From Candidatus Kapaibacterium sp. (GTDB lineage Bacteria; Bacteroidota; Ignavibacteria; Kapaibacteriales; NICIL-2), in NCBI GenBank assembly GCA_026003475.1, contig BPHJ01000001.1:1822501-1886500 (forward strand): a stretch of 64,000 nucleotides of DNA, read 5' to 3'. The notes beneath the pieces were generated by a model. The model was not told the DNA's origin. It did no database searches and saw nothing but the letters and a program-made list of their open reading frames with translations. Positions 1-64,000 of the stretch are shown here, in pieces. A program made the translations under genes and the position numbers. The number at the start of each line of letters is the position of its first letter. Positions within the stretch are counted from its first letter, which is position 1.

Positions 1-12
1 ACTCTCCACGAA
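1..12 (-). rRNA. rrs: 16S ribosomal RNA, extreme 5' end (partial)
   Basis: Read on the minus strand, positions 8 to 1 are TGGAGAGT. This is the sequence that begins 16S rRNA in Bacteroidota and Chlorobi, where it continues TTTGATCCTGGCTCAG; the continuation lies outside the window to the left. The identification rests on this short match plus its context: a boxA-like element at 83-92 and two strong tandem promoters at 125-155 and 211-242, all pointing left. The leader copy of CTCTCCA (25-31) can pair with TGGAGAG (2-8), as expected for rRNA processing stems. The exact mature 5' end is an estimate. Confidence 0.6.
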
Positions 13-82
13 AAAATTTCTTGTTGGAGAGAATTCGCTTCTCGCAAGGCTCACTCGTCGGATTTGGCTGTGCTTCCAGTTT

Positions 83-92
83 TCAAAGAGCC
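83..92 (-). promoter_or_regulatory. boxA-like rRNA antitermination element
   Basis: The minus strand reads GGCTCTTTGA, close to the rrn boxA consensus TGCTCTTTA. It lies between the tandem promoters and the 16S 5' end, where boxA normally sits in an rRNA leader. Nus-factor binding is inferred from this resemblance and position. Confidence 0.45.
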
Positions 93-124
93 GGAACGCT
101 TTCCCTTCCCGCCGGAAGGGGACG

Positions 125-155
125 CAAAAATACAAAACCGCGATCCAATTTGCAA
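125..155 (-). promoter_or_regulatory. rRNA operon promoter P1 (leftward)
   Basis: On the minus strand a -33 TTG (155-153) is followed after 20 nt by the -7 element TATTTTTG (132-125). This matches the Bacteroidota primary sigma consensus TTG/TAnnTTTG. Transcription would start near 118 and run through the boxA-like leader into the 16S gene. Confidence 0.6.
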
Positions 156-210
156 ATCCTTTCCGCAGCCAGCACAGCACTCGATCAGTCCAGCGCCGTT
201 TGCGGGGCCG

Positions 211-242
211 CGAAAATACAACACTGCACCCCTTCCATGCAA
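211..242 (-). promoter_or_regulatory. rRNA operon promoter P2 (leftward)
   Basis: A second copy of the same promoter form: -33 TTG at 242-240, 21 nt spacing, -7 TATTTTCG at 218-211 on the minus strand. It lies about 90 bp upstream of P1. Tandem promoters are typical of rRNA operons. Confidence 0.5.
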
Positions 243-330
243 GAGAAAAATGCAACCACACCGTGCAAACGAAAATCTCGCCACTTTTGTGTACCGACAC
301 TGCCCCACCCACCGACGCACAGTCCCGCCG

Positions 331-338
331 TAAATTTG
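331..338 (+). promoter_or_regulatory. -7 promoter element for tRNA-Arg
   Basis: TAAATTTG at 331-338 fits TAnnTTTG and ends 8 nt before the tRNA 5' end. No TTG is seen at the usual -33 distance, so only the -7 half is supported. Confidence 0.35.
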
Positions 339-346
339 CGCCACAT

Positions 347-420
347 GCGCCCGTAGCTCAGTGGATTAGAGCAGCAGACTTCGGATCTGCCGGTCGGGGG
401 TTCGAATCCCTCCGGGCGCG
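347..420 (+). tRNA. tRNA-Arg (anticodon TCG)
   Basis: A complete cloverleaf can be drawn. The acceptor stem is GCGCCCG (347-353) with CGGGCGC (413-419), and the discriminator base is G. The D arm contains AGCTCAGTGGATTAGAGC. The anticodon stem GCAGA/TCTGC encloses the loop CTTCGGA, giving anticodon TCG (codon CGA, arginine). The T arm is GGGGG-TTCGAAT-CCCTC. CCA is not encoded. It is divergent from the rRNA operon and precedes the M16 peptidase operon by 41 nt. Confidence 0.95.
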
Positions 421-461
421 CTCTTCCCGCTCGATTGTGTTGAGCAATTCTACCGCAACCA

Positions 462-1706
462 ATGACACCAAGCCTGCTCCACCTTCCCAATGGTCTCTGC
501 ATCGTCGCACTCCGCAAAGATGGTCCACCGCTGGTGACAATTGGCGTCGCCTACCACGTCGGCGCAGCTAACGAAGAACCCACCAAAACCGGCTACGCAC
601 ACCTGTTCGAGCATCTGATGTTCGACAATTTCTCCCATCCCGACGGAAAATCCTTCGACGAACTCGTCACTGAAGCAGGCGGCACAAGCAATGCCTACAC
701 GACCTACGACTGGACCTACTACCACATCACACTTCCGTCGAACGCATGGCGTTTTGGCTTGGAGCTGGAAGCAATCCGCATGCACAAGTTTGCTATCAGC
801 CAACGCGCACTCGATACTCAGCGTGCCGTGGTCATCGAAGAAATTGCCGAAAACGTCTTCAACCAACCCTACGGCAGACTCTCCCAACTGGCAGCTCAAG
901 CGGCGTTCGAACAAGGATGCTGCTATTCGTGGGACGTTTATGGCTCGATCGAACACCTGCAAGCTATGACACTCGAGGATGCACGGCAATGGTACGAACG
1001 CTACTACCGCCCGAATAACGCTGTATTGGTCGTCGTTGGTGCACTCGATTCTGTCACCGACGTCCTCGAATGCGCTGCCGACTACTTCGGCCCACTGACA
1101 CCATCGGAGCACCACGCTTTGCCACCACCGCTCTGTCCAGTTCGGCGCCATCACGTCGAACGCGACTCGACGCTGCCCAGCGATATGCTTGTCTGCATGT
1201 ACCACCTTCCCGGCATCAAGGATAAAGAGGCTGTTCTGACGGCATCACTTCTGTCGGTCATGCTCAGTGCGGGGCGTTCCTCTCCGGTTGCACGCCACTT
1301 TGTGCGGGAGCAATTGCTCAGCCATCAGGCAAGCACCACCGTTGATATCCGTGAACACGGCTCGCTGTTCGAGTTCAGTGCACTCGCTCGCAACCAATCT
1401 ATCACTGCTGAGTTTCTGCTCGACCAATGGCAGAAGCTCTTGGGTGCATCGGTTGCCATCCCCCATGACCCCGAACACCTCGAGCGCGCACACAACAAGA
1501 TTCGTCGCCGCTATGCACAAGCATTCCAAACGACCGAAAGTCTCGCCGATATCGTCGCCAGTGCTATGCTTCTGCTGAACGATCCAGAACATCCGTGGAA
1601 AGAACTTCAGATGGTACACTCGATCCCTTCCGACGCTCTCGTCGAGCTTGCCCGCACGTTGGCAACCGAACAACCAGCCATTGTTCAATACTCGACAACC
1701 ACCTAA
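462..1706 (+). CDS. M16 family zinc metallopeptidase
   Basis: A 414-residue protein of the pitrilysin/processing-peptidase family (M16). The inverted zinc motif HLFEH is visible at residues 47-51 (H47, E50, H51), and a glutamate-rich segment at 126-130 (VVIEEIAE) supplies the third ligand about 75 residues downstream, as in the family. The length is that of a single-module M16B subunit rather than a full two-module enzyme. The C-terminal half has the usual second, inactive M16 fold region (QLLSHQAS onward). No clear signal peptide is seen. It is the first gene of a six-gene operon; its stop codon overlaps the doxX-like start by one base. The substrate cannot be told from sequence. Confidence 0.9.
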   Translation: MTPSLLHLPNGLCIVALRKDGPPLVTIGVAYHVGAANEEPTKTGYAHLFEHLMFDNFSHPDGKSFDELVTEAGGTSNAYTTYDWTYYHITLPSNAWRFGLELEAIRMHKFAISQRALDTQRAVVIEEIAENVFNQPYGRLSQLAAQAAFEQGCCYSWDVYGSIEHLQAMTLEDARQWYERYYRPNNAVLVVVGALDSVTDVLECAADYFGPLTPSEHHALPPPLCPVRRHHVERDSTLPSDMLVCMYHLPGIKDKEAVLTASLLSVMLSAGRSSPVARHFVREQLLSHQASTTVDIREHGSLFEFSALARNQSITAEFLLDQWQKLLGASVAIPHDPEHLERAHNKIRRRYAQAFQTTESLADIVASAMLLLNDPEHPWKELQMVHSIPSDALVELARTLATEQPAIVQYSTTT

Positions 1707-2143
1707 TGCGACTGCTGTACTTGTTCGGCACCGGCAACACCGACGTTGCGCTGCTCCTTGTGCGACTATGGACAGGCGCCATGATGATCTACCATGGTGC
1801 ACTCAAACTCTTCGGTGGGATGGAGCGCTTCCTGGAAACCGTCACAACGAAGCTGCATCTTCCACCACTGCTGGGATGGATTGCTGCCTTGACAGAATTG
1901 AGCGGCGGCATCTTGTTGGTTGTTGGTTTTCTTGCGCGGCCCGCCGCACTCGGTGTGGCAGTAACAATGGCTGTTGCCGCCTTTGGTGCCCATGCAACCG
2001 ATCCGTGGTCTCGGAAAGAATTCGCTCTGTGTTACTTCGTCTTCAGTATCGCCGTGCTCATTGCCGGAGCCGGAAAGTACAGTCTCGATAGCGGTATCGC
2101 ACGGCGCGTTGAGCAACAGTCTCACTATCATCGTCTTTCGTAG
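1706..2143 (+). CDS. DoxX family membrane protein
   Basis: A 145-residue integral membrane protein with about four hydrophobic segments (around 10-30, 52-72, 77-95, 108-125). The pattern RLWTGAMMIYHGALKLFGG followed by AALTELSGGILLVVG is typical of the DoxX/DoxD-like family found in many bacterial inner membranes. The start at 1706 is chosen because it is the ATG overlapping the stop of the M16 gene (TAATG). An upstream in-frame ATG at 1595 would place charged, non-membrane sequence in front. The role is unknown; DoxX proteins are linked to redox or oxidative-stress complexes in some bacteria. Confidence 0.8.
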   Translation: MRLLYLFGTGNTDVALLLVRLWTGAMMIYHGALKLFGGMERFLETVTTKLHLPPLLGWIAALTELSGGILLVVGFLARPAALGVAVTMAVAAFGAHATDPWSRKEFALCYFVFSIAVLIAGAGKYSLDSGIARRVEQQSHYHRLS

Positions 2144-2145
2144 CC

Positions 2146-2589
2146 ATGCACCGCATTGCAATTGGAGCGGACCACGCCGGTTTTCATGCCAAGCAACTCC
2201 TTGCCGAGCATCTCTGCGCTGCTGGGTACCAGGTGCACGATTTAGGAACCTTCAGCGAGGAGTCCGTAGACTATCCCGATATCGCTGTTGCGGTAGCACG
2301 CTGCGTTGCGCACGGTGAGGACGAGCTGGGCATCTTGCTCTGCGGCAGTGGTATCGGTGTCTCGATTGTTGCGAATAAAATCGTTGGTATCCGTGCAGCC
2401 AATTGTTGCACGCCAACAATGGCACACCTTGCACGAGAACATAACAACGCCAACATCCTCTGCATGGGCGCACGACTCCACACGACCGACGAACTCATCG
2501 CCATCACGGATGCATTTTTGAGTGCGTCCTTCGAGGGTGGCCGTCATCAGCGCCGCGTCGAAAAAATTCACTCCACCACAGGTAGATAG
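2146..2589 (+). CDS. rpiB: Ribose-5-phosphate isomerase B
   Basis: A 147-residue RpiB/LacAB-family sugar-phosphate isomerase interconverting ribose 5-phosphate and ribulose 5-phosphate. Family features are complete: the N-terminal IAIGADHAGF with D9 and H10, the catalytic loop CGSGIG starting at C66 (the general base in E. coli RpiB), and H99 in the LAREHNNAN stretch. Length is normal. It sits 2 nt after the DoxX gene and 4 nt before deoC, so ribose-phosphate isomerisation and deoxyribose-phosphate cleavage are probably co-expressed. Confidence 0.95.
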   Translation: MHRIAIGADHAGFHAKQLLAEHLCAAGYQVHDLGTFSEESVDYPDIAVAVARCVAHGEDELGILLCGSGIGVSIVANKIVGIRAANCCTPTMAHLAREHNNANILCMGARLHTTDELIAITDAFLSASFEGGRHQRRVEKIHSTTGR

Positions 2590-2593
2590 TGCG

Positions 2594-3271
2594 ATGAACC
2601 TTGCCGCGACGATTGACCATACGCTTCTTCGTCCCGACCAAAGCACAGCCGACCGGATCGAGCAACTCTGCCGTGAAGCCATCGAGTTTGGCTTTGCGTC
2701 TGTCTGCGTGCTGCCCTGCTGGGTACCGCTTGCAGTGCACATGCTCAGCGAAACGCTAATCCCAGTGTGCTCGGTGGTGGGCTTTCCCCTTGGTGGCAAT
2801 CTTGCAACAACAAAGCGCGCCGAAGCACAACACTTGCTCGCTGTGGGTGCACGGGAGTTGGATATGGTGCTCAACATTGCTGCACTCAAAAGCGGCAACG
2901 ACCGCCTCGTGCTCGACGACATTGCTGGTGTTGTCGAAACAGCGCACGCAGCGGGTGCGCTCGCCAAAGTCATCATCGAGTGCGGCGCGCTCACCGAGGA
3001 CGAGAAACGCCGAGCAGCAGCACTTGTCAGCACTGCTGGCGCCGATTTCATCAAAACTTCGACCGGCTTTGGATATGGGGGTGCAACCGTCGAGGATGTT
3101 CAACTCCTGCGGGCGCAGGTCGCACCAACTGTCAAGGTCAAAGCTTCGGGTGGTATTCGAACGCGGTCACAGGCAGAACAGCTCCTTCACGCTGGCGCCG
3201 ATCGACTGGGCACCAGTGCTGGTGTAGCAATTGTCACTGGCACCGTCGAACCTTCCAGCGCTTCGTACTGA
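2594..3271 (+). CDS. deoC: Deoxyribose-phosphate aldolase
   Basis: A 225-residue class I aldolase that cleaves 2-deoxyribose 5-phosphate to glyceraldehyde 3-phosphate and acetaldehyde. The Schiff-base lysine K154 lies in DFIKTSTGFG, the second lysine K183 in VKVKASGGIR, and the catalytic aspartate D90 in ELDMVLN. The start at 2594 (MNLAATIDHTLL) matches the normal DeoC N-terminus and lies 4 nt after the rpiB stop; a longer frame from 2522 would overlap rpiB. The last codons overlap the next start (TGATG). It most likely serves nucleoside salvage together with rpiB. Confidence 0.95.
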   Translation: MNLAATIDHTLLRPDQSTADRIEQLCREAIEFGFASVCVLPCWVPLAVHMLSETLIPVCSVVGFPLGGNLATTKRAEAQHLLAVGARELDMVLNIAALKSGNDRLVLDDIAGVVETAHAAGALAKVIIECGALTEDEKRRAAALVSTAGADFIKTSTGFGYGGATVEDVQLLRAQVAPTVKVKASGGIRTRSQAEQLLHAGADRLGTSAGVAIVTGTVEPSSASY

Positions 3272-4191
3272 TGCACAATCACGACCACGCACACGTTCAC
3301 CCCGACCTTCGCTCCTTGACCATTGCAATTGGGACAACGCTGCTCATTGCAGTTGTCCAAATTGTCGGCAGCGTCATCTCCGCATCCTTGGCGTTGCTGT
3401 CGGATAGCGCGCACATGGCAGTTGACCTTTCATCGTTGATTATCGCCTACGTCAGTCTGCGCATGGCGCAGCGACGAACCGAGCGCCATCGCTTCACCTA
3501 TGGCTGGCGCCGGGTCGAGATTTTGGCAGCATTGCTCAACGGTGTTGCTCTGCTGGTCATCTGTGCGTTGATCGCGATCGAAGCATTTGAGCGGATCGGC
3601 GCACCACGAGCGATTCACACTACTCCAATGCTCGTGGCTGCAACGATTGGGCTGGTTGCCAATGGCATTGCGTGGTACGTGCTTCGCGACTCGACCCACT
3701 TGACAACCCGGAGCGCATATCTCCACGTGCTCAATGATTTGCTCTCGTCGGGAGTTGTGATCGTCGGCGGCGTTGTGATGTGGTACACAGGCTGGCACCT
3801 GCTCGATCCTCTGCTCTCGCTGGCAATCACTGTCTTTATCGCCCGTAGTGGGATTGGGATTGTTCGGCGTGCGCTCGTGATCTTGATGGAATCAACGCCG
3901 GAACACCTGCACGTGGACGAAGTGCGTCGAGCACTCTGCGATCATCCAAACGTGCGCGGCATTCATGATTTGCACGTGTGGCAACTGGGTGCAACCTCGC
4001 ATGCCATGAGTGCGCATGTTGTCGTTGCCGATGATGCCGATCGTGATCAGACACTCGGGCAGCTTCGTGCACTGGTCGAGGAGCGCTTCGGGATCAGCCA
4101 TGCTACCTTGCAGTTGGAGGGCGAGCCTTTCGCCCAAGCGGAGCGCTGCAGTGGGTGCGAACATAACGACCCCTTTTCCGCAGACCGATGA
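3271..4191 (+). CDS. Cation diffusion facilitator (CzcD-like zinc exporter)
   Basis: A 306-residue CDF-family transporter. The N-terminus is histidine-rich ([10 protein letters not shown]), and about six membrane segments follow. The paired HxxxD-type metal sites are seen in SDSAHMAVD and in LHVLNDLL. The C-terminal cytosolic domain contains [10 protein letters not shown], typical of CDF dimerisation domains, and the tail ends with a Cys/His cluster (CSGCEHND). It probably exports Zn2+ or related divalent ions in exchange for protons. The ATG overlaps the deoC stop by one base and its end overlaps dut by 4 nt. Confidence 0.92.
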
Positions 4192-4631
4192 ACGTGCTCA
4201 TCCGACGGACTGATCCGCGTTTTGCTGATCTGCCCTTGCCACAGTACGCCTCTGCCGGCGCAGCAGGGATGGATCTGTGTGCAGCAGTTGACGAGCCGAT
4301 CGTTGTGCCTCCGCATGGCATTGTCGTCGTCCCAACCGCTTTGGCACTTGCACTCCCTCCTGGATACGAAGCACAGGTTCGCTCGCGCAGCGGTTTAGCT
4401 GCACACCATGGACTCTTTTGCCTCAATGGACCCGGCACGATTGATAGCGACTACCGCGGCGAAATCAAGGTTATCATTGCCAATTTTGGGAATGTCCCCT
4501 TCACCATCGAGCGCGGCATGCGCATTGCGCAATTAGTGATCGCTCGCTATGAGCGTGTTCAGTGGGAAGAAGTCGCGGACTTACCCCCAACCGCCCGCGG
4601 TGATGGCGGTCTGGGCAGCACTGGTGGATAG
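4188..4631 (+). CDS. dut: Deoxyuridine 5'-triphosphate nucleotidohydrolase
   Basis: A 147-residue homotrimeric-type dUTPase that hydrolyses dUTP to dUMP and pyrophosphate. All five conserved motifs appear in order: AGMDL (near residue 27), [23 protein letters not shown], and the C-terminal arm [10 protein letters not shown]. The start overlaps the stop of the transporter gene (ATGA). It is the last gene of the 462-4631 operon and is followed by a hairpin at 4665-4696. Confidence 0.96.
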
Positions 4632-4664
4632 TCTGTAAGCCTGTGTTCGCCTCCACAAAAACGC

Positions 4665-4696
4665 TGCGCTCCTGCAGCTCACACCGCAGGAGCGCA
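4665..4696. terminator. Shared hairpin terminator between dut and the double-glycine peptide gene
   Basis: A perfect 11-bp inverted repeat, TGCGCTCCTGC (4665-4675) and GCAGGAGCGCA (4686-4696), with a 10-nt loop. On the minus strand it is followed by GCGTTTTTG, so it looks best as a terminator for the leftward small gene. On the plus strand the following GTTTGTTTG is a weaker U-tract for dut. Confidence 0.65.
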
Positions 4697-4710
4697 CGCG
4701 CGTTTGTTTG

Positions 4711-4750
4711 CTACATGGAGAGTCCGTTCTCATGGCTTCACTCCACGTAG
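4711..4750. repeat. Second inverted repeat in the 3' region of the small peptide gene
   Basis: CTACATGGAG (4711-4720) and CTCCACGTAG (4741-4750) are complementary with one mismatch. The structure lies just after the stop codon of the small gene on the minus strand. It may stabilise the transcript or help termination; no function is shown. Confidence 0.35.
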
Positions 4751-4761
4751 CGATGCCCTAT

Positions 4762-4902
4762 TTAGCCCTTGGGTTCAGGCGGAGGAGCTGGCTCTGTGCC
4801 ACGATCTTCCCCGAAGTCCCAAATAATGCCCCAGCCACCACCGACGACGGTTTGCATCTGCTCGGCGGTGAGGAGCTCCAGACCAATATTGCGGCTGTCC
4901 AT
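4762..4902 (-). CDS. Short double-glycine leader peptide (putative secreted peptide precursor)
   Basis: A 46-codon gene. It has a near-perfect ribosome binding site, AGGAGGT (4913-4907), 4 nt before the ATG, and ends with TAA. Residues 8-22 read LELLTAEQMQTVVGG, matching double-glycine leaders of bacteriocin and Bacteroidota peptide precursors (hydrophobic positions, an acidic residue, then GG) that are cut by C39-type ABC transporters. The predicted mature part, after residue 22, is 24 residues: a tryptophan-containing segment (GWGIIWDFGEDRG) then a proline-rich tail. It has its own upstream region with a candidate promoter and repeated motifs, and a hairpin terminator after it. No transporter or maturation gene lies in this window. 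Precursor identity is inferred from the leader only. Confidence 0.65.
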   Translation of the reverse strand: MDSRNIGLELLTAEQMQTVVGGGWGIIWDFGEDRGTEPAPPPEPKG

Positions 4903-4937
4903 ACGGACCTCCTGCAAAAAAGTGGAACATACACTCC

Positions 4938-5026
4938 ATTCCTACCCCCGACCGATGGGGTGTAGGAATTTCTCCTACAAACTTACGAAAGAAATTCCTA
5001 CTTTGCAAGAGCAAACTCATTCCTGC
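4938..5026 (-). promoter_or_regulatory. Regulatory region with repeated GTAGGA motif
   Basis: On the minus strand, GTAGGAAT-type elements occur at 5001-4994 and 4945-4938, with a GCAGGAAT variant at 5026-5019. Between them is a palindrome, TGTAGGA-N5-TCCTACA (4961-4979). All lie upstream of the double-glycine peptide gene and downstream of the phosphatase stop. The palindrome is the kind of site a dimeric regulator binds; the regulator is unknown. Confidence 0.4.
4978..5008 (-). promoter_or_regulatory. Candidate promoter for the double-glycine peptide gene
   Basis: On the minus strand TTG (5008-5006), 20 nt, then TAAGTTTG (4985-4978), fitting the Bacteroidota TTG/TAnnTTTG consensus. The GTAGGA elements flank it on both sides. 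A start near 4971 would give a leader of about 70 nt containing the palindrome 4961-4979. Confidence 0.45.
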
Positions 5027-5036
5027 AAATTTTTTT

Positions 5037-6629
5037 TTACCGCTCTTGCTTCGTACGATGCAAAGGGAGTGTACGGCCATCGCCGACAGGTGGAGATATC
5101 CCAAGCAGAGAAAGTACCGTTGGGACAATGTCAACAGGACTGCACGGCGTTGTCACCTGCTGGGATGCTATACCGGCACCGAAGAAAATCAGCGGAACCC
5201 AGCGATCGTACTCGTAGGGTGTACCATGCTGTGCAGGCGTCGAGCCAAAAATCCAATGCGGCTTCGGGTACACAACCACATTCCCACAGCGCTCGGAGTA
5301 AAAGCTTCGGCGAATTAGGCCGACTATACCCGTATCGAGCGCATTGATGATATCCCAACGGCTGTATGCATAGGCAATACCGCTGTGTTGACGGAGCCAC
5401 CGTGCAAGCTGTGCTGCTGCTGTGTCGTGCGATAGACCGCGTGCTGTAATTGCAGTCGAATCCAACCATAGCCACGGTGGGAAAAAGTACTTCAGCACTG
5501 GTGCACTATCCTGGCCATACTGCTCTGCCCAGCGTGCGACCCACGCAGCAAGGGTATCCCCACGAATACGACCTGCATCATGATGCCGATGCCGTTCCAA
5601 TTCCGGAATACTGCCGGCACCATGGTCGCTGGTCAGAACGAGCAGGTACCGCCCAGGTCCAACCCACCGGTCCAGGCTATCGAGGAAGTCAGCAAGCACA
5701 CGATCGCAGGCAACCAGCAATTCTGCATACTCGCGGCTATCGTGTCCGAACAGGTGCCCAACGTAGTCTGTTGTGGAAACGCTGATGCAGAGCAGATCGG
5801 GCACCTCATCGCTGCCAAGTGCTTCCGCACGGATACAATCCTCTGCTGCACGGAAGAGCCACTCGACGGCATATGGTGTCAGAGCAAAAGCATGCCAGAA
5901 GCTATCGCTGGTTGTATCGCGAGGAATAACGTGAGGGAAGGTGTTGCCACCAGCAGGAAATCGCCCTTCCCATCGAACAGTGTCGGCTGGAGCTGAGGCA
6001 GGCAAATGAGCATCCCACCGTGCACCAGCGTACTGCGCGGGCGGATGCTGGCGATTGAATCGGTCCACCCATGCAGGGGATGGCCCATAGTATGCCGAAC
6101 TGCCAAGACCAATCCCTGGCTCGAGCCAATACGCACCACTGGGTCGGTGTCCGCCGAGAAAAATTGCACCGCGATCTTTATGCGAGAAGCTCCACACCTT
6201 GCTCTGCGGGAATGTGCGTTGGAGGTAGTCCCCCAGCGTAGGTACCAGCAACATTCGTGGGGATGGACACCCAAGCGCTGTGTCATCGGTCGCATAGTAA
6301 GCACGTCCAGCAATCACGAAGTCGTTGCCAATGATCCCATGCCGCGATGGATTGCACCCCGTTGCAATCGTTGCATGTCCGGCAGCAGTGACTGTCGTCG
6401 CGTAGTCAAACAAACAGTGGGTCGCAACCGCCCCCTCACGGAGCAATCGCCGAAAGCCACGTTCTCCAAGCCATGGCTCAACCATCGTAAGTCGGTCGGC
6501 ACGAAGCTGGTCGTAGCACAGGACCACCACTAATCGCGGCTGTAGTGATGCCATGACCAGTCCAGCATTGAGCACTGCAACAACAAGACTCACACGAAAC
6601 AACATCGGCTCACTGTACAAAGTGATCAT
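5037..6629 (-). CDS. PafA-like alkaline phosphatase / phosphodiesterase-superfamily protein
   Basis: A 530-residue exported enzyme of the alkaline phosphatase superfamily, closest in pattern to the PafA type common in Bacteroidota. An N-terminal hydrophobic signal segment (about residues 9-28) precedes the first metal ligand D40 (VVVLCYDQLRAD). The expected nucleophile T79 is in TTVTAAGHATIATG. The second metal site is in LTSDHGAGSIPE, and a late histidine in AQHGTPYEYDRW completes the set. It should release phosphate from phosphomonoesters in the periplasm. The start at 6629 is the first ATG; 6605 is also possible. It lies downstream of tRNA-Leu and its terminator. Confidence 0.85.
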   Translation of the reverse strand: MITLYSEPMLFRVSLVVAVLNAGLVMASLQPRLVVVLCYDQLRADRLTMVEPWLGERGFRRLLREGAVATHCLFDYATTVTAAGHATIATGCNPSRHGIIGNDFVIAGRAYYATDDTALGCPSPRMLLVPTLGDYLQRTFPQSKVWSFSHKDRGAIFLGGHRPSGAYWLEPGIGLGSSAYYGPSPAWVDRFNRQHPPAQYAGARWDAHLPASAPADTVRWEGRFPAGGNTFPHVIPRDTTSDSFWHAFALTPYAVEWLFRAAEDCIRAEALGSDEVPDLLCISVSTTDYVGHLFGHDSREYAELLVACDRVLADFLDSLDRWVGPGRYLLVLTSDHGAGSIPELERHRHHDAGRIRGDTLAAWVARWAEQYGQDSAPVLKYFFPPWLWLDSTAITARGLSHDTAAAQLARWLRQHSGIAYAYSRWDIINALDTGIVGLIRRSFYSERCGNVVVYPKPHWIFGSTPAQHGTPYEYDRWVPLIFFGAGIASQQVTTPCSPVDIVPTVLSLLGISPPVGDGRTLPLHRTKQER

Positions 6630-6675
6630 GTCTGCAAAGTTCGGTCAACCAGTATTGACTGCACCGTAATCAAAC

Positions 6676-6710
6676 GAAAAAACCCACCAACACAGAGACG
6701 TTGGTGGGCT
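6676..6710 (-). terminator. Intrinsic terminator of tRNA-Leu
   Basis: On the minus strand CCCACCAAC and GTTGGTGGG (9 bp, arms at 6700-6708 and 6683-6691) enclose an 8-nt loop and are followed at once by TTTTTT (6682-6677). It begins 8 nt after the tRNA 3' end and separates it from the phosphatase gene. Confidence 0.85.
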
Positions 6711-6715
6711 TTGGG

Positions 6716-6797
6716 TGCGGAAGGCGGGACTTGAACCCGCACGCCTTTCGGCGCCACCCCCTCAAGATGGTGCGTCTGCCAATTCCGCCACTTCCGC
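6716..6797 (-). tRNA. tRNA-Leu (anticodon GAG)
   Basis: An 82-nt class II tRNA. The acceptor stem is GCGGAAG/CTTCCGC with discriminator A. The D arm has the leucine-type GGCGGAATTGGCAGACGC. The anticodon stem CCATC/GGTGG encloses the loop TTGAGGG, giving anticodon GAG (codons CTC/CTT). A short variable arm (GCGCC-GAAA-GGCGT) and T arm GCGGG-TTCAAGT-CCCGC follow. CCA is not encoded. Confidence 0.95.
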
Positions 6798-6814
6798 AGG
6801 AAAACGATTCGTTG

Positions 6815-6822
6815 CAAAAATA
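6815..6822 (-). promoter_or_regulatory. -7 promoter element for tRNA-Leu
   Basis: The minus strand reads TATTTTTG, identical to the -7 element of rRNA promoter P1, 17 nt before the tRNA 5' end. No TTG is seen at the usual -33 distance. Confidence 0.4.
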
Positions 6823-6838
6823 CGGCAGCCAAGCGAAC

Positions 6839-8047
6839 TCACGGCATCGCGACGTGCTGCATTCGCACTTGCACGGGGATACCATTCGACGTCGCCTCCG
6901 TTGCACCGAAGTGCGACCGCAAGTCTTCGACAAGGTCGAGCTGCTCCCAGGGAAATTCATCGCGACCGAAATGCCCATAGACCGACGTTGCACGGTAGAT
7001 CGGCTTGAGCAAACCAAACCGAGCAATGATACCTCGCGGTGTTAGATCAACATGCTTCCGCACGAAGGCTTCCAATTCAGCGTTAGGGACACGGCCGGTT
7101 CCATGCGAGTTGATCATGATCGAAACTGGCTCGGCAACGCCGATGGCATAGCCAAGCTGAATGGTGCACTCGCTGGCAAGACCGGCAGCGACGATGTTTT
7201 TGGCCAAGTGTCGGGCTGCGTACGCCGCCGAGCGATCAACCTTTGTCGGGTCCTTGCCGCTGAAGGCACCACCACCGTGTGGAGCGCGACCGCCGTAGGT
7301 GTCCACGATGATCTTGCGGCCAGTCAAGCCCGTGTCACCGTGTGGTCCGCCAATGACGAATTTACCCGTTGGGTTGATATGGTACTGCGTTTGCTCGCTG
7401 AGCAGGTGCGCTGGAACAACCTCGCGAATGACTTTATCGAAAACATCGGACTCGATCTCTGCGCGGGAAACATCGGGGTCGTGTTGTGTGGAAACAACGA
7501 TTGCATCCACCCCGATGATCTCGCTGCGATCGCTGTAGCGGAGTGTAACCTGGCACTTTGCGTCGGGTCGAAGGTAGGGCATCAAGTGCGGTTGGTACTT
7601 GCGGATGGTCGCCAAGCGGCGCACGATTGCATGGGCAAGCATGATCGGCGCTGGCATCAGTGCATCGGTCTCGGTGCAGGCATACCCAAACATGATGCCT
7701 TGATCACCTGCACCACCTGCATCCACGCCCAGAGCAATATCCGGCGATTGCTTGTTGATGACGTTGATAATGGCGCAGGAATCAGCATCGAAACGGTACT
7801 CAGCGCGCGTGTAGCCAATCTCACGAATAATGCCGCGGACAAGCTCGGGAAGGTCAATGTAGGTCGTCGTCGTGATCTCACCACCGACGACGATCATGCC
7901 TGTTGCGGCAAAGCACTCGCAGGCCACTCGCCCATTGGGATCATCGCGGAGCACTGCATCGAGGACGGCATCGGCAACTTGGTCGCAAATTTTATCAGGA
8001 TGTCCTTCCGAGACCGATTCCGAGGTGAAAAGATACGTCGCTACCAT
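6839..8047 (-). CDS. metK: S-adenosylmethionine synthetase
   Basis: A 402-residue methionine adenosyltransferase that makes S-adenosylmethionine from methionine and ATP. Visible motifs are GHPDK (15-19) at the ATP/Mg site, the signature [12 protein letters not shown] from about residue 113, and the P-loop-like [16 protein letters not shown]. Length is normal. The start at 8047 ([19 protein letters not shown]) fits the family N-terminus. It follows the small gene at 8084-8383 by 36 nt, so the two may be co-transcribed. No SAM riboswitch was seen upstream. Confidence 0.97.
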
Positions 8048-8083
8048 GGTGCTGGATATGTCGTGATGCGCAAAGTTACGGCG

Positions 8084-8383
8084 CTAATTGAGCGACTGGG
8101 GAGCAAGACGCACCGCCGATTCCTGGAACAACAGCGGGTAGAATGTCGGGCGCAAGTAATTGACCATCGGAAACGAAGAAATCGTCCGCAACAGCTCGCT
8201 CATATCCTGCACGCGGAAGAACACCCACAGCTTCTGCCGATCCACCGACACTGCAAAGTGCGTTACCGTCCCCGATCGCATCAAACGAAGCAGAAGCTCA
8301 TGTTGTTCTGGAATACGCTGTGCCAGATCGTCGTCGAAATCGGCGATATCGAATTCAACCAGAAACAGCTGCATGGTATCCAT
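8084..8383 (-). CDS. Small muconolactone-isomerase-like (ferredoxin-fold) protein
   Basis: A protein of about 99 residues (96 if translation starts at the next ATG, 8374). The beginning QLFLVEFDI, the middle RSGTVTHFAVSVDRQKLWVFFRV and the end LLRTISSFPMVNYLRPTFYPL follow the muconolactone delta-isomerase / dimeric alpha-beta barrel layout. It is more likely a structural relative than a true aromatic-degradation enzyme, because no such pathway is near. An open frame extends upstream to 8512, but that part overlaps the divergent gene at 8452. Function unknown. Confidence 0.6.
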   Translation of the reverse strand: MDTMQLFLVEFDIADFDDDLAQRIPEQHELLLRLMRSGTVTHFAVSVDRQKLWVFFRVQDMSELLRTISSFPMVNYLRPTFYPLLFQESAVRLAPQSLN

Positions 8384-8451
8384 GAGAAGTATCGAAAATC
8401 GTGTGCGCTCAAGACGCAGAACCGCCAGCAAGATTGCCGCACGTCCTACGC

Positions 8452-8877
8452 ATGGTAAAACTACAACAATCAGTGCTAATTTTGCAGGTGATGAATCGGT
8501 CGCTCCGTGCAATCTTGTTGCTGGTGCTGTACATCAGCACCGCCACCGAATTGCCACAGTTTGCAAAGTTGCCGCTGCTGGTGGTGCACGCCATTGAGCA
8601 CGCCCAACGGGAGCAGCTCACCATCGGCGCGTTCATTGCTGAGCACTACTTCCAGGGAGACGTCTACGATGCCGACCGCGCACGCGATCTCCAGCTCCCG
8701 TTCAAGGTCGAACTTCCCGGTGTATTACTCCTCCTGGCAGAGCTGCTCCCGCTCGACATGATCAGACTCAACGACCTCCCTCCACAACATCTGCGGTACT
8801 CTTCCTTCCTACCTGCTACGCCACTGAGCGGCATTCCACGAACAATCTGGCACCCGCCGGCATTACCCCTCCGATAG
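8452..8877 (+). CDS. Small conserved protein preceding the metal efflux pump
   Basis: A 141-residue protein with an N-terminal hydrophobic segment (about residues 5-30) that may be a signal peptide or anchor. The central stretch KLPLLVVHAIEHAQREQLT, then HYFQGDVYDADRARDLQLPFK, resembles an unnamed family I recall as encoded beside CzcA pumps in Bacteroidota. Its histidines and acidic residues (H, E, D clusters) could bind metal, which is inference. The ATG at 8452 is chosen because the first 17 residues of the longer frame are not hydrophobic. It leads the efflux operon, 71 nt before czcA. Confidence 0.6.
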   Translation: MVKLQQSVLILQVMNRSLRAILLLVLYISTATELPQFAKLPLLVVHAIEHAQREQLTIGAFIAEHYFQGDVYDADRARDLQLPFKVELPGVLLLLAELLPLDMIRLNDLPPQHLRYSSFLPATPLSGIPRTIWHPPALPLR

Positions 8878-8948
8878 CTGTCCATCGCGGCAGCACATCG
8901 CACATAAGGCACTATCCCGATTTGTTCCACTTTAGCCATTGATGCCCC

Positions 8949-11900
8949 ATGATTGCTGCCATCATTCGATTGGCACTGCGCTGGCGTGGCGCTGTGCTTG
9001 CTGCTACAGGCGTCATCGCTGCAATTGGCGCATGGAACCTGGCCCAGCTACCGATTGACGCAGTGCCGGATATTACCAACAATCAAGTGCAAGTAATCAC
9101 CATCTCGCCTGCGCTCGGTGCACCCGACGTCGAGCGACTTATCACCTTTCCCATCGAGCAGGCATGCAGCAACATTCCTGGACTGATCGAGCTGCGAAGC
9201 TTTTCCCGCTTTGGGCTGTCAGTTATCACGCTGGTATTCGGCGATGATATTGACACCTACTGGGCACGGCAACAAATCAGCGAACGCCTCGCAACAGTTC
9301 GCTTGCAGCTGCCTCCCGGAACTGGCATTCCTGAGCTTGCACCAGTGACCACTGGCCTTGGGGAAATTTACCAGTACGTCGTCCGCCCCAAGCCCGGCTA
9401 TGAAAGCCGCTACACACTTGCCGACCTTCGGACTATCCAAGATTGGATCGTGCGTCGGCAACTGCTCGGCACTCCTGGCGTCGCTGATGTCGCAAGCTTC
9501 GGAGGACTTCTCAAGCAATACGAGGTCGTCATCGAACCCGACCGACTTGCAACGCTTGGATTGACCATCAGCGATGTCGCCAGTGCGATCGAGCGCAACA
9601 GCAGCAACGCCGGCGGCGCCTACATCGAACGCGGCCCAACTGTTTCGTTCATTCGCACCGAAGGGTTCCTCGGTTCAATCGCGGACATTGAGAACATCCC
9701 CATCACCAACGCACAAGGCTTCCCGGTTTTGGTGAAAGATGTCGCTACTGTCCGCATTGGATCGGCGATCCGCTACGGTGCAATGTGCTACAACGACCGT
9801 GGTGAAGTTGCCGGTGCAGTCGTCATGATGCTCAAGGGCGAGAACTCTGCAGCAGTCATCAAGCGTGTCAAAGAACGTATCGCTCAAATCGAGCGGACAT
9901 TGCCCGAGGGCATCACGATCGAGCCATTTTTAGACCGCACGAAAATGATCCGCTCAACGGTTGCAACCGTCCGTACCAACCTGCTCGAAGGCGCTGCAAT
10001 CGTCATCGCGGTACTTGTATTGCTCATCGGGAATCTCCGTGCTGCATTGCTTGTAGCATCAGTCATCCCGCTGTCGTTCCTGATTGCTGCGAGCTTGATG
10101 CGCGCCGTTGGCGTCAGCGGCAACTTGATGAGCCTGGGTGCGATTGATTTCGGCTTGCTCGTTGATGGTGCGGTAATCATCGTCGAAGGCGTCCTCCACC
10201 AGCTTGGGGTGCTCATGCGGCAATCCCGCTCAACGCCACTTGCGATCGTGGACGTTGTCGAGCAGACTGCTTCACGCTTGATGCGAGCAGCGATCTTTGG
10301 CCAGCTCATCATTTTGATCGTGTACGTCCCAGTGCTCACGTTGCAAGGCATCGAAGGGAAGATGTTCCGCCCGATGGCAGAGGTCCTCCTCTACGCGCTC
10401 GGTGGAGCATTCCTGCTCTCGTTGATCTACGTTCCTGCCATGGCATCCTACGTTCTCAACGGTATTACGATCCAGGAACGCAGCCTTTCGAATCGTCTCG
10501 TTGCTCACTTGGAGCGTTTCTACCGTCCCGTTCTGCACTGGGCGCTGCGCCGTCCAAAAGCAACACTTGGGACTGCACTTGTTCTCTTCGGACTTTCCGC
10601 AGTTGCTGCAACACAACTAGGCGGCGAGTTCATCCCCAAGCTCGAAGAGGGAGACTTCGCAGTGGACACGCGGCTTCTGACTGGCAGCAGCCTTCAGGAG
10701 ACTATCGCCGCAACGCAGCGATGTAGCCGCATTCTCCTGGATTCTTTCCCGGAAGTCGAAAAGGTCGTTACCAAAATCGGGAGCTCTGAAATCCCAACCG
10801 ACCCGATGCCCATCGAGGCATCGGACATGATGGTGATTCTCAAACCGAAAAGCCAGTGGGTGAGTGCACACTCCTTCGATGAACTCGCCGAGCGGATGTA
10901 CGCTGCGCTCAGCCAGGCAATTCCTGGCGTAACGTTCGGCTTCCAATTCCCCGTACAGATGCGATTCAATGAGCTAATGACAGGGGCACGGCAAGACATC
11001 GTCTGTAAAATCTTCGGCGATGATCTCGACACGCTCGCGTACTACGCAGAACGCTTAGCTTCGATTGCCGCGACGATTCCGGGTGCACGCGATATTTACC
11101 GCGAGCGGATGCTCGGTATGCCACAAATCGTCATTCGCTACGACCGAACAATGCTGGCACGCTACGGCATCGCAATCGAAGATGTCAATCGCGCCATCAG
11201 TGCTGCATTCGCGGGTGCCACCGTCGCAACGTTCTACGAAGGCGAACGGCGCTTCGATGTTGTCGTCCGCTACGACAGTGCGGTTCGGAATAACCCTGAA
11301 CGGTTGCGCACGCTCCCGCTCCGCACCGCCAGTGGGACTCTTGTCCCGCTCGAAGAGGTCGCTGAGATTCGAAGTGAATTTGGCCCGAACCAAATTCAGC
11401 GCGAAGCGGCCCGGCGGCGGATCATCGTTGGCTTCAACGTCCGCGGGCGTGACATTGCATCAACTGTCGATGAACTGCAACAACGCGTCGAGCGAGAGCT
11501 GCGTCTGCCGCCAGGGTACTCGATCACCTACGGCGGAACGTTCGAAAATCTCCAGCACGCGCGGGCACGGCTTGCGGTGAGTGTGCCACTTGCACTGGCG
11601 AGCATCTTGGTGTTGCTCTACGCTGCGTTCGGTTCCCTTCGCAATGGCTTGCTTATCTTTACTGCTGTTCCGCTCGCGGCAATTGGCGGGGTGGCAGCAC
11701 TCCTTGCACGCGGGCTTCACTTCAGCGTCTCGGCAGCAGTTGGTTTTATCGCACTCTTCGGTATTGCAGTGCTCAATGGCGTTGTGCTCACAAGCGAGGC
11801 AAATCGTCTGCGGCAAAACCGCTCACTGCTCCGCGCTGTACTCGAGGCAACGCACGTGCGATTTCGTCCCGTGATTCTGACTGCTGCGGTCGCATCGCTC

Positions 11901-13301
11901 GGGTTTCTCCCGATGGCGATTAGCACCAGTCCAGGCGCCGAAGTACAGCGGCCACTTGCAACAGTCGTCATTGGCGGATTAGTGAGCGCAACGTTGCTCA
12001 CGCTCGTTGTGCTCCCGGTGCTCTACATCGCCATCGAACGTCGCCGCGAGCGAAAGCAACGCGCGAGGATTTCACTGACGTCTGTGCTTCCTCTCCTTCT
12101 TTTGCTGGCTGCAGCACCAGCTGGCGCACAGCAGCCAATTTCGCTCGGCGAAGCATTTGATCTGATGGAGCGGCAGCATCCCGACCGATTGCGCTGGCAC
12201 TCCGAAGTGCTCTCTGCCGAGGAGCGACGTGATGGGTGGCTTCAGCTTGCGCCATTGCAACTTGAGCTGGAGTACGGCAAGTTCAATTCCTTCACAAATG
12301 ACTCTCGAGTATCGGCTGCACTTCCGATCGAGCTCCCGCCTGTGCATGTCGCGCGGAAAGCACAGCGGGAAAGCCAGTACGCACAAGCTGTATGGGGCAG
12401 TCAGTGGAACCAGATGCAGCGCCGGGCAGAAGTTGCGCGCTTGTTCTACGAGGTCGCGTATTGGCGCCGCATCGTTGCACTGCTCGAGCGGAACGATTCG
12501 TTGGCAGCACTTGCCGATTCCATCGCACGTTTCCAACTCGAACGCGGCGCTGCCACAGCCGCGCACCGAGCGACAGCGCAGCTGTACCGCAGCTCGGTGA
12601 GTGCTGAGCTTGCTGCTGCAAGAGTTCAGTACCACGCAGCCGTTGCTCTATTCAATCGCGCCCTCGGAGAACCGAGCACACGCTATATCCCAAACGACTC
12701 ACTCTTCGATCGGACGCCGACACTCTTGGTCGCGCTCGATAGCACCCGTCACCCACTTGTACAGCAGGCAGCAGCACGAGTTGATCAGGCACGCTCACAG
12801 CGCGCGCTCACAGAAGCAAGCATGCTTCCAAGTGTTGTGCTTGGCTACAACAGCATGACGCTCACCGGCTACCACAACGTCACCGGCGTTGATCGCTACT
12901 TCGGTCCGGAGACACGTTTTGGATCGATCCGCGCAGGATTGAACGTGCCCCTGCCAACACCCTGGGCAATTGCGGAGCTCCGCGCTACAGACTGGAGCAT
13001 CACAAGCGCTGAGTGGGAGCAGCGCGCGGTGAGTTGGGAGCTTGAACGAATGCGTTTGGACGCACGAGCACGCCGCAGTGCTGCCGCTGTTGCAGTCAGC
13101 ACCTACGAACGTCAAGCGCTCTCTGCTGCAGCTACGCTCGAAGAGATTGCCACCACTGAACTTGCCAATGGTACACTCGACGCTTACCAATGGGCACTCG
13201 CCCTCGACCGTGTCCTTGCCGTCGAGCGTGCCTGGCTGGATGCACGCCGCAGGTTGAACGATGCAATCATTGAATCTGAACTTCTTGGAGATGTGCAATG
13301 A
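8949..13301 (+). CDS. CzcA/CusA heavy-metal RND pump fused to a TolC-like outer membrane factor
   Basis: A 1450-residue protein. Residues 1 to about 1035 form a complete heavy-metal-efflux RND transporter. Transmembrane segment 4 has the proton-relay pattern GAIDFGLLVDGAVIIVE (D400, D406, E413), typical of CzcA-type divalent-cation exporters. Residues around 1042-1060 (LPLLLLLAAAPAGAQQP) look like an internal signal/hydrophobic segment. Residues about 1060-1450 are an outer membrane efflux protein of the TolC/CusC type with long helical repeats. The fusion is seen in other Bacteroidota. The gene overlaps the next one by 4 nt (ATGA). With the adaptor encoded next, it should form a tripartite pump across both membranes. 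Confidence 0.93.
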   Translation: MIAAIIRLALRWRGAVLAATGVIAAIGAWNLAQLPIDAVPDITNNQVQVITISPALGAPDVERLITFPIEQACSNIPGLIELRSFSRFGLSVITLVFGDDIDTYWARQQISERLATVRLQLPPGTGIPELAPVTTGLGEIYQYVVRPKPGYESRYTLADLRTIQDWIVRRQLLGTPGVADVASFGGLLKQYEVVIEPDRLATLGLTISDVASAIERNSSNAGGAYIERGPTVSFIRTEGFLGSIADIENIPITNAQGFPVLVKDVATVRIGSAIRYGAMCYNDRGEVAGAVVMMLKGENSAAVIKRVKERIAQIERTLPEGITIEPFLDRTKMIRSTVATVRTNLLEGAAIVIAVLVLLIGNLRAALLVASVIPLSFLIAASLMRAVGVSGNLMSLGAIDFGLLVDGAVIIVEGVLHQLGVLMRQSRSTPLAIVDVVEQTASRLMRAAIFGQLIILIVYVPVLTLQGIEGKMFRPMAEVLLYALGGAFLLSLIYVPAMASYVLNGITIQERSLSNRLVAHLERFYRPVLHWALRRPKATLGTALVLFGLSAVAATQLGGEFIPKLEEGDFAVDTRLLTGSSLQETIAATQRCSRILLDSFPEVEKVVTKIGSSEIPTDPMPIEASDMMVILKPKSQWVSAHSFDELAERMYAALSQAIPGVTFGFQFPVQMRFNELMTGARQDIVCKIFGDDLDTLAYYAERLASIAATIPGARDIYRERMLGMPQIVIRYDRTMLARYGIAIEDVNRAISAAFAGATVATFYEGERRFDVVVRYDSAVRNNPERLRTLPLRTASGTLVPLEEVAEIRSEFGPNQIQREAARRRIIVGFNVRGRDIASTVDELQQRVERELRLPPGYSITYGGTFENLQHARARLAVSVPLALASILVLLYAAFGSLRNGLLIFTAVPLAAIGGVAALLARGLHFSVSAAVGFIALFGIAVLNGVVLTSEANRLRQNRSLLRAVLEATHVRFRPVILTAAVASLGFLPMAISTSPGAEVQRPLATVVIGGLVSATLLTLVVLPVLYIAIERRRERKQRARISLTSVLPLLLLLAAAPAGAQQPISLGEAFDLMERQHPDRLRWHSEVLSAEERRDGWLQLAPLQLELEYGKFNSFTNDSRVSAALPIELPPVHVARKAQRESQYAQAVWGSQWNQMQRRAEVARLFYEVAYWRRIVALLERNDSLAALADSIARFQLERGAATAAHRATAQLYRSSVSAELAAARVQYHAAVALFNRALGEPSTRYIPNDSLFDRTPTLLVALDSTRHPLVQQAAARVDQARSQRALTEASMLPSVVLGYNSMTLTGYHNVTGVDRYFGPETRFGSIRAGLNVPLPTPWAIAELRATDWSITSAEWEQRAVSWELERMRLDARARRSAAAVAVSTYERQALSAAATLEEIATTELANGTLDAYQWALALDRVLAVERAWLDARRRLNDAIIESELLGDVQ

Positions 13302-14431
13302 AACGCCTTCTGCTTCTTGCCTTTGTTGCATTCGCATGCAATCGAACCGCACAGGTACCCTCGACCGGCACGCCGAGCGATTCAATGCAAACGCTGGTTG
13401 CGCTATCAGCTGAGCAACAGCGAATCAGTGGGATTGCTCTCGACTCCCTCCGTGAAGGTTCGCTTGAGCGTACCATCGAACTGCGCGGCTCGATCGAGCT
13501 GCCACCGCAGAACCTAATCTCCATTTCATTCCCGCTCCAAGCACGCGTTCGCTCAATCAGTGGATTGGTTGGCAGAGCAGTGCGCCGCGGCGATGCTCTT
13601 GTCACACTCGAAAGTATGCCGCTTGTGGAAATGCAGGAGCGGTACCTTTCTACTCGCGCCCAACTGGAGCAAGCACAGCGAGAATACGAACGTCAGCAGA
13701 AGCTTGCTCCATCGGCTGCAACAACCGAGCGCGCTTTGCTCGAGGCACGTACGCAACTGCGCGAACGCCAAATCGCACTGGCTGCACTCGCCGAGCGGCT
13801 CCGGCTGGCCGGCATCGAACCGACAAGATTAGCCGACACCGCGATTTCCCGCACCGTCACACTCACTGCTCCGCGTGATGGGTACATCGCTGCGATCAAC
13901 GTTGTCGTGGGGCAAACCGTCGAGCCGAACACACGCATCATCGAGCTCGTTGATGTGAGCGACGTTCACCTTGTCCTGCGGGCGTACGAGCGCGATGCAC
14001 CGTTGATTCAACCTGGCCAACGACTCGTTGCATGGGCAGTGGCTGATTCTTCCCGGCAATTTCCTGCAGAAGTTGTCGCTGTTTCGCGCACGCTCGACTC
14101 CACTCGTACAATTGAGCTCCACTGCCACTTTGTGCGATACGACCACGCACGACTCCGGCCAGGCATGTTCTTGCGTGCACATCTTTCCGTTGCTTCCGAA
14201 CGTGGATACCTTGTCCCGCAGAGCGCGGTCGTCGCGTGGGAGAACAAGCATGGCGTGTTTATCCCTGAAGGCAACGGTTATCGCCTCATCGAGGTCAGAC
14301 TCGTAGCGAGCGATGGCAGCCGCGCCATCATCGCCTTTGACGGAGGTCGGCTGCCGAGCGTGATTGTCACGCAGGGTGCATATTGGCTACTGATGCAACT
14401 CAAGAACACCAGCCAGGAGGAGGAACCATAG
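13298..14431 (+). CDS. CusB/CzcB-type periplasmic adaptor lipoprotein
   Basis: A 377-residue membrane fusion protein. The N-terminus MKRLLLLAFVAFAC carries a lipobox ending at C14. It is followed by a barrel-sandwich segment (ISFPLQARVRSISGLVGRAVRRGDALVTLES), a coiled coil (about 110-170), the second half of the lipoyl-like domain (VTLTAPRDGYIAAINVVVGQTVEPNTRIIELVD) and beta domains. A GGAG ribosome site lies 7 nt before the ATG, which overlaps the pump gene. It links the RND part of the pump to its outer membrane part. Confidence 0.9.
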   Translation: MKRLLLLAFVAFACNRTAQVPSTGTPSDSMQTLVALSAEQQRISGIALDSLREGSLERTIELRGSIELPPQNLISISFPLQARVRSISGLVGRAVRRGDALVTLESMPLVEMQERYLSTRAQLEQAQREYERQQKLAPSAATTERALLEARTQLRERQIALAALAERLRLAGIEPTRLADTAISRTVTLTAPRDGYIAAINVVVGQTVEPNTRIIELVDVSDVHLVLRAYERDAPLIQPGQRLVAWAVADSSRQFPAEVVAVSRTLDSTRTIELHCHFVRYDHARLRPGMFLRAHLSVASERGYLVPQSAVVAWENKHGVFIPEGNGYRLIEVRLVASDGSRAIIAFDGGRLPSVIVTQGAYWLLMQLKNTSQEEEP

Positions 14432-14473
14432 CCGCTCCTTACATTCGCACCAGTAAACCATCGGAGATAAGCA

Positions 14474-15817
14474 GTGGACGTTGGCCTTGTTGTGATTGCG
14501 TTCGTGGTAGGTACAGCGCTCGCAGCCCTTACCGTGTGGGCTATTCTTGGTGCAAAACTATCGGCGGCACGCACCAAGCTTGTCCAGCTTGAGCAAACAC
14601 ACCAGCAGCAGAGCGCTCAGCATACCGCTCAGCAGCAAGCGTGGGAAGCCGAGCGCCTTCAAGCCCAGAAAGACATCGAAGCACGTGATCGGCAGATTCA
14701 GCAGTTGATCCAGGAGCGCACGCAGTTCCAGACGCAGGCAACAACGCTCCACGAACGCCTCGAGGAGGACCGTGCCTACCGCGACGAACTCCAACGCCAA
14801 CTCCGCATCGAATTTGAGAACATTGCGACACGCATTCTCGAGCAACGCTCGGCAGCACTCAAGGAGCACAGCACCGATGCAATCGAAAAACTACTTGCAC
14901 CGCTCCGCGAACGCATTTCAACGTTCGAAGAAAAGGTCGAGCGCGCCTATCTGGAACACACCAAAGGCACTGCAGCACTCCGTGAGCAGCTCGGGCAGCT
15001 CTTTCAGCTCAACACTCGCTTGACCGAGCAAGCCGACAACCTTGCCGCAGCACTCAAGGGCGATAAGCGATTGCAAGGCTCGTGGGGAGAAGTTCAACTG
15101 GAACGTTTGTTAGAGCTGTCGGGCTTGCAACGCGACAGCGAGTACAAAGTTCAAGTCTCGACCACAACAAGTGATGGCGATCGCATTCGACCGGATGTGG
15201 TCGTGTATTTGCCCGATGGGAAACATTTGGTGGTTGATTCAAAGGTCTCGCTGGTTGCCTATGCCGCATTGGTCGAGACTTCGAGTGAAGAGGAACGCCA
15301 ACAGCTTGTCCGGCAACATGTCCAGGCAGTTCGCCAACACATCCAGCGTCTGAGCGAGAAGGACTACTATGCCGCCGAGGGACTACATTCCCCAGAGTTT
15401 GTACTGCTGTTTATGCCAATCGAAGCAGCGCTCTCGGTTGCACTGCAAGCTGATCGTGAGCTCTACACCTTCGCCTGGGAACGTCGGATTGTGCTCACCA
15501 GCCCAACGACGCTGCTGGCAACGCTTCGTACCGTCGCAAGCGTCTGGAAACACGAACGCCACAATCAAAATGCCCTCCAGATTGCCGAAGAAGCAGGAAA
15601 ACTCTACGACAAACTTGCCTCGGTCCTTGCCGACTTGACCAAGGTCGGGGAAACGCTCGACCGCACAAAGCGGGAGTATGAAGACGCCATGCGACGGTTG
15701 TGTACCGGTCCGGGCAATGTCGTCACACGCGCGCAACGGCTCATCGAGCTGGGGGCAAATGCGAAAAAGGAGCTCTCGCGGTCACTCCTCGACCGCGCAC
15801 GCGATACGGACGCCTAA
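14474..15817 (+). CDS. rmuC: DNA recombination protein RmuC
   Basis: A 447-residue RmuC-family protein. It begins with a single membrane segment (about residues 3-25), then a long coiled coil rich in Gln/Glu (30-190), then the RmuC domain from QGSWGEVQLERLLE through RPDVVVYLPDGKHLVVDSKVSL to LLFMPIEAALSVAL. That domain is predicted to have a restriction-endonuclease-like fold. RmuC limits DNA inversions at short repeats in E. coli. The start is GTG at 14474 with GGAGA at 14463-14467 as ribosome site. It ends convergently with the phosphatase gene, 18 nt apart. Confidence 0.92.
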   Translation: MDVGLVVIAFVVGTALAALTVWAILGAKLSAARTKLVQLEQTHQQQSAQHTAQQQAWEAERLQAQKDIEARDRQIQQLIQERTQFQTQATTLHERLEEDRAYRDELQRQLRIEFENIATRILEQRSAALKEHSTDAIEKLLAPLRERISTFEEKVERAYLEHTKGTAALREQLGQLFQLNTRLTEQADNLAAALKGDKRLQGSWGEVQLERLLELSGLQRDSEYKVQVSTTTSDGDRIRPDVVVYLPDGKHLVVDSKVSLVAYAALVETSSEEERQQLVRQHVQAVRQHIQRLSEKDYYAAEGLHSPEFVLLFMPIEAALSVALQADRELYTFAWERRIVLTSPTTLLATLRTVASVWKHERHNQNALQIAEEAGKLYDKLASVLADLTKVGETLDRTKREYEDAMRRLCTGPGNVVTRAQRLIELGANAKKELSRSLLDRARDTDA

Positions 15818-15835
15818 GGTGCGCTGCGCACGAGA

Positions 15836-17188
15836 TCATCGCTGCTGCACAGGGATCGTACGTTCCCACACTATCGAACCATCGCTCCGGTACACCCGTA
15901 TGCGCAACCGCCGCTCGCGACGGGGACCCTCCACGTCAATCGTCGCAAAGTTGCGTTCGGTCACCAGTGTTCCGTCCATGCGCAACGAATTCGGTTCGCT
16001 GGCAGCGGCGGTGTTTGCGCTCGAGGTCAGCGGCGATACCGTCAGTTCGTAGAGCACCAAGCTATCACCCTCAGCATACTGCATCAGCTCTGTGTGGTGG
16101 CGATCGCCAGTGACGAAGACCACGTTTTTGATCCCCTCCTTTCGGATTGCTTCGATTAGGCGGCGGCGTTCATCAGGATAGGTTGCCATCGTCTCAAACC
16201 GAGCAACGGGATTGAGCACCTGTCCACCAATACACACAAACTTGAACGTCGCATTCGAGGCAGCAAGGTTATCCACGAGCCATTCGAATTGCTCGGCGCC
16301 AAGGATTGTTCGTTCACCCGTTTTGCGTCGGTTCGGGCTGCGCCACCACCGATCATCGAGTAAGAAGAAGTCACAATCACCCCACGAAAACGCTGTGGTG
16401 ATACCCTCGGTCTCGAATGCTGCTGGTGGATTAGCCCAGAACAATTCGAACGCCCTCCGTGCATTGTGCTTTCCGACAAAGCCGCGATCGGAATCGTTGG
16501 GTCCGTAATCGTGATCGTCCCAGATAGCGATGTTCGAACAGCTTGCCAGCAATGGTTGGAGCTCCGCCGTTGTACGGTCGTGGGAGTATCGCCGCACCAT
16601 GCCAGTCCATGATCCCCAATCGGGTTCGCGGAAGTACACGTTATCGCCCAACCAGAGCATAACGTCTGGTTGCGTTGCTGCAATTGCACGGAAGATGTGG
16701 TAGTCCCCACCGTAAGGTTTGCCGGGTCGGTCGTACGCAGACTCGTTGATGTACGCGCAGGACCCAAGCGCAATGCGGAAGGCTGGTGGATCGGTCCGCC
16801 ATTGCCACAGTGGTGGCGTGCGAAACAGTAGGGGATACGGCCGCTCAACTCTGCGTCCGTCGAGGTACACATCGTAGCGGTAGATGACGCCCGGTTCGAC
16901 ACTGTCGGCGATCACATGCGCAACACAGGCTGTACGAAGGCTTGTTTCGACTGCCTGCGTCCAGTACCAGCGTGTGGTATCGCTGGTATCAGCATAGCGG
17001 ATTGCCACCTGAGCGGGAGCGGTCGTCTGCAGCCACAGACGCACTTGCCGCATGTCGGCATAGCCTACCATCGGGCCAGCCACAACCGTGGGATTATCGG
17101 CCATGCTCGCTGCCGACGGCAGAGCCAACATCACTGTGATCAATGCAATAACCATCGGTGAGACAGCAACCATTGTGATACCATGCAA
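15836..17188 (-). CDS. PhoD-like alkaline phosphatase (metallophosphoesterase)
   Basis: A 450-residue exported enzyme with a signal peptide (about 6-28). A fibronectin-like N-terminal domain (about 35-130) precedes the PhoD catalytic domain. Visible motifs are FRIALGSCAY, MLWLGDNVYF, AIWDDHDYGPND, FFLLDDRW, and the late histidines in VFVTGDRHHTELMQ, which together supply the metal ligands. The family hydrolyses phosphodiesters and phosphomonoesters in the periplasm. The start may be 17188 or the internal ATG at 17173; neither has a strong ribosome site. It is separated from the upstream giant gene by a strong terminator. Confidence 0.88.
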   Translation of the reverse strand: MHGITMVAVSPMVIALITVMLALPSAASMADNPTVVAGPMVGYADMRQVRLWLQTTAPAQVAIRYADTSDTTRWYWTQAVETSLRTACVAHVIADSVEPGVIYRYDVYLDGRRVERPYPLLFRTPPLWQWRTDPPAFRIALGSCAYINESAYDRPGKPYGGDYHIFRAIAATQPDVMLWLGDNVYFREPDWGSWTGMVRRYSHDRTTAELQPLLASCSNIAIWDDHDYGPNDSDRGFVGKHNARRAFELFWANPPAAFETEGITTAFSWGDCDFFLLDDRWWRSPNRRKTGERTILGAEQFEWLVDNLAASNATFKFVCIGGQVLNPVARFETMATYPDERRRLIEAIRKEGIKNVVFVTGDRHHTELMQYAEGDSLVLYELTVSPLTSSANTAAASEPNSLRMDGTLVTERNFATIDVEGPRRERRLRIRVYRSDGSIVWERTIPVQQR

Positions 17189-17213
17189 ATATCGCGCTGG
17201 TGTGTTATCCCTA

Positions 17214-17253
17214 CAAAAAGCGAGGGCAGCACTGCGGCAGTGCTGCCCTCGCT
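17214..17253 (-). terminator. Strong intrinsic terminator of the giant surface-protein gene
   Basis: A perfect 15-bp stem on the minus strand (arms 17253-17239 and 17233-17219) with the 5-nt loop GCCGC, followed by TTTTTG. It lies 19 nt after the stop codon of the giant gene and before the PhoD gene. Confidence 0.9.
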
Positions 17254-17272
17254 GGATGCGGCAAGTTGACGA

Positions 17273-20200
17273 TTAGTCAACCTTGGTTACGCGCCCGATC
17301 GTGCGTGTGCCATCGGGGAGGATGACTTCGACCAGATAGACACCGTTGGGCAGGTTCGCCAGGTCAAGTGTCTTAGTCGTTCCGCCACTGATCGAGCTGA
17401 GTTCGAGCGTCATCATTTCGCGGCCGATGAGGCTGCGGACGATCACTTGCACCCGTTCAGCACCGATGCCATCACCGAAGACGATGCGAAGCTCGCCACT
17501 GGTTGGGTTCGGCATAAACTGGATGCTCGTGTTCTCGCCGGCAACTTCGACCGGTGTGATGTCAATATAGAGCGAGTCTGAGATGTTCTCGCAGCCGTTG
17601 TTGTCGCGGATGCGGACTTGATAGTAGCCTGATTGGTCGCGGCCACGCACGAGCGTGTACGAACGATCCGTTGCTCCACTGATTGGCTGACCGTTGAAGT
17701 ACCACTGGTACTCAGCCGCACTGCTGGACGTTAGCGTACCACCGGTTTGGGTGATGGATGGCTTGGCTGGTCGGTTGAAGACCCGCACCTCCACCGGCTG
17801 CGACGTCCCGGAGCAGTTGTTCTGGTCGGCAACCGTCACTGTGTAGCTGCCTGTAGTCGTGACAGTGATCGTGCGTGTGACGGCACCGTTCGACCATTGG
17901 TAGCTGGCATATCCAGCACCGGCATCAAGCGTGACCGAACCACCTTCACAGAACTCGGTCGGACCGCTCGCTTGGATTTGCGGTGCCGGCTTCGGATAGA
18001 CTGTTACCGTAACTGGTTGCGACGTCGCCGAGCAGCCGATGTCGTTGGTAACAGTCACGGTAAAGCTACCGCTATCGGTGACCGTCAACGTCTGGTTGGT
18101 GCCAACTGTTTGGGTACCATTCGACCAGGCATAGGTCGCAAAGCCAGCACCCGCATCGAGCACAACCGAGCCACCTTCGCAGAAGGTTGTCGGACCATTG
18201 GCGGTGATGCTGACCGTCGGACGCGGCACAACCGTTACTTGGATGATGTCGGTGCGTGCCTTGCACCCGTTGTTGTAGGTCACTTCGCACCAGTACGAAC
18301 CGCTCGTGCTAACGGTGATCGAGCTGGTGGTTGCACCATTCGACCATGCGTAGCCCTGGATATTGGTTCCGGTTATCGAGAGCGTCACGCTACTGCCTTG
18401 GCAGAAGGTCGTCGGACCGCTAGCTTGAATTTGTGGTGGTGTCACGTTCTGGACCGTGACGGAGATGCTGTTGGAGTTGTTCGAGCATCCGTTTTGGTCC
18501 ACAACGGTGACCACATACGTACCCGATTGCGTGACGGTGATGTTCGGCGTGGTTTCTCCCGTATTCCACGAGTAGCTCACAAAGCCTGGCGTGGCAAGGA
18601 GTGTCACGCTTTGACCGTTGCAGATAACCGTCGGACCGCTTGGCGTGATTGTCACGCTCGGGAGTGCGTTGACTGGAATCGTGCGACTGACCGTTGTATC
18701 GCAACCGAGCGTGTTCGTTTCCTTGACGCTGATCGTGCCGTTGCCGACTGTCGTCCAGGTCACCGTCACGGTGTTACTGGTCGCTGCGCCGCCAATTGTT
18801 CCGCCACTAACTGTCCACAGGTACGTGTTGCCCGTATTCAGTGGCGTGCTATAGGTCTGCGTGCTGTTGACGCACACCGGAGGCGCAGGCGGGCCACTGA
18901 TGACCGGTGCCGGCTTCGGATTGATGGTGACATTGAGCGTTGCAGTGTTCGAGCACGAGCCTTGGGATGGCGGCGTCGTCTCGGTCACCGCGATCGTTCC
19001 GCTCGGTACACCATACCAGAGCACGGTCACGCTTGAATTCGTACTTGCACCGACGATCTGGCCATTGGTGATCGTCCACTGGTAGGTGTTGCTCGCGTTC
19101 GGCGTTTGGACTGCGTAGCTCTGCTGCGTGTAACGGCAGACTGTCGCAGGACCGGTGATCACTGGGTTGGGCAACGGTTGGATCGTTACGTTCGCCGTCA
19201 CCTGCGTCCAGCAACCGCTGCCGAACATAGCGCCGACTTGCTCGCGTACCGTGATCGTACCAGCGCCAGCCGAACCCCAAACAACGGTGACTTGGTTGTT
19301 GGTGTTGGCACCGCTGATCGTACCACCGGTGACAGTCCACAGGTACGAGTTGCCTGCGTTGAGCTGGGTTGCGTAGATATGAGTCGAACCCGCGCAGACA
19401 CCATTCGGATTCAATCCACCCGTCGAGCTGGTAATGACCGGCGTTGGGTTTGGATTCAGGGTAACGTTCAAGGTATCACGACTTGCACACCCGCTCACCG
19501 GATCGGTTTCAAGCACGATGACACGGGCTTGGAGCGGGGTCGTGGATGTGCCACCCCACGTTACCGTGAAGTTTTCGTTTTGTGCTCCACTGGTGGAGGT
19601 GCTGACCACCAACGAGGATGGTTCTGCTGTCCACTGGTAGGTATTGCCTGCGACAACCGTCTGCACCGTGTAGGTGCCAACGTTTGTACCGTTGGTGGTT
19701 TGCTGGCAGAGGACCGCTGGACCTGTCACCTTCGGAGCTGGACGCACTCGAATTGTGACGTTTTGCTGGACGTAGGTCGAGCACATTGTTGCCGGCGACT
19801 GGAACGTTTGGGTAACACCCACGTACCCTGCCGTTGGCGTGGTCACGTTGTTCCAAGTTACCTGGATTGTATTGCCCGTGCTGGCACCGACGATGGTACC
19901 GCCACTGACGACCCACTGGTAGCTGCTGTTTGCATCGGCAGCAACTTGGTAGGTGTAGGTCGAACGTCCGCATGGTCCTTGACCGTTCGGGCCGGTGATT
20001 CCACCATCAGGTGAGGTGATAACTGGTTTCGGTATCGGGTTGATAACCACCCGGAACGTATCGGTAATACCGCAGAACTTATTCGTCGGCGTTGCGCTCG
20101 CGTTGAGGTAGTTGATCGATTCCGTCACGCTCAGGACTGCGTTCAGAGGCGTATTGGCAAGGTTGCTTGTCCACGAGACCTGAACCGATGGCGTACCCTG

Positions 20201-23200
20201 ACCGCTGACGATCGTTCCTGCACTGCTCGGCGTGATCGTCCAGTTGTAGCTACGGGACGAACCGCTCGGCAGTACCGGTGTCACCGGAACTTGGACGCTG
20301 TAGGTTGCCAGACCGGACTGCGATGCACTGGTGCTATTGGCAGTGTACACCGAGTTATCGCACCAAGCACGCGGACCGCTGATCGAGGGCTTGGGATTCC
20401 AGTTGACTTGGACGTTACTCGTCGCTTGGCCAGAGCAGTTCGTCGGGGCACCGAGCGTCACTTGGGCGGCAATCTGACGGCCGACCGTCGCTGCAGCCGT
20501 TGGCTCATCCCACTGGACCGTGACAGTGGTTACACCCGTCCCACTCGATGCACCGGTGAAGGTACCGCCACCGGCAGGCAGAGTCCACACAATGTTCGCG
20601 GTCGAGTAGTTGATACCGTTGGCATCGCTGACGACGTAGGTTTCCGTGTTGTTGATCGGCATACCGTCGTACTGCGCCAGGTAGCCGCAGACGTTCGTGT
20701 TACCCGTGATGACCGGTTGCGGTGCTGGTTGCACGGTTACCGTTTGCGTTGCGGTGCCTTGGCAGCCGTATGGCGAGGTCTCCGTCACCTGGAGCGTTGC
20801 GGTTGCAGACGATGCACCCGGACTGTTGAATCGAACCGTAATCGTGTTGCTGGTCGTGCTACCGCCAGTGACGATATAGCCTGGCGTGTAGCTAACCGTC
20901 CAGCTGTAGCTATTGCCGGCAGTGTACGGTGTTGTGAATGTTCGATCAACACCTGGGCAGGTTTGCGACACACCCGAGATCGCCGGCGTTGGCTTCGGCT
21001 GAACATTGATCGTGACCGACTGCTGACCGGAGCAGCCGCTATTGTTGACTTGCACTGTCAGTGTCGCAGTCACCTGGGTATTGCTCCACTGGATGTTGAC
21101 GCTGCTCTGGTTGCTTGGACCAACGATTGTCCCTGCGCTTGCCGGCGTTATGCTCCAGCTGTAGCTGGTCATGCCGGTTTGCGTGCTGTAGGTCTCGGTC
21201 GAACCAGCACATGGATTGACGTTGCCGCTAATCGTCGGTGTTGGGTTCGGGTTGACCGTCACCGAGAGCGGACTATTGGTTGCATTCGCTGTGCAGCCGG
21301 TACTGGTGTTCGTAACCGTCAGCGCAACGGTTCCGTTCGTAGTGCCCCACGTGACAGTAATTGCACCGGTCCCTTGACCGCTCCAGCTTTGTGCGTTGGT
21401 CACGGTCCAGGCGAAGCTGTGCCCCGTCAGGGCAGGCGAATGCGAGTACGTCACCGTTTGATTTTGGCAGACACTCGTCGGACCAGTAATCGCAGTGCTC
21501 GGGAGCGGGTTGACCGTCACATTGTACGTCGCCGTGCCCGTGCACACGCCGCCTGCCGATTCAACGACTTGCACCGTCGCGACAAACGGACTCGAGCTTG
21601 TGTTGACCCAGTTGATCGTGACCGAATTGAGGTTCACACCCGATTGGCTAAACGGCGTCATCCCTGGTGGCGTTGCCGTTGTGCTCCAGCTGTAGGTCCG
21701 TCCGGTCGTGAGTGGTGTGCTGTACGTACCACTTTGACCCGAGCAGATGCTCGCTGGACCACTGATGTTCGGCGTGGCTTGCGGATTGACATTCACCGTA
21801 TAGCTTGCGCTGCCGGTGCAACCGCCAACATTGACCACCACCGATACCGACGAGCTATAGCTCGATGGGGTATTCGCCCAGGTCACCGTGATAGACTGCG
21901 TGCCTTGGCCGGATTGGAGTGTCCCGTTGGAACCGACAGTCCACGTGTAGGACGACGCTCCTGCAGGACTTGCGGTGAAGGTCACCGTTTGACCACCGCA
22001 GATCGGATTGGATTGCGACGCCGTGATGGTCGGACTCGGCGCAGATTGGACGTTTACGTTCAGCGAGTTCGTTTGGCCGCAGCCCGAACTATTGGTTTCG
22101 GTAACGGTCACCGTTGCGCTACCGGTTGACGTCCATGTTCCGTTGAGTTGGTAGGTGTTCGTTGGGCCAGACGGCGTGAAGCCCACTCCACTTGTTGCCC
22201 AGCTATACGTGCTGCCAGTGTTGTTCTGCGTGACATAGGTCACCGATGCACCCTGGCATGGCGAAGTCGGACCACTGATAGCTGGTGTCGGCAGCGGGTT
22301 GACCGTCAGTGTCACGGTCTGCGTCATCGTCGTTGTGCAGGCAGGCGTCGTCGAGCTGATCGCACGCACGCTGTACACGTACGTCCCTGCACTCAAACTC
22401 CCGACCGTGAACGTCACCGTGTTGCCCGGCGATGCACCTGTCGTCTGCGTTGCGACAACGCTGCTGCCCTGCAGTAACTGGTACGTCGTGTTCGCTTCGA
22501 CCGATTGCGAAGCCGACCCCCCAACCGTAATCGTTGCACTCGTTACGTTCGTACCAACACTACCCGCGGCGCAAATCGCGCTCGGCGAAATCGCCACCGG
22601 ACGGTCGAGCGGCAATGCGTTCACCATCACCGACTGGTTGGCCGTACCCGTGCAGCCACTGCTATTGGTCACAACAACTGTTACCGTTGCCGTGCCGCTT
22701 GTCATGCCGAAGAGGATCGTCGCTTGGTTAGCCGTCGTGCTCTGCACGCTATTGCCACTGCCGCTGACGCTCCACGCGTACGTTACGCCACTGGTCGGCG
22801 TTGCTGCGAACGTCGCGCTCGAGCCGCTGCACACGCTCGTCGGACCGCTCACTGTCGCAGTCGGCGGATCGGAGACGACCACTGTCGCTGTGCCGTTCAT
22901 TGTACTCGTGCATCCAGCACCATTGGTCGCGGTGATCGTATAGCCATACGTTCCTGCCGTCGAGACGGTCTGCGTAAAGCTCAACGGATTGCCCGTGCCT
23001 GCGATGGTGCCTTGCGAGCCACCCGGCGAACGGTTGATCGTGTACGTCACACCTGTTTGCGAACCCGAGAGCGTGATCGTAACGTTGTTCGAGACGTTCG
23101 AGCAAGCATTCGGCGTTGTCGTCCCGACGTTGTACACCGTCGGCGCTGCTTGGACGTTGACCGCAAGCGTGCCCTGGCCGGTGCATGCGCCGTTTGCAAC

Positions 23201-26200
23201 GGTCACTGTTACCGTTGCGCTGACAGCACTGTTGCCCCATTGAATCGTGGCGCTATTGGTCGTCCCACCGCTTTGGATTGTTCCAGCCGATGCCGGGCTG
23301 ATGCTCCACGAGTAGCTCGTAAAGCCAGCGGCAGTCGTGTACGTCTGCGTCGTGCCGGCACACGGCGTGGTCGAACCACTGATCGTCGGCGATGGGGTTG
23401 TCGTTACTGTAACTGCCAGCGCAGGACTTGTCGCCGAGCAACCAGTCGAGCTGACCGTCTCGGTCACTGTGATATTGCCGCCTGCAGTACCGGAGGTCAC
23501 CGTGATTTGGGCAGTGCCCTGACCAGCGGTGATCGTCCAACCTGTCGGAACGGTCCAGTTGTACGTACTACCACTGTTGTTGGTGGTTTGGTACGTGTAG
23601 CTTTGGCCAGAGCAGACCGTCGTCGGACCGTTGACTACTGGCGATGGCGTCGGGTTGACCGTCAGCGCAACCGAGCCATTCATCATGACCGGCACACCAT
23701 TGCATCCACCGCTGGTGGCCGTTGCACGGACCGTCAGCGTGTAGGTGCCCGTAGAGGTGATGTCCCCGCCCGTACCAATTGTGATCGGGAGGTTGATTCC
23801 ACTGCCCGTGCCTGCCACCGCAGAACCGAGCGGGGTAGAACCGAGCATGACTTGATAGTTCACGCCCGTTTGCGAATTCGATAATTGCACGTTGAACGTC
23901 GTCATGCCAGAGTTCGGTCGGCAGACGCTCGCCGTCGACGGCGAAACGTTGTACACTGTCGGCGGGGCAGCTACGGTTACTGCAAGGCTACCGCTCCCGA
24001 CACAGCCATTGACGTCAGTTTCTGTCACACTGACCGTTTGCGATCCTGCGGTATTCCAGACGATAACTGCCTGGTTCCCTGATTGACTTTGGACAGTGTT
24101 GCCCGTCCCCGTCACGCTCCAGGTGTAGGTCGAGCCACCGTTGACGGGCGTGACCGAGTACGTTGCCGTGCTGCCATTGCCGCAAACCGGCGAAGGACCG
24201 CTCACTGTCGGCGATGGCGGGTTGCTCACAACCACCGTCGCTGTGCCGTTCATCGTGCTCGTGCAGGTACCGTCATCTGCTGTAATCGTGTATTGGTACG
24301 TCCCTGCCGTCGAAACAGTCTGTGTAAAGCTCAACGGGTTGCCCGTGCCTGCGATGGTGCCTTGCGAGCCGCCCGGCGAACGATTGATCGTGTATGTTAC
24401 ACCTGTTTGCGAACCCGAGAGCGTGATCGTCACGTTGTTCGAGACGTTCGAGCAGGCCGTCGGCGTCGACGTACCGACGTTGAACACTTGTGGCGCTGCC
24501 TGGACGGTGACATTGTAGGTTACCGTCTTCGAGCATGAACCATTGGCGGCAACAAGCGTAATTGTCTGCGAACCGCTGGTTGTCCACTGAATGGTCACAT
24601 TGTTGGCCGTGTTTGCACCAGTAATTGTTCCGCCCGTGACCGACCAGTTGTAGGTAGTCGAGGGTGGAAGGATTGAGCCACCCGTCAAGCTGTAGTTGAT
24701 AGACTGACCAGGGCAAACGGTGCTCGTACCCGTAATCACCGGCTGTGGCGTCGAGGTCACCGTCACGTTGAGCGATGCAGAATTCGAACAATTCGCGCTA
24801 TTCGTTTCGGTTACTGACAACGAGCGACTCACTTGGTCAAGCGTACTATTCGAGAAGTACACTGTCACCGCAGCATTTGTCGTCGGACCAATAGCGTTGA
24901 CACCTGTGCCGAGCGACCAGCTATAGGTGCTTCCTGCGTTGTTTGCTGTTTGGTAGGTGTAGCTAAAGTCCGTCCCTGAGCAGGGCGCCATGTTGCCACT
25001 GATCGAGGGCGATGGCTGCGCCACAACGTTCACCTGCTGCGTCACGGTCGTCGAGCAACTGCCTTGCGTTTCGACGAGCGTGATCGTTTGCGTGCCTGTT
25101 GCGCTCCACTGAATTTGGACACTATTGTTCGTCGAAGCGCCCACGATCGAACCGCCACCGGTCACGCTCCACTGGTAGGTATTCCCACTGGCTGGGGTTT
25201 GGTACGTAATGGTTTGTCCGGTGCAGGCTTGCCCAACAGGTCCCGCTGGCGTCGTCCGCGAGATAGAAGGCGTCGGCGAAGAAACTACCGTCACCGGCCC
25301 ATATGTCGCAGACCCAGTGCAACTTGTCGCAACGACGGTCTCGATAACTCGCAGCGTAAACTGACCAGGATTTGCCGTCGTCACCGTTGCAGAAGCGGTA
25401 TTCTGACCACTCACAAACGTGGCGTTAGCGCTATTGGTCCCAGTGAACGACCACGCGTACGAGTTATTCGGTGAATTATCCTGCGTTGTATAGACGTAGT
25501 TCTGCCCTGCGCAGATCGTCGTCGGCCCGCTGATGCTCGGGGTTGGGTTCGGGTTGACCGTGACACTATGGATGACGCGCGTGGTACATCCAAGCGGGGA
25601 AACCTCGGTTAGCCGGATTGTGTACGTCGTGTTCGGCGAGCCACTCCAGGTGATGTTGATCACGCTCTGGTTGGTCGTCGGTGTAATCGTCCCGCCCGAC
25701 GATGGGATGATCTCCCAGATGTACGTATCGTTCGAAACGTACGGGGTCGCAGTGTACGTATGCGTCGAGCCTTGGCAGACCGATGTCGGACCCGAAATCA
25801 CTGGGCTGGGCGGTGGATAGACCATGAAGTCCAGCGAGGCAGTATTCGAGCATCCGTTCGTCGTCGTCACCGTGACGTCAAGGTGCTCCCAGCCGGTGCC
25901 GTTGAACTGCACCCGTACCGTATCGTTTGCGCCAGGTTGAGCAAACGGCATCGGCGAGGTTCCGTAGGAGTAGATGGCCGTCAGACCGTTCGTAAAGCTC
26001 CAGGAAACGTTTGCAATCGTGTAGCTATTGCTCTTCGGCACGGTGAAGGCGCGGATGTGCGAGTTCTCACCGTTGAAGACGCAGGCGCTATCCGGCCACG
26101 GCGTGGATGGATCCTGCACCATCACGATCGGCCCTGCTTGCGGCACCGGGAGGATGTACACCGTCACTGTATCACCTTCGACGCAGCCATTGGCGTTCTG

Positions 26201-29200
26201 CACCCACGCTTCGATGCGCGGCCAACGCAACGGCTGATCGCTGAATGCCGGCCAGTCAATGGTAGCAGTATTAGAAAAGATCCCAACAATTGTCGGCGAT
26301 GGGTATCCACCCGATGCCCACGTCGGGGAGTTGTTGTTTGCACCATTCTCGTCAATTACCCAGGTGTACAAAGTCGCGGTTGGGTCAGCAGCATACTGTG
26401 CTGTCTGCCCGGAGCAGAGGCCTGGCAGACTCAGTGAGGCAACTGCGTTGGGATCAGCATTCGTGACTGTTTGATTGGCCACGTCAGGATGGGTTTCTGC
26501 ATCAACCGTAAGATTTGTCATCGCATTCGTAAACGGCAGCGTACACCCACCACTCGAGCTGGGGAAGGTTACCGATACCTGCCAAGTCAGGTCGCTCACT
26601 GCATCGAGATTCTTTCCAAAGCGAACATCTGCTCGGTTGTTGTTGTAGCCGCCAGTGCTGACGAGCGTGATAGTATAGTCAGTACCAGCAGTACGGACGG
26701 TACTGGCATTATCGAGCAACCGCCATTGGAAGGTTGTTCCCGGAGGATAGCTGGCCAGGTTGGTAACGTTGTAGGTGTATATTCCAGGAATCGGAATCCC
26801 AGCGGCATTGATAATCGCGTTCGGATCGGTGATTTTGTTCGGGCAGACGGGATCAGGACCGCTGACAACGGGGGCAACCGGCGAATCCCAAATCCGTGTC
26901 GAAACAGAACGGAATAACTGCCCAACTCCAGCAGGACCCCAGCGACCACAACCATTAGCATCCACGATCGAAACAGCAAGGCTGATATCCACCCACGTTG
27001 GTGGTGTACCGCCTGTTACGTTGCCTGCCGTGAATGTAAATGGACCATAGGTTGTTCCCGCTGCAACCCCCGACAGATTGATAAGCGCAAAGGTAGAACC
27101 GCTGTACGTGGGTCCACCTGGTCCAGCAACATCAACATTCTCACCGTAGATCTGCACAGTGAGCGGGAACGTCGCTGTCCCAGCAGATGGCGCAGTGTAC
27201 GTAAAGCTAATCGTGCTCCCTTCACACCAGTTGGATTGCGCCCAGTTGATGGTTCCTGGGGACGTTGGCAGATTATTGACATTAACGGTAAAGTTCGTCT
27301 GGGTCTGGCATGTTCCCGGGGATTGGTTATTGACCTGGGTAACTGTAAATGTTTTTGTGCCAGACGACGTGTATTGGACCGTCCAGAATGGTGGAGTCGA
27401 ACCTGCTTGCGTACCGCCACCAGCAACCGTTGTCACACCACCACCGGTGACACTCCACGTGTAATTATCATTGTCATTCGGAGAAGTAGCTGGGTTCGGA
27501 TTAACAATTGTATAGGTGTACTGCTGCCCAAAGCCGTTCGTGTTGTCGTAGAGACATGCTTGGAAGCTTGTTCCGCTCTGTGCAGTTGTCGGCGGCACAT
27601 GATTCCCCTGCGGTGTGCCAATACCATAGTTCGGCGTGTTCGCGGTGTTGGCACGAGCTTGTTGGAAACTGGTAATGGGGTCGGGATTTTGCGTTATCGT
27701 CACCGCCGCGCTGGTTACCGCCGACGCCAACGGGCACGATACCGGCGAGGCACCATTGGTGAGTGAGTTGACAGTCAGACTGATTGAGCCTTGCGCATCG
27801 TATGCAGCAGTAACCGTTCCGGGGTTGACTGTAACGGTGATCGTTGAGTTGATGAAATTGCCCGAATAGGTTGTTCCACTCGTCCATGCGGGGTTCAGCC
27901 CAGTGCTTGCAGTTACCGTTGCGCCCGTTTGGGACCCAGCGTTGAGCGTAAGGGTGATCGTGCCGCTCGAGACAGAGCTGGGCGTTACGCTAATCGTAAA
28001 CGTAACACTGGTTCCTTCGCAGACCGGCCCTGCCGGGGATGGCGTCACTGCTACCGTTGGTTGCGGGTAGAAGTTGACGGTGTAGTTCGGCGTTGTTCTG
28101 CTACAGCCATTGATACCGCCACCAGTGTAGGATTCTTGCAGGGTGAAGTTGATTGGCTGCGGATTTGCCATCGAGGAGAATGTGCCGATTGTCGCACTGA
28201 CCGTACCGCCGTTGGCACTCGATGGACTAGAGAATGTTACCCCAGTGATTTGACCTGCCGGTGTAGCCGTCCATGCATAGGCTTGTGTGACAGCAGTTAC
28301 CAGATCACCACCCGTTGCACCGTTGCCAGGATTGGTTGCATTGCCGTACGTATTCACCAGCGAGTGTGGACCCGAATCTTGGAAGGAATACGTCGGCGGA
28401 GCAGTGACGGTACCAGCACTATTCACACAGAGCGCCGTTGGGTTGGCATTTGCATTCACTGCTTCATTTGCTACCCCGTTTTGGATGCTGACCACTGGCA
28501 GGACGTAGAGCGCAGCTTGGTATTCGATGGCACAGCCATTAGTGTTCGTTAGCCGCACGCGCAGGTAGAGCGTATCGCGCTGCGCTGCGGTGGTGTTCGG
28601 GGTAATAGAGACTGTTTGGGTGTTCGCATTCGCGACGGTTGGCGCTGTTGTGATCGTGCCATTTTGCATGACGCACCAGTTGTACGTCAAGCCGGCGCCA
28701 CCTGTTACGGTGAAATTATTTGTGCTCCCACCGCAGACGTAGAAGTTGAACGTCGAGCCGGGGGCTGCAGCACCGTTGTTATCCGTGCCTGGCGACGACT
28801 GCGAGATTGCGTCGTTTGCCGGAAGCGCATTCACGGTGAGCGCACTGTTTTGGGTGATGCCATTTTCTTGGCAGCTTGAGCCAACAGTTTGCGTATAGGC
28901 AACCCAACGGAGATCGTACGTCCCTGACGTTGGCAAAGCCGATGCTGCGATCGAGACGTACACTGTCCCATCTTGCGTTGCGACGACTGTATTCGCAGTG
29001 ACAGCACTCGTTCCTGTGCCTGGGGTCAAGTTGAGGAAATTCGAGCTGGTTGTGTTCTCGAGCCGGTACTGCACACCTTGGACGGCGTTGGTCAGCCGAA
29101 CGGTGAGCGTCTGTACCGCGCTCAATGGGCACGAGCCAGACGTTGTACCCCCTGCGACGTTGGGATAGGCACCTGCACTGGTTACAAAACCGGTTGCCGT

Positions 29201-31636
29201 TTGGTTGAGCGTTTCGCATACAGAAACGGTATTGGAAAACGCGCCGCCTTCGCCGGTTGTCGAAAACTGCGGCGCGTTGGGGACGATGAGGTCACACCAT
29301 TTATTCAGGAACCCATCAGCAAGGCCGCCACCGTAGGTTGTCTGTGCTCCACTACCGGTGGTAACATTCCCAGCACCGGCTGCTGCTCCCCCAATAAAGA
29401 CATTCCGCTGATTATCCACGGCGATGCCGAGCGCTCCGTCGTTTGCGGTGGAGCCAAACATTGCCGAGTACTCCACCGCTGGTGTTGTGCGGTTGATGCG
29501 GCTCCAGACCGCATCATAAGCGCCTTGATTCGTGTTGAAGGACGCGTCGAAGTTATAAGTAGCAAAGTCACCGCTGCTGCCAGCAGTTTGTCCCGCAACG
29601 AAAATTTTACCACCAGTGCCATTGGCATCGGTATTGGGAGCAACAAACGACACGTTATTATCATCCACAGCGACGCTGGTCAGGTAATCGTCGGCTGTCG
29701 AACCCCAGTAGCTCCCCCAATCCCGATTCATCGTCGTACCGCTCACAGTCAACCGCGCTACGAAGCCATCATCGGAAGCAGTACTGTTGGTGCCATTATT
29801 GAGTACAGTGTTGAACCCTGTTGTGCTGGCGATGAGGTTGCCAGTCGTATTGACTGAGTTCGTGCGCCCAACCGCAATCACTCCATCGCTGATGGGATCG
29901 TGCGCAACGCCAAGGACGCGGTCATTTTGTACGGCACCGTAGTAGGTTGCTGCCGTCCGCCCACCGCTGCTCGTGATGAGGGCAACAAAGCCGTCGTAGT
30001 TTGCCGCACCAGTGGTTGAGCCCGATCCGTTATTGTTGACAACGGTATTGAACGATCCGATTGTTGCGATTGCTTGGTTTGTATTGGGAGAATTTGTATA
30101 GCCGCCAACCCAGACATCGCCCGTGGTACCACGCGGGGAAAGGCTGGTAACATACGTTTCTTGCGTATTGGGGTTTCCAGTGTTGTTCCCATAGTAGGTA
30201 AGCCATGTGATCCCGTTGAGCGCGGTTGCCGGCACGCGTGCGATCATGCCACAGTAGAGACCGTTGTACGTTGTCTGGAATACACCCGTCGTTGCCAAGC
30301 CTGTGCTGGCAGTATGGCCCCCAACCGTGAGGTTCGTCCCATCGTAGGCAACGGCGAGCAAATAGTCGTCGGCAGCTCCGCCGATGTAGCGAGCTGCTTG
30401 CGGCGTTCCGCCCGAATTGAAGCGGGCCACGAAGCCATCCACATCGCCATTTTGCGTGTTGGTGAAGACACCTGTCCATGCTGTCGAACGCGTCTGCCCG
30501 ACGATCCAGACTTGCCCACTCCCATCGGCGGCGATCCCATAGGCGCGGTCGTCGTTGGCACCGCCAAAGTAGGTCGAATAGGTGCGCGCACCGCCGTACT
30601 GGTAGGCAGCCACAAAGGCATCATAGGCACCGCCACCGTAGGTGCCCTGCGATGCCGATAGGAGCGGGAACGTACCCCCTGCAGTGAAGCCACAAACGTA
30701 AATGTAGGGAGCGTTCGATGCTGGGTTGAAGCTTCGCTGCGTGGCAACACCGGTTATTTGGTCCTCTACACTACCGCCATGGAGCGTACCCCAGTCACGG
30801 TTGGGGTCAATCACCAGTGTTTGGGTGCGATCGTAGGTGGGGACGTCGAAGGTGACTGTTTCACCCTCGACGCGAAAACGGACCGCAATCTCGGTTTGGT
30901 TACCCTCGGCAGTCCGCACAAACGAGTAGGGTGCATCTTCGGTCAGCGCACCCAGTCCTGTTTCGATACGGTAGCCGCCATCGGTGGTTGCCGTAAGGGA
31001 GCGCGCGCCACTGTAACGCAAACGAATCATGCTCGGATCACCACCGGGACGGACGATGAACTCTGCCTTCATCCCCTTGCCGCGGGCTTTGAGTACCAGG
31101 TCAATGTTGGGATAGACGTTTTCGTACACAATCGTCGAGAAGCTCCGCACACCGGTGATGCCGTCCGGGCCTGCCGACGCAGTAAAGAAATTGGTGACTC
31201 CCGGCAGCAGACCTTCGGCGCGGAGGTTGAGGTTCTTGTTCGCACCGACCAATTCCATATCCACCCGTTCGGTGCGGATGCGGGTTTGGTCCAGTTCCTT
31301 CGAGGAGACACCTTTCCCCGGTTCGAACCGTGCACCCGGACCTTCGACGGTGAAGAACACGTGTGCAATGCGGTCGGGCATGAAGAAGAGCTTTGCCCCG
31401 TTCGAGTGTGCCGTAAAGCGCACCGCCTCGACGGGCCGCCCCTGGTCATCGGTCACCTGACCTTTGTTTTCGAGGAACTCCAATCCCTGCGCCTGGGCAA
31501 GATGGCTTGGCATTTTCTGATCGCGAGCTGTGCTCGACGATCCTGTTGCCGTCTGCGCCACGAGCGCCAGACTCCCAACCAGCAAAAACACAAAAGCTGT
31601 TGCTACCCGTGTAGCAATACGGGACACTCCGTTCAT
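17273..31636 (-). CDS. Giant T9SS-exported surface protein with SBBP and PKD/Ig-like repeats
   Basis: A predicted 4787-residue secreted protein. Residues 1-28 are a signal peptide. Residues about 50-280 form the N-terminal domain seen in Bacteroidota SBBP proteins (LEFLENKGQV, then VYPNIDLVLKARGKGMKAEF). Residues about 284-785 hold SBBP beta-propeller repeats (YFGGANDDRAYGIA-type units). Residues about 790-4690 are PKD/Ig-like repeats of 75-95 residues; I count about 31 in the C-terminal part, with a typical unit reading ISGPTxVCxGQ..Y.W...G..TVTETNxxGC. Residues about 4705-4787 are a T9SS type A sorting domain (FMPNPTSGELRIVF...). The start at 31636 is supported by GGAGG 4 nt upstream and the signal peptide; the frame stays open to 32038, but that part is not protein-like. 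A role in adhesion or matrix is inferred. Confidence 0.9.
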   Translation of the reverse strand: MNGVSRIATRVATAFVFLLVGSLALVAQTATGSSSTARDQKMPSHLAQAQGLEFLENKGQVTDDQGRPVEAVRFTAHSNGAKLFFMPDRIAHVFFTVEGPGARFEPGKGVSSKELDQTRIRTERVDMELVGANKNLNLRAEGLLPGVTNFFTASAGPDGITGVRSFSTIVYENVYPNIDLVLKARGKGMKAEFIVRPGGDPSMIRLRYSGARSLTATTDGGYRIETGLGALTEDAPYSFVRTAEGNQTEIAVRFRVEGETVTFDVPTYDRTQTLVIDPNRDWGTLHGGSVEDQITGVATQRSFNPASNAPYIYVCGFTAGGTFPLLSASQGTYGGGAYDAFVAAYQYGGARTYSTYFGGANDDRAYGIAADGSGQVWIVGQTRSTAWTGVFTNTQNGDVDGFVARFNSGGTPQAARYIGGAADDYLLAVAYDGTNLTVGGHTASTGLATTGVFQTTYNGLYCGMIARVPATALNGITWLTYYGNNTGNPNTQETYVTSLSPRGTTGDVWVGGYTNSPNTNQAIATIGSFNTVVNNNGSGSTTGAANYDGFVALITSSGGRTAATYYGAVQNDRVLGVAHDPISDGVIAVGRTNSVNTTGNLIASTTGFNTVLNNGTNSTASDDGFVARLTVSGTTMNRDWGSYWGSTADDYLTSVAVDDNNVSFVAPNTDANGTGGKIFVAGQTAGSSGDFATYNFDASFNTNQGAYDAVWSRINRTTPAVEYSAMFGSTANDGALGIAVDNQRNVFIGGAAAGAGNVTTGSGAQTTYGGGLADGFLNKWCDLIVPNAPQFSTTGEGGAFSNTVSVCETLNQTATGFVTSAGAYPNVAGGTTSGSCPLSAVQTLTVRLTNAVQGVQYRLENTTSSNFLNLTPGTGTSAVTANTVVATQDGTVYVSIAASALPTSGTYDLRWVAYTQTVGSSCQENGITQNSALTVNALPANDAISQSSPGTDNNGAAAPGSTFNFYVCGGSTNNFTVTGGAGLTYNWCVMQNGTITTAPTVANANTQTVSITPNTTAAQRDTLYLRVRLTNTNGCAIEYQAALYVLPVVSIQNGVANEAVNANANPTALCVNSAGTVTAPPTYSFQDSGPHSLVNTYGNATNPGNGATGGDLVTAVTQAYAWTATPAGQITGVTFSSPSSANGGTVSATIGTFSSMANPQPINFTLQESYTGGGINGCSRTTPNYTVNFYPQPTVAVTPSPAGPVCEGTSVTFTISVTPSSVSSGTITLTLNAGSQTGATVTASTGLNPAWTSGTTYSGNFINSTITVTVNPGTVTAAYDAQGSISLTVNSLTNGASPVSCPLASAVTSAAVTITQNPDPITSFQQARANTANTPNYGIGTPQGNHVPPTTAQSGTSFQACLYDNTNGFGQQYTYTIVNPNPATSPNDNDNYTWSVTGGGVTTVAGGGTQAGSTPPFWTVQYTSSGTKTFTVTQVNNQSPGTCQTQTNFTVNVNNLPTSPGTINWAQSNWCEGSTISFTYTAPSAGTATFPLTVQIYGENVDVAGPGGPTYSGSTFALINLSGVAAGTTYGPFTFTAGNVTGGTPPTWVDISLAVSIVDANGCGRWGPAGVGQLFRSVSTRIWDSPVAPVVSGPDPVCPNKITDPNAIINAAGIPIPGIYTYNVTNLASYPPGTTFQWRLLDNASTVRTAGTDYTITLVSTGGYNNNRADVRFGKNLDAVSDLTWQVSVTFPSSSGGCTLPFTNAMTNLTVDAETHPDVANQTVTNADPNAVASLSLPGLCSGQTAQYAADPTATLYTWVIDENGANNNSPTWASGGYPSPTIVGIFSNTATIDWPAFSDQPLRWPRIEAWVQNANGCVEGDTVTVYILPVPQAGPIVMVQDPSTPWPDSACVFNGENSHIRAFTVPKSNSYTIANVSWSFTNGLTAIYSYGTSPMPFAQPGANDTVRVQFNGTGWEHLDVTVTTTNGCSNTASLDFMVYPPPSPVISGPTSVCQGSTHTYTATPYVSNDTYIWEIIPSSGGTITPTTNQSVINITWSGSPNTTYTIRLTEVSPLGCTTRVIHSVTVNPNPTPSISGPTTICAGQNYVYTTQDNSPNNSYAWSFTGTNSANATFVSGQNTASATVTTANPGQFTLRVIETVVATSCTGSATYGPVTVVSSPTPSISRTTPAGPVGQACTGQTITYQTPASGNTYQWSVTGGGSIVGASTNNSVQIQWSATGTQTITLVETQGSCSTTVTQQVNVVAQPSPSISGNMAPCSGTDFSYTYQTANNAGSTYSWSLGTGVNAIGPTTNAAVTVYFSNSTLDQVSRSLSVTETNSANCSNSASLNVTVTSTPQPVITGTSTVCPGQSINYSLTGGSILPPSTTYNWSVTGGTITGANTANNVTIQWTTSGSQTITLVAANGSCSKTVTYNVTVQAAPQVFNVGTSTPTACSNVSNNVTITLSGSQTGVTYTINRSPGGSQGTIAGTGNPLSFTQTVSTAGTYQYTITADDGTCTSTMNGTATVVVSNPPSPTVSGPSPVCGNGSTATYSVTPVNGGSTYTWSVTGTGNTVQSQSGNQAVIVWNTAGSQTVSVTETDVNGCVGSGSLAVTVAAPPTVYNVSPSTASVCRPNSGMTTFNVQLSNSQTGVNYQVMLGSTPLGSAVAGTGSGINLPITIGTGGDITSTGTYTLTVRATATSGGCNGVPVMMNGSVALTVNPTPSPVVNGPTTVCSGQSYTYQTTNNSGSTYNWTVPTGWTITAGQGTAQITVTSGTAGGNITVTETVSSTGCSATSPALAVTVTTTPSPTISGSTTPCAGTTQTYTTAAGFTSYSWSISPASAGTIQSGGTTNSATIQWGNSAVSATVTVTVANGACTGQGTLAVNVQAAPTVYNVGTTTPNACSNVSNNVTITLSGSQTGVTYTINRSPGGSQGTIAGTGNPLSFTQTVSTAGTYGYTITATNGAGCTSTMNGTATVVVSDPPTATVSGPTSVCSGSSATFAATPTSGVTYAWSVSGSGNSVQSTTANQATILFGMTSGTATVTVVVTNSSGCTGTANQSVMVNALPLDRPVAISPSAICAAGSVGTNVTSATITVGGSASQSVEANTTYQLLQGSSVVATQTTGASPGNTVTFTVGSLSAGTYVYSVRAISSTTPACTTTMTQTVTLTVNPLPTPAISGPTSPCQGASVTYVTQNNTGSTYSWATSGVGFTPSGPTNTYQLNGTWTSTGSATVTVTETNSSGCGQTNSLNVNVQSAPSPTITASQSNPICGGQTVTFTASPAGASSYTWTVGSNGTLQSGQGTQSITVTWANTPSSYSSSVSVVVNVGGCTGSASYTVNVNPQATPNISGPASICSGQSGTYSTPLTTGRTYSWSTTATPPGMTPFSQSGVNLNSVTINWVNTSSSPFVATVQVVESAGGVCTGTATYNVTVNPLPSTAITGPTSVCQNQTVTYSHSPALTGHSFAWTVTNAQSWSGQGTGAITVTWGTTNGTVALTVTNTSTGCTANATNSPLSVTVNPNPTPTISGNVNPCAGSTETYSTQTGMTSYSWSITPASAGTIVGPSNQSSVNIQWSNTQVTATLTVQVNNSGCSGQQSVTINVQPKPTPAISGVSQTCPGVDRTFTTPYTAGNSYSWTVSYTPGYIVTGGSTTSNTITVRFNSPGASSATATLQVTETSPYGCQGTATQTVTVQPAPQPVITGNTNVCGYLAQYDGMPINNTETYVVSDANGINYSTANIVWTLPAGGGTFTGASSGTGVTTVTVQWDEPTAAATVGRQIAAQVTLGAPTNCSGQATSNVQVNWNPKPSISGPRAWCDNSVYTANSTSASQSGLATYSVQVPVTPVLPSGSSRSYNWTITPSSAGTIVSGQGTPSVQVSWTSNLANTPLNAVLSVTESINYLNASATPTNKFCGITDTFRVVINPIPKPVITSPDGGITGPNGQGPCGRSTYTYQVAADANSSYQWVVSGGTIVGASTGNTIQVTWNNVTTPTAGYVGVTQTFQSPATMCSTYVQQNVTIRVRPAPKVTGPAVLCQQTTNGTNVGTYTVQTVVAGNTYQWTAEPSSLVVSTSTSGAQNENFTVTWGGTSTTPLQARVIVLETDPVSGCASRDTLNVTLNPNPTPVITSSTGGLNPNGVCAGSTHIYATQLNAGNSYLWTVTGGTISGANTNNQVTVVWGSAGAGTITVREQVGAMFGSGCWTQVTANVTIQPLPNPVITGPATVCRYTQQSYAVQTPNASNTYQWTITNGQIVGASTNSSVTVLWYGVPSGTIAVTETTPPSQGSCSNTATLNVTINPKPAPVISGPPAPPVCVNSTQTYSTPLNTGNTYLWTVSGGTIGGAATSNTVTVTWTTVGNGTISVKETNTLGCDTTVSRTIPVNALPSVTITPSGPTVICNGQSVTLLATPGFVSYSWNTGETTPNITVTQSGTYVVTVVDQNGCSNNSNSISVTVQNVTPPQIQASGPTTFCQGSSVTLSITGTNIQGYAWSNGATTSSITVSTSGSYWCEVTYNNGCKARTDIIQVTVVPRPTVSITANGPTTFCEGGSVVLDAGAGFATYAWSNGTQTVGTNQTLTVTDSGSFTVTVTNDIGCSATSQPVTVTVYPKPAPQIQASGPTEFCEGGSVTLDAGAGYASYQWSNGAVTRTITVTTTGSYTVTVADQNNCSGTSQPVEVRVFNRPAKPSITQTGGTLTSSSAAEYQWYFNGQPISGATDRSYTLVRGRDQSGYYQVRIRDNNGCENISDSLYIDITPVEVAGENTSIQFMPNPTSGELRIVFGDGIGAERVQVIVRSLIGREMMTLELSSISGGTTKTLDLANLPNGVYLVEVILPDGTRTIGRVTKVD
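22951..23105 (-). repeat. Internal duplicated segment, copy A (within the giant gene)
   Basis: This stretch is almost identical at the DNA level to 24301-24455, exactly 1350 bp away, so the reading frame is kept (450 codons). Both encode the same run beginning ACSNVSNNVTITLSGSQTG, within a 54-residue identical stretch. Most differences are at third codon positions, pointing to a recent duplication or gene conversion between repeats. Confidence 0.8.
24301..24455 (-). repeat. Internal duplicated segment, copy B (within the giant gene)
   Basis: This is the partner of 22951-23105. The shared module continues on both sides with lower identity, so the duplicated unit is about one repeat domain (roughly 100 residues). 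Within it, GCCCGTGCCTGCGATGGTGC is identical in both copies. Confidence 0.8.
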
Positions 31637-32086
31637 TGTGCCTCCGGGAACAAAAGTGGAACAAGTTGACATTGACAAACAAGTGGTGTCGTCGTTATGA
31701 ACCGGTAGAGCAGTTTTCGGTAGCAAAGACTGTACCAACTCACCTGCAGATCGAGGATCTCCGCTCGAGGGAGAAAAGGGGAATCGGTCGCGACTGTTCA
31801 CGTAGTGCTCCGGTTTGTGGTACTTGGCCGTTGGCATGCATCGCACCGGGTTCTGCTGGCAGCGCGTGGTATGCATGCTGCTGCGGTGCGGTTGGCACTT
31901 GTTACCGTCGGCGGCAACGATGTGCCTGCATGCGCTGGGGGAATGCTCGCCACTTGTGCTGCAGCAAGTAGCGCCGCTTGCGATCGGCTGGGTGGGCACA
32001 CGTCCAAAGCGTGGCTCAGTAGTTGGCATAGCCTGCACTCCAATTGTGGATCAACTGATGCAAACCCCACCCACCCGACTGCGCGG

Positions 32087-32119
32087 CAAAAATACAACAC
32101 GCACGCTGCCCCTGCAAGA
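32087..32119 (-). promoter_or_regulatory. Leftward promoter upstream of the giant gene
   Basis: On the minus strand TTG (32119-32117), 22 nt, then TATTTTTG (32094-32087). The -7 element and the preceding GTGTTG match rRNA promoter P2 closely, suggesting strong expression. Confidence 0.45.
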
Positions 32120-32194
32120 CCAGCCTGCACACAAGCGGTGCAGCACCCGTCTTGCAGTACCCACACGTGCTTGGCGTTGCATTCCAACGCGGTG

Positions 32195-32225
32195 CGAAGA
32201 TACAACATCGGAGTGCTTCGTGCAA
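32195..32225 (-). promoter_or_regulatory. Second leftward promoter upstream of the giant gene
   Basis: On the minus strand TTG (32225-32223), 20 nt, then TATCTTCG (32202-32195), preceded by GTTG as in the other promoters of this window. It is tandem with the promoter at 32087. Confidence 0.4.
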
Positions 32226-32342
32226 GGTAATCGTTTGGTAGCACTGCTTTCGCCGAGAGCGACCATAGGAGGATACGCATACTGCCAGCGCGGTGCGCTG
32301 CCCTAATTTTGAGCACTGCAATTTTCCTCGTTTCAACTGCCG

Positions 32343-34403
32343 GTGAATGCTCTTCGGAAGGTTCTGTGGTGTGTCAGTTTCTTGACACTGCCTGTTTTTG
32401 TTGACACCACACTTGTGGCGCAGGCTCAACACATCATCGAAAATCGTGGACAGTGGGACGGGCGCATCGCGTTCGTGGTTAGTGGCGCCCGCGTAGCGGT
32501 GAGGGCCGATGGGGCTATTGTCTCGGCCACTGGCTCTCTGGAAGCGGCGGTGCCCGATTCGTGCACGGTTGTTGCACGCGGGCTTTGCCCAGCGGTGCTC
32601 CACTACTACACCGCAGCCGGTAGCGTCGAGGGTGTCCGCACCTTTTCCGCGCTGGAATGGCGGCGTGGCCAGCACGTGGTTGCAACGCTCCAGTGGGAAG
32701 GGCGCGCGTTGGTGTTCCAGCGAGTGGACGAGCCGTCTGGAGCGCCACGCACGCTTGCCACAGATGCCGAGTCACGACGGCCTGTTGCCACCAGCGCCAC
32801 CGGACCACGCATTGCTGCATGGGGCATAGGCGGAGGCTTCGTCGGATCCAGCGCCAGCGACTCGATCGCCCGCATGGCGATTCTGGACGGGAGCATTATC
32901 GTTGCTGGCTGGACCGATGCTGCTACCTTCCCCGGCAGCGGCAACGCTTCCAGTGGTGGGCGGGATGCGTTCGTTGCACGCCTGTCGGCTGACGGAACGC
33001 TCACGTGGGCAAGCCTCATTGGAGGATCGGGCAACGATGCTGCCGTGGCGCTGGCTGCCACGACCGACGCCATCGCGATCGGCGGACGAACAGAATCAAG
33101 CACCTTTCCCACCACCAGCGGTGTTGTCCAACCCAGCTACGGCGGCGGCACTACCGATGGCTTTGTTGCAACCTTCGATCCAGCAACAGGGACTAAGCGT
33201 GCAGCAAGCTTTATCGGGGGCAGCGGTGACGATGCTGTTACCGGCGTTGCGCTCGGCAACGGACCTCTTGCAGTGGCAGCAACGACCAATAGCACCAACC
33301 TACCCGCTACCGCGCACCAACAACAGCTTGGCGGTTTCGACGATGGGTATGTCGCCTTGCTAACACCGCAACTCTCCTCGCGCTTGTGGAGCACCTACTA
33401 CGGCGGACGTGGGTTCGATGCCGCCGCTGGCATCGCATTCCTCGGTGATGGCAGTGTTGTGATCGCTGGCACAACGGGCAGCCCGAACACCGGCCAGGCA
33501 ATTGCTGCTGGTATCGGCGAAGGCTCGGAACGCGCGACGTTGCCGGACGGCTTCCTTGCACGGCTTGACGCGCAAGGGCAGCGCCTGTGGGGACGCTACT
33601 ACGGCTCCGACGGACAAGACTCGATCACCAGCATTGCGGTGAGCAGCTCCGGACTTGTGCTGATTACCGGCATGACCAATGGCACCAACACCGCCAACAG
33701 CTACATCGCCACTGCCTCTGCAGCCCAAAATCAATTTGCCGGCGGGCAGTGGGATGGCTTTGTTGCTGTGCTCCGTCCCGATGGGACGCGCCTGTGGGGT
33801 TCGTACTACGGCGGCACGGGCTCGGATCGCTGCACTGCTGCCGCAATGGACGCCCAAGGCTACCTGCTGGTCACCGGCTGGACAACCTCGGCGGACTTTC
33901 CGCTTGCCCATAGCGACAACACCACGCTCGCCGGCGATGCCGATGCGTTCGTGGGCTTTTTCTCGACCGACGGCACGCGACGCATTGCCTCGCTCCTCTA
34001 CGGCGGCAGTGGGAGCGATCTGCCCTCGGGCATCGGCTGGCTTCCCGATAGCAGCATTGCTGTTGCAGGCTCCACGACCAGCGCAAGCTTTTCCCCGTTG
34101 AGCGGCTCCACCGCCGGTGCTCTCGATGGGTTCCTGCTCCGGTTGCAAAGCTTGGGGATACTGTCGGTCCCGTTCGGTGATGCATCGCTGGTGATTGCCC
34201 CATCTGGCGAGGCGCTATCGATCACGCTTCCTGAGCACTGTGCCCCTGCCGCGCTTTCGGTGTACACGCTGGGCGGCATCCTCATTGCCCGCGACCACAT
34301 CGGCGCTGGAGCGTATCGGCGGGCGCTCCCGATGGGTGTGTATGCCGTCGTGCTCGCCTGCTCCGATGGGAAGACCATCCGGCAACTGGTGATGGTGTGG
34401 TAG
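32343..34403 (+). CDS. SBBP-repeat surface protein, T9SS-exported
   Basis: A 686-residue exported protein with a signal peptide (about 1-28), then QHIIENRGQWDGRIAF, the same N-terminal domain signature as the giant protein's ENKGQV. From about residue 165 it has repeated SBBP units such as FIGGSGDDAVTGVAL and YYGGTGSDRCTAAAM, predicted to form a beta-propeller. The last 80 residues (LSVYTLGGILIARDHIGAG...GVYAVVLACSDGKTIRQLVMV) look like a T9SS C-terminal sorting domain, though more diverged than in the giant protein. The start is GTG at 32343 without an obvious ribosome site. It is divergent from, and probably paralogous to, the N-terminal part of the giant gene. Confidence 0.85.
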   Translation: MNALRKVLWCVSFLTLPVFVDTTLVAQAQHIIENRGQWDGRIAFVVSGARVAVRADGAIVSATGSLEAAVPDSCTVVARGLCPAVLHYYTAAGSVEGVRTFSALEWRRGQHVVATLQWEGRALVFQRVDEPSGAPRTLATDAESRRPVATSATGPRIAAWGIGGGFVGSSASDSIARMAILDGSIIVAGWTDAATFPGSGNASSGGRDAFVARLSADGTLTWASLIGGSGNDAAVALAATTDAIAIGGRTESSTFPTTSGVVQPSYGGGTTDGFVATFDPATGTKRAASFIGGSGDDAVTGVALGNGPLAVAATTNSTNLPATAHQQQLGGFDDGYVALLTPQLSSRLWSTYYGGRGFDAAAGIAFLGDGSVVIAGTTGSPNTGQAIAAGIGEGSERATLPDGFLARLDAQGQRLWGRYYGSDGQDSITSIAVSSSGLVLITGMTNGTNTANSYIATASAAQNQFAGGQWDGFVAVLRPDGTRLWGSYYGGTGSDRCTAAAMDAQGYLLVTGWTTSADFPLAHSDNTTLAGDADAFVGFFSTDGTRRIASLLYGGSGSDLPSGIGWLPDSSIAVAGSTTSASFSPLSGSTAGALDGFLLRLQSLGILSVPFGDASLVIAPSGEALSITLPEHCAPAALSVYTLGGILIARDHIGAGAYRRALPMGVYAVVLACSDGKTIRQLVMVW

Positions 34404-34417
34404 CGCGGGGGCGATTG

Positions 34418-34425
34418 TAATTTCG
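34418..34425 (+). promoter_or_regulatory. -7 promoter element upstream of comM
   Basis: TAATTTCG preceded by TTG, as in the other -7 elements of the window, 33 nt before the comM start. There is no clear -33 TTG. Confidence 0.3.
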
Positions 34426-34457
34426 ATGCCGTCTATCCACCTGCAGCAGGAGCAGCT

Positions 34458-36002
34458 ATGTATGCGCGGCTCTCGTCGGCATCGGTTGTCGGTATTTCGG
34501 CGTTCCTGGTCGAGGTCGAAACACATCTGGAACAGCAACTGCCGGGTTTTGCCGTCGTCGGACTGCCGGACTCAGCAGTCCGAGAATCGCGCGAACGGGT
34601 GGTGGCTGCGATCAAATCCAGCGGCTTTGCTTTTCCCCAGCGGAAGATCACGGTCAACTTAGCCCCTGCCGACATTCGCAAGGAGGGATCGGGCTTCGAT
34701 CTTCCCATCGCCATCGGGATACTTGCCGCCAGTGGCATGATCGGGCAGGAAGCACTCGATGGTGTGCTCATCATTGGCGAGTTGGCACTCGATGGAACAC
34801 TTCGTCCGATTCATGGCGCGCTCTCGATCGCCATAGAAGCAAGCGCGCGTGGCATGCGGCGCATGATCGTTCCCCGCGCCAACGCCGAAGAAGCAGCGCT
34901 GGCTGGTGCTGTGGAGGTTCTCGCTGCCGATTCCCTTGCCGAGGTTGTCTCGATTCTCACCGGTGAGCTGGCGCCCGAGCCGGTGCAGGTGGACTCCCAG
35001 GCATTGTTCGAACGCTACCAGAGCCATCACCAACCCGACTTTGCCGACGTCAAGGGACAAGAAGCCGTCAAGCGTGCGCTCGAGGTTGCCGCCGCCGGTG
35101 GGCACAACGTCATCATGATTGGTCCGCCGGGCTCGGGCAAGACCATGCTCGCGCGACGACTGCCGAGTATTCTGCCGCCGCTGTCCCTGGCGGAGGCGCT
35201 GGAGACAACCCGCATCCATTCGGTAGCGGGCATTCTGCCGCCGGGCCAACCACTGGTCACCGAACGCCCCTTCCGCGCTCCACACCACACCATCAGCGAC
35301 GCCGCACTCGTCGGCGGGGGAATGAGCACCATCCGTGCGGGCGAAATATCACTGGCGCACCATGGCGTGCTCTTCCTCGACGAATTGCCCGAGTTCGCGC
35401 GCAACGTCCTCGAAGTGCTCCGCCAACCACTCGAGGAACGCCGCATTACGATTTCCCGAACGAAGATGACCGTTGAGTATCCCTGCAACGTGATGCTCGT
35501 GTGTTCGATGAATCCTTGTCCGTGCGGCAACTTTGGCAATCCCAAGCACGAATGCACCTGCACACCCCAGCAGATTCAGCGCTACCTGGCGAAAATTTCC
35601 GGACCGCTGCTCGATCGGATTGACATTCACATCGAGGTGCAGCCAGTCGATCATCGGGAGCTGTCGGCAGCGCGTCGGGGGGAACCATCGGCGGTGATAC
35701 GCGAGCGCGTGGTTGCAGCGCGCCAGCGTCAACGTGAGCGCTTTCGCAGTGCCGATGGCATTTACAAGAACGCCGACATGGGATCCAAGCAATTGGAACA
35801 GTTCTGCGCTCTCGATGCCCAAGGGCGTGCCCTCTTGGATGCTGCCATGCAGCGGCTGGGACTCTCGGCGCGCGCCTACGATCGCATTCTCAAAGTTGCC
35901 CGAACCATTGCCGACCTCGATGGCAGCGACGCAATCAGTCCGGTCCATATCGGCGAGGCCATCCAGTACCGCAGCTTGGATCGGCAGTTCTGGAACGTCT
36001 AA
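34458..36002 (+). CDS. comM: YifB/ComM family Mg-chelatase-like AAA+ ATPase
   Basis: A 514-residue AAA+ protein. An N-terminal Lon-protease-like domain (about 1-170, GFAVVGLPDSAVRESRERV) is followed by the ATPase. The Walker A motif GPPGSGKTMLARRLPSILPP begins near residue 222, HHTISDAALVGGG and Walker B GVLFLDELPEF follow, and the C-terminal domain has ATP-sensor motifs and the Cys cluster in CSMNPCPCGNFG. ComM is a hexameric helicase that promotes branch migration during natural transformation. Whether this organism is transformable is not shown here. It ends convergently with phhB, overlapping by 4 nt. Confidence 0.93.
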   Translation: MYARLSSASVVGISAFLVEVETHLEQQLPGFAVVGLPDSAVRESRERVVAAIKSSGFAFPQRKITVNLAPADIRKEGSGFDLPIAIGILAASGMIGQEALDGVLIIGELALDGTLRPIHGALSIAIEASARGMRRMIVPRANAEEAALAGAVEVLAADSLAEVVSILTGELAPEPVQVDSQALFERYQSHHQPDFADVKGQEAVKRALEVAAAGGHNVIMIGPPGSGKTMLARRLPSILPPLSLAEALETTRIHSVAGILPPGQPLVTERPFRAPHHTISDAALVGGGMSTIRAGEISLAHHGVLFLDELPEFARNVLEVLRQPLEERRITISRTKMTVEYPCNVMLVCSMNPCPCGNFGNPKHECTCTPQQIQRYLAKISGPLLDRIDIHIEVQPVDHRELSAARRGEPSAVIRERVVAARQRQRERFRSADGIYKNADMGSKQLEQFCALDAQGRALLDAAMQRLGLSARAYDRILKVARTIADLDGSDAISPVHIGEAIQYRSLDRQFWNV

Positions 36003-36304
36003 CCAACGAGGGCATCAATTTCCTGCGCTAAGCGGAAGTCCAGCTCGGTTATTCCACCGCGGTCGTGTGTGGTGCTCGTAATGCGCAGCTTGTTCCAGCC
36101 GTAGAGCAGAATGTCGGGATGATGGTCCAGCTTTTCAGCCGCCAGTGCAATCGCGTTGACCAAACCGACAGCTGCCAGAAAATTCGGTGCGACAATATCC
36201 CGAACAATCCGCAGCGGTGGCGGTGGCGCATCCTCCAATCGCCAGAGAGGATGTTCGGCAAGGCGGCGCTCGATCTGCTCGCGTTCCAACAGGGGCGGAC
36301 GCAT
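35999..36304 (-). CDS. phhB: Pterin-4a-carbinolamine dehydratase
   Basis: A 101-residue protein of the PCD/DCoH family, which dehydrates 4a-hydroxytetrahydrobiopterin. The signature LDHHPDILLYGWNKLRITSTTHDRGG is present near residues 58-83 and holds the conserved His-His-Pro, aromatic, and second histidine residues. A GGAG ribosome site lies about 9 nt before the ATG. No phenylalanine hydroxylase gene is nearby, so it may act in another pterin or molybdopterin pathway. Confidence 0.93.
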   Translation of the reverse strand: MRPPLLEREQIERRLAEHPLWRLEDAPPPPLRIVRDIVAPNFLAAVGLVNAIALAAEKLDHHPDILLYGWNKLRITSTTHDRGGITELDFRLAQEIDALVG

Positions 36305-36356
36305 TGCGGTTTACTCCAAATGGTCACCAAACGGTGAGCAATTTACTGCAGCCGCG

Positions 36357-36950
36357 TTAGTACTCGATCGGGAACACAATCCCCAGCATGAGCGCAAACA
36401 CGCCATCGAACTGCCCATCGTGCGGCGCGTTGAGATTATCGGTGGTGCTCAAGACATAGGTTGCTCGAAGCTCGATGCCGTAGCGCGACTCGGCAAGGAC
36501 GCGGACGCCTGCAGTGATGGGTATTGCCAGCGCGGGCGTGTTCGGCTCGAATGTTGGCGAGGGAGGCTGTGCAAGCACCTGCTCGTTGAGCGGGAAAAGC
36601 ACCCCAACTCCGGCAGCGACGAAGGCAGTCATGGGGAGCTCGAGCGGGAGATCGGCGCTCAGCCGCAGTCGCGCATCCACGACGATCGAGCCGGTTGCAT
36701 AGCGAAAGGGCTGTGCGCTTGCCAGCGTGCGTGCATACCAAAAATTCAACTCCCCCGCCAGCAGCCGCCCGGTACGTTCGCGTACGGTAGCGGCAATACC
36801 GCCGGCAATGCCCCAGTCTTGCGCTGTGGCAGGAACTTCGTTGGCACCGCGTGCCACACCAAGAAAGGCGCACACACTGACCGGCGCCTCGACAAACGAT
36901 TGCGCCAGCAGCGAGGAACTCAACAGAATCAACGACCAACACCAACGCAT
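36357..36950 (-). CDS. Outer membrane beta-barrel protein
   Basis: A 197-residue exported protein with a short signal peptide (about 1-17, ending LLAQS). The rest alternates hydrophobic and polar residues in strands of 8-12 residues, for example AGGIAATVRERTGRLLAGELNFWYA and GIELRATYVLS. It ends in FPIEY, an aromatic C-terminus as expected for outer membrane barrels. It resembles eight-stranded OmpA/OmpX-type barrels of Bacteroidota. Function unknown. It is divergent from the PAP2 gene with 43 nt between them. Confidence 0.7.
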   Translation of the reverse strand: MRWCWSLILLSSSLLAQSFVEAPVSVCAFLGVARGANEVPATAQDWGIAGGIAATVRERTGRLLAGELNFWYARTLASAQPFRYATGSIVVDARLRLSADLPLELPMTAFVAAGVGVLFPLNEQVLAQPPSPTFEPNTPALAIPITAGVRVLAESRYGIELRATYVLSTTDNLNAPHDGQFDGVFALMLGIVFPIEY

Positions 36951-36993
36951 AGCAAGCGTGCAATTTTGCAGTCGCCAAAACTACACAGACTCG

Positions 36994-37764
36994 ATGCTCC
37001 ACGCCCTTACACTAGCGCTCATCATCACCACGGCAGCCACTGCCGCTACTACCGACAGCACCGGAACTTTTACAGCACTCGCGTGGCATGATCTCCAGCA
37101 GCTTCCCCGCAGCATAGCGCGGGAGCCACTCCCGACCATTGCCGCCAGCATGGGAAGCCTTGCAGCAATTGCCTGGATCAGTGGTGCCGACCAGGCGATT
37201 CGTTCGGCAGTGCGCGCACACCAGTCGCGCACGCTCGATGCGCTGGCAAGCATCGGTAATACTGCCGGTCAGGCTTGGAGCGGTGCAGCGCTTGCTCTCC
37301 TGCTCGTTGCTGGTGGTGCTGCTGCTGGTTCCGATCACACGGTAACCACTGGTCGGCAGATGCTCGAAGCGCTCGCCGTCGCAGGCGCTGTAACGACTGC
37401 GCTCAAGTACGCCATTGGCCGGGCACGTCCTTTCCGGGATCGTGGCGATGGTTACCTGCTTCCCTTCCGATGGGACGACGCGCAGTGGTCGCTGCCGTCC
37501 GGCCATGCAACCGTGGCGGGAACGATTGCTGGCGTCACGTGGGCACGGAGCCGCTGCTGGCTCCTCCGCAGTGCTGCAACGGCACTGGCGCTGGTGGTGG
37601 GGGGCGCACGCATCTACAGCGACAAGCACTGGACAAGCGATGTACTCGCCGGCACGACGATCGGTATCGCTACTGGCTACGGGCTTGCTCGCTCGGAGGA
37701 GAGCAGCCATGCCTGGCTGCTCTTGCCATCCCCGGGTGGAATCCGTCTCTGTGCCGCATGGTAA
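36994..37764 (+). CDS. PAP2-superfamily membrane phosphatase
   Basis: A 256-residue protein with a signal peptide or first membrane helix and several further hydrophobic segments. The three PAP2 motifs are present: KYAIGRARPF, PSGHAT, and YSDKHWTSDVLAG, which carry the catalytic Arg/Pro, His and His/Asp residues. Such enzymes dephosphorylate undecaprenyl pyrophosphate, phosphatidylglycerol phosphate or lipid A. Which of these applies is not clear. The ATG at 36994 removes an in-frame extension that lacks a signal. Its end overlaps the next gene by 7 nt. Confidence 0.88.
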   Translation: MLHALTLALIITTAATAATTDSTGTFTALAWHDLQQLPRSIAREPLPTIAASMGSLAAIAWISGADQAIRSAVRAHQSRTLDALASIGNTAGQAWSGAALALLLVAGGAAAGSDHTVTTGRQMLEALAVAGAVTTALKYAIGRARPFRDRGDGYLLPFRWDDAQWSLPSGHATVAGTIAGVTWARSRCWLLRSAATALALVVGGARIYSDKHWTSDVLAGTTIGIATGYGLARSEESSHAWLLLPSPGGIRLCAAW

Positions 37765-38951
37765 CGCAACACCTTTGCGACGAGCTTGCGCGCGCCATCG
37801 CATGCGTGCTCCAAGAGCATCGGCATGCTGATCGCGCTCTGAAGCGCTTGCTTGGTCCCCTTCCTCCCCACGACGAGCGCCGCCAGCTCATCGCGCGCAC
37901 GGTGTACAGCGTCCTCCGGCACCTGCGACGTTTGGTCTGGGCACTTGGCGAACCGGAGACCTTTTCGGCAGAACAGATCGGCCGCTGCATTCGCGCATGG
38001 TGGGTTCTTGCGTCGGTACCCATGGGCAAAGCACTACGATCGGGCATACCGCCACGCTCGGCGCTGTCGGCGCGCTGGGACAATCCACCATCGCGTGCTG
38101 TGCGCTCCTCGATCCCGGAATGGCTCGATCGGTATGGCGCCGAGCAGTGTGGCAATCGGTGGGATGCGCTGCTTGCTGCTTTCGAAACCGAACCCCATAT
38201 CGTGCTGCGCACCAATACGCTCAAAACTACCCGCAACGAATTGCTCGAGCAGTTTCACCGCCGCGGCATTGCTGCGGCTCCACACCCTGTGGCACCCGAT
38301 GCGATCGTGCTCAGCGAGTATGTGAACGTCTTTGCGCTGGAAGAATTCCATGCGGGCTTGTTCGAGATGCAGGACGCAGCATCGCAAGCGATCGCGCCTC
38401 TGCTCGATGTTGCGCCCGGCATGCGCGTTGTGGATGCCTGTGCTGGTAGTGGCGGCAAGACGCTCCACCTTGCAGCACTGATGAAGAACCGCGGACGCAT
38501 TATTGCGCTCGACACCGCAGCATGGAAACTTGCCGAACTTCGCCGCCGTGCAGCCCGTGCTGGCGCAAGCTGTATCGAGACACGAGCAATTACGTCCACC
38601 AAAGTCATCAAGCGCTTGGCCGGCAGCGCTGACCGACTCTTGCTCGATCTCCCGTGCAGCGGCTCTGGCGTCTGGCGTCGAAATCCCGACGGCAAGTGGC
38701 ATCTGCAGCCAGCCGACATGGAGCGTTACCATCACGTGCAGCAGCAAATCCTGCGTGCATACTTGCCGATGCTGGCTCCCTCTGGTATTGCAGTGGTGTG
38801 CACCTGCAGCATCTTTCCCGACGAAGGCGAGCGCTTGTGCCAGACAATAGCCTCCAGCTCCCGCTGGCACGTTCTCGACACCGGTAGATTCGACCCCAGC
38901 GCCGAGGTCGAACAGGATGGATTTTTCTGGGCACGTATCCAACAGCGGTGA
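37758..38951 (+). CDS. RsmB/NOP-family rRNA (cytosine-C5) methyltransferase
   Basis: A 397-residue SAM-dependent RNA m5C methyltransferase. The N-terminal NusB-like helical domain (about 1-140) and substrate domain are followed by the SAM motif DACAGSGGKT (from D226). C300 in LDLPCSGSGVWRRNPD and C350 in CTCSIFPDE are the two conserved cysteines; C350 is the expected nucleophile and C300 releases the product. The layout fits RsmB, which methylates C967 of 16S rRNA, but other NOP-family members cannot be excluded. The start at 37758 overlaps the PAP2 gene by 7 nt. Confidence 0.85.
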   Translation: MVTQHLCDELARAIACVLQEHRHADRALKRLLGPLPPHDERRQLIARTVYSVLRHLRRLVWALGEPETFSAEQIGRCIRAWWVLASVPMGKALRSGIPPRSALSARWDNPPSRAVRSSIPEWLDRYGAEQCGNRWDALLAAFETEPHIVLRTNTLKTTRNELLEQFHRRGIAAAPHPVAPDAIVLSEYVNVFALEEFHAGLFEMQDAASQAIAPLLDVAPGMRVVDACAGSGGKTLHLAALMKNRGRIIALDTAAWKLAELRRRAARAGASCIETRAITSTKVIKRLAGSADRLLLDLPCSGSGVWRRNPDGKWHLQPADMERYHHVQQQILRAYLPMLAPSGIAVVCTCSIFPDEGERLCQTIASSSRWHVLDTGRFDPSAEVEQDGFFWARIQQR

Positions 38952-39022
38952 AACAAAGGTCGGCTGCGTTGTATTATTGTGGGTGGAAGCAGCTGCCTGT
39001 GTACGGACCATGAGCGACGCGC

Positions 39023-39667
39023 ATGCCATCTCGCAAAAGCAAATACCAGTCGCTCAGCGATGAGGAGCTCTATGCTCTCATCGTGAGTGGAAGCGACCGT
39101 GAGCGGAACGAGGCGTTCGAGGAACTCTACGCGCGCTATAGCGGGCGCGTGTACCTCTACTGCCTCAAGACGCTCGGCGATCATGCCGCCGCGCGCGATG
39201 CATGCCAAGAAACCTTCATTGCCTTCTGGCGTTCGGCATCGCCCCAGCGGCAAATGACCAATCTGCGGGGATACCTGTTGCGGATAGCGCGCAATACATG
39301 CTTGATCGCCAAGCGTCACGAAACCGCGCAGCCGACAACCGAATTCAACGAGGACATCTATCTGGCACTGGCTCCCAATCCGCTCGGTGAGGCAGCAGTC
39401 GAGCAGAACGAACTGGTGCAACTGGTAACCATGGCACTTGACCTGTTGCCCGATCACTACCGCGAAGCAATTGTCCTGCAGTGCTACAACAACTTGAGCT
39501 ACCAAGAAGTGGCCGATACGCTTGGTGTGCCGCTGAGCACGGTGCGGAATTGGATCGTTCGTGCGAAGGCACACCTGCGAAAAATCCTCGAACCGTACTG
39601 GGAGGATCCCTCCAGCGGCGAGACACTACCAGCAGTGAAAACAACGCAGACGAATCATCATGAGTAG
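39023..39667 (+). CDS. ECF-type RNA polymerase sigma factor
   Basis: A 214-residue sigma-70 family protein. Region 2 spans about residues 28-100 (FEELYARYSGRVYLYCLKTLG...CQETFIAFWR...YLLRIARNT), and region 4 about 130-190 (LPDHYREAIVLQCYNNLSYQEVADTLGVPLSTVRNWIVRAKAHL), with the usual helix-turn-helix. A 20-residue tail after region 4 is unusual but short. A partial -7 element TATTATTG lies at 38972-38979. The gene overlaps by 8 nt the anti-sigma-like gene that follows, which is probably its regulator. Confidence 0.93.
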   Translation: MPSRKSKYQSLSDEELYALIVSGSDRERNEAFEELYARYSGRVYLYCLKTLGDHAAARDACQETFIAFWRSASPQRQMTNLRGYLLRIARNTCLIAKRHETAQPTTEFNEDIYLALAPNPLGEAAVEQNELVQLVTMALDLLPDHYREAIVLQCYNNLSYQEVADTLGVPLSTVRNWIVRAKAHLRKILEPYWEDPSSGETLPAVKTTQTNHHE

Positions 39668-40745
39668 GTACTCAGAGCTGATCTTCCTCTACCTCGATGG
39701 CGAAGCAACCCCCGAGGAGCAACAAGAACTCTTCGAGGCGCTCAGCCAGGACCCAGCGCTCCAGCGCGAGTTCCACCAAGCGCTCGATCTCTACCGTGCC
39801 ATCGAGGCAGAACGACTGACGACAGCCGCTCCGTCCGAGGTCAAGCAAGCGGTCTATGCTGCCATTGGATTGACTCCCGCAACGCCTCTTGCACGGCGCT
39901 TGCTCCCCTACTGGGGCATCGTCGGTGGCATCGCACTCATGAGCATCGGGCTCTTCCTCTGGCGCGGACACCAGACACCATCGCCAATGGCAGCGACGGT
40001 CACCGCAGCAGCACCGATCGAAGCCCATGTTCCAGCTTCGGTCACTGCGCGCCCACGACCAGAGCTTCTGCCAGTCGTGCAGCCGACAGCAGCGTCTGCG
40101 TCGGTTGACCAGCAAGACCAGACATCGAGTGCTGCGTCTGCGCCGGCATCCACCCTTGCCTTCGACGACGGCAGCCACTTCGTGCTCGATCGCTCCACCA
40201 CTCCCATCGGTCCAGTATCGCCTCTGCTTCGTCAGGCGCGGTGGCGAGTCGGGATGGTGAATCTGCCCAAGCAGTGGAGCAACACCACGCACGAAGCAGC
40301 ACTGGCAGCTTATGTGTCCTATCGCGGTTCTCTCCTTGCAACCAGCGGTCCGGCCGCATCGCCACAGAATTTTAGCATCGCAGCGCTCTACCGATTCGAC
40401 GAGCATCATCGGTTGGGAATCGAATTCCGCCGCGCTCCCTATACGCTCAACCTTGCACAGCCAAGCGGCACACTCTCGACGGTTATGCTCTCGTCGCTGG
40501 CGGTAGCGTACATGTTCAGCGAACCGGATGTTCGTGTGCTTGGCGGCATACCATTCGTCCAACCAGGGGTAGGAGTCACCGCGCTTGGCCCTCTTGCAAC
40601 GCTGTCGGCAGGTCTGAGCTTCCCCGTCAGCACCGACTTCCGCTTCAACGTTGGGCTCGACGGTAGCGCGTTGGTGTATTCCTCGCAGGTTTCCTCCTCG
40701 CTCAGCGTTGCGCTGGGAATCAGCCTTGGTTTGCCCATTCGCTGA
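39660..40745 (+). CDS. Anti-sigma-like protein with large periplasmic beta-rich domain
   Basis: A 361-residue membrane protein. Residues 1-70 form a cytoplasmic anti-sigma-like helical domain (ELIFLYLDGEATPEEQQELFEAL) without zinc-ligand histidines or cysteines. A single membrane helix follows at about 82-102 (YWGIVGGIALMSIGLFLW). Residues about 105-190 are an Ala/Pro/Ser/Thr-rich linker. Residues about 195-361 are made of amphipathic beta-strands (NFSIAALYRF..HRLGIEFRRAP..LSSLAVAYMF..FRFNVGLDGSALVYSS) resembling an outer-membrane-type barrel. Such fusions occur beside ECF sigma genes in Bacteroidota. Its 3' end overlaps folA by 26 nt on the opposite strand. Confidence 0.7.
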   Translation: MSRYSELIFLYLDGEATPEEQQELFEALSQDPALQREFHQALDLYRAIEAERLTTAAPSEVKQAVYAAIGLTPATPLARRLLPYWGIVGGIALMSIGLFLWRGHQTPSPMAATVTAAAPIEAHVPASVTARPRPELLPVVQPTAASASVDQQDQTSSAASAPASTLAFDDGSHFVLDRSTTPIGPVSPLLRQARWRVGMVNLPKQWSNTTHEAALAAYVSYRGSLLATSGPAASPQNFSIAALYRFDEHHRLGIEFRRAPYTLNLAQPSGTLSTVMLSSLAVAYMFSEPDVRVLGGIPFVQPGVGVTALGPLATLSAGLSFPVSTDFRFNVGLDGSALVYSSQVSSSLSVALGISLGLPIR

Positions 40746-41259
40746 GGATATCCGGCATCGGTAGCGCTCGCCCGCGCCGTTCCAGCACGCGAAAGCGAAA
40801 GCGCATGCCGCTGCGTTCGTCGGTAATCGTTGTGGCAAAGCGTTCGTCCCACTCCTCCGGCTGAATCGGGGGGAAGAACGTATCGCAGTTGAATTCTCCT
40901 TGGATCTCGCTGGCATAGATTCGATCGGCATGGCAAAGCGCGGCACGGTAGAGCTGCCCACCACCGATAACGAAACATTCCTGCTCCCCCGCCTGGCCAG
41001 CGATCGCGAGCGCATCCTCCAACGACGCAGCACGGTGGCAACCCGGCGGTACGTTCTCCAGCGAACGAGTAACGACGATCGTCACCCGTCCCGGTAAGGC
41101 GCGGCCAATGGATTCAAACGTCTGCCGCCCCATGACGATGTGGTGGCCCCAGGTGATGCGCTTGAACAGGGCAAGGTCCGCCGAAATATGCCAGGGCAGA
41201 CTGCCGCCACGTCCGATCCCTCGGCAATCATCGTAGGCAACAACAAGCGAGACGATCAC
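40720..41259 (-). CDS. folA: Dihydrofolate reductase
   Basis: A 179-residue DHFR that reduces dihydrofolate with NADPH. The N-terminus MIVSLVVAYDDCRGIGRGGSLPWHISADLALFK shows the NADPH/folate site, with catalytic acid D28. HHIVMGRQTFESIGRALPGR and CFVIGGGQLYRAAL are the further conserved blocks. The substrate-loop residues are standard. It is the last gene of a long leftward run, 2 nt after the VWA-OmpA lipoprotein gene. No thymidylate synthase gene is adjacent. Confidence 0.96.
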   Translation of the reverse strand: MIVSLVVAYDDCRGIGRGGSLPWHISADLALFKRITWGHHIVMGRQTFESIGRALPGRVTIVVTRSLENVPPGCHRAASLEDALAIAGQAGEQECFVIGGGQLYRAALCHADRIYASEIQGEFNCDTFFPPIQPEEWDERFATTITDERSGMRFRFRVLERRGRALPMPDILSEWANQG

Positions 41260-41261
41260 GC

Positions 41262-42779
41262 CTATTCTCCAGGGCCGATGATGACAAATTCTGTACGCCG
41301 ATTGCGTGCGCGATTTTCCTCGGTTGTGTTTTCGACCAGCGGGCGGGACTTACCGAAGCCAACAGCACGCAGTCGTGAACGCTCCACTCCCATCTGCACA
41401 AGCGCCTCGACCACTGCATCGGCACGCCGCTGCGATAGGCGTCGGTTGTATTCCTCCGAGCCGCGGTCGTCGGTGTGTCCGCGCACTTCGATCCGCAGCG
41501 TTGGGTGTGCTTTCATCGCATCGGCGATACGTTCGATAAGTGGCAGCGACTCAGGCCGAATTGTTGCTCGGTCGTAGTCGAATTCGATCGGCAAGAAAAT
41601 CATCGTCCCAACCGTATCGAGCGCGGTCAGTACGGAGCGGTCATACCGTGCAGTGGCAAACGTCGAGCAAGGGCCAATCCGTAACCCCAACCGCACGGTA
41701 TGGAGTCCTGCGCATTCCGGTGCACGATAGCGCACGCGGTAGTAGGAGCGGAGCGCGCGGTAGATGCGTGCAAAGATGAAGGGGAACTCGCGCACCGAGT
41801 AGATGCGGTACATCTGCCCGTGGGTACCTTGCGCCAGCAAACGGAGCGGCTCTTCTTCGATCAGACCATAGCCAATGGTGTACACCATCACGGCACTATC
41901 GAGGGCGCGGCTGACCGCCTGTTGCAAGGTCAGCTTCGAGGCATTGTCCCCACCATCGGTGAACAAGACGATAACCCGACGATACTGCGGTGGCACCTTG
42001 CGTAGCTGATCTACGGCGGCCGCCACTGCATCGTAGATCGCTGTTCCCCCGATCATCTTCCCTGCGTAGGGGTTGAAAGCGCGATAGACTGCACTGTCGC
42101 TGGTGATGGGGATTTCGACGGTGACCCGTCCGCCGAAGCTGATAACCGTGGCGGCATCGCCGGCGATGAATTCGCCCAGGACACGCGCAATAGCTTGACG
42201 CAAGCGCACCACGCGTGCTTCGCCCATCGAGGGTGAATGATCGAGCACAAAGGCAATGGCATAGCGCTCGTCCCGCTCGGCTTTGAGCTCCTCGACTGTG
42301 AAGGAATCAATCGGCACCGCCCGGCCCCGACACGAATCGCTGAGCCAGAACCAGAGCGAGCGCCATGGCAATGATCCGCGATAGTGCGGCGGCGCCAGCC
42401 CTGTCACCAATCGCCCCGCTGCATCGGTGACGACAACATCGAGGACAATCTCTCCTGGGTAGCGCTCATCGTCCAATCGCCGTGGGTGCAGTTCGACAAT
42501 GCACGAATCGGTTGCACGAGCACGCTCGGCATGGGAAGCATCGGCAGTATCGGCGGCATCCGGCGAAGGCATAACTTGCCTGAACTGCCCAGCACGGGCA
42601 AGAAGGGTATCGGCACTGATTTCGGCAGTCGTGTCCGCGGTGACTGGTCGGTAGTTCGGTGGTGGGCGGAGTTGTTCGATTCGCTTGACCATTGTCTGCG
42701 GACACCCCAGCATCCCCACGGCAAGCACCGCCAGCACACAAGACCTAATCGTGTGGTGTGTGGAGCTGGAGAATTTCAT
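41262..42779 (-). CDS. VWA-domain and OmpA-domain lipoprotein
   Basis: A predicted 505-residue lipoprotein. The signal MKFSSSTHHTIRSCVLAVLA ends in the lipobox GMLGC. The central von Willebrand A domain has the metal-site motif DHSPS in AFVLDHSPSMGEAR. The C-terminal OmpA domain (VRGHTDDRGSEEYNRRLSQRRADAV...RAVGFGKSRP...ARNRRTEFVI) should bind peptidoglycan. It is likely an outer-membrane lipoprotein tethered to the wall that binds a partner through the VWA domain. The start at 42779 is chosen for the lipobox signal, and overlaps the upstream gene by 35 nt. Confidence 0.85.
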   Translation of the reverse strand: MKFSSSTHHTIRSCVLAVLAVGMLGCPQTMVKRIEQLRPPPNYRPVTADTTAEISADTLLARAGQFRQVMPSPDAADTADASHAERARATDSCIVELHPRRLDDERYPGEIVLDVVVTDAAGRLVTGLAPPHYRGSLPWRSLWFWLSDSCRGRAVPIDSFTVEELKAERDERYAIAFVLDHSPSMGEARVVRLRQAIARVLGEFIAGDAATVISFGGRVTVEIPITSDSAVYRAFNPYAGKMIGGTAIYDAVAAAVDQLRKVPPQYRRVIVLFTDGGDNASKLTLQQAVSRALDSAVMVYTIGYGLIEEEPLRLLAQGTHGQMYRIYSVREFPFIFARIYRALRSYYRVRYRAPECAGLHTVRLGLRIGPCSTFATARYDRSVLTALDTVGTMIFLPIEFDYDRATIRPESLPLIERIADAMKAHPTLRIEVRGHTDDRGSEEYNRRLSQRRADAVVEALVQMGVERSRLRAVGFGKSRPLVENTTEENRARNRRTEFVIIGPGE

Positions 42780-43107
42780 ACACTTCTGCAACGAGACCGA
42801 CGGGACATTCTGCATGAACATCGGTGCGAACAACTGCCCGCAAAGTTACCGTCGCATCCTCCTGCCGAAGACGCGCCAGCACCTCCTCCGGTCCGGTCAA
42901 GGCGTAGTATTTGAGCGAGCGGAGATCGGTGCCTACTTCGAGCACCCAACAGAGAGCACGCCCATCGGGTCCGAGCATCGGATTGATTTTCCCCGAGAGA
43001 ACGACAGCATCGGCGGGTACTGGTGGCATCGCTGTTCGGCATGCACTGCTTGCCAGCAGCACTGCAATCACCGCAAGCAGGCGTTTCCACCCATGGCGAT
43101 GGTTCAT
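42745..43107 (-). CDS. Small lipoprotein of unknown function in the cytochrome oxidase run
   Basis: A 120-residue protein with a lipoprotein signal (MNHRHGWKRLLAVIAVLLASSAC). The mature part (about 97 residues) is beta-rich, for example AVVLSGKINPMLGPDGRALCWVLEVG and ATVTLRAVVR, which could be an OB-like fold. No family was recognised. Its start overlaps the stop of the preceding 81-residue gene, so it is translated from the same transcript as the oxidase genes. Confidence 0.65.
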   Translation of the reverse strand: MNHRHGWKRLLAVIAVLLASSACRTAMPPVPADAVVLSGKINPMLGPDGRALCWVLEVGTDLRSLKYYALTGPEEVLARLRQEDATVTLRAVVRTDVHAECPVGLVAEVYEILQLHTPHD

Positions 43108-43352
43108 CAGTTGAGACGGGGAGAAATCATGGCCTTGCGTCGCTTGCGCCAGCGGAAGTAAACCGCAAGGGCGATCGCTGCTGCAATTGCGTAGGGAGTC
43201 ACCAGCATCAGGTAAATACCATCGCGCAGCGCGGTGACAAAACCAGCATTGTCGGTTGTTTCAACGGCCGACTTGCACATAGCGCACTGGGCTGCTGCGG
43301 TCACACTCGTTGCCAGTATCGCCAGCAGCACCTGAATAAACCGTCGCATCAT
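43107..43352 (-). CDS. Small membrane protein with CAMC motif
   Basis: An 81-residue protein with a signal peptide (about 1-21), the motif QCAMCKSAVE directly after it, one membrane helix (about 48-66, YLMLVTPYAIAAAIALAVYF) and a basic tail. The CxxC pair just outside the membrane could bind copper or heme, or act in thiol redox chemistry; this is inference. I recall similar small proteins ending the cytochrome oxidase operon in Bacteroidota. Its ATG overlaps the subunit IV stop codon. Confidence 0.65.
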   Translation of the reverse strand: MMRRFIQVLLAILATSVTAAAQCAMCKSAVETTDNAGFVTALRDGIYLMLVTPYAIAAAIALAVYFRWRKRRKAMISPRLN

Positions 43353-43657
43353 GGCGCCACGATCGAATGACTGCCCAAAATTGCTGTACCTTCGGGCAAG
43401 AAGGCGATAGTCATCACCACCAAGAACAGGAGCGGCGCAACAACGGCATAGATCAGACTCAGTCGCTCGTAGCCCAAGTGCATGAAGACTGCCATGATCA
43501 TACCCGCCTTCATCAAGGCAACAACGACAAGGAGAATTGCCTTCCAGGGGGCTGGCACGTGCACCACGTCAATGAAATATGCCAGTGCACTCAGGATGAA
43601 CAGCCACAACCAGACGACCAGATACTTGCGAATGGGAACGTGCGTGCCTTCAGCCAT
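43349..43657 (-). CDS. Cytochrome c oxidase subunit IV (prokaryotic COX4)
   Basis: A 102-residue protein with three membrane segments. The pattern RKYLVVWLWLFILSALAYFI, then KAILLVVVALMKAGMIMAVFMHLGYE, is typical of the prokaryotic COX4/CtaF family. It is an accessory subunit of the A-type oxidase encoded upstream and follows the second subunit III gene by 9 nt. Confidence 0.85.
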   Translation of the reverse strand: MAEGTHVPIRKYLVVWLWLFILSALAYFIDVVHVPAPWKAILLVVVALMKAGMIMAVFMHLGYERLSLIYAVVAPLLFLVVMTIAFLPEGTAILGSHSIVAP

Positions 43658-43666
43658 AGCGTCTCC

Positions 43667-44320
43667 TTAGAACAGGTAGAACATCGTGAAAATGAACACC
43701 CAAATCAGGTCCACAAAGTGCCAGTAGAGCCCAGCGATTTCGACAAGCTGATACGAACCGCGCCGATCGAGCGTACCATTGGCAACCATGCGTGCGACGA
43801 TCGCCAAATACAAGACGCCGCTGAGCACGTGCATCCCGTGGAAGCCCGTCAGGGTGAAAAAGTACGCACCAAATTGCGGCGGACCGTAGGGATTCCACCA
43901 CGGGCGCGTCCCATGCGTAATCAAGTGCGTCCATTCATAAACCTGGCATCCAACGAAGGTCAAACCCAGCAGCATCGTGAGTGTCAGGAAGAGCACGGTT
44001 CGTTTCTTATTGCGCTCGTAGGCATTGGCGACTGCTAATGCCATCGTGCCGCTGGAGCTCACCAGGATGAACGTCATGATCGCAATCAGCAGGAGCGGAA
44101 TTTCCTTGCCACCGATATGGAGCGCAAAGACGTGTGCTGGATTTGCCCAGGTGCCGATGCTGACGCGGGTGAATCCATAGCTCACCAGCAAACTGCCAAA
44201 CGTGAGAGCATCAACGACGATGAATACCCACATCATCACCTTCTGCCAACTGGCACGAAACGGCGAGCGAAGGGTATAGTCGTGGAATTCGTGTTGGAGC
44301 GATAGTTCTGCGGTCGCCAT
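43667..44320 (-). CDS. Cytochrome c oxidase subunit III (second copy)
   Basis: A 217-residue COX3-family membrane protein with about seven segments. Conserved parts include FGSLLVSYGFTR, VCQVYEW-type spacing in FVGCQVYEWTHL, GFHGMHVLSGVLYL and EIAGLYWHFVDLIWVFIFTMFYLF, the family ending. The start at 44320 (MATAEL) is chosen because the longer frame overlaps the upstream gene. Having two adjacent COX3-like genes is common in Bacteroidota A-type oxidase operons. Confidence 0.88.
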   Translation of the reverse strand: MATAELSLQHEFHDYTLRSPFRASWQKVMMWVFIVVDALTFGSLLVSYGFTRVSIGTWANPAHVFALHIGGKEIPLLLIAIMTFILVSSSGTMALAVANAYERNKKRTVLFLTLTMLLGLTFVGCQVYEWTHLITHGTRPWWNPYGPPQFGAYFFTLTGFHGMHVLSGVLYLAIVARMVANGTLDRRGSYQLVEIAGLYWHFVDLIWVFIFTMFYLF

Positions 44321-44345
44321 TGTGCGTAAATGCGAAAGTTCAACC

Positions 44346-45008
44346 TTAGAGCGAAGTCCAAACAAAGAGCAACACAATCCACAGCCACACGGCATCAACA
44401 AAATGCCAGTAGGTTGCAGTCATGCCAACGGCGCGACGGAGCCGCTGATAGCCACTGCGGCGGCGCACATGATACCAGCAGCGCAGCAACGCACCCAACC
44501 CACCGAGGACGTGTGCGCCATGGACAACGGTCAAGACGTAGAAAAAGCTGCTGTGGGGATTGGTTGTCACAAACAATCCTTGCCCAGCCAGCACCGACCA
44601 CGTAACAAGCTGTGAGAACAAAAACGCCAGGCCAACACCGAACGACGCCCAGAGCCATCCGACGAAGCGACGATCCTTGCGTTCGACGGCGCGGCGAGCA
44701 ACGATCAGTGCAATGCTATTGGCTATGAGCAGCACCGTGCTCACCCAGACAGTTGTCGGCAGTGCAAATGCCAAGCGCTCACCGCCAATACGCACGACGT
44801 ATGCACTCGAGAGCGCAGCAAAGAGTACCGTCAGGGTTCCCAATCCGAGCCAGGTGCCAAATTGCCAGCTCGGCACTGCCAGGGACTGGGGATCGTCGCT
44901 GCTGTCCCACCATCCGTTCCCGCCACCTGGTGGTAGCGGCGGAAGCTGGGTCCGACGCCGCGGTTTGTCAAGCGTGGTGACCATTGCCATGGCCGTTGGT
45001 TTGTCCAT
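44346..45008 (-). CDS. Cytochrome c oxidase subunit III (first copy)
   Basis: A 220-residue COX3-family protein, somewhat more diverged than its neighbour. It has five to seven membrane segments, VVHGAHVLGGLGALLRCWYHVR, and the ending ATYWHFVDAVWLWIVLLFVW. The N-terminus is Pro/Gly-rich (LPPLPPGGGNGWWDSSDD). The start may be 45008 or one of the ATGs at 44990 and 44984; in each case it overlaps the end of subunit I. Confidence 0.85.
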   Translation of the reverse strand: MDKPTAMAMVTTLDKPRRRTQLPPLPPGGGNGWWDSSDDPQSLAVPSWQFGTWLGLGTLTVLFAALSSAYVVRIGGERLAFALPTTVWVSTVLLIANSIALIVARRAVERKDRRFVGWLWASFGVGLAFLFSQLVTWSVLAGQGLFVTTNPHSSFFYVLTVVHGAHVLGGLGALLRCWYHVRRRSGYQRLRRAVGMTATYWHFVDAVWLWIVLLFVWTSL

Positions 45009-46827
45009 GTCCGTTGACGGCGGCGGCTACGCGGTGATGCTCACCGCTGGGTTCGATCTCAACCGGCACCGTTTGGGGCACAAAATCAGCCGATGCACCA
45101 GGAACGCTGTAGTCATACGGCCAGCGGTGCACTTCGGGCAGCACTGGACCCCAGTTCCCGTGGGGTGGGGGCGTCGCTGCTTGCCATTCGAGCGTTGTTG
45201 CTTGCCAGGGATTATTCGGTGCTTTTTTCCCGCGCAGCCATGCCAGCAGGAAATTGAGTGTGAAGATGAGTTGTGCCGCACCCACAATGAGTGCCGAGAT
45301 GGTGATGACCATCTGCAGCGTGTGCATACTGGGCGGCAAGAACTGGTAGCTGTCGTAGCTGTAGTAGCGGCGCGGCATGCCCATAAAGCCCAGGTAGTGC
45401 ATCGTCCAGAATACCCCATACGAACCGATGAATGTCAGCCAGAAATGCACCTTTCCCCAGCGCTCGTTCATCATCTTGCCGGTCATTTTGGGGAACCAGT
45501 AGTAGATGCCCGCAAAGATGCCGAACACCGAACTCAAGCCCATCACAACATGGAAGTGCGCCACCACAAAGTAGGTATCATGCAGCGGAATATCCAACGC
45601 GGAATTGCCCAGGAACAGTCCCGTCAACCCGCCGGTGACGAACGTCGAAATAAAGCCAATGGCAAACAGCATGGGCGTAGTAAAGCGAATTTTCCCTTTC
45701 CAGAGCGTGCCAAGCCAGTTGAAGGTTTTGATTGCTGACGGCACCGCAATGATGAGGGTTGTAATCACAAACGCAAAGCCCAGCCACGGATTCATGCCGC
45801 TGACGAACATGTGGTGTCCCCACACGATGAAGCTCAAAAACGCGATCGCAATGATCGAGCCCACCATGACTTTGTACCCAAAAATCGGCTTCCGTGCGCC
45901 GTTGGAGAGAACCTCGGAGGTAATTCCCATTGCCGGCAGGATCAGGATATACACTTCCGGGTGCCCGAGGAACCAGAACAGGTGCTGCCACAGCAGCGGG
46001 CTGCCGCCATTACGGACGATGTGCTCGCCACCGACGACCAAGTGTGGCAAGAAAAAGCTCGTCCCCAAATGCCGATCCAGCAGTAGGAGCACCGCACCAG
46101 CAAACAGTGCCGGGAATGCAAACAGCCCCAGCATTGCCGCCGTAATGATCCCCCAAACCGTCAGAGGCATACGCATCAGCGTCATTCCTTTGGCGCGCAT
46201 GTTCAGTGCTGTCGTGACATAGTTCAAACTGCCCATCGTCGAGGCAACGATGAACAGCGCGATTGCAATCAGCCACAGGTCCTGACCCAATCCGGAGCCC
46301 GGCGTCGCTTTCTCTAATGCACTCAGCGGCGGATACGAGGTCCATCCCGCCGAGGCAGCACCAGTTGTGACAAAAAGCGACGCCGTAATCACCACACACG
46401 AAAGAAAGTAGAACCAATAGCTCAGCATGTTCAGATATGGGAACGCCATATCCCGCGCGCCCACCTGAAGGGGAATGAGAAAGTTGCCAAAGCCACCGGT
46501 TAGGATTGCCGTCAGCAGGAAGAACACCATGATCGTCCCGTGCATCGTGACGAGCATGTAGTACCCAGGGGTCTGCAGGGTACCGCTTTCCATGTTCGTC
46601 GGCATCAACAAGCGGAGAAAAGGAAGATTGTGATCCGGCCAGGCAAGTTGAATGCGGAAAATCCAGGACATCACCATACCAATGAATCCCATCACCAGTG
46701 CGGTGATCATGTACTGCATGGCGATGACCTTGTGGTCCTGGCTGAACACATACTTTGTCCAGAAACTCTGCGGCTCGTGATGGTGCGCATCAACAGCCGC
46801 TTCTGCATGGGCGATAGGTTGATCCAT
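44968..46827 (-). CDS. ctaD: Cytochrome c oxidase subunit I, A-type
   Basis: A 619-residue heme-copper oxidase subunit I. Heme and copper ligands are seen in TMHGTIMVFFLL, WFLGHPEVYILILPAMG (with the cross-linked His-Tyr pair), VWGHHMFVSG and VVAHFHVVMG. About twelve membrane segments are followed by a hydrophilic tail rich in His/Gly. It catalyses O2 reduction to water coupled to proton pumping. The start at 46827 (MDQPIAHAEAA) is chosen because the longer frame runs into the subunit II gene. The gene lies 23 nt after subunit II. Confidence 0.96.
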   Translation of the reverse strand: MDQPIAHAEAAVDAHHHEPQSFWTKYVFSQDHKVIAMQYMITALVMGFIGMVMSWIFRIQLAWPDHNLPFLRLLMPTNMESGTLQTPGYYMLVTMHGTIMVFFLLTAILTGGFGNFLIPLQVGARDMAFPYLNMLSYWFYFLSCVVITASLFVTTGAASAGWTSYPPLSALEKATPGSGLGQDLWLIAIALFIVASTMGSLNYVTTALNMRAKGMTLMRMPLTVWGIITAAMLGLFAFPALFAGAVLLLLDRHLGTSFFLPHLVVGGEHIVRNGGSPLLWQHLFWFLGHPEVYILILPAMGITSEVLSNGARKPIFGYKVMVGSIIAIAFLSFIVWGHHMFVSGMNPWLGFAFVITTLIIAVPSAIKTFNWLGTLWKGKIRFTTPMLFAIGFISTFVTGGLTGLFLGNSALDIPLHDTYFVVAHFHVVMGLSSVFGIFAGIYYWFPKMTGKMMNERWGKVHFWLTFIGSYGVFWTMHYLGFMGMPRRYYSYDSYQFLPPSMHTLQMVITISALIVGAAQLIFTLNFLLAWLRGKKAPNNPWQATTLEWQAATPPPHGNWGPVLPEVHRWPYDYSVPGASADFVPQTVPVEIEPSGEHHRVAAAVNGHGQTNGHGNGHHA

Positions 46828-46850
46828 TGTTGGAAGGCTGAAAAGTTGTG

Positions 46851-47663
46851 TTACTCCGATTGCGCAATGGGGGTTTGTTGGCTCAACCATTGATTGAACT
46901 GTTCCGGCGGCTCGACGACCAACACACCACGCATGATGTAGTGCCCGACACCGCACAATTCAGCACACGGGATTTCGAACGTGCCCGATTGCGTCGGGGT
47001 AAACCACAGCCGCGTGGTCATGCCGGGAACAACGTCCATCTTCATCCGAAAATGTGGCAGAAAGAAACTGTGCAACACATCCTTCGAATGGAGCAGCACC
47101 GATATCGGCTTACCGTACGGAACGTGCATTTCGGTGGTGAAGATGTCGTCCCTGCCATAGGGATCGGCTGGATCGAGTCCGTAGGGGTTGTCGTCGCTGA
47201 TAAAGCGTGTCTCGACCCTGCCCATACGTCCATCAGCACCCGGATAGTGGAAGGTCCAACGGAACTGTTCTGCCCATACCTCAACGGTAAACGCGTCGGG
47301 CGGCGGTGGGCTTTGAATTTTGGTCCAGAGCGTCGTCCCACCACCGACCAAAATCACCAGTGCTAATGCAACCGTCACAGCGGCAGAAACCTCGAACCGG
47401 GTGTTGTGCGTGATGTAGGATGCGCGCTGTTGTGCCTGCTCACGGTAACGCCAGACAAAGAATGCCAAGACCACGTGTACCGCAATGAACACAATGCCGG
47501 TCAGCAAAAGCGTGATCATGAACAAATTGTCAATCTCTATCCCCTGCACCGATGCCAGTGGCGGAAACCACCAGGTCTTATTAGCAACGGTGTAGGCAGC
47601 AATCAGCGTGAACACCAGCAGGAACGCTGCATACAGAAACGCTTGTCCAGAGAACTTCTTCAT
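46851..47663 (-). CDS. ctaC: Cytochrome c oxidase subunit II, A-type
   Basis: A 270-residue subunit II with a signal/first helix, two membrane helices (about 5-25 and 45-70; a third hydrophobic stretch at 95-112) and a periplasmic CuA domain. CuA ligands are in LHSFFLPHFRMKMDV and CAELCGVGHYIM (Cx3Cx3Hx2M). No cytochrome c domain is fused, so the separate cytochrome c gene upstream (47813-48241) is the likely donor. The start overlaps the 40-codon frame described at 47660-47782. Confidence 0.95.
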   Translation of the reverse strand: MKKFSGQAFLYAAFLLVFTLIAAYTVANKTWWFPPLASVQGIEIDNLFMITLLLTGIVFIAVHVVLAFFVWRYREQAQQRASYITHNTRFEVSAAVTVALALVILVGGGTTLWTKIQSPPPPDAFTVEVWAEQFRWTFHYPGADGRMGRVETRFISDDNPYGLDPADPYGRDDIFTTEMHVPYGKPISVLLHSKDVLHSFFLPHFRMKMDVVPGMTTRLWFTPTQSGTFEIPCAELCGVGHYIMRGVLVVEPPEQFNQWLSQQTPIAQSE

Positions 47664-47782
47664 CGGTTGTCGGCATCAAGAACGTTGGGACAAATCCTCA
47701 CAGTGGACAATGGGCTCGTTGCTACGCCGAGCATCAGCACTGCCGGCCACAACACGCCGCAAGCGAAAATACCAATTCGCAT
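47660..47782 (-). CDS. Possible 40-residue membrane peptide gene
   Basis: A 40-codon frame from ATG (47782) to TGA (47660) whose stop overlaps the subunit II start as ATGA, like other joints in this operon. The product has one hydrophobic segment (IFACGVLWPAVLMLGVA) and a polar tail with one more cysteine. No good ribosome site is seen. It could be a small oxidase accessory peptide or a chance frame. Confidence 0.3.
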   Translation of the reverse strand: MRIGIFACGVLWPAVLMLGVATSPLSTVRICPNVLDADNR

Positions 47783-47812
47783 GCCAACGCCGCGACGACC
47801 AGCCCACACTGA

Positions 47813-48241
47813 TTACTTTTTCTTGCTGCGTGCAGCTTTCACTTTCTGAACATCGGCAACAGTGACGACGGTTCCGGGATTGCCCCAGGAGTTGTACACA
47901 TAGGTAATCACTGCAGCGATGTCCTCATCCTTGTAGGTGCTTGGCAGCGGATTCATGACGCCGTTGTACTTTTTCCCATTGACCGTGATAGCGCCTTTGA
48001 GCCCATAGACAACTGACTCGATGACTTTCTCTTTGGGTTGTGTCTTGAGCCAATCGGACTTTGCCAGCGGTGGATAGATCGTCGAAAGCCCTTGACCGTT
48101 GGCTTGGTGACAAGTGCTGCAGTAGCCTTTGTATACTTTTGCGCCGCGCTCCATGGTGGCTTTGTCTGCGCCGGCAAGAGCAACGGCAATAGTCAGTGTG
48201 GCCATAAGCATCAACTGTAGAACAAACGGGAAGACCTTCAT
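47813..48241 (-). CDS. Monoheme cytochrome c
   Basis: A 142-residue exported class I cytochrome c. The signal peptide (1-24) is followed by ERGAKVYKGYCSTCHQANG with the heme motif CSTCH (C41, C44, H45). The axial methionine is probably the one in NGVMNPLP, followed by YKDEDIAAVITYVYNSWGN. A Lys-rich tail ends the protein. It lies between the copper chaperone genes and the A-type oxidase and is the likely soluble or anchored electron donor. The ATG at 48241 is preferred to an upstream TTG. Confidence 0.92.
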   Translation of the reverse strand: MKVFPFVLQLMLMATLTIAVALAGADKATMERGAKVYKGYCSTCHQANGQGLSTIYPPLAKSDWLKTQPKEKVIESVVYGLKGAITVNGKKYNGVMNPLPSTYKDEDIAAVITYVYNSWGNPGTVVTVADVQKVKAARSKKK

Positions 48242-48268
48242 CGGAAGGAACAGCAATAGTGAAACATC

Positions 48269-48694
48269 TTATCGGCGAACGACCAGCTCGAGCTGGTAGG
48301 TGCCACTTCGTTTGCTTTCGAGGAACACCGTGCACCGATCACCATTACGGAGTGTCCGCTGCACGTGGTACAGCATCAGATGGAGACTGCGGGGGCGCAA
48401 CTGCACCGTAGCATGCGCGGGGATAACCAGCTCCGCAATCGGACGCATACCCATCGTGCCGTCGCTATTGCGGATTGTCGTGTGGATTTCAGCATGCTCA
48501 GCACACGCACTGCGTACCGCAACGATGGTATCGGGAGCATTGCTGGGATTGACAATGGTCAGAAACGCGCCGGTGACTGCACCGCTATCGGCACTATACA
48601 TCCAGCCGCCGCGGAACTGAAGCCGAGGCGCTTGCTGCGCCAGTAGGGGGAGCACAATGAGCGCTCCGCTGAGGATAACCAACAACCGTTTCAT
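48269..48694 (-). CDS. PCu(A)C copper chaperone
   Basis: A 141-residue periplasmic protein with a signal peptide (1-20). The copper(I) ligands follow the family spacing: H71, M83 (with M81 nearby), then 21 residues to H105 and M107 (HLM). PCu(A)C proteins deliver copper to the CuA site of oxidase subunit II, often with SCO. Its start overlaps the SCO gene by 4 nt (ATGA). Confidence 0.9.
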   Translation of the reverse strand: MKRLLVILSGALIVLPLLAQQAPRLQFRGGWMYSADSGAVTGAFLTIVNPSNAPDTIVAVRSACAEHAEIHTTIRNSDGTMGMRPIAELVIPAHATVQLRPRSLHLMLYHVQRTLRNGDRCTVFLESKRSGTYQLELVVRR

Positions 48695-49272
48695 CGAGCA
48701 TATGCATATCGTTGAACAAGTGCGGCATAGGCTGCTGCATCGAGAGTGCTACCCTCCCTGCGGTCGCGGACGATGCCCTGCCGATCGAGCAAGAACACTG
48801 CGTCCGTGTGGTCAACAAAGTACACCTCCTCCCCATTCGGCAGACGCTCGGTGTAGCTTTTTCGGGCAACAACGCCGAACGCTTGGTGAACACGCTCGAC
48901 ATCGGCAACTGTTCCCGTCAGCAAGAGCCAGCGTTCCGGAGGGAGCTGCCATACCTCTGCGTACTGGCGGAGCGTCTCGAGCGTATCGCGTGCCGGATCG
49001 AGCGTGATGGTGGCAAACACCACCGACGTATCCTTCCCAACTCGGTCCCACACATCGAGCAAATGTCCGATCGTCATGCGGCAGATGTCAGGGCAATGGG
49101 TATAGATGAAGCTGACCACCACTACCCGACCCTGCAGATCGCTTGGGAAACGGTACGTGCGACCATCGGTGCCCTGCAGTGGGCTGCTCCTCGGCTGATG
49201 GATCCCATCACAACTACCAAGCAACAGCCCACCTACAAGCAGAGCAAGGATCCGCACCCACATGTTCGTCAC
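48691..49272 (-). CDS. SCO1/SenC copper-binding lipoprotein
   Basis: A 193-residue thioredoxin-fold protein with a lipobox (LLLGSC, C21). The copper ligands are C60 and C64 in CPDIC and H155 in DHTD. SCO proteins act with PCu(A)C to assemble CuA in cytochrome oxidase. The start overlaps the stop of the ba3 subunit I gene (ATGA), tying oxidase and assembly factor translation together. Confidence 0.94.
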   Translation of the reverse strand: MTNMWVRILALLVGGLLLGSCDGIHQPRSSPLQGTDGRTYRFPSDLQGRVVVVSFIYTHCPDICRMTIGHLLDVWDRVGKDTSVVFATITLDPARDTLETLRQYAEVWQLPPERWLLLTGTVADVERVHQAFGVVARKSYTERLPNGEEVYFVDHTDAVFLLDRQGIVRDRREGSTLDAAAYAALVQRYAYAR

Positions 49273-50996
49273 TCCGGCTCGACGGTAGGTGTGTCGAGTT
49301 CACCTTCCATTTGCTGGACGGGTGCAGGATTGTGTGGCTCATATCCCGGAGCAGTGTTGAACGTCCCTCGCAGCACATCTCGTACCATCGGTGTGTACGC
49401 AATGGCAATCAGGATCACTGCCGCAATCAACCACGGACGGAAGTTCGCCAATGCTCCAGCAGGTTCGTCGTGGTATGCCTCCGACAGCGGAAATTCTGCT
49501 GCTGCCTCCCCACTTCGCCGGCTCAGGGCAGTTGTAAAAAACACGGCAAAGTACAGGATCATTGCCAGCGTCATAATGATCCCGCCGATCATCGTCACCG
49601 TCACGAAGAGTTTCCACTCTGGATGGTAGAACGGACTATCGGGATTGAGGTACGACATACCCAAATTCGAGCGCCGCGGCTCACCATGGAGACCACCCCG
49701 CATCATTCCCCATGAAAAAATGAACACACCGACCAGCCACAGGTATGGTACTGCAACTGCCCATCGCTTGAGGCGAAGCTGTTTGCCGCTATAGCTGACC
49801 AGCAAATGCAAACTCATTCCTAAGAACGCCAGCAAAACCGGTCCTGCAACAGTGAGGTGGAAGTGTCCTGGGATCCAACTGGTATTGTGAACGACAACGT
49901 TCATACTGTACGATGCATTGATAATCCCGGAGATTCCACCCATGATGAAAATGATCAGCCCCGCAATCAGGTAGGAAAACAGCCACGCATCCATGCTGAA
50001 AAACGGTTGCTTGACGATCCAGTCGAACAATCCGCGCGCACCCCGCTGCCGAGCACCATACTCCAACGATGCAGCCAGCGTAAAGGCTGTGATCAAGCTG
50101 GGCAGCGCAACCGCAAACGTCAGGAACGCGTGCAAGAGTTTTGCGCTCGAGCTAATGACCGGCTCGGTGTATTGGTGATGTGCACCCACCGGAATCGAAA
50201 ACAGAATCAACAGGATGAACACCAAGCGACCAACCTTGTCCGAGTAGAGCTTTCCTCCGGCCAGGCGTGGCAGCATCGTGTAGTACATCGTGTATGCCGG
50301 CAGTAACCAGAAGTACACCAACGGGTGACCGAAAAACCAGAACAGCATTCGTGCCAGTGGGACGTTGACCTCCTGCGTCCATCCGAGCGACCAGGGGATG
50401 AGCAGCACCACAACCTCAATAGCAACTGCTATTGTTGCGATGAGCCAAACAATGAAGGTCGCAAAAATGCCGACAACTGCCAAGGGCGTTTTCTCTCCGG
50501 GATGCTCCCGACGCCAGCGGCGGTAGAGCGGAATCCAGTTGAAAAACGCTATCCATGATCCCACAATCAAGAGTGCTGCTCCGATGTAGAACAGTGGGTG
50601 TGCCATCAGCGGTGGGTAGAATGTGTAGAGCACCGACGCTTTACCGGCCAGAATCGCCCACGCTGCCATAAGCGTTCCTGCGATCATCATTCCAGCCGAT
50701 ACCCACGCCCAGCGCAGGGGCAACCGCATGCCCAGTGCATACGGCACAAGCGCATTGCCAAACGCCACCGCAAAGAACGTGGTGAATACCACCGCATTGA
50801 CCACGCCGTGCAGGGTGAGCCCTTGGTAGTATTCCCAACCACCGAACTCTGCTGCTTGAATCACGCCCGCACGAAAGAGCACTTGCAGCAGCCCAGCGTA
50901 GATTCCAAGAACCAGCAGCACCACTGGCAGCACTATCTCGATAAGAACCAGCCTACGCGCCCCGGACTCTACCGGAAGTTTGATCAGTCCATTCAT
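49269..50996 (-). CDS. cbaA: Cytochrome c oxidase subunit I, B-type (ba3)
   Basis: A 575-residue heme-copper oxidase subunit I of the B family. Ligand segments are LTLHGVVNAVVFTT, FFGHPLVYFWLLPAYTMYYTMLP (closely matching Thermus ba3), VGAHHQYTEP and IPGHFHLTVAG. About 13 membrane helices are predicted. B-type enzymes reduce O2 with high affinity and fewer pumped protons. It overlaps subunit II upstream by 4 nt and the SCO gene downstream by 4 nt. Confidence 0.95.
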   Translation of the reverse strand: MNGLIKLPVESGARRLVLIEIVLPVVLLVLGIYAGLLQVLFRAGVIQAAEFGGWEYYQGLTLHGVVNAVVFTTFFAVAFGNALVPYALGMRLPLRWAWVSAGMMIAGTLMAAWAILAGKASVLYTFYPPLMAHPLFYIGAALLIVGSWIAFFNWIPLYRRWRREHPGEKTPLAVVGIFATFIVWLIATIAVAIEVVVLLIPWSLGWTQEVNVPLARMLFWFFGHPLVYFWLLPAYTMYYTMLPRLAGGKLYSDKVGRLVFILLILFSIPVGAHHQYTEPVISSSAKLLHAFLTFAVALPSLITAFTLAASLEYGARQRGARGLFDWIVKQPFFSMDAWLFSYLIAGLIIFIMGGISGIINASYSMNVVVHNTSWIPGHFHLTVAGPVLLAFLGMSLHLLVSYSGKQLRLKRWAVAVPYLWLVGVFIFSWGMMRGGLHGEPRRSNLGMSYLNPDSPFYHPEWKLFVTVTMIGGIIMTLAMILYFAVFFTTALSRRSGEAAAEFPLSEAYHDEPAGALANFRPWLIAAVILIAIAYTPMVRDVLRGTFNTAPGYEPHNPAPVQQMEGELDTPTVEPE

Positions 50997-51460
50997 TGTT
51001 CCTCCACTGCCTGTGATGAAACAACAATCGTTCCCGCCATCAGATGGTGAGCAGTTCCGCAGTACTCATGGCACAGGATACGGTAGGTGCCTTCCCGATC
51101 CAATTTGACGCGCTGGTAGGTGACCGCGCCCGGCACAGCCATCAAGTTGATATTCGTACCTTCGACGTAGAAACCATGCACGACGTCGGCAGAGCTGAGG
51201 TAGAGGTCAAGTTCCGCACCCGGTGGGATAGTGATTTCTGGTGGGTCAAACATCCACATGCGAGCAACAGTATGCGCTTCGTATCGGAGTGGCTGATCGG
51301 AGAGCTTGAAGGGCGCACTGCCCTCCGTAAATGGCTTGCGGTCGGTCACACATGTTGGCAGGTCAACCCCGTAGTTGGTTGCCGCCACGACAATGGCACC
51401 GAAGAAGATCAGCAAGAGCACCACAGCGGTTGCCATCACAACCTTCTCGATCCGGTCCAT
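50993..51460 (-). CDS. cbaB: Cytochrome c oxidase subunit II, B-type (ba3)
   Basis: A 155-residue protein with one N-terminal membrane helix (about 7-27) and a cupredoxin CuA domain. The CuA motif is CHEYCGTAHHLM, and the first histidine is in SADVVHGFYVEG. Size and single helix match Thermus CbaB. GGAGGT lies just before the ATG, inside the end of the small IIa gene. Confidence 0.94.
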   Translation of the reverse strand: MDRIEKVVMATAVVLLLIFFGAIVVAATNYGVDLPTCVTDRKPFTEGSAPFKLSDQPLRYEAHTVARMWMFDPPEITIPPGAELDLYLSSADVVHGFYVEGTNINLMAVPGAVTYQRVKLDREGTYRILCHEYCGTAHHLMAGTIVVSSQAVEEQ

Positions 51461-51462
51461 GG

Positions 51463-51588
51463 CTACCTCCGCCCCAGAAGTTCAGCGTACATCGTAAACC
51501 ACAGCATGGCGTAGAACACCACCAATGCTGCAAAGAACGCAATCGCACCTTTCGGCACAAAACGCTCCTCCAACACTTGATTGCTCAT
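51463..51588 (-). CDS. cbaD: Cytochrome c oxidase subunit IIa, B-type (ba3)
   Basis: A 41-residue single-helix protein. A polar N-terminus ending PKG leads into the helix AIAFFAALVVFYAMLWFTMYA and a short basic tail LLGRR. The pattern PKGA-helix matches the ba3 subunit IIa of Thermus, which supplies the helix missing from B-type subunit II. GGAGG (51601-51597) lies 8 nt before the ATG. It is the first gene of the oxidase run and stops 2 nt before subunit II. Confidence 0.8.
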   Translation of the reverse strand: MSNQVLEERFVPKGAIAFFAALVVFYAMLWFTMYAELLGRR

Positions 51589-51646
51589 CGCACAATCCTC
51601 CAGATGAATTGGACATGGTTCTGGGTACACGTAATGTACTCTGTCG

Positions 51647-51654
51647 CAAAAATA
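51647..51654 (-). promoter_or_regulatory. -7 promoter element for the oxidase gene run
   Basis: The minus strand reads TATTTTTG, identical to the rRNA P1 -7 element, about 59 nt before the subunit IIa start codon. No TTG was found at the -33 distance, so an activator may be needed. Confidence 0.4.
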
Positions 51655-51721
51655 CGGATTTTACACTCTTATTTTCTGCAGATGTGATGCGCGATCCGCC
51701 TGATTCGATTCATTCAACAGA

Positions 51722-51752
51722 CAGGGCGCTCGACGTTGTGCCGAGCGCCCTG
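51722..51752. terminator. Hairpin downstream of the CHRD-domain gene
   Basis: CAGGGCGCTCG (51722-51732) and CGAGCGCCCTG (51742-51752) form a perfect 11-bp stem with a 9-nt loop. Neither side has a real U-tract, so it may be a weak terminator or a transcript-stabilising structure. Confidence 0.4.
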
Positions 51753-51807
51753 CTGCTGATATGGGTGGGGGAGTTTACGGCGCCTTAGACTTGATGCCGA
51801 TAGAAAG

Positions 51808-51885
51808 GTTCCACACGCAGAGCGGAGCACCCCGATGGGATGCCCCGCCTGCAGTCGGAGCCGCGCAGTGCTCCGTGGGTGGAAC
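51808..51885. repeat. Extended two-part inverted repeat
   Basis: GTTCCAC (51808-51814) pairs with GTGGAAC (51879-51885), and inside it GGAGCAC (51824-51830) pairs with GTGCTCC (51868-51874). The central loop of 37 nt is GC-rich and could fold further. It starts 11 nt after the CHRD stop codon on the minus strand. It may be a 3' UTR structure; I recognise no RNA family. Confidence 0.4.
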
Positions 51886-51895
51886 ACGGTGTACG

Positions 51896-53737
51896 TTACT
51901 GCTTGACGAAGGGCAGCGCCCGACGGTTGCTCGAGGAGAAGGTCATCTGCAGAAGGTACACGCCGCTCGGTAGGCTGCTGACATCCACCATATACCCGCC
52001 GGCGCTATACTCTGCAGTGCCTTCGAGGACGGTTTCCCCGCGCAGAGTGAAAACCCTCCATGCAAGCAGTGAACCCTCTGCCGACTCCGCACGAATCCAC
52101 AGCGTTGTTTGCACGGGGTTCGGAGAAAGCTGCACTGGCTGCTGCGATCCGTTGTCGGCTGTGCTGATGCCCATTGGAGCATACTGTCGGGTCACCTGTC
52201 CGCGGCACTCACCATTAGGATAGAGAGCCGAATGCACGTTCACGTACACACTATCGCGGAAGAAGAGCTCCGCCGTTACAGCATCGAAGGCCGGCATATC
52301 TTCTGCTGTCCAGTATCCCGATGCAGTTGCTCCTGCCATCGCAACAGCGGAAAACGAACTGCTCAAGTCAAAAAGGACGTCCCCGTTTTCGCCACGCTTG
52401 CCTTTGTGGAAGTGGACCGCTTGCGGGACAACACCATTGAGCACAAATTCGTAGTGGAGGCTGCTACCGGTGCGGTCAATCGAGACGATTCCTGTTCCAC
52501 GGGCAAGTGTCGTCACCGGTGGTACTTGTTGCTGCCCATCGAACGAGGCAACAAATCCTTCGCGCAGCAAGCGCCACACCTGTCCGCGAATTTCTCCGTT
52601 CGGATTGTTGGCGGTGTGGATATTGACGTAGACTTGCCCGCTGAGCAGTGCTGCAATCAGCGCTGATGATACCGACGTACTCGAGCCACGAATCCAGCCA
52701 TTCTGCTGCACGCTGGCGCTCAGGTCGAGCAACACATCCCCACTGGCGCCAACGGCTCCTCGATGGAGGTGAACGCCCGTAATCGTGCTGCTAAGGCCAT
52801 CGGCGTAAATGTCCCACCACAGCGTATCAACGCTGGCGCTCAGCCAAAACTTGCCCACGCCCCGAGCCATGGTGCTAATCGGTGGCACTTGCTGCGCCCC
52901 ATCAAGCCACACCTCGAAGGCAAGCTGCGTGCGTGCCGTGGTGCTCAACTGCCCCCGAAGCTCTCCATTCGGATACGCGCTGGTGTGAATGTTCATGTAC
53001 ACCTCGCCGCGGAGCAATGCTTCCACAAAGCTGCTTGCATCAAGTTCCCCAACAATCGTATTGCCCCGAATCATGCCCGAAAGATCGGCAACAACATCGC
53101 CATTGGTCCCAGATGCACCGCGGTGCAAGTGCGCTGCCGTTACTTGAGCCGTCCCGCTGAAGACTGCCCAGATGCGAAGCTTTTTCCCGTCTTGCCGCAG
53201 GGTTGCGACAACCATCCCGGTGGCGTCGGTCGTTACCGGTGGCACTTGGGCCTCACCGCTTAGCATTGCCGAAAGCTGCACGTCCGTTTCTGCTTCCAAC
53301 TGCCCACGCAACTCACCCCCAGGATTGAGCATCGTGTGCACGGCTACATACAACTCACCCTTCAGCGCTGCGGCAATCACCGCTGGTGGAATGCTGCTAA
53401 GCTTTGTTGCTGCTGCAACAACATTCCCCTGCAACGATGAACTCAGGTCCAACACCACATCCCCATTTTCTCCCGCACGGCCACGATGCAGATGAATCCC
53501 CGTAATCGCACTGGTCATGCCCGTAACTGTGCCCGTAATGAAGGCACTGTCCTTCTGGAAATTCAGCAACACGGCCACAAGTCCTTCTGCCTGTGTTTGT
53601 ACTGCTGGTACAACCTTCGACCCGCTCAGCCGAGCAAGCAGCAGCACCTGCGAACTCAAGTTCGCTTCAACCGAGGATGCCCACGCAGTGTGGCTCATTG
53701 TCACCACGAAGACGAGAGCAAGAAAACGTCGGATCAT
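51896..53737 (-). CDS. Four-CHRD-domain T9SS-exported protein
   Basis: A 613-residue exported protein with a signal peptide (1-20). Four CHRD domains of about 120 residues follow, each with a motif like LHRGxxGxNGDVxxDLS and an end like YVNIHTxxNPNGEIRGQ. The fourth is degenerate (HFHKGKRGENGDVLFDLS, VNVHSALYPNGECRGQ). The last 80 residues (LSPNPVQTTLWIRA...LPSGVYLLQMTFSS) are a T9SS sorting domain. CHRD domains occur in chordin and many bacterial surface proteins; their bacterial role is not established. GGAGG 6 nt upstream supports the start at 53737. It follows the sigma/anti-sigma pair by 109 nt. Confidence 0.88.
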   Translation of the reverse strand: MIRRFLALVFVVTMSHTAWASSVEANLSSQVLLLARLSGSKVVPAVQTQAEGLVAVLLNFQKDSAFITGTVTGMTSAITGIHLHRGRAGENGDVVLDLSSSLQGNVVAAATKLSSIPPAVIAAALKGELYVAVHTMLNPGGELRGQLEAETDVQLSAMLSGEAQVPPVTTDATGMVVATLRQDGKKLRIWAVFSGTAQVTAAHLHRGASGTNGDVVADLSGMIRGNTIVGELDASSFVEALLRGEVYMNIHTSAYPNGELRGQLSTTARTQLAFEVWLDGAQQVPPISTMARGVGKFWLSASVDTLWWDIYADGLSSTITGVHLHRGAVGASGDVLLDLSASVQQNGWIRGSSTSVSSALIAALLSGQVYVNIHTANNPNGEIRGQVWRLLREGFVASFDGQQQVPPVTTLARGTGIVSIDRTGSSLHYEFVLNGVVPQAVHFHKGKRGENGDVLFDLSSSFSAVAMAGATASGYWTAEDMPAFDAVTAELFFRDSVYVNVHSALYPNGECRGQVTRQYAPMGISTADNGSQQPVQLSPNPVQTTLWIRAESAEGSLLAWRVFTLRGETVLEGTAEYSAGGYMVDVSSLPSGVYLLQMTFSSSNRRALPFVKQ

Positions 53738-53846
53738 GACAACCTCCGATGGAAATGGTGAAACAAGACGTCCATACCTACGGAGGAAACAGCTGGGTGG
53801 ATTTCTCACAACACAGAGGAAGGAGCAAGCCTCGGTCGAGGACTGA

Positions 53847-54677
53847 TCAGCGAGTGCCGCGTTCTGTCCATCGGGGTGCTGGGTGCGGGAGCTTGCCAAT
53901 CAGCACCATCGTCGAGAGGGTGGGCGTTGCACTCCCGCCACGTGGTTCGACGGTGACGGCAAAACCATCAGCAGCATTGACCGTTTTGAGCGGATAGACC
54001 AAGCGTACCGAATCAGGCACAAAGACACCCGCATCAATGGGCTTACCATCGGCAAGAGCCCACAGTTGGTATGCCTGATCGGTTGGGAGTGGTGCCAGCA
54101 TCGGCATCGCCAGGAAGAGCTGGCCACTGGCAGTATCCCACCAAACCGAGGCACGTGCTGCCGGTTGCTTCCCCGTTCCCTTCAGAGGCACTACGACTGC
54201 TTTTCCCCACATCAGACGGACAGCGTCGCGGACGTCGGTAAGCTGAGCCTTGAGCGCGCTTATGCTCTGCTCGTAGCGTTGCTGAAGATTGTCGAGCTCG
54301 TGTTGCCGTTGCTCAAGCGCAGCTGAGAGGCGCCACACCCAGATAGCACCAACAATCAAGAGCACCAGCTCGGTTGCAGCAATAGCCCCAAGCATCACTT
54401 GCCAGCGCTGCAGAGTCGGTACCGGTTGTTCCTGGCTCAGGGGCGGCGCAGAACGCTCCTGGATCGCTTCCCATATCTGCTCGCGCATCCCCGCTGGAGG
54501 CTCGACCGCATGCATCCGAGCAAAAGGCTCGAGCGTTTCCTCCACGCGTGCAAGCTCTGCCTGCAACTCGGGCGAACGCTGCAACGCTTCCTCGAACTGC
54601 TGTCGCTGCTGGAGGTCGAGCTGTCCGAGTACGTACGCTTCAACCATACCTGATTCAATCATGTCGCGAATAGTCAT
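53847..54677 (-). CDS. RskA-type anti-sigma factor
   Basis: A 276-residue membrane protein. The cytoplasmic part (1-95) is helical (VEAYVLGQLDLQQRQQFEEALQRSPELQAELARVEE). A membrane helix at about 96-116 is followed by a coiled coil (about 118-150) and a periplasmic RskA domain (ARASVWWDTASGQLFLAMPMLAPLPTDQAYQLWALADGKPIDAGVF). Anti-sigma-K factors hold ECF sigma factors inactive until the periplasmic part is cleaved. It lies 3 nt after the sigma gene. Confidence 0.88.
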   Translation of the reverse strand: MTIRDMIESGMVEAYVLGQLDLQQRQQFEEALQRSPELQAELARVEETLEPFARMHAVEPPAGMREQIWEAIQERSAPPLSQEQPVPTLQRWQVMLGAIAATELVLLIVGAIWVWRLSAALEQRQHELDNLQQRYEQSISALKAQLTDVRDAVRLMWGKAVVVPLKGTGKQPAARASVWWDTASGQLFLAMPMLAPLPTDQAYQLWALADGKPIDAGVFVPDSVRLVYPLKTVNAADGFAVTVEPRGGSATPTLSTMVLIGKLPHPAPRWTERGTR

Positions 54678-54680
54678 AGC

Positions 54681-55250
54681 TCAAAGCTCATTTCGGAGCA
54701 CATGACGAAGCTGTGCAATTGCTGCACGAATGCGCGTTTTCACCGTACCCAGCGGAATGCCCAATTCCTCGGCGATCTCGGCATGCGTGTAGCCAGCATA
54801 GTAGGCTAACTCCAACACGCGGCGACAGTCGCAGTCGAGCTTGTCGAGCAATTCGCGCACCCCAATGTGATCCACCTCCGGAGCAACGCTCCATTGCTCG
54901 TGCTCATATACGTAGCCGGGTAGTTCATCGGTTTTTTGATGCTGCTGGTACTGCCGCGAGCGCAGGTAGTCTATCGCCGTATTGCGAGCAATGTTGAGCA
55001 TCCACGTGAAAATTGTCCCGCGTTCGGGATTGTAGGTATCCAGATGCTGCCAAATTTTGATGAATGTTTCCTGGAGAAGGTCTTTGGCCACTTCGGTGTC
55101 GTGCAGAATGGTGCAGAGAACGCCATGCAATGTAGCCGCATAGCGATCGTAGAGTTCATCGAAGAATTTTTTGTCCCGCTGCTGCAGTTGCTCGCGGGTG
55201 AAGGTGAATGGTTCGCCGTACTTTTTTCGCCGCCGCACGCAATGGAGCAC
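54681..55250 (-). CDS. ECF-type sigma factor (SigK-like)
   Basis: A 189-residue sigma-70 family protein. Region 2 is FFDELYDRYAATLHGVLCTIL...DLLQETFIKIWQHLDTYNPERGTIFTWMLNIARNTAIDYLR, and region 4 is CRRVLELAYYAGYTHAEIAEELGIPLGTVKTRIRAAIAQLR. It pairs with the RskA-type gene that follows. The start is GTG at 55250, or another GTG at 55238; neither has a clear ribosome site. The adjacent CHRD protein may be a target, which is inference. Confidence 0.93.
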   Translation of the reverse strand: MLHCVRRRKKYGEPFTFTREQLQQRDKKFFDELYDRYAATLHGVLCTILHDTEVAKDLLQETFIKIWQHLDTYNPERGTIFTWMLNIARNTAIDYLRSRQYQQHQKTDELPGYVYEHEQWSVAPEVDHIGVRELLDKLDCDCRRVLELAYYAGYTHAEIAEELGIPLGTVKTRIRAAIAQLRHVLRNEL

Positions 55251-55283
55251 GTAATTGGACTGAAGTCGAGTGCAAGATACAAA

Positions 55284-58200
55284 CTACCGCACCACCAATA
55301 AGGGAAGAAGGTTGCTGTGTCCACTGAGGGTGCTCTCCAGTCGCAGGTAGTACAGGCCACTTGGTAGCCGTGGGAGCATCTCCTCCCGCTGATTCTCGAC
55401 CTCAAATTGCCACTGATGGAGCAGCTCCCCTTGAGAGTCATAGAGCAGACACCGGATGGTCTGCCGTTGTTCGGCTTGGCACACCAGCGCTGCTTGCGTG
55501 CCTCCTTCGATCGGGTGCGGGGCAACCCAGAACCGAACATTGCCAACGAGAACAACCTTCATCCACACAACACAGGTGCTTAAAATCACCATGCCATCGT
55601 CATGCTCAAGGGTGTAGGGTTTGACTGTTTCTACCCACGAGCGGCGAAAGTGCAGTTCCGACCGCAGAGGCGGAGACTGCAAGCCCAACAGTCGCAGTAT
55701 CGCCAGCGTATCGGTAGCACCCAAGCGCTGTCCTGCCTGGCGTGGCACACGAACATGAACGATACCACCAGGCTCGACCTCGATCGGAAGTTCGTGACTA
55801 CGGTTGCCGGTTTCCGCGCCGAGTGGTTCCAGGACGAATGGATCGAACGTCAGCGTAAAGCCAATCGCCGCTGGATCGGTTCGCCAGAGCGCATCGGCAC
55901 TGCTATCGCGTGTGCTCAGCAGGACCGGAACCCAAAGGGTATCGCCGACCAGTCCCGTGTGTGTACGGATCGAAAGGCGCCCCCAATAGTGCTCCTGCAC
56001 TACCGTTGCGGCAAGCCAGATAGTGGTAGTATCGGTGCAGACCGACTGCTCGATCAGGCGTATCAACGCTCGAAAGCTCCCCACCTGGCGCGGCACAATG
56101 GTTACCGTGAGTTGCGCGCGCTGCCCTGCTGCAACCACCAGCGGGAGCGGTGTGCCGATGCTCGCCTCGCCATCACCGTCGAGTAGGAGGGTTTGGTAGC
56201 CGACAATCGTTCGATCCTGCTGCGATGGATTGACCACCTCAATCTGTTCAGTGACAGCGGTATTCTGCATCAGGTTGGTCCACTGGAACTGCTCCGGTTG
56301 GTATCGAAGCCGTGGACGGACAACCTGATAAGTGACAATCGTCACCAGTTGCGCTGGGCAGACACGACTTTCCCACACGAAACGGTCGGTTGCAACTATT
56401 TCCAACGGTGCTCGAGCAGGATCGAAGCTGAGCACGACTGTGGCAGAATCGTTGGGGGCAATCTCAAGGCGCAGCGCTTGCTGCGGCACTTGCCACGCCA
56501 CAAGCTGGGGCATCTCGACCAGTTCGAGCGTATCTCCGAGCATACCCCGAGCATGGATGGTCAGCCAGACCTGTTGCATCGGAGAACATGGCTCCAGCAG
56601 ACCAAGATCATGACGGGCCGGCTCGAGCACCGACTGCACACGCACAAAACTCCCAGTCAGTCGGATATGCTGTGGCACTGCCCATGCCGCTGGACTTTCC
56701 AGCACCAATGCTGCTTGGTGTGTACCTTCCTCCGTTGGTGCATACTCGATCGTCAACTCGAGCTGCTCACCCGGCGCAAGCACCTGCGGTAGCCCAGGCG
56801 ACACAAGTGCAAATGGCGCATCTGCTGGCTCGATTCGAGCAGCGGTGAGCGTCTCGGTATAGGTGCCGGCATTGACAATTTCGACGGTGCGTCGCTGGCG
56901 ACCGGGGATACATCGCTGGGCATCGAACAGAACCGCCGATGGCAGCACATCGAGCTGGTGATACTCCGGCGGATCAATTTGGCAACCGATCGGTATGCAC
57001 TGCTCTACTGGACAGAGCGAATCAGCAGCAACACAGAGCGTACCGGTAACCACCATCGGCGTCGAGCCTGCACGGATGTCGAGCCAAATCGTATCGGCCT
57101 GTCCGGGCGACAGCACGAAGGGAAGTTGCCGGACGCGCGCTTGCCACACAGCATTTGGCGGCTCAAGCCGCACACGGATCACCCGCGATGACGAACTTCC
57201 CTCGGAGCGCACGACAATCGGGACCGACTGTTGTTCCCCGACACGCACTCGCAGTGTCGGATTGGACGGATCCAGCGTGAGGACAGTGGTTTCGGCTCTC
57301 CCGAATAAGCGAATGGTATCGCCCCCTGCACATGGTTCAACGCCAATGGTGAGTAGCTCCGACCAATTGCCTGCACTCGTTGGCGTAAACGAAACACCAA
57401 TCTGCCGCTTTTCCATTGGCAGAAGCACCCACGGCGCTGGCGTTGCCAGAGCAAACGGTGCAGCAGTCGTCGCCTGCGCAGTAATGGTTGTGCTGCCGGT
57501 GTTGGCAAGTTCAACAAAGAGAATGCGCGACTGTCCCACGCACACTGTACCGAAATCCACGCTCGGTGGGGTTGCTTGCCACTGCGGTGGCCAGGAGCGA
57601 TACTGGAGCGATACCCTCAGCGGGCGCGCAACGTTGCGAACGAGGGTGCGGTCGTTATGCTCGATCACCAGCGCAGCAGTACCGCTGCTCTGCGCGTGGA
57701 CCGCAACACGAATCCACACGGTATCGCCGGCAGGCACGACAATCGGAACATTGCCCCGACTGGTACCAACAATCTGTGCCGGCGCACCGAGCGGTTCAAT
57801 CCATAGGGAACTGATGACTAAGTCGCTGTTACCGGTGTTGAGCACACGGACCGAATCGAGAACTTCCTTGCCACAAGGCGACACCCACTCCGGTGCAGCA
57901 GCACTGATAATCGGCGAGCGCGCATAGACGCGAAGCGTCGCCGTTGTGTCTCTGCTGCAGGGTTCGGTCCGAATACGCAGGCGAGTACTGTACCATCCCG
58001 TATCCGGCGGCACAAAACTGAACTGGAGCGTTGTGCCACCCGGCGGTACGGGTACTGGCAAGGTGTTCTGGAGGAGAAACGTTGCCCCACTGATGCGCGT
58101 GACACTGCTGACCTGCCCGTTCTGCGTGGAACGATTATCCACGCCCAACGACACAGTGAGCACCTCCCCAGCAGGCACGCCGACAACTTCAGCAAGTGTG

Positions 58201-59501
58201 TCGCCGAGCACAACGGACTGGCCGATTTGCTCTCCCCGCAGCGGAATGCTCACCTGCTGCCCGGAAGCGGTTCCGACCAGCACTGCTTGATGCACGCCAT
58301 CACTCCGCGGTTGATACCGAACAACGACCATCAACGAATCACACGGCGCAATGCCACCACTCATCGAGGCTGGTTGCACAATGGTAAATGCGCCGGCATC
58401 GGTTCCGCTTATCGAAAGCCCTACTGTAACACCATGCCACGAGCGATTCCGAATCCAAAGCGTATCGTAGCGCAGCACGGGCGGGCAGTTGGATTGGAAA
58501 TCCACCTGCTGCACACTGGCACGCAGCCGAGCCGGTGCATAGCGGTAGATGCCATTGCCGACAACAAAACCAGTGGTATCGTCAATCATCCAAATGTCGT
58601 CGAGGTCGCCGCTGGTACCACAACCGCGGTACTGCCAGTTTTGACCGCCATCGCTGGTGTACCACACCTGCTGTGCAAAGCCACAAATCCATCCTCGCTG
58701 CCCGTCGTGGAGGAATGCCCCGAACAGAGGAATGCCCGTGGAGAAGGTGCGCCAGGTCTGCCCGCCATCGGTACTCATGCGTGCGCCGCCACCGCTGCCC
58801 TGGCCACTGCAATTGGAACCGGCCCATGGGATCAAAAACGAGCTGCCTCGATGGGTGAGTTCTTCATTCCAGTAGTTCGGTCCCGTGCTCGCGACCACGC
58901 TCCAGCTTGCGCCGCCATCGGTCGTCTGCCACAGCAACCCACTGCTGACAGCATAACCACTGCCATCGCTATTGAGCAGAGCATCGGTCAAACCACTCGA
59001 CGGCTGATTTGCTTGAAACAGCGACCAACTTTGCCCGCCATTGGTGGTGCGGAAAAACTGCTGTGGTCCGACGCAGCCACCCCCCAGCACAACGCCTATT
59101 GTTGCCGACAGAAAGTAACATCCCCACGGACCTTCGCTGGAAAACGGTGGCGTAATGTCGGTCCACGTGACACCCCCATCGGTCGAGCGGAACACGCCGC
59201 ACGGTCCCGACGCGTAGCCGTTGAGCTGATCAACAAAATGCACCGACTCCAGATGCCCACCAGCACGTCCATTGTAGGGCACAATACTTCCCTGCCAGTT
59301 TGTGCCCCCATCGGTAGTGCGAACGACGTAGCCATTGTAGCCGCATGCCCACCCATACTGCGGATTCGACGGCAGGAAGAACACATCCAAGTAGTAGCCT
59401 TGGGCGAACTGTCCAGGCAATGCGACCGGCTCCCACACCTGCGCCACGGCGGTGGAAACGACAATCGCTGTAGCCAGCGCGATGCAACAACGGACGAGCA
59501 T
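55284..59501 (-). CDS. Large T9SS-exported protein with BNR/Ycf48-like and Hydin-type domains
   Basis: A predicted 1405-residue exported protein with a signal peptide (1-21). Residues about 25-330 are BNR/Ycf48-type beta-propeller repeats (VVRTTDGGTNWQGS, VFRSTDGGVTWTDI, YTSDGGQNWQYRG). Residues about 340-1190 are repeated Ig-like choice-of-anchor-D/ASPM-SPD2-Hydin domains (for example VDFGTVCVGQSRILFVELANTGSTTITA). Residues about 1200-1320 resemble a cohesin-like segment (VPVLLSTRDSSADALWRTDPAAIGFTLTFDP), and the last 80 residues a T9SS sorting domain (LLYDSQGELLHQW...LPSGLYYLRLES). The start at 59501 gives the signal peptide. Function unknown. Confidence 0.82.
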   Translation of the reverse strand: MLVRCCIALATAIVVSTAVAQVWEPVALPGQFAQGYYLDVFFLPSNPQYGWACGYNGYVVRTTDGGTNWQGSIVPYNGRAGGHLESVHFVDQLNGYASGPCGVFRSTDGGVTWTDITPPFSSEGPWGCYFLSATIGVVLGGGCVGPQQFFRTTNGGQSWSLFQANQPSSGLTDALLNSDGSGYAVSSGLLWQTTDGGASWSVVASTGPNYWNEELTHRGSSFLIPWAGSNCSGQGSGGGARMSTDGGQTWRTFSTGIPLFGAFLHDGQRGWICGFAQQVWYTSDGGQNWQYRGCGTSGDLDDIWMIDDTTGFVVGNGIYRYAPARLRASVQQVDFQSNCPPVLRYDTLWIRNRSWHGVTVGLSISGTDAGAFTIVQPASMSGGIAPCDSLMVVVRYQPRSDGVHQAVLVGTASGQQVSIPLRGEQIGQSVVLGDTLAEVVGVPAGEVLTVSLGVDNRSTQNGQVSSVTRISGATFLLQNTLPVPVPPGGTTLQFSFVPPDTGWYSTRLRIRTEPCSRDTTATLRVYARSPIISAAAPEWVSPCGKEVLDSVRVLNTGNSDLVISSLWIEPLGAPAQIVGTSRGNVPIVVPAGDTVWIRVAVHAQSSGTAALVIEHNDRTLVRNVARPLRVSLQYRSWPPQWQATPPSVDFGTVCVGQSRILFVELANTGSTTITAQATTAAPFALATPAPWVLLPMEKRQIGVSFTPTSAGNWSELLTIGVEPCAGGDTIRLFGRAETTVLTLDPSNPTLRVRVGEQQSVPIVVRSEGSSSSRVIRVRLEPPNAVWQARVRQLPFVLSPGQADTIWLDIRAGSTPMVVTGTLCVAADSLCPVEQCIPIGCQIDPPEYHQLDVLPSAVLFDAQRCIPGRQRRTVEIVNAGTYTETLTAARIEPADAPFALVSPGLPQVLAPGEQLELTIEYAPTEEGTHQAALVLESPAAWAVPQHIRLTGSFVRVQSVLEPARHDLGLLEPCSPMQQVWLTIHARGMLGDTLELVEMPQLVAWQVPQQALRLEIAPNDSATVVLSFDPARAPLEIVATDRFVWESRVCPAQLVTIVTYQVVRPRLRYQPEQFQWTNLMQNTAVTEQIEVVNPSQQDRTIVGYQTLLLDGDGEASIGTPLPLVVAAGQRAQLTVTIVPRQVGSFRALIRLIEQSVCTDTTTIWLAATVVQEHYWGRLSIRTHTGLVGDTLWVPVLLSTRDSSADALWRTDPAAIGFTLTFDPFVLEPLGAETGNRSHELPIEVEPGGIVHVRVPRQAGQRLGATDTLAILRLLGLQSPPLRSELHFRRSWVETVKPYTLEHDDGMVILSTCVVWMKVVLVGNVRFWVAPHPIEGGTQAALVCQAEQRQTIRCLLYDSQGELLHQWQFEVENQREEMLPRLPSGLYYLRLESTLSGHSNLLPLLVVR

Positions 59502-59531
59502 GGTGATGCCGGCAAGACGTTGTGCTGGAAG

Positions 59532-59562
59532 CGAAGCTACGGAATTTTTCCGTTCGAACCAA
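59532..59562 (-). promoter_or_regulatory. Promoter of the 1405-residue surface-protein gene
   Basis: On the minus strand TTG (59562-59560), 20 nt, then TAGCTTCG (59539-59532). It fits the window's promoter form and would give a leader of about 24 nt before the ATG at 59501. Confidence 0.5.
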
Positions 59563-59573
59563 ACCGGCAACGC

Positions 59574-60386
59574 TCACCGAACGGAGCGCAACAGGTAGAA
59601 TGCTTCCAACGCCAGGAACTCAGCCACCGGCGTCTGTGCAAGCCACCGCGGCATGCGCAGGGAAGGAATGCCAAACTTGAAGCGAAAGACCGGTCGCAGC
59701 ACATAGAGCAGCTTGCGTTCAATCTGAAGACCACTCTCGATCGCCGCACGTTCGAAGCTGCCGATGGTGAGTCGAATGCGGCTCAGCCGGCGAACTTCTT
59801 CCTGATCGGCGGTGCGATTGCTGCGGGTAATGATCCACTCTCGAACAGCATGCGGAAGCAGGTGTACCCATGGCAGCATTCCCAGTGGTGTCTGGAGCAA
59901 GTGCTGGTGGCCACCAAACGGGGAATAGTAGGGTGGGAATGTCACCAGGACCCATCCGCCAGGCGCCAGCAACTGAGCAACCACCTGGAGCGCCTGCGCG
60001 GTACTGTCGAGATGTTCGATCACATCCCGCAGAATCACCAGATCGAACTGATGCTGCCATTGCGGGGGGATTGGCTCGGTTAGCAAGTCCATCACCATTA
60101 GCTCCACCGGCAGACCGCAGGCTCCTGCAATGCGGCGCCCCACCTCGATGCGGTACTCCGCAATATCAACACCGATTGCCGCAGCAGCACCAGCGTGTGC
60201 GAAAGCGCCGAGGACACCTGCTTCGCCACAGCCGAATTCGAACACACGCATCTTTGGCGCAAACGCACCAGCATTGGCAAGCATCGGCACAAGGACGGTA
60301 TCACCGAGCAAAAACTGATAGCGCCAGTAGTAGCGCTCGTTGGCGGCGAACTGGTCGGCACGGTCAATAATCTCGACAGGATACAC
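59574..60386 (-). CDS. Class I SAM-dependent methyltransferase
   Basis: A 270-residue methyltransferase of the Methyltransf_11/UbiE-like type. Motif I is VFEFGCGEAGVLGAF (near residue 48), motif II includes IGVDIAEYRIEVG, and motif IV is FDLVILRDVIEHL. The C-terminal part (RVFRFKFGIPSLRMPRWL) may bind the substrate. The substrate is unknown. A -7 element TAATTTTG lies at 60428-60421 upstream. It is divergent from kup. Confidence 0.8.
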   Translation of the reverse strand: MYPVEIIDRADQFAANERYYWRYQFLLGDTVLVPMLANAGAFAPKMRVFEFGCGEAGVLGAFAHAGAAAAIGVDIAEYRIEVGRRIAGACGLPVELMVMDLLTEPIPPQWQHQFDLVILRDVIEHLDSTAQALQVVAQLLAPGGWVLVTFPPYYSPFGGHQHLLQTPLGMLPWVHLLPHAVREWIITRSNRTADQEEVRRLSRIRLTIGSFERAAIESGLQIERKLLYVLRPVFRFKFGIPSLRMPRWLAQTPVAEFLALEAFYLLRSVR

Positions 60387-60420
60387 CGTCGCTGCGGCAA
60401 TCGTGGATGGTTGCGTCGAG

Positions 60421-60428
60421 CAAAATTA
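60421..60428 (-). promoter_or_regulatory. -7 promoter element for the methyltransferase gene
   Basis: The minus strand reads TAATTTTG, which fits TAnnTTTG, 34 nt before the start codon at 60386. No -33 TTG at normal spacing. Confidence 0.35.
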
Positions 60429-60448
60429 GGCCGGGCAAGTCCTGCTCG

Positions 60449-60456
60449 TAGTTTCG
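60449..60456 (+). promoter_or_regulatory. -7 promoter element for kup
   Basis: TAGTTTCG fits TAnnTTCG, 38 nt before the kup start. A TTA sits at the -33 distance instead of TTG. Confidence 0.3.
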
Positions 60457-60494
60457 CAGCCGAGCAGAGTGGTATCGCTTTCCTAACACAGCTC

Positions 60495-62516
60495 ATGGCT
60501 TCTGCGACAACGACGCTCCATCATCGCACCAGCTTCGCTGGGATGCTGGTTGCCATTGGAATCGTCTTCGGTGACATTGGCACCTCGCCGCTCTACACCA
60601 TTAGCGCTATCGTCGGCGAGCGCCCGGTTGATCCGATGCTGGCTTATGGTGCGCTCTCGGCAGTCGTGTGGACGCTGACGTTTTTGACCACCCTCAAATA
60701 CATCGTCATCACACTTCGCGCCGACAACCGCGGCGAGGGCGGCATCTTGGCACTCTATGCACTGGTTCGACGCCGCGGTCGGTGGCTGGTCTTCCCCGCT
60801 ATTGTCGGTGCAGCTGCACTCTTTGCCGACGGATTGATTACCCCCTCGATTTCGGTATCGTCGGCAATCGAAGGGTTGCGCATCCTTTCACCGCAGATTC
60901 CCACAGTGCCATTGGTGATTGGAATTTTGGTTGCTCTGTTTGCGGTGCAGCAGTTCGGCACCGAAAAAGTCGGCAGGGCATTTGGACCAATTATGATGGT
61001 GTGGTTTGCCTTCATTGGCACCATTGGAGCTATATCCCTGGCCAAGCATCCAGAATTAGTGGCAGCACTCGATCCACGGTATGCGATCTGGCTTATCACC
61101 GAACACCCTGACGGCTTTTGGATGCTTGGTGGTGTGTTCCTGTGCACAACGGGTGCGGAGGCTCTCTACAGCGATTTGGGTCACTGCGGCCGGGGAAACA
61201 TTCGCGTCAGTTGGGCAGTGGTCAAGCTTGCGTTGGTGCTCTCCTATGCCGGTCAGTGCGCGTGGATGCTCGACGCAGTCGGTTCGCCTCTCCGTGCCCG
61301 CCCGTTCTATGCGATCGTTCCCGAACCGCTCCTTCCCTTCGCCATTGCCTTGGCAACAGTGGCAACCATCATCGCCAGCCAAGCACTCATCAGCGGCTCT
61401 TACACCCTGGCAAACGAAGCAATGCAACTGGGGCTCTGGTTCCGCACAAAGGTCAAATATCCCACCCTCATTCGCGGCCAGCTCTACATCCCGCGCGTCA
61501 ACTGGGCACTGATGGCAGGCTGTATCACGGTGGTGCTCTACTTCGGGGATTCTACCCACATGGAAGCTGCCTACGGTTTGGCGATCACAGTTACCATGCT
61601 CATGACCACCGTGCTGGTGGTACAATACCTTCGCCAGCAGCAGATTGCCCTACCGCTGATCGCCGCTGTGGTGCTGGTGTTTGCCGGGATCGAGCTGTCG
61701 TTTCTGGCTGCCAACCTTGCCAAAATTGTCGAGGGTGGGTGGTTCACTCTTCTGGTCGGCGGTTCGATTGCGCTGGTGATGTACGTGGTGTTCCGCTCCA
61801 AAGAGATTCGCTCGCAACTGACCGAGATGGTCCCGCTCGATGTCTTCGTGCCAGTTCTTGAGCAACTGAGCCACGACGAGAGCATCCCCAAGTTCGCTAC
61901 CCATTTGGTGTACCTGACCGCCTCGAGCGATCCGCGACAAATCGAGCAAGTTGCCATTGACTCGATCATTCGCCGCAGTCCCAAGCGTGCAAACATCTAC
62001 TGGTTTGTCAACGTCCACACCGTGGACGAACCCTACCGGATGACCTACAACGTCGAGATTCTCGATCGCCTCCGCCGCTCTGCGCCGAGCGATATTGACG
62101 TGGTGTATGTTCGGTTCAACCTTGGTTTCCGCATCGAGCCGCGCTTGAACATCATGTTCCGCCATGTTGTCGAGGACATGGTACGCCGCAAAGAAATTGA
62201 TATCGCCAGTCGCTATCGGTCCCTGGAGCGACTCAACCAGACTGGCGACTTTCGGTTCGTCATCTTTCAGCGGTTTTTGTCCTACGACAATGAACTTCCT
62301 CCCCGCGAGCGGCTGGTGTTGAATGCCTACTACTTCTTGTCGCAACGCTTGGCTGCCAGCGCCGATGAGTACTACGGGCTCGACACAAGCAATGTTGTCA
62401 TCGAAAAGGTGCCGCTGGTGGTCATGCCGCCTCGTCGCTTGCCGCTTGTGCGCGAAGACGATACCCTGACAGGAACCGAGCGCCGCGTTGAGTCATTGAC
62501 GACGGAGGAATCGTGA
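60495..62516 (+). CDS. kup: Kup-family potassium uptake protein
   Basis: A 673-residue KUP/HAK/KT potassium-proton symporter. The N-terminal signature GIVFGDIGTSPLYTI is present, about twelve membrane helices run to roughly residue 435 (FADGLITPSISVSSAIEGL, GAEALYSDLGHCGRGNIRVSW), and a long cytosolic domain follows. The ATG at 60495 gives the expected N-terminus; the frame upstream is antisense to the methyltransferase gene. The end overlaps murI by 4 nt (GTGA). Confidence 0.95.
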   Translation: MASATTTLHHRTSFAGMLVAIGIVFGDIGTSPLYTISAIVGERPVDPMLAYGALSAVVWTLTFLTTLKYIVITLRADNRGEGGILALYALVRRRGRWLVFPAIVGAAALFADGLITPSISVSSAIEGLRILSPQIPTVPLVIGILVALFAVQQFGTEKVGRAFGPIMMVWFAFIGTIGAISLAKHPELVAALDPRYAIWLITEHPDGFWMLGGVFLCTTGAEALYSDLGHCGRGNIRVSWAVVKLALVLSYAGQCAWMLDAVGSPLRARPFYAIVPEPLLPFAIALATVATIIASQALISGSYTLANEAMQLGLWFRTKVKYPTLIRGQLYIPRVNWALMAGCITVVLYFGDSTHMEAAYGLAITVTMLMTTVLVVQYLRQQQIALPLIAAVVLVFAGIELSFLAANLAKIVEGGWFTLLVGGSIALVMYVVFRSKEIRSQLTEMVPLDVFVPVLEQLSHDESIPKFATHLVYLTASSDPRQIEQVAIDSIIRRSPKRANIYWFVNVHTVDEPYRMTYNVEILDRLRRSAPSDIDVVYVRFNLGFRIEPRLNIMFRHVVEDMVRRKEIDIASRYRSLERLNQTGDFRFVIFQRFLSYDNELPPRERLVLNAYYFLSQRLAASADEYYGLDTSNVVIEKVPLVVMPPRRLPLVREDDTLTGTERRVESLTTEES

Positions 62517-63337
62517 GCGAGCGTCTGCGGATTGGGGTATTCGATTCTGGTATCGGTGGGCTCAGTGTCCTGCGGCACTTGGTAGCGGTATTGCCACACC
62601 TGCACTACCTTTACGTCGGGGATACAGCTCGCGTCCCGTATGGGAACAAGTCTGCCGACACGATCGCGCTCTATGCAGCGCAGAGCGCAGCATTCTTGCG
62701 CAACCGCGGTGTGGATATGGTCGTGGTTGCTTGCAACACTGTTTCCGCTACGTCGCTGCCTGTCGTCGAAGCAGTTGCCCAAGTTCCGGTCGTTGGGATG
62801 ATCGAGCCAGCAGTCCGGGCAGCGCTGGAAGCAACCAGAACCAACCGCATCGGCGTCATTGGTACGCGCGCAACAATCGAGAGTCAAGCCTACGAGCTGG
62901 CGCTCTATGCCCATAGCCGACGCGAGGGTCTGGCGGTCTTCTCGCATGCGTGCCCGTTGCTGGTCGCGCTGGCCGAGGAAGGATGGTTGGCACATCCAGC
63001 CACCTACGCCATTGTTGAGGAATATCTCCGTCCCCTTCTGGAGGCAGCAGTGGACACTCTCGTTCTTGGCTGCACGCATTTCCCGTTGCTGGCAGAGGTG
63101 TTCGAACAGGTTGCGCCGCTCCACTTGATTGACCCCGGCTACTGGGCAGCACGCCAGGTGCAGCAGATCCTCGGTATCCCCAACAGCGAACACCCGCTCC
63201 GGCATGCCCCACATATCGAGTATTTCGTGACTGACATCAGCAGCAACTTTGCAGCGGTTGCGCGGCAATTTTTGGGCTTCGAAGCATATCCCCTGCACCG
63301 CATCACTCTGGACCACCTTGTTCCATCCACACTCTAA
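62513..63337 (+). CDS. murI: Glutamate racemase
   Basis: A 274-residue enzyme that makes D-glutamate for peptidoglycan. The catalytic cysteines are C74 in VVACNTVSAT and C187 in LGCTHFPLL; the N-terminal VFDSGIGGLSV holds D11 and S12. The start is GTG at 62513, overlapping the kup stop. Length is normal. Confidence 0.96.
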   Translation: MSERLRIGVFDSGIGGLSVLRHLVAVLPHLHYLYVGDTARVPYGNKSADTIALYAAQSAAFLRNRGVDMVVVACNTVSATSLPVVEAVAQVPVVGMIEPAVRAALEATRTNRIGVIGTRATIESQAYELALYAHSRREGLAVFSHACPLLVALAEEGWLAHPATYAIVEEYLRPLLEAAVDTLVLGCTHFPLLAEVFEQVAPLHLIDPGYWAARQVQQILGIPNSEHPLRHAPHIEYFVTDISSNFAAVARQFLGFEAYPLHRITLDHLVPSTL

Positions 63338-63343
63338 CCACCC

Positions 63344-64000
63344 ATGCAAATTGCGCAGTTCGAAGAAGGCCTCCACGGCCGAGTGGCACTGATTACAGGC
63401 GCTGCTGTTGGCAACGGACGCGCCTTCTGCGAGCGCTTAGCCGAGGAAGGCGCTGCCATTGCCATTGCCGACATCGCCGATGCAAGCGAGACCGTCGCTG
63501 CCGTCTCGAGCATTACCGACCGCGTGCGTGCCTACCAAGGCGACTTGACTATCCCCGAAACGGTCGAGCGCATTGTTGCTGCTGTTGCCCGCGACCTCGG
63601 GCGGATTGACGTGCTGGTCCATAACGTCGGCCTCTACGAAGAGGAGCCTTTCGACCTGCTGACATTCGAACAGTGGAAACGCATGCTCAGCGTATCGTTG
63701 GATTCACTGTTTTTGGTCACACACGCCGTGCTGCCACTGATGAAGCGGCAGAACTTTGGGCGCATCATCGCACTTAGTTCCGATACGGTGTGGCTGGGAA
63801 CGCCGTACCTTGTCCACTACGTCACCGCAAAAAGCGGCATCATCGGTTTTGTCCGTTCGCTGGCAGCAGAAATCGGCGGATACGGCATCACCATCAATGC
63901 AATCACGGTCGGACTGACCGCTACGCAAGACCCCACCGATCGCCCGATGAACCGTGCCCTGCTCAAGGACATTATCCCACCGCAGTGCATCCACCGTGCC
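63344..64000 (+). CDS. Short-chain dehydrogenase/reductase (3' truncated by the window)
   Basis: The first 219 residues of an SDR oxidoreductase; the gene runs past the right edge. The nucleotide-binding motif is VALITGAAVGNGRA (near residue 14), HNVG stabilises the core (NNAG-type), and the catalytic tyrosine and lysine are in YVTAK with the serine in IIALSSDTVW. The cofactor motif TGxxxGxG is intact. The start at 63344 lies 6 nt after murI. The substrate is unknown. Confidence 0.88.
   Translation, partial: MQIAQFEEGLHGRVALITGAAVGNGRAFCERLAEEGAAIAIADIADASETVAAVSSITDRVRAYQGDLTIPETVERIVAAVARDLGRIDVLVHNVGLYEEEPFDLLTFEQWKRMLSVSLDSLFLVTHAVLPLMKRQNFGRIIALSSDTVWLGTPYLVHYVTAKSGIIGFVRSLAAEIGGYGITINAITVGLTATQDPTDRPMNRALLKDIIPPQCIHRA

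Follow-up and report, generated by a model that had tools for sequence, protein, structure and literature searches.

A 46-codon gene from a hot-spring bacterium of Kapabacteria raises three questions: whether it is a true double-glycine precursor gene, which transporter would export its product, and what the exported peptide would do. The window analyzed is a 64-kb stretch (positions 1,822,501-1,886,500) of a 2.16-Mb single-contig genome. The gene lies on its minus strand (4762..4902), with the ATG at 4902 and the TAA ending at 4762, and its neighbors in the window are a phosphodiesterase-like gene and dut. The initial annotation had described a ribosome site, a start codon, 46 codons, a stop codon, a leader ending in VVGG and a terminator hairpin, and all of these are present. 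The ribosome binding site AGGAGG is located at 4908..4913 (minus strand), and GGAGG is retained in the six genus members. A terminator-like sequence at 4657..4696 (minus strand) is predicted by folding to be an intrinsic terminator, with a 14-bp GC-rich stem (4696-4665) and a T-run. Elsewhere in the window, a 1450-aa frame (8949-13301) named from its sequence as a CusA-like RND pump continues into an outer-membrane-factor-like domain, and is followed by a gene named in the same way as CusB-like (13298-14431).

The translated precursor consists of MDSRNIGLELLTAEQMQTVVGG followed by GWGIIWDFGEDRGTEPAPPPEPKG, with the predicted cleavage point between them. The leader MDSRNIGLELLTAEQMQTVVGG (residues 1-22; 4837..4902, minus strand) carries L-12, M-7, V-4, G-2 and G-1. 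In the structure of a C39 protease, leader residues -4, -7 and -12 sit in hydrophobic pockets (PMC6363468), and our leader satisfies the recognition rule of that study with its L-12, M-7, V-4 and GG. The predicted mature part, residues 23-46, is 24 residues long with two tryptophans and no cysteine, as previously described; it has one threonine and no serine. The combination of a Shine-Dalgarno sequence and a GG leader in the window exceeds chance. The strict leader signature with a Shine-Dalgarno sequence occurred in none of 60 first-order Markov-shuffled 64-kb windows vs once in the real window, where the sole match is this gene; a loose signature with a Shine-Dalgarno sequence occurred at 0.05 per shuffled window.

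Orthologues of the peptide were found in each of the other five genus genomes and, outside the genus, in one of the two genomes from other genera of the family (G007), so that with its own genome counted it is present in 7 of 8 family genomes. It occurs in one copy per genome throughout the genus. In the remaining family genome (G006, 91% complete) the peptide was not detectable by profile search. Columns common to the aligned peptides are M1, G7, E9, L11, T12, A13, E14, M16, Q17, T18, the GG, I27 and W28, and L-12, M-7, V/I-4 and GG are retained in 7/7 orthologues. Within the genus, the leader has a pN of 0.00-0.17 vs a pS of 0.18-0.60, pN over the first ten codons of the core is 0.04-0.43, and variable columns at codon positions 1, 2 and 3 number 11, 7 and 20. 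Judging from these alignments, the reading frame is under purifying selection, and the expectation that the frame would be conserved in relatives was borne out. The peptides of two genomes (G002 and G005) have two additional glycines, inserted in frame. The gene order of phosphodiesterase-like gene, peptide and convergent dut is retained in the genus. In G007 the neighbors of the peptide are unrelated to those in the genus while the frame is kept, so the peptide gene is a stand-alone unit.

The initial annotation also proposed checking whether relatives share the leader and differ in the core. The orthologue alignment agrees with such a pattern insofar as the leader is more conserved than the core and the peptide tail is variable, but the core stretch W-x-I-I-W-D/E is itself well conserved across the genus. 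Core length is ~15-29 residues in most orthologues. Paralogous leaders, a search for which had also been proposed, were not found in the genome by a leader profile search (next match E 0.68). No family in Pfam or NCBIfam is above cut-off for the peptide; NF033456, a CCRG-2 family of ribosomally synthesized and post-translationally modified peptides (RiPPs), matches the leader with an E of 0.032 and 14.2 bits vs a curated cut-off of 24. No relatives of the peptide were found in viral contigs. Weak matches in four genomes (G036, G038, G042 and G043) look like chance when read. In the literature library searched, no paper on secreted peptides of Kapabacteria turned up. The peptide appears to represent an undescribed family of the known C39-exported kind.

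A leader-processing transporter had been expected in the genome, and exactly one match to Peptidase_C39 (PF03412) is found there (E 8.6e-38). The 729-residue protein contains C39, ABC membrane and ATPase domains (PF03412, ABC_membrane and ABC_tran; Pfam). Its motifs SECGTTC, NHFVVVY and ADP contain the catalytic Cys, His and Asp, respectively, and by these motifs the transporter is predicted to be catalytically complete. Its gene is located 291 kb away from the peptide gene and is flanked by purA-like and NRAMP-like genes (named from their sequences). No HlyD gene adjoins it; seven HlyD-like matches (PF13437) lie elsewhere in the genome. A single C39 match is found in each of the 8 family genomes; identity to our transporter is 55-85% for these proteins vs 28-31% for C39 proteins of other families of the order. 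Of the 61 genomes sampled from the order, 31 encode a C39 protein, so the mere presence of one is weak evidence. In the family genomes no GG-leader open reading frame is closer than 4 kb to the transporter, and peptide and transporter are unlinked throughout. Linkage of precursor and transporter is usual for double-glycine peptides but not obligatory. That the two are paired is suggested by the type of leader and by their co-occurrence across the family.

Two family genomes depart from this pattern. In G005 (KatS3mg040), a 2.19-Mb single-contig genome, the transporter (L079 5727-7437) lacks ~157 internal residues and its frame is shifted, and the peptide is kept; the gap may reflect either a true loss or a fault in the assembly. 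In G006, which has no detectable peptide, the transporter (L080 434-2590) has ANP where the others have ADP, with Asn replacing the expected catalytic Asp. This one case fits a decay of the pair.

Similar leaders are found beside C39 genes in a related family of Kapabacteria. In family f8, three genomes (G014, G022 and G029) have small open reading frames with the leaders MQNLEIQTLTLDEMTQIDAG, MKAFNLDTLSLDEMSNIDAG and MKNFDIETLTIEELTEVDGG located 0.3-1.1 kb from a C39 gene, and the MKAFNLDTLSLDEMSNIDAG peptide has two further copies starting with MSFDLKSLTLDEMTQIDAG. HlyD follows the C39 gene in all three (Pfam). Histidine kinases adjoin all three loci as well: TPR- and PAS-kinases identified by Pfam in two, and a partial kinase recognized by reading in the third. 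This adjacency links this kind of leader to C39/HlyD exporters. Outside the window's family, GG/AG-leader peptides adjoin a C39 transporter, HlyD and histidine kinases at L089 5913-13999, L090 5747-9765 and L093 1-7954; L089 has three tandem peptide copies sharing one core. These loci likely are peptide signalling or secretion clusters. A separate locus, L082 11987-14001, has three GG-type precursors, two of them Cys/Ser/Thr-rich (core ...GGGSCQSTASTCFCIPSCLTC...) and lanthipeptide-like; C39-type transporter genes lie no more than 7 kb away.

A profile built from the f8 leaders and our own recovered a further stand-alone peptide in two genomes of family f9 (E 0.016), with MKREFQTLTAAEMTAIVGG before and TTATIVETSSPDAPGIYDLYMDWGWRSDPVDPSKK after the predicted cleavage point. 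In one of them (G015) it lies ~6.7 kb from a C39 gene, and HlyD is probably adjacent in f9 too, as judged by reading rather than by a Pfam scan. The MKREFQTLTAAEMTAIVGG... peptide lies around position 1500 of L118 and L119, and its C-terminal DPVDPSKK resembles the DPxDPR tails of the window's peptide family. C-terminal IW[SDE] motifs are alike between families (TIWSFEA, TIWSFDV and PIWVIIG vs IIWDFGE and LIWDMGD in our own). Outside the motif the cores do not align, and common descent of the cores is therefore only a suggestion.

The DNA around the gene also carries candidate control elements. A putative promoter, TTG-N20-TAAGTTTG (4978..5008, minus strand), is conserved in the alignment of the genus and recognizable in the other genus; we take it to be of the Bacteroidota type. 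Its putative -7 box is flanked in most genus members by a 12-bp inverted repeat, GTAGGAATTTCT ... AGAAATTCCTAC, which includes the palindrome GTAGGAGAAATTCCTAC (4962..5001, minus strand). An exact search of the genome for the palindrome gave no further copy. Judged by the alignment, the inverted repeat resembles an operator that has a single target.

Between the peptide stop codon and the terminator there is a stem-loop (4710..4751, loop 4722-4735, minus strand) that the initial annotation did not describe. It combines a variable stem with an invariant loop, is the most unusual feature of the locus and appears to be undescribed. Downstream of the peptide gene, the six genus members share one and the same 14-nt loop, CCATGAGAACGGAC, and the stem differs among species. 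The stem changes include a swap of A-T to T-A (GAG/CTC to GTG/CAC). An exact search for CCATGAGAACGGAC gave 11 matches across the six genus genomes; 93 further genomes of the order had no match, and neither did a reversed control. A sequence profile recovered the sixth second copy, which has one change. Each genus genome thus has two copies, one behind the peptide gene and one behind a MazG-like gene (G000:C1:423598-423633 in our genome), the latter where a convergent glycosyltransferase-like gene ends (both genes named by reading their sequences). Convergent genes flank each of the two sites. In G007, ACCATGAGAA is retained behind the peptide gene. The hairpin at the MazG gene is absent in G006 and G007, indicating that this copy is genus-specific. 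The folded 3' region is more stable than shuffled sequences (z -5.0), in large part due to the terminator. At the peptide locus, G-U pairs favor the peptide strand, and at the MazG locus two genomes favor the other strand. The stem-loop and the locus match no Rfam family; a tfoR match of 21.4 bits is far below its threshold of 70 and was taken as chance arising from the hairpins. The hairpin was not found in viral contigs. Translation of the hairpin as a short open reading frame (MRTD...) was rejected, as frame lengths are not kept between species. The stem-loop could act as a specialized regulatory element, in RNA or DNA form, tying the peptide to the end of the MazG-like nucleotide pyrophosphohydrolase gene, with a trans-acting factor controlling the output, although we regard this idea as speculative and rather doubtful.

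Taken together, the most probable explanation, which we hold with reasonable confidence, is that the single C39 transporter recognizes the leader of the precursor, cuts after the GG and exports an unmodified peptide of ~24 residues. The peptide gene, distant from that of the transporter, would be transcribed by itself from a promoter of its own and translated into the 46-residue precursor. The sole C39 transporter would recognize the leader through L-12, M-7 and V-4, and its C39 domain would cut the precursor after Gly22. The acidic, proline-tailed product with its W-x-I-I-W-D/E stretch would then be exported unmodified and would act outside the cell as a peptide signal or a surface or matrix peptide, the likeliest roles. 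The earlier proposal of an unmodified or lightly modified secreted peptide, or a pheromone, is still the best reading and is supported.

A peptide of this kind could also be a class II microcin or bacteriocin that leaves the cell through the C39 transporter to kill close competitors. The leader type and a C39 exporter are as in class II microcins and Gram-positive class II bacteriocins, and the variation of the peptide tail between species would agree with such a role. However, reading of the neighbors identified no candidate immunity gene adjoining the peptide in any examined locus, including that of G007, the short cores of most orthologues speak against a killer, and the W-x-I-I-W-D/E stretch is conserved between species, unlike a fast-changing bacteriocin core. 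The presence of one copy in every genus genome resembles a housekeeping trait. We therefore consider a bacteriocin unlikely; the conserved core stretch, the single copy and the lack of immunity or modification genes nearby make a signal or surface peptide more likely.

Modification before export seems quite improbable, although GG leaders are common in RiPPs, NF033456 weakly matches the leader, and the conserved W-x-I-I-W could serve as a modification site for an unlinked enzyme acting on the tryptophans or acidic residues. The core has no cysteine and almost no serine or threonine, no family attains its curated cut-off, and no modifying enzyme was seen in up to 6 kb of flanking sequence on each side in six related loci or beside the window gene, where neighboring genes were judged by reading their sequences and not by a profile search of each. 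That the DNA is conserved as a promoter, operator or 3' hairpin, with an incidental reading frame, is very hard to reconcile with the data. Conservation of the promoter region and of the 3' loop is indeed as strong as that of the coding part, but the codon-position pattern, a pN far below pS, the in-frame insertion of two glycine codons in G002 and G005, the retention of the frame in another genus with different neighbors and the adjacency of the same leader type to C39 genes elsewhere all argue for a translated gene.

The gene adds a peptide family to the bacterial order Kapabacteria. With a layout of one peptide and one transporter, their pairing is easy to test, and a role in signalling can be tested directly thanks to the related-family loci, where similar peptides adjoin C39, HlyD and histidine kinases. 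The hairpin, with two copies and an invariant loop, poses a puzzle of its own, to which the sequence gives a clear handle.

Several known systems resemble this one in part. Class II microcins of the colicin V type have a GG leader and are exported by the C39 transporter CvaB with CvaA and TolC. The Kapabacteria peptide shares with them a GG leader and a C39 exporter in a diderm, but its core is much shorter, no immunity gene or HlyD is adjacent and its transporter is unlinked. Gram-positive GG pheromones of the ComC/BlpC type are exported by ComA/BlpA. They are alike in having L-12, hydrophobic residues at -7 and -4, the GG and a short unmodified core (here predicted), whereas no histidine kinase or response regulator adjoins the Kapabacteria peptide; kinases do adjoin the f8 C39 loci. 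The resemblance to CCRG-2 leaders (NF033456) is weak, with a score well under the curated cut-off. In Synechococcus elongatus, the small GG-motif proteins EbfG1-4 are matured and secreted with the help of the C39-peptidase transporter PteB (PMC4997328). The EbfG genes form a four-gene operon and the Kapabacteria peptide is encoded by one gene; the cores have no recognizable similarity. The detected secreted parts of EbfG1 and EbfG2, TTYNPPSYPYPSYPK and SGYSIPTYPK, are rich in aromatic residues and prolines, and the role of the EbfG proteins is in biofilm, not killing (PMC4997328). By this comparison, EbfG1-4 and PteB appear to be the nearest studied case.
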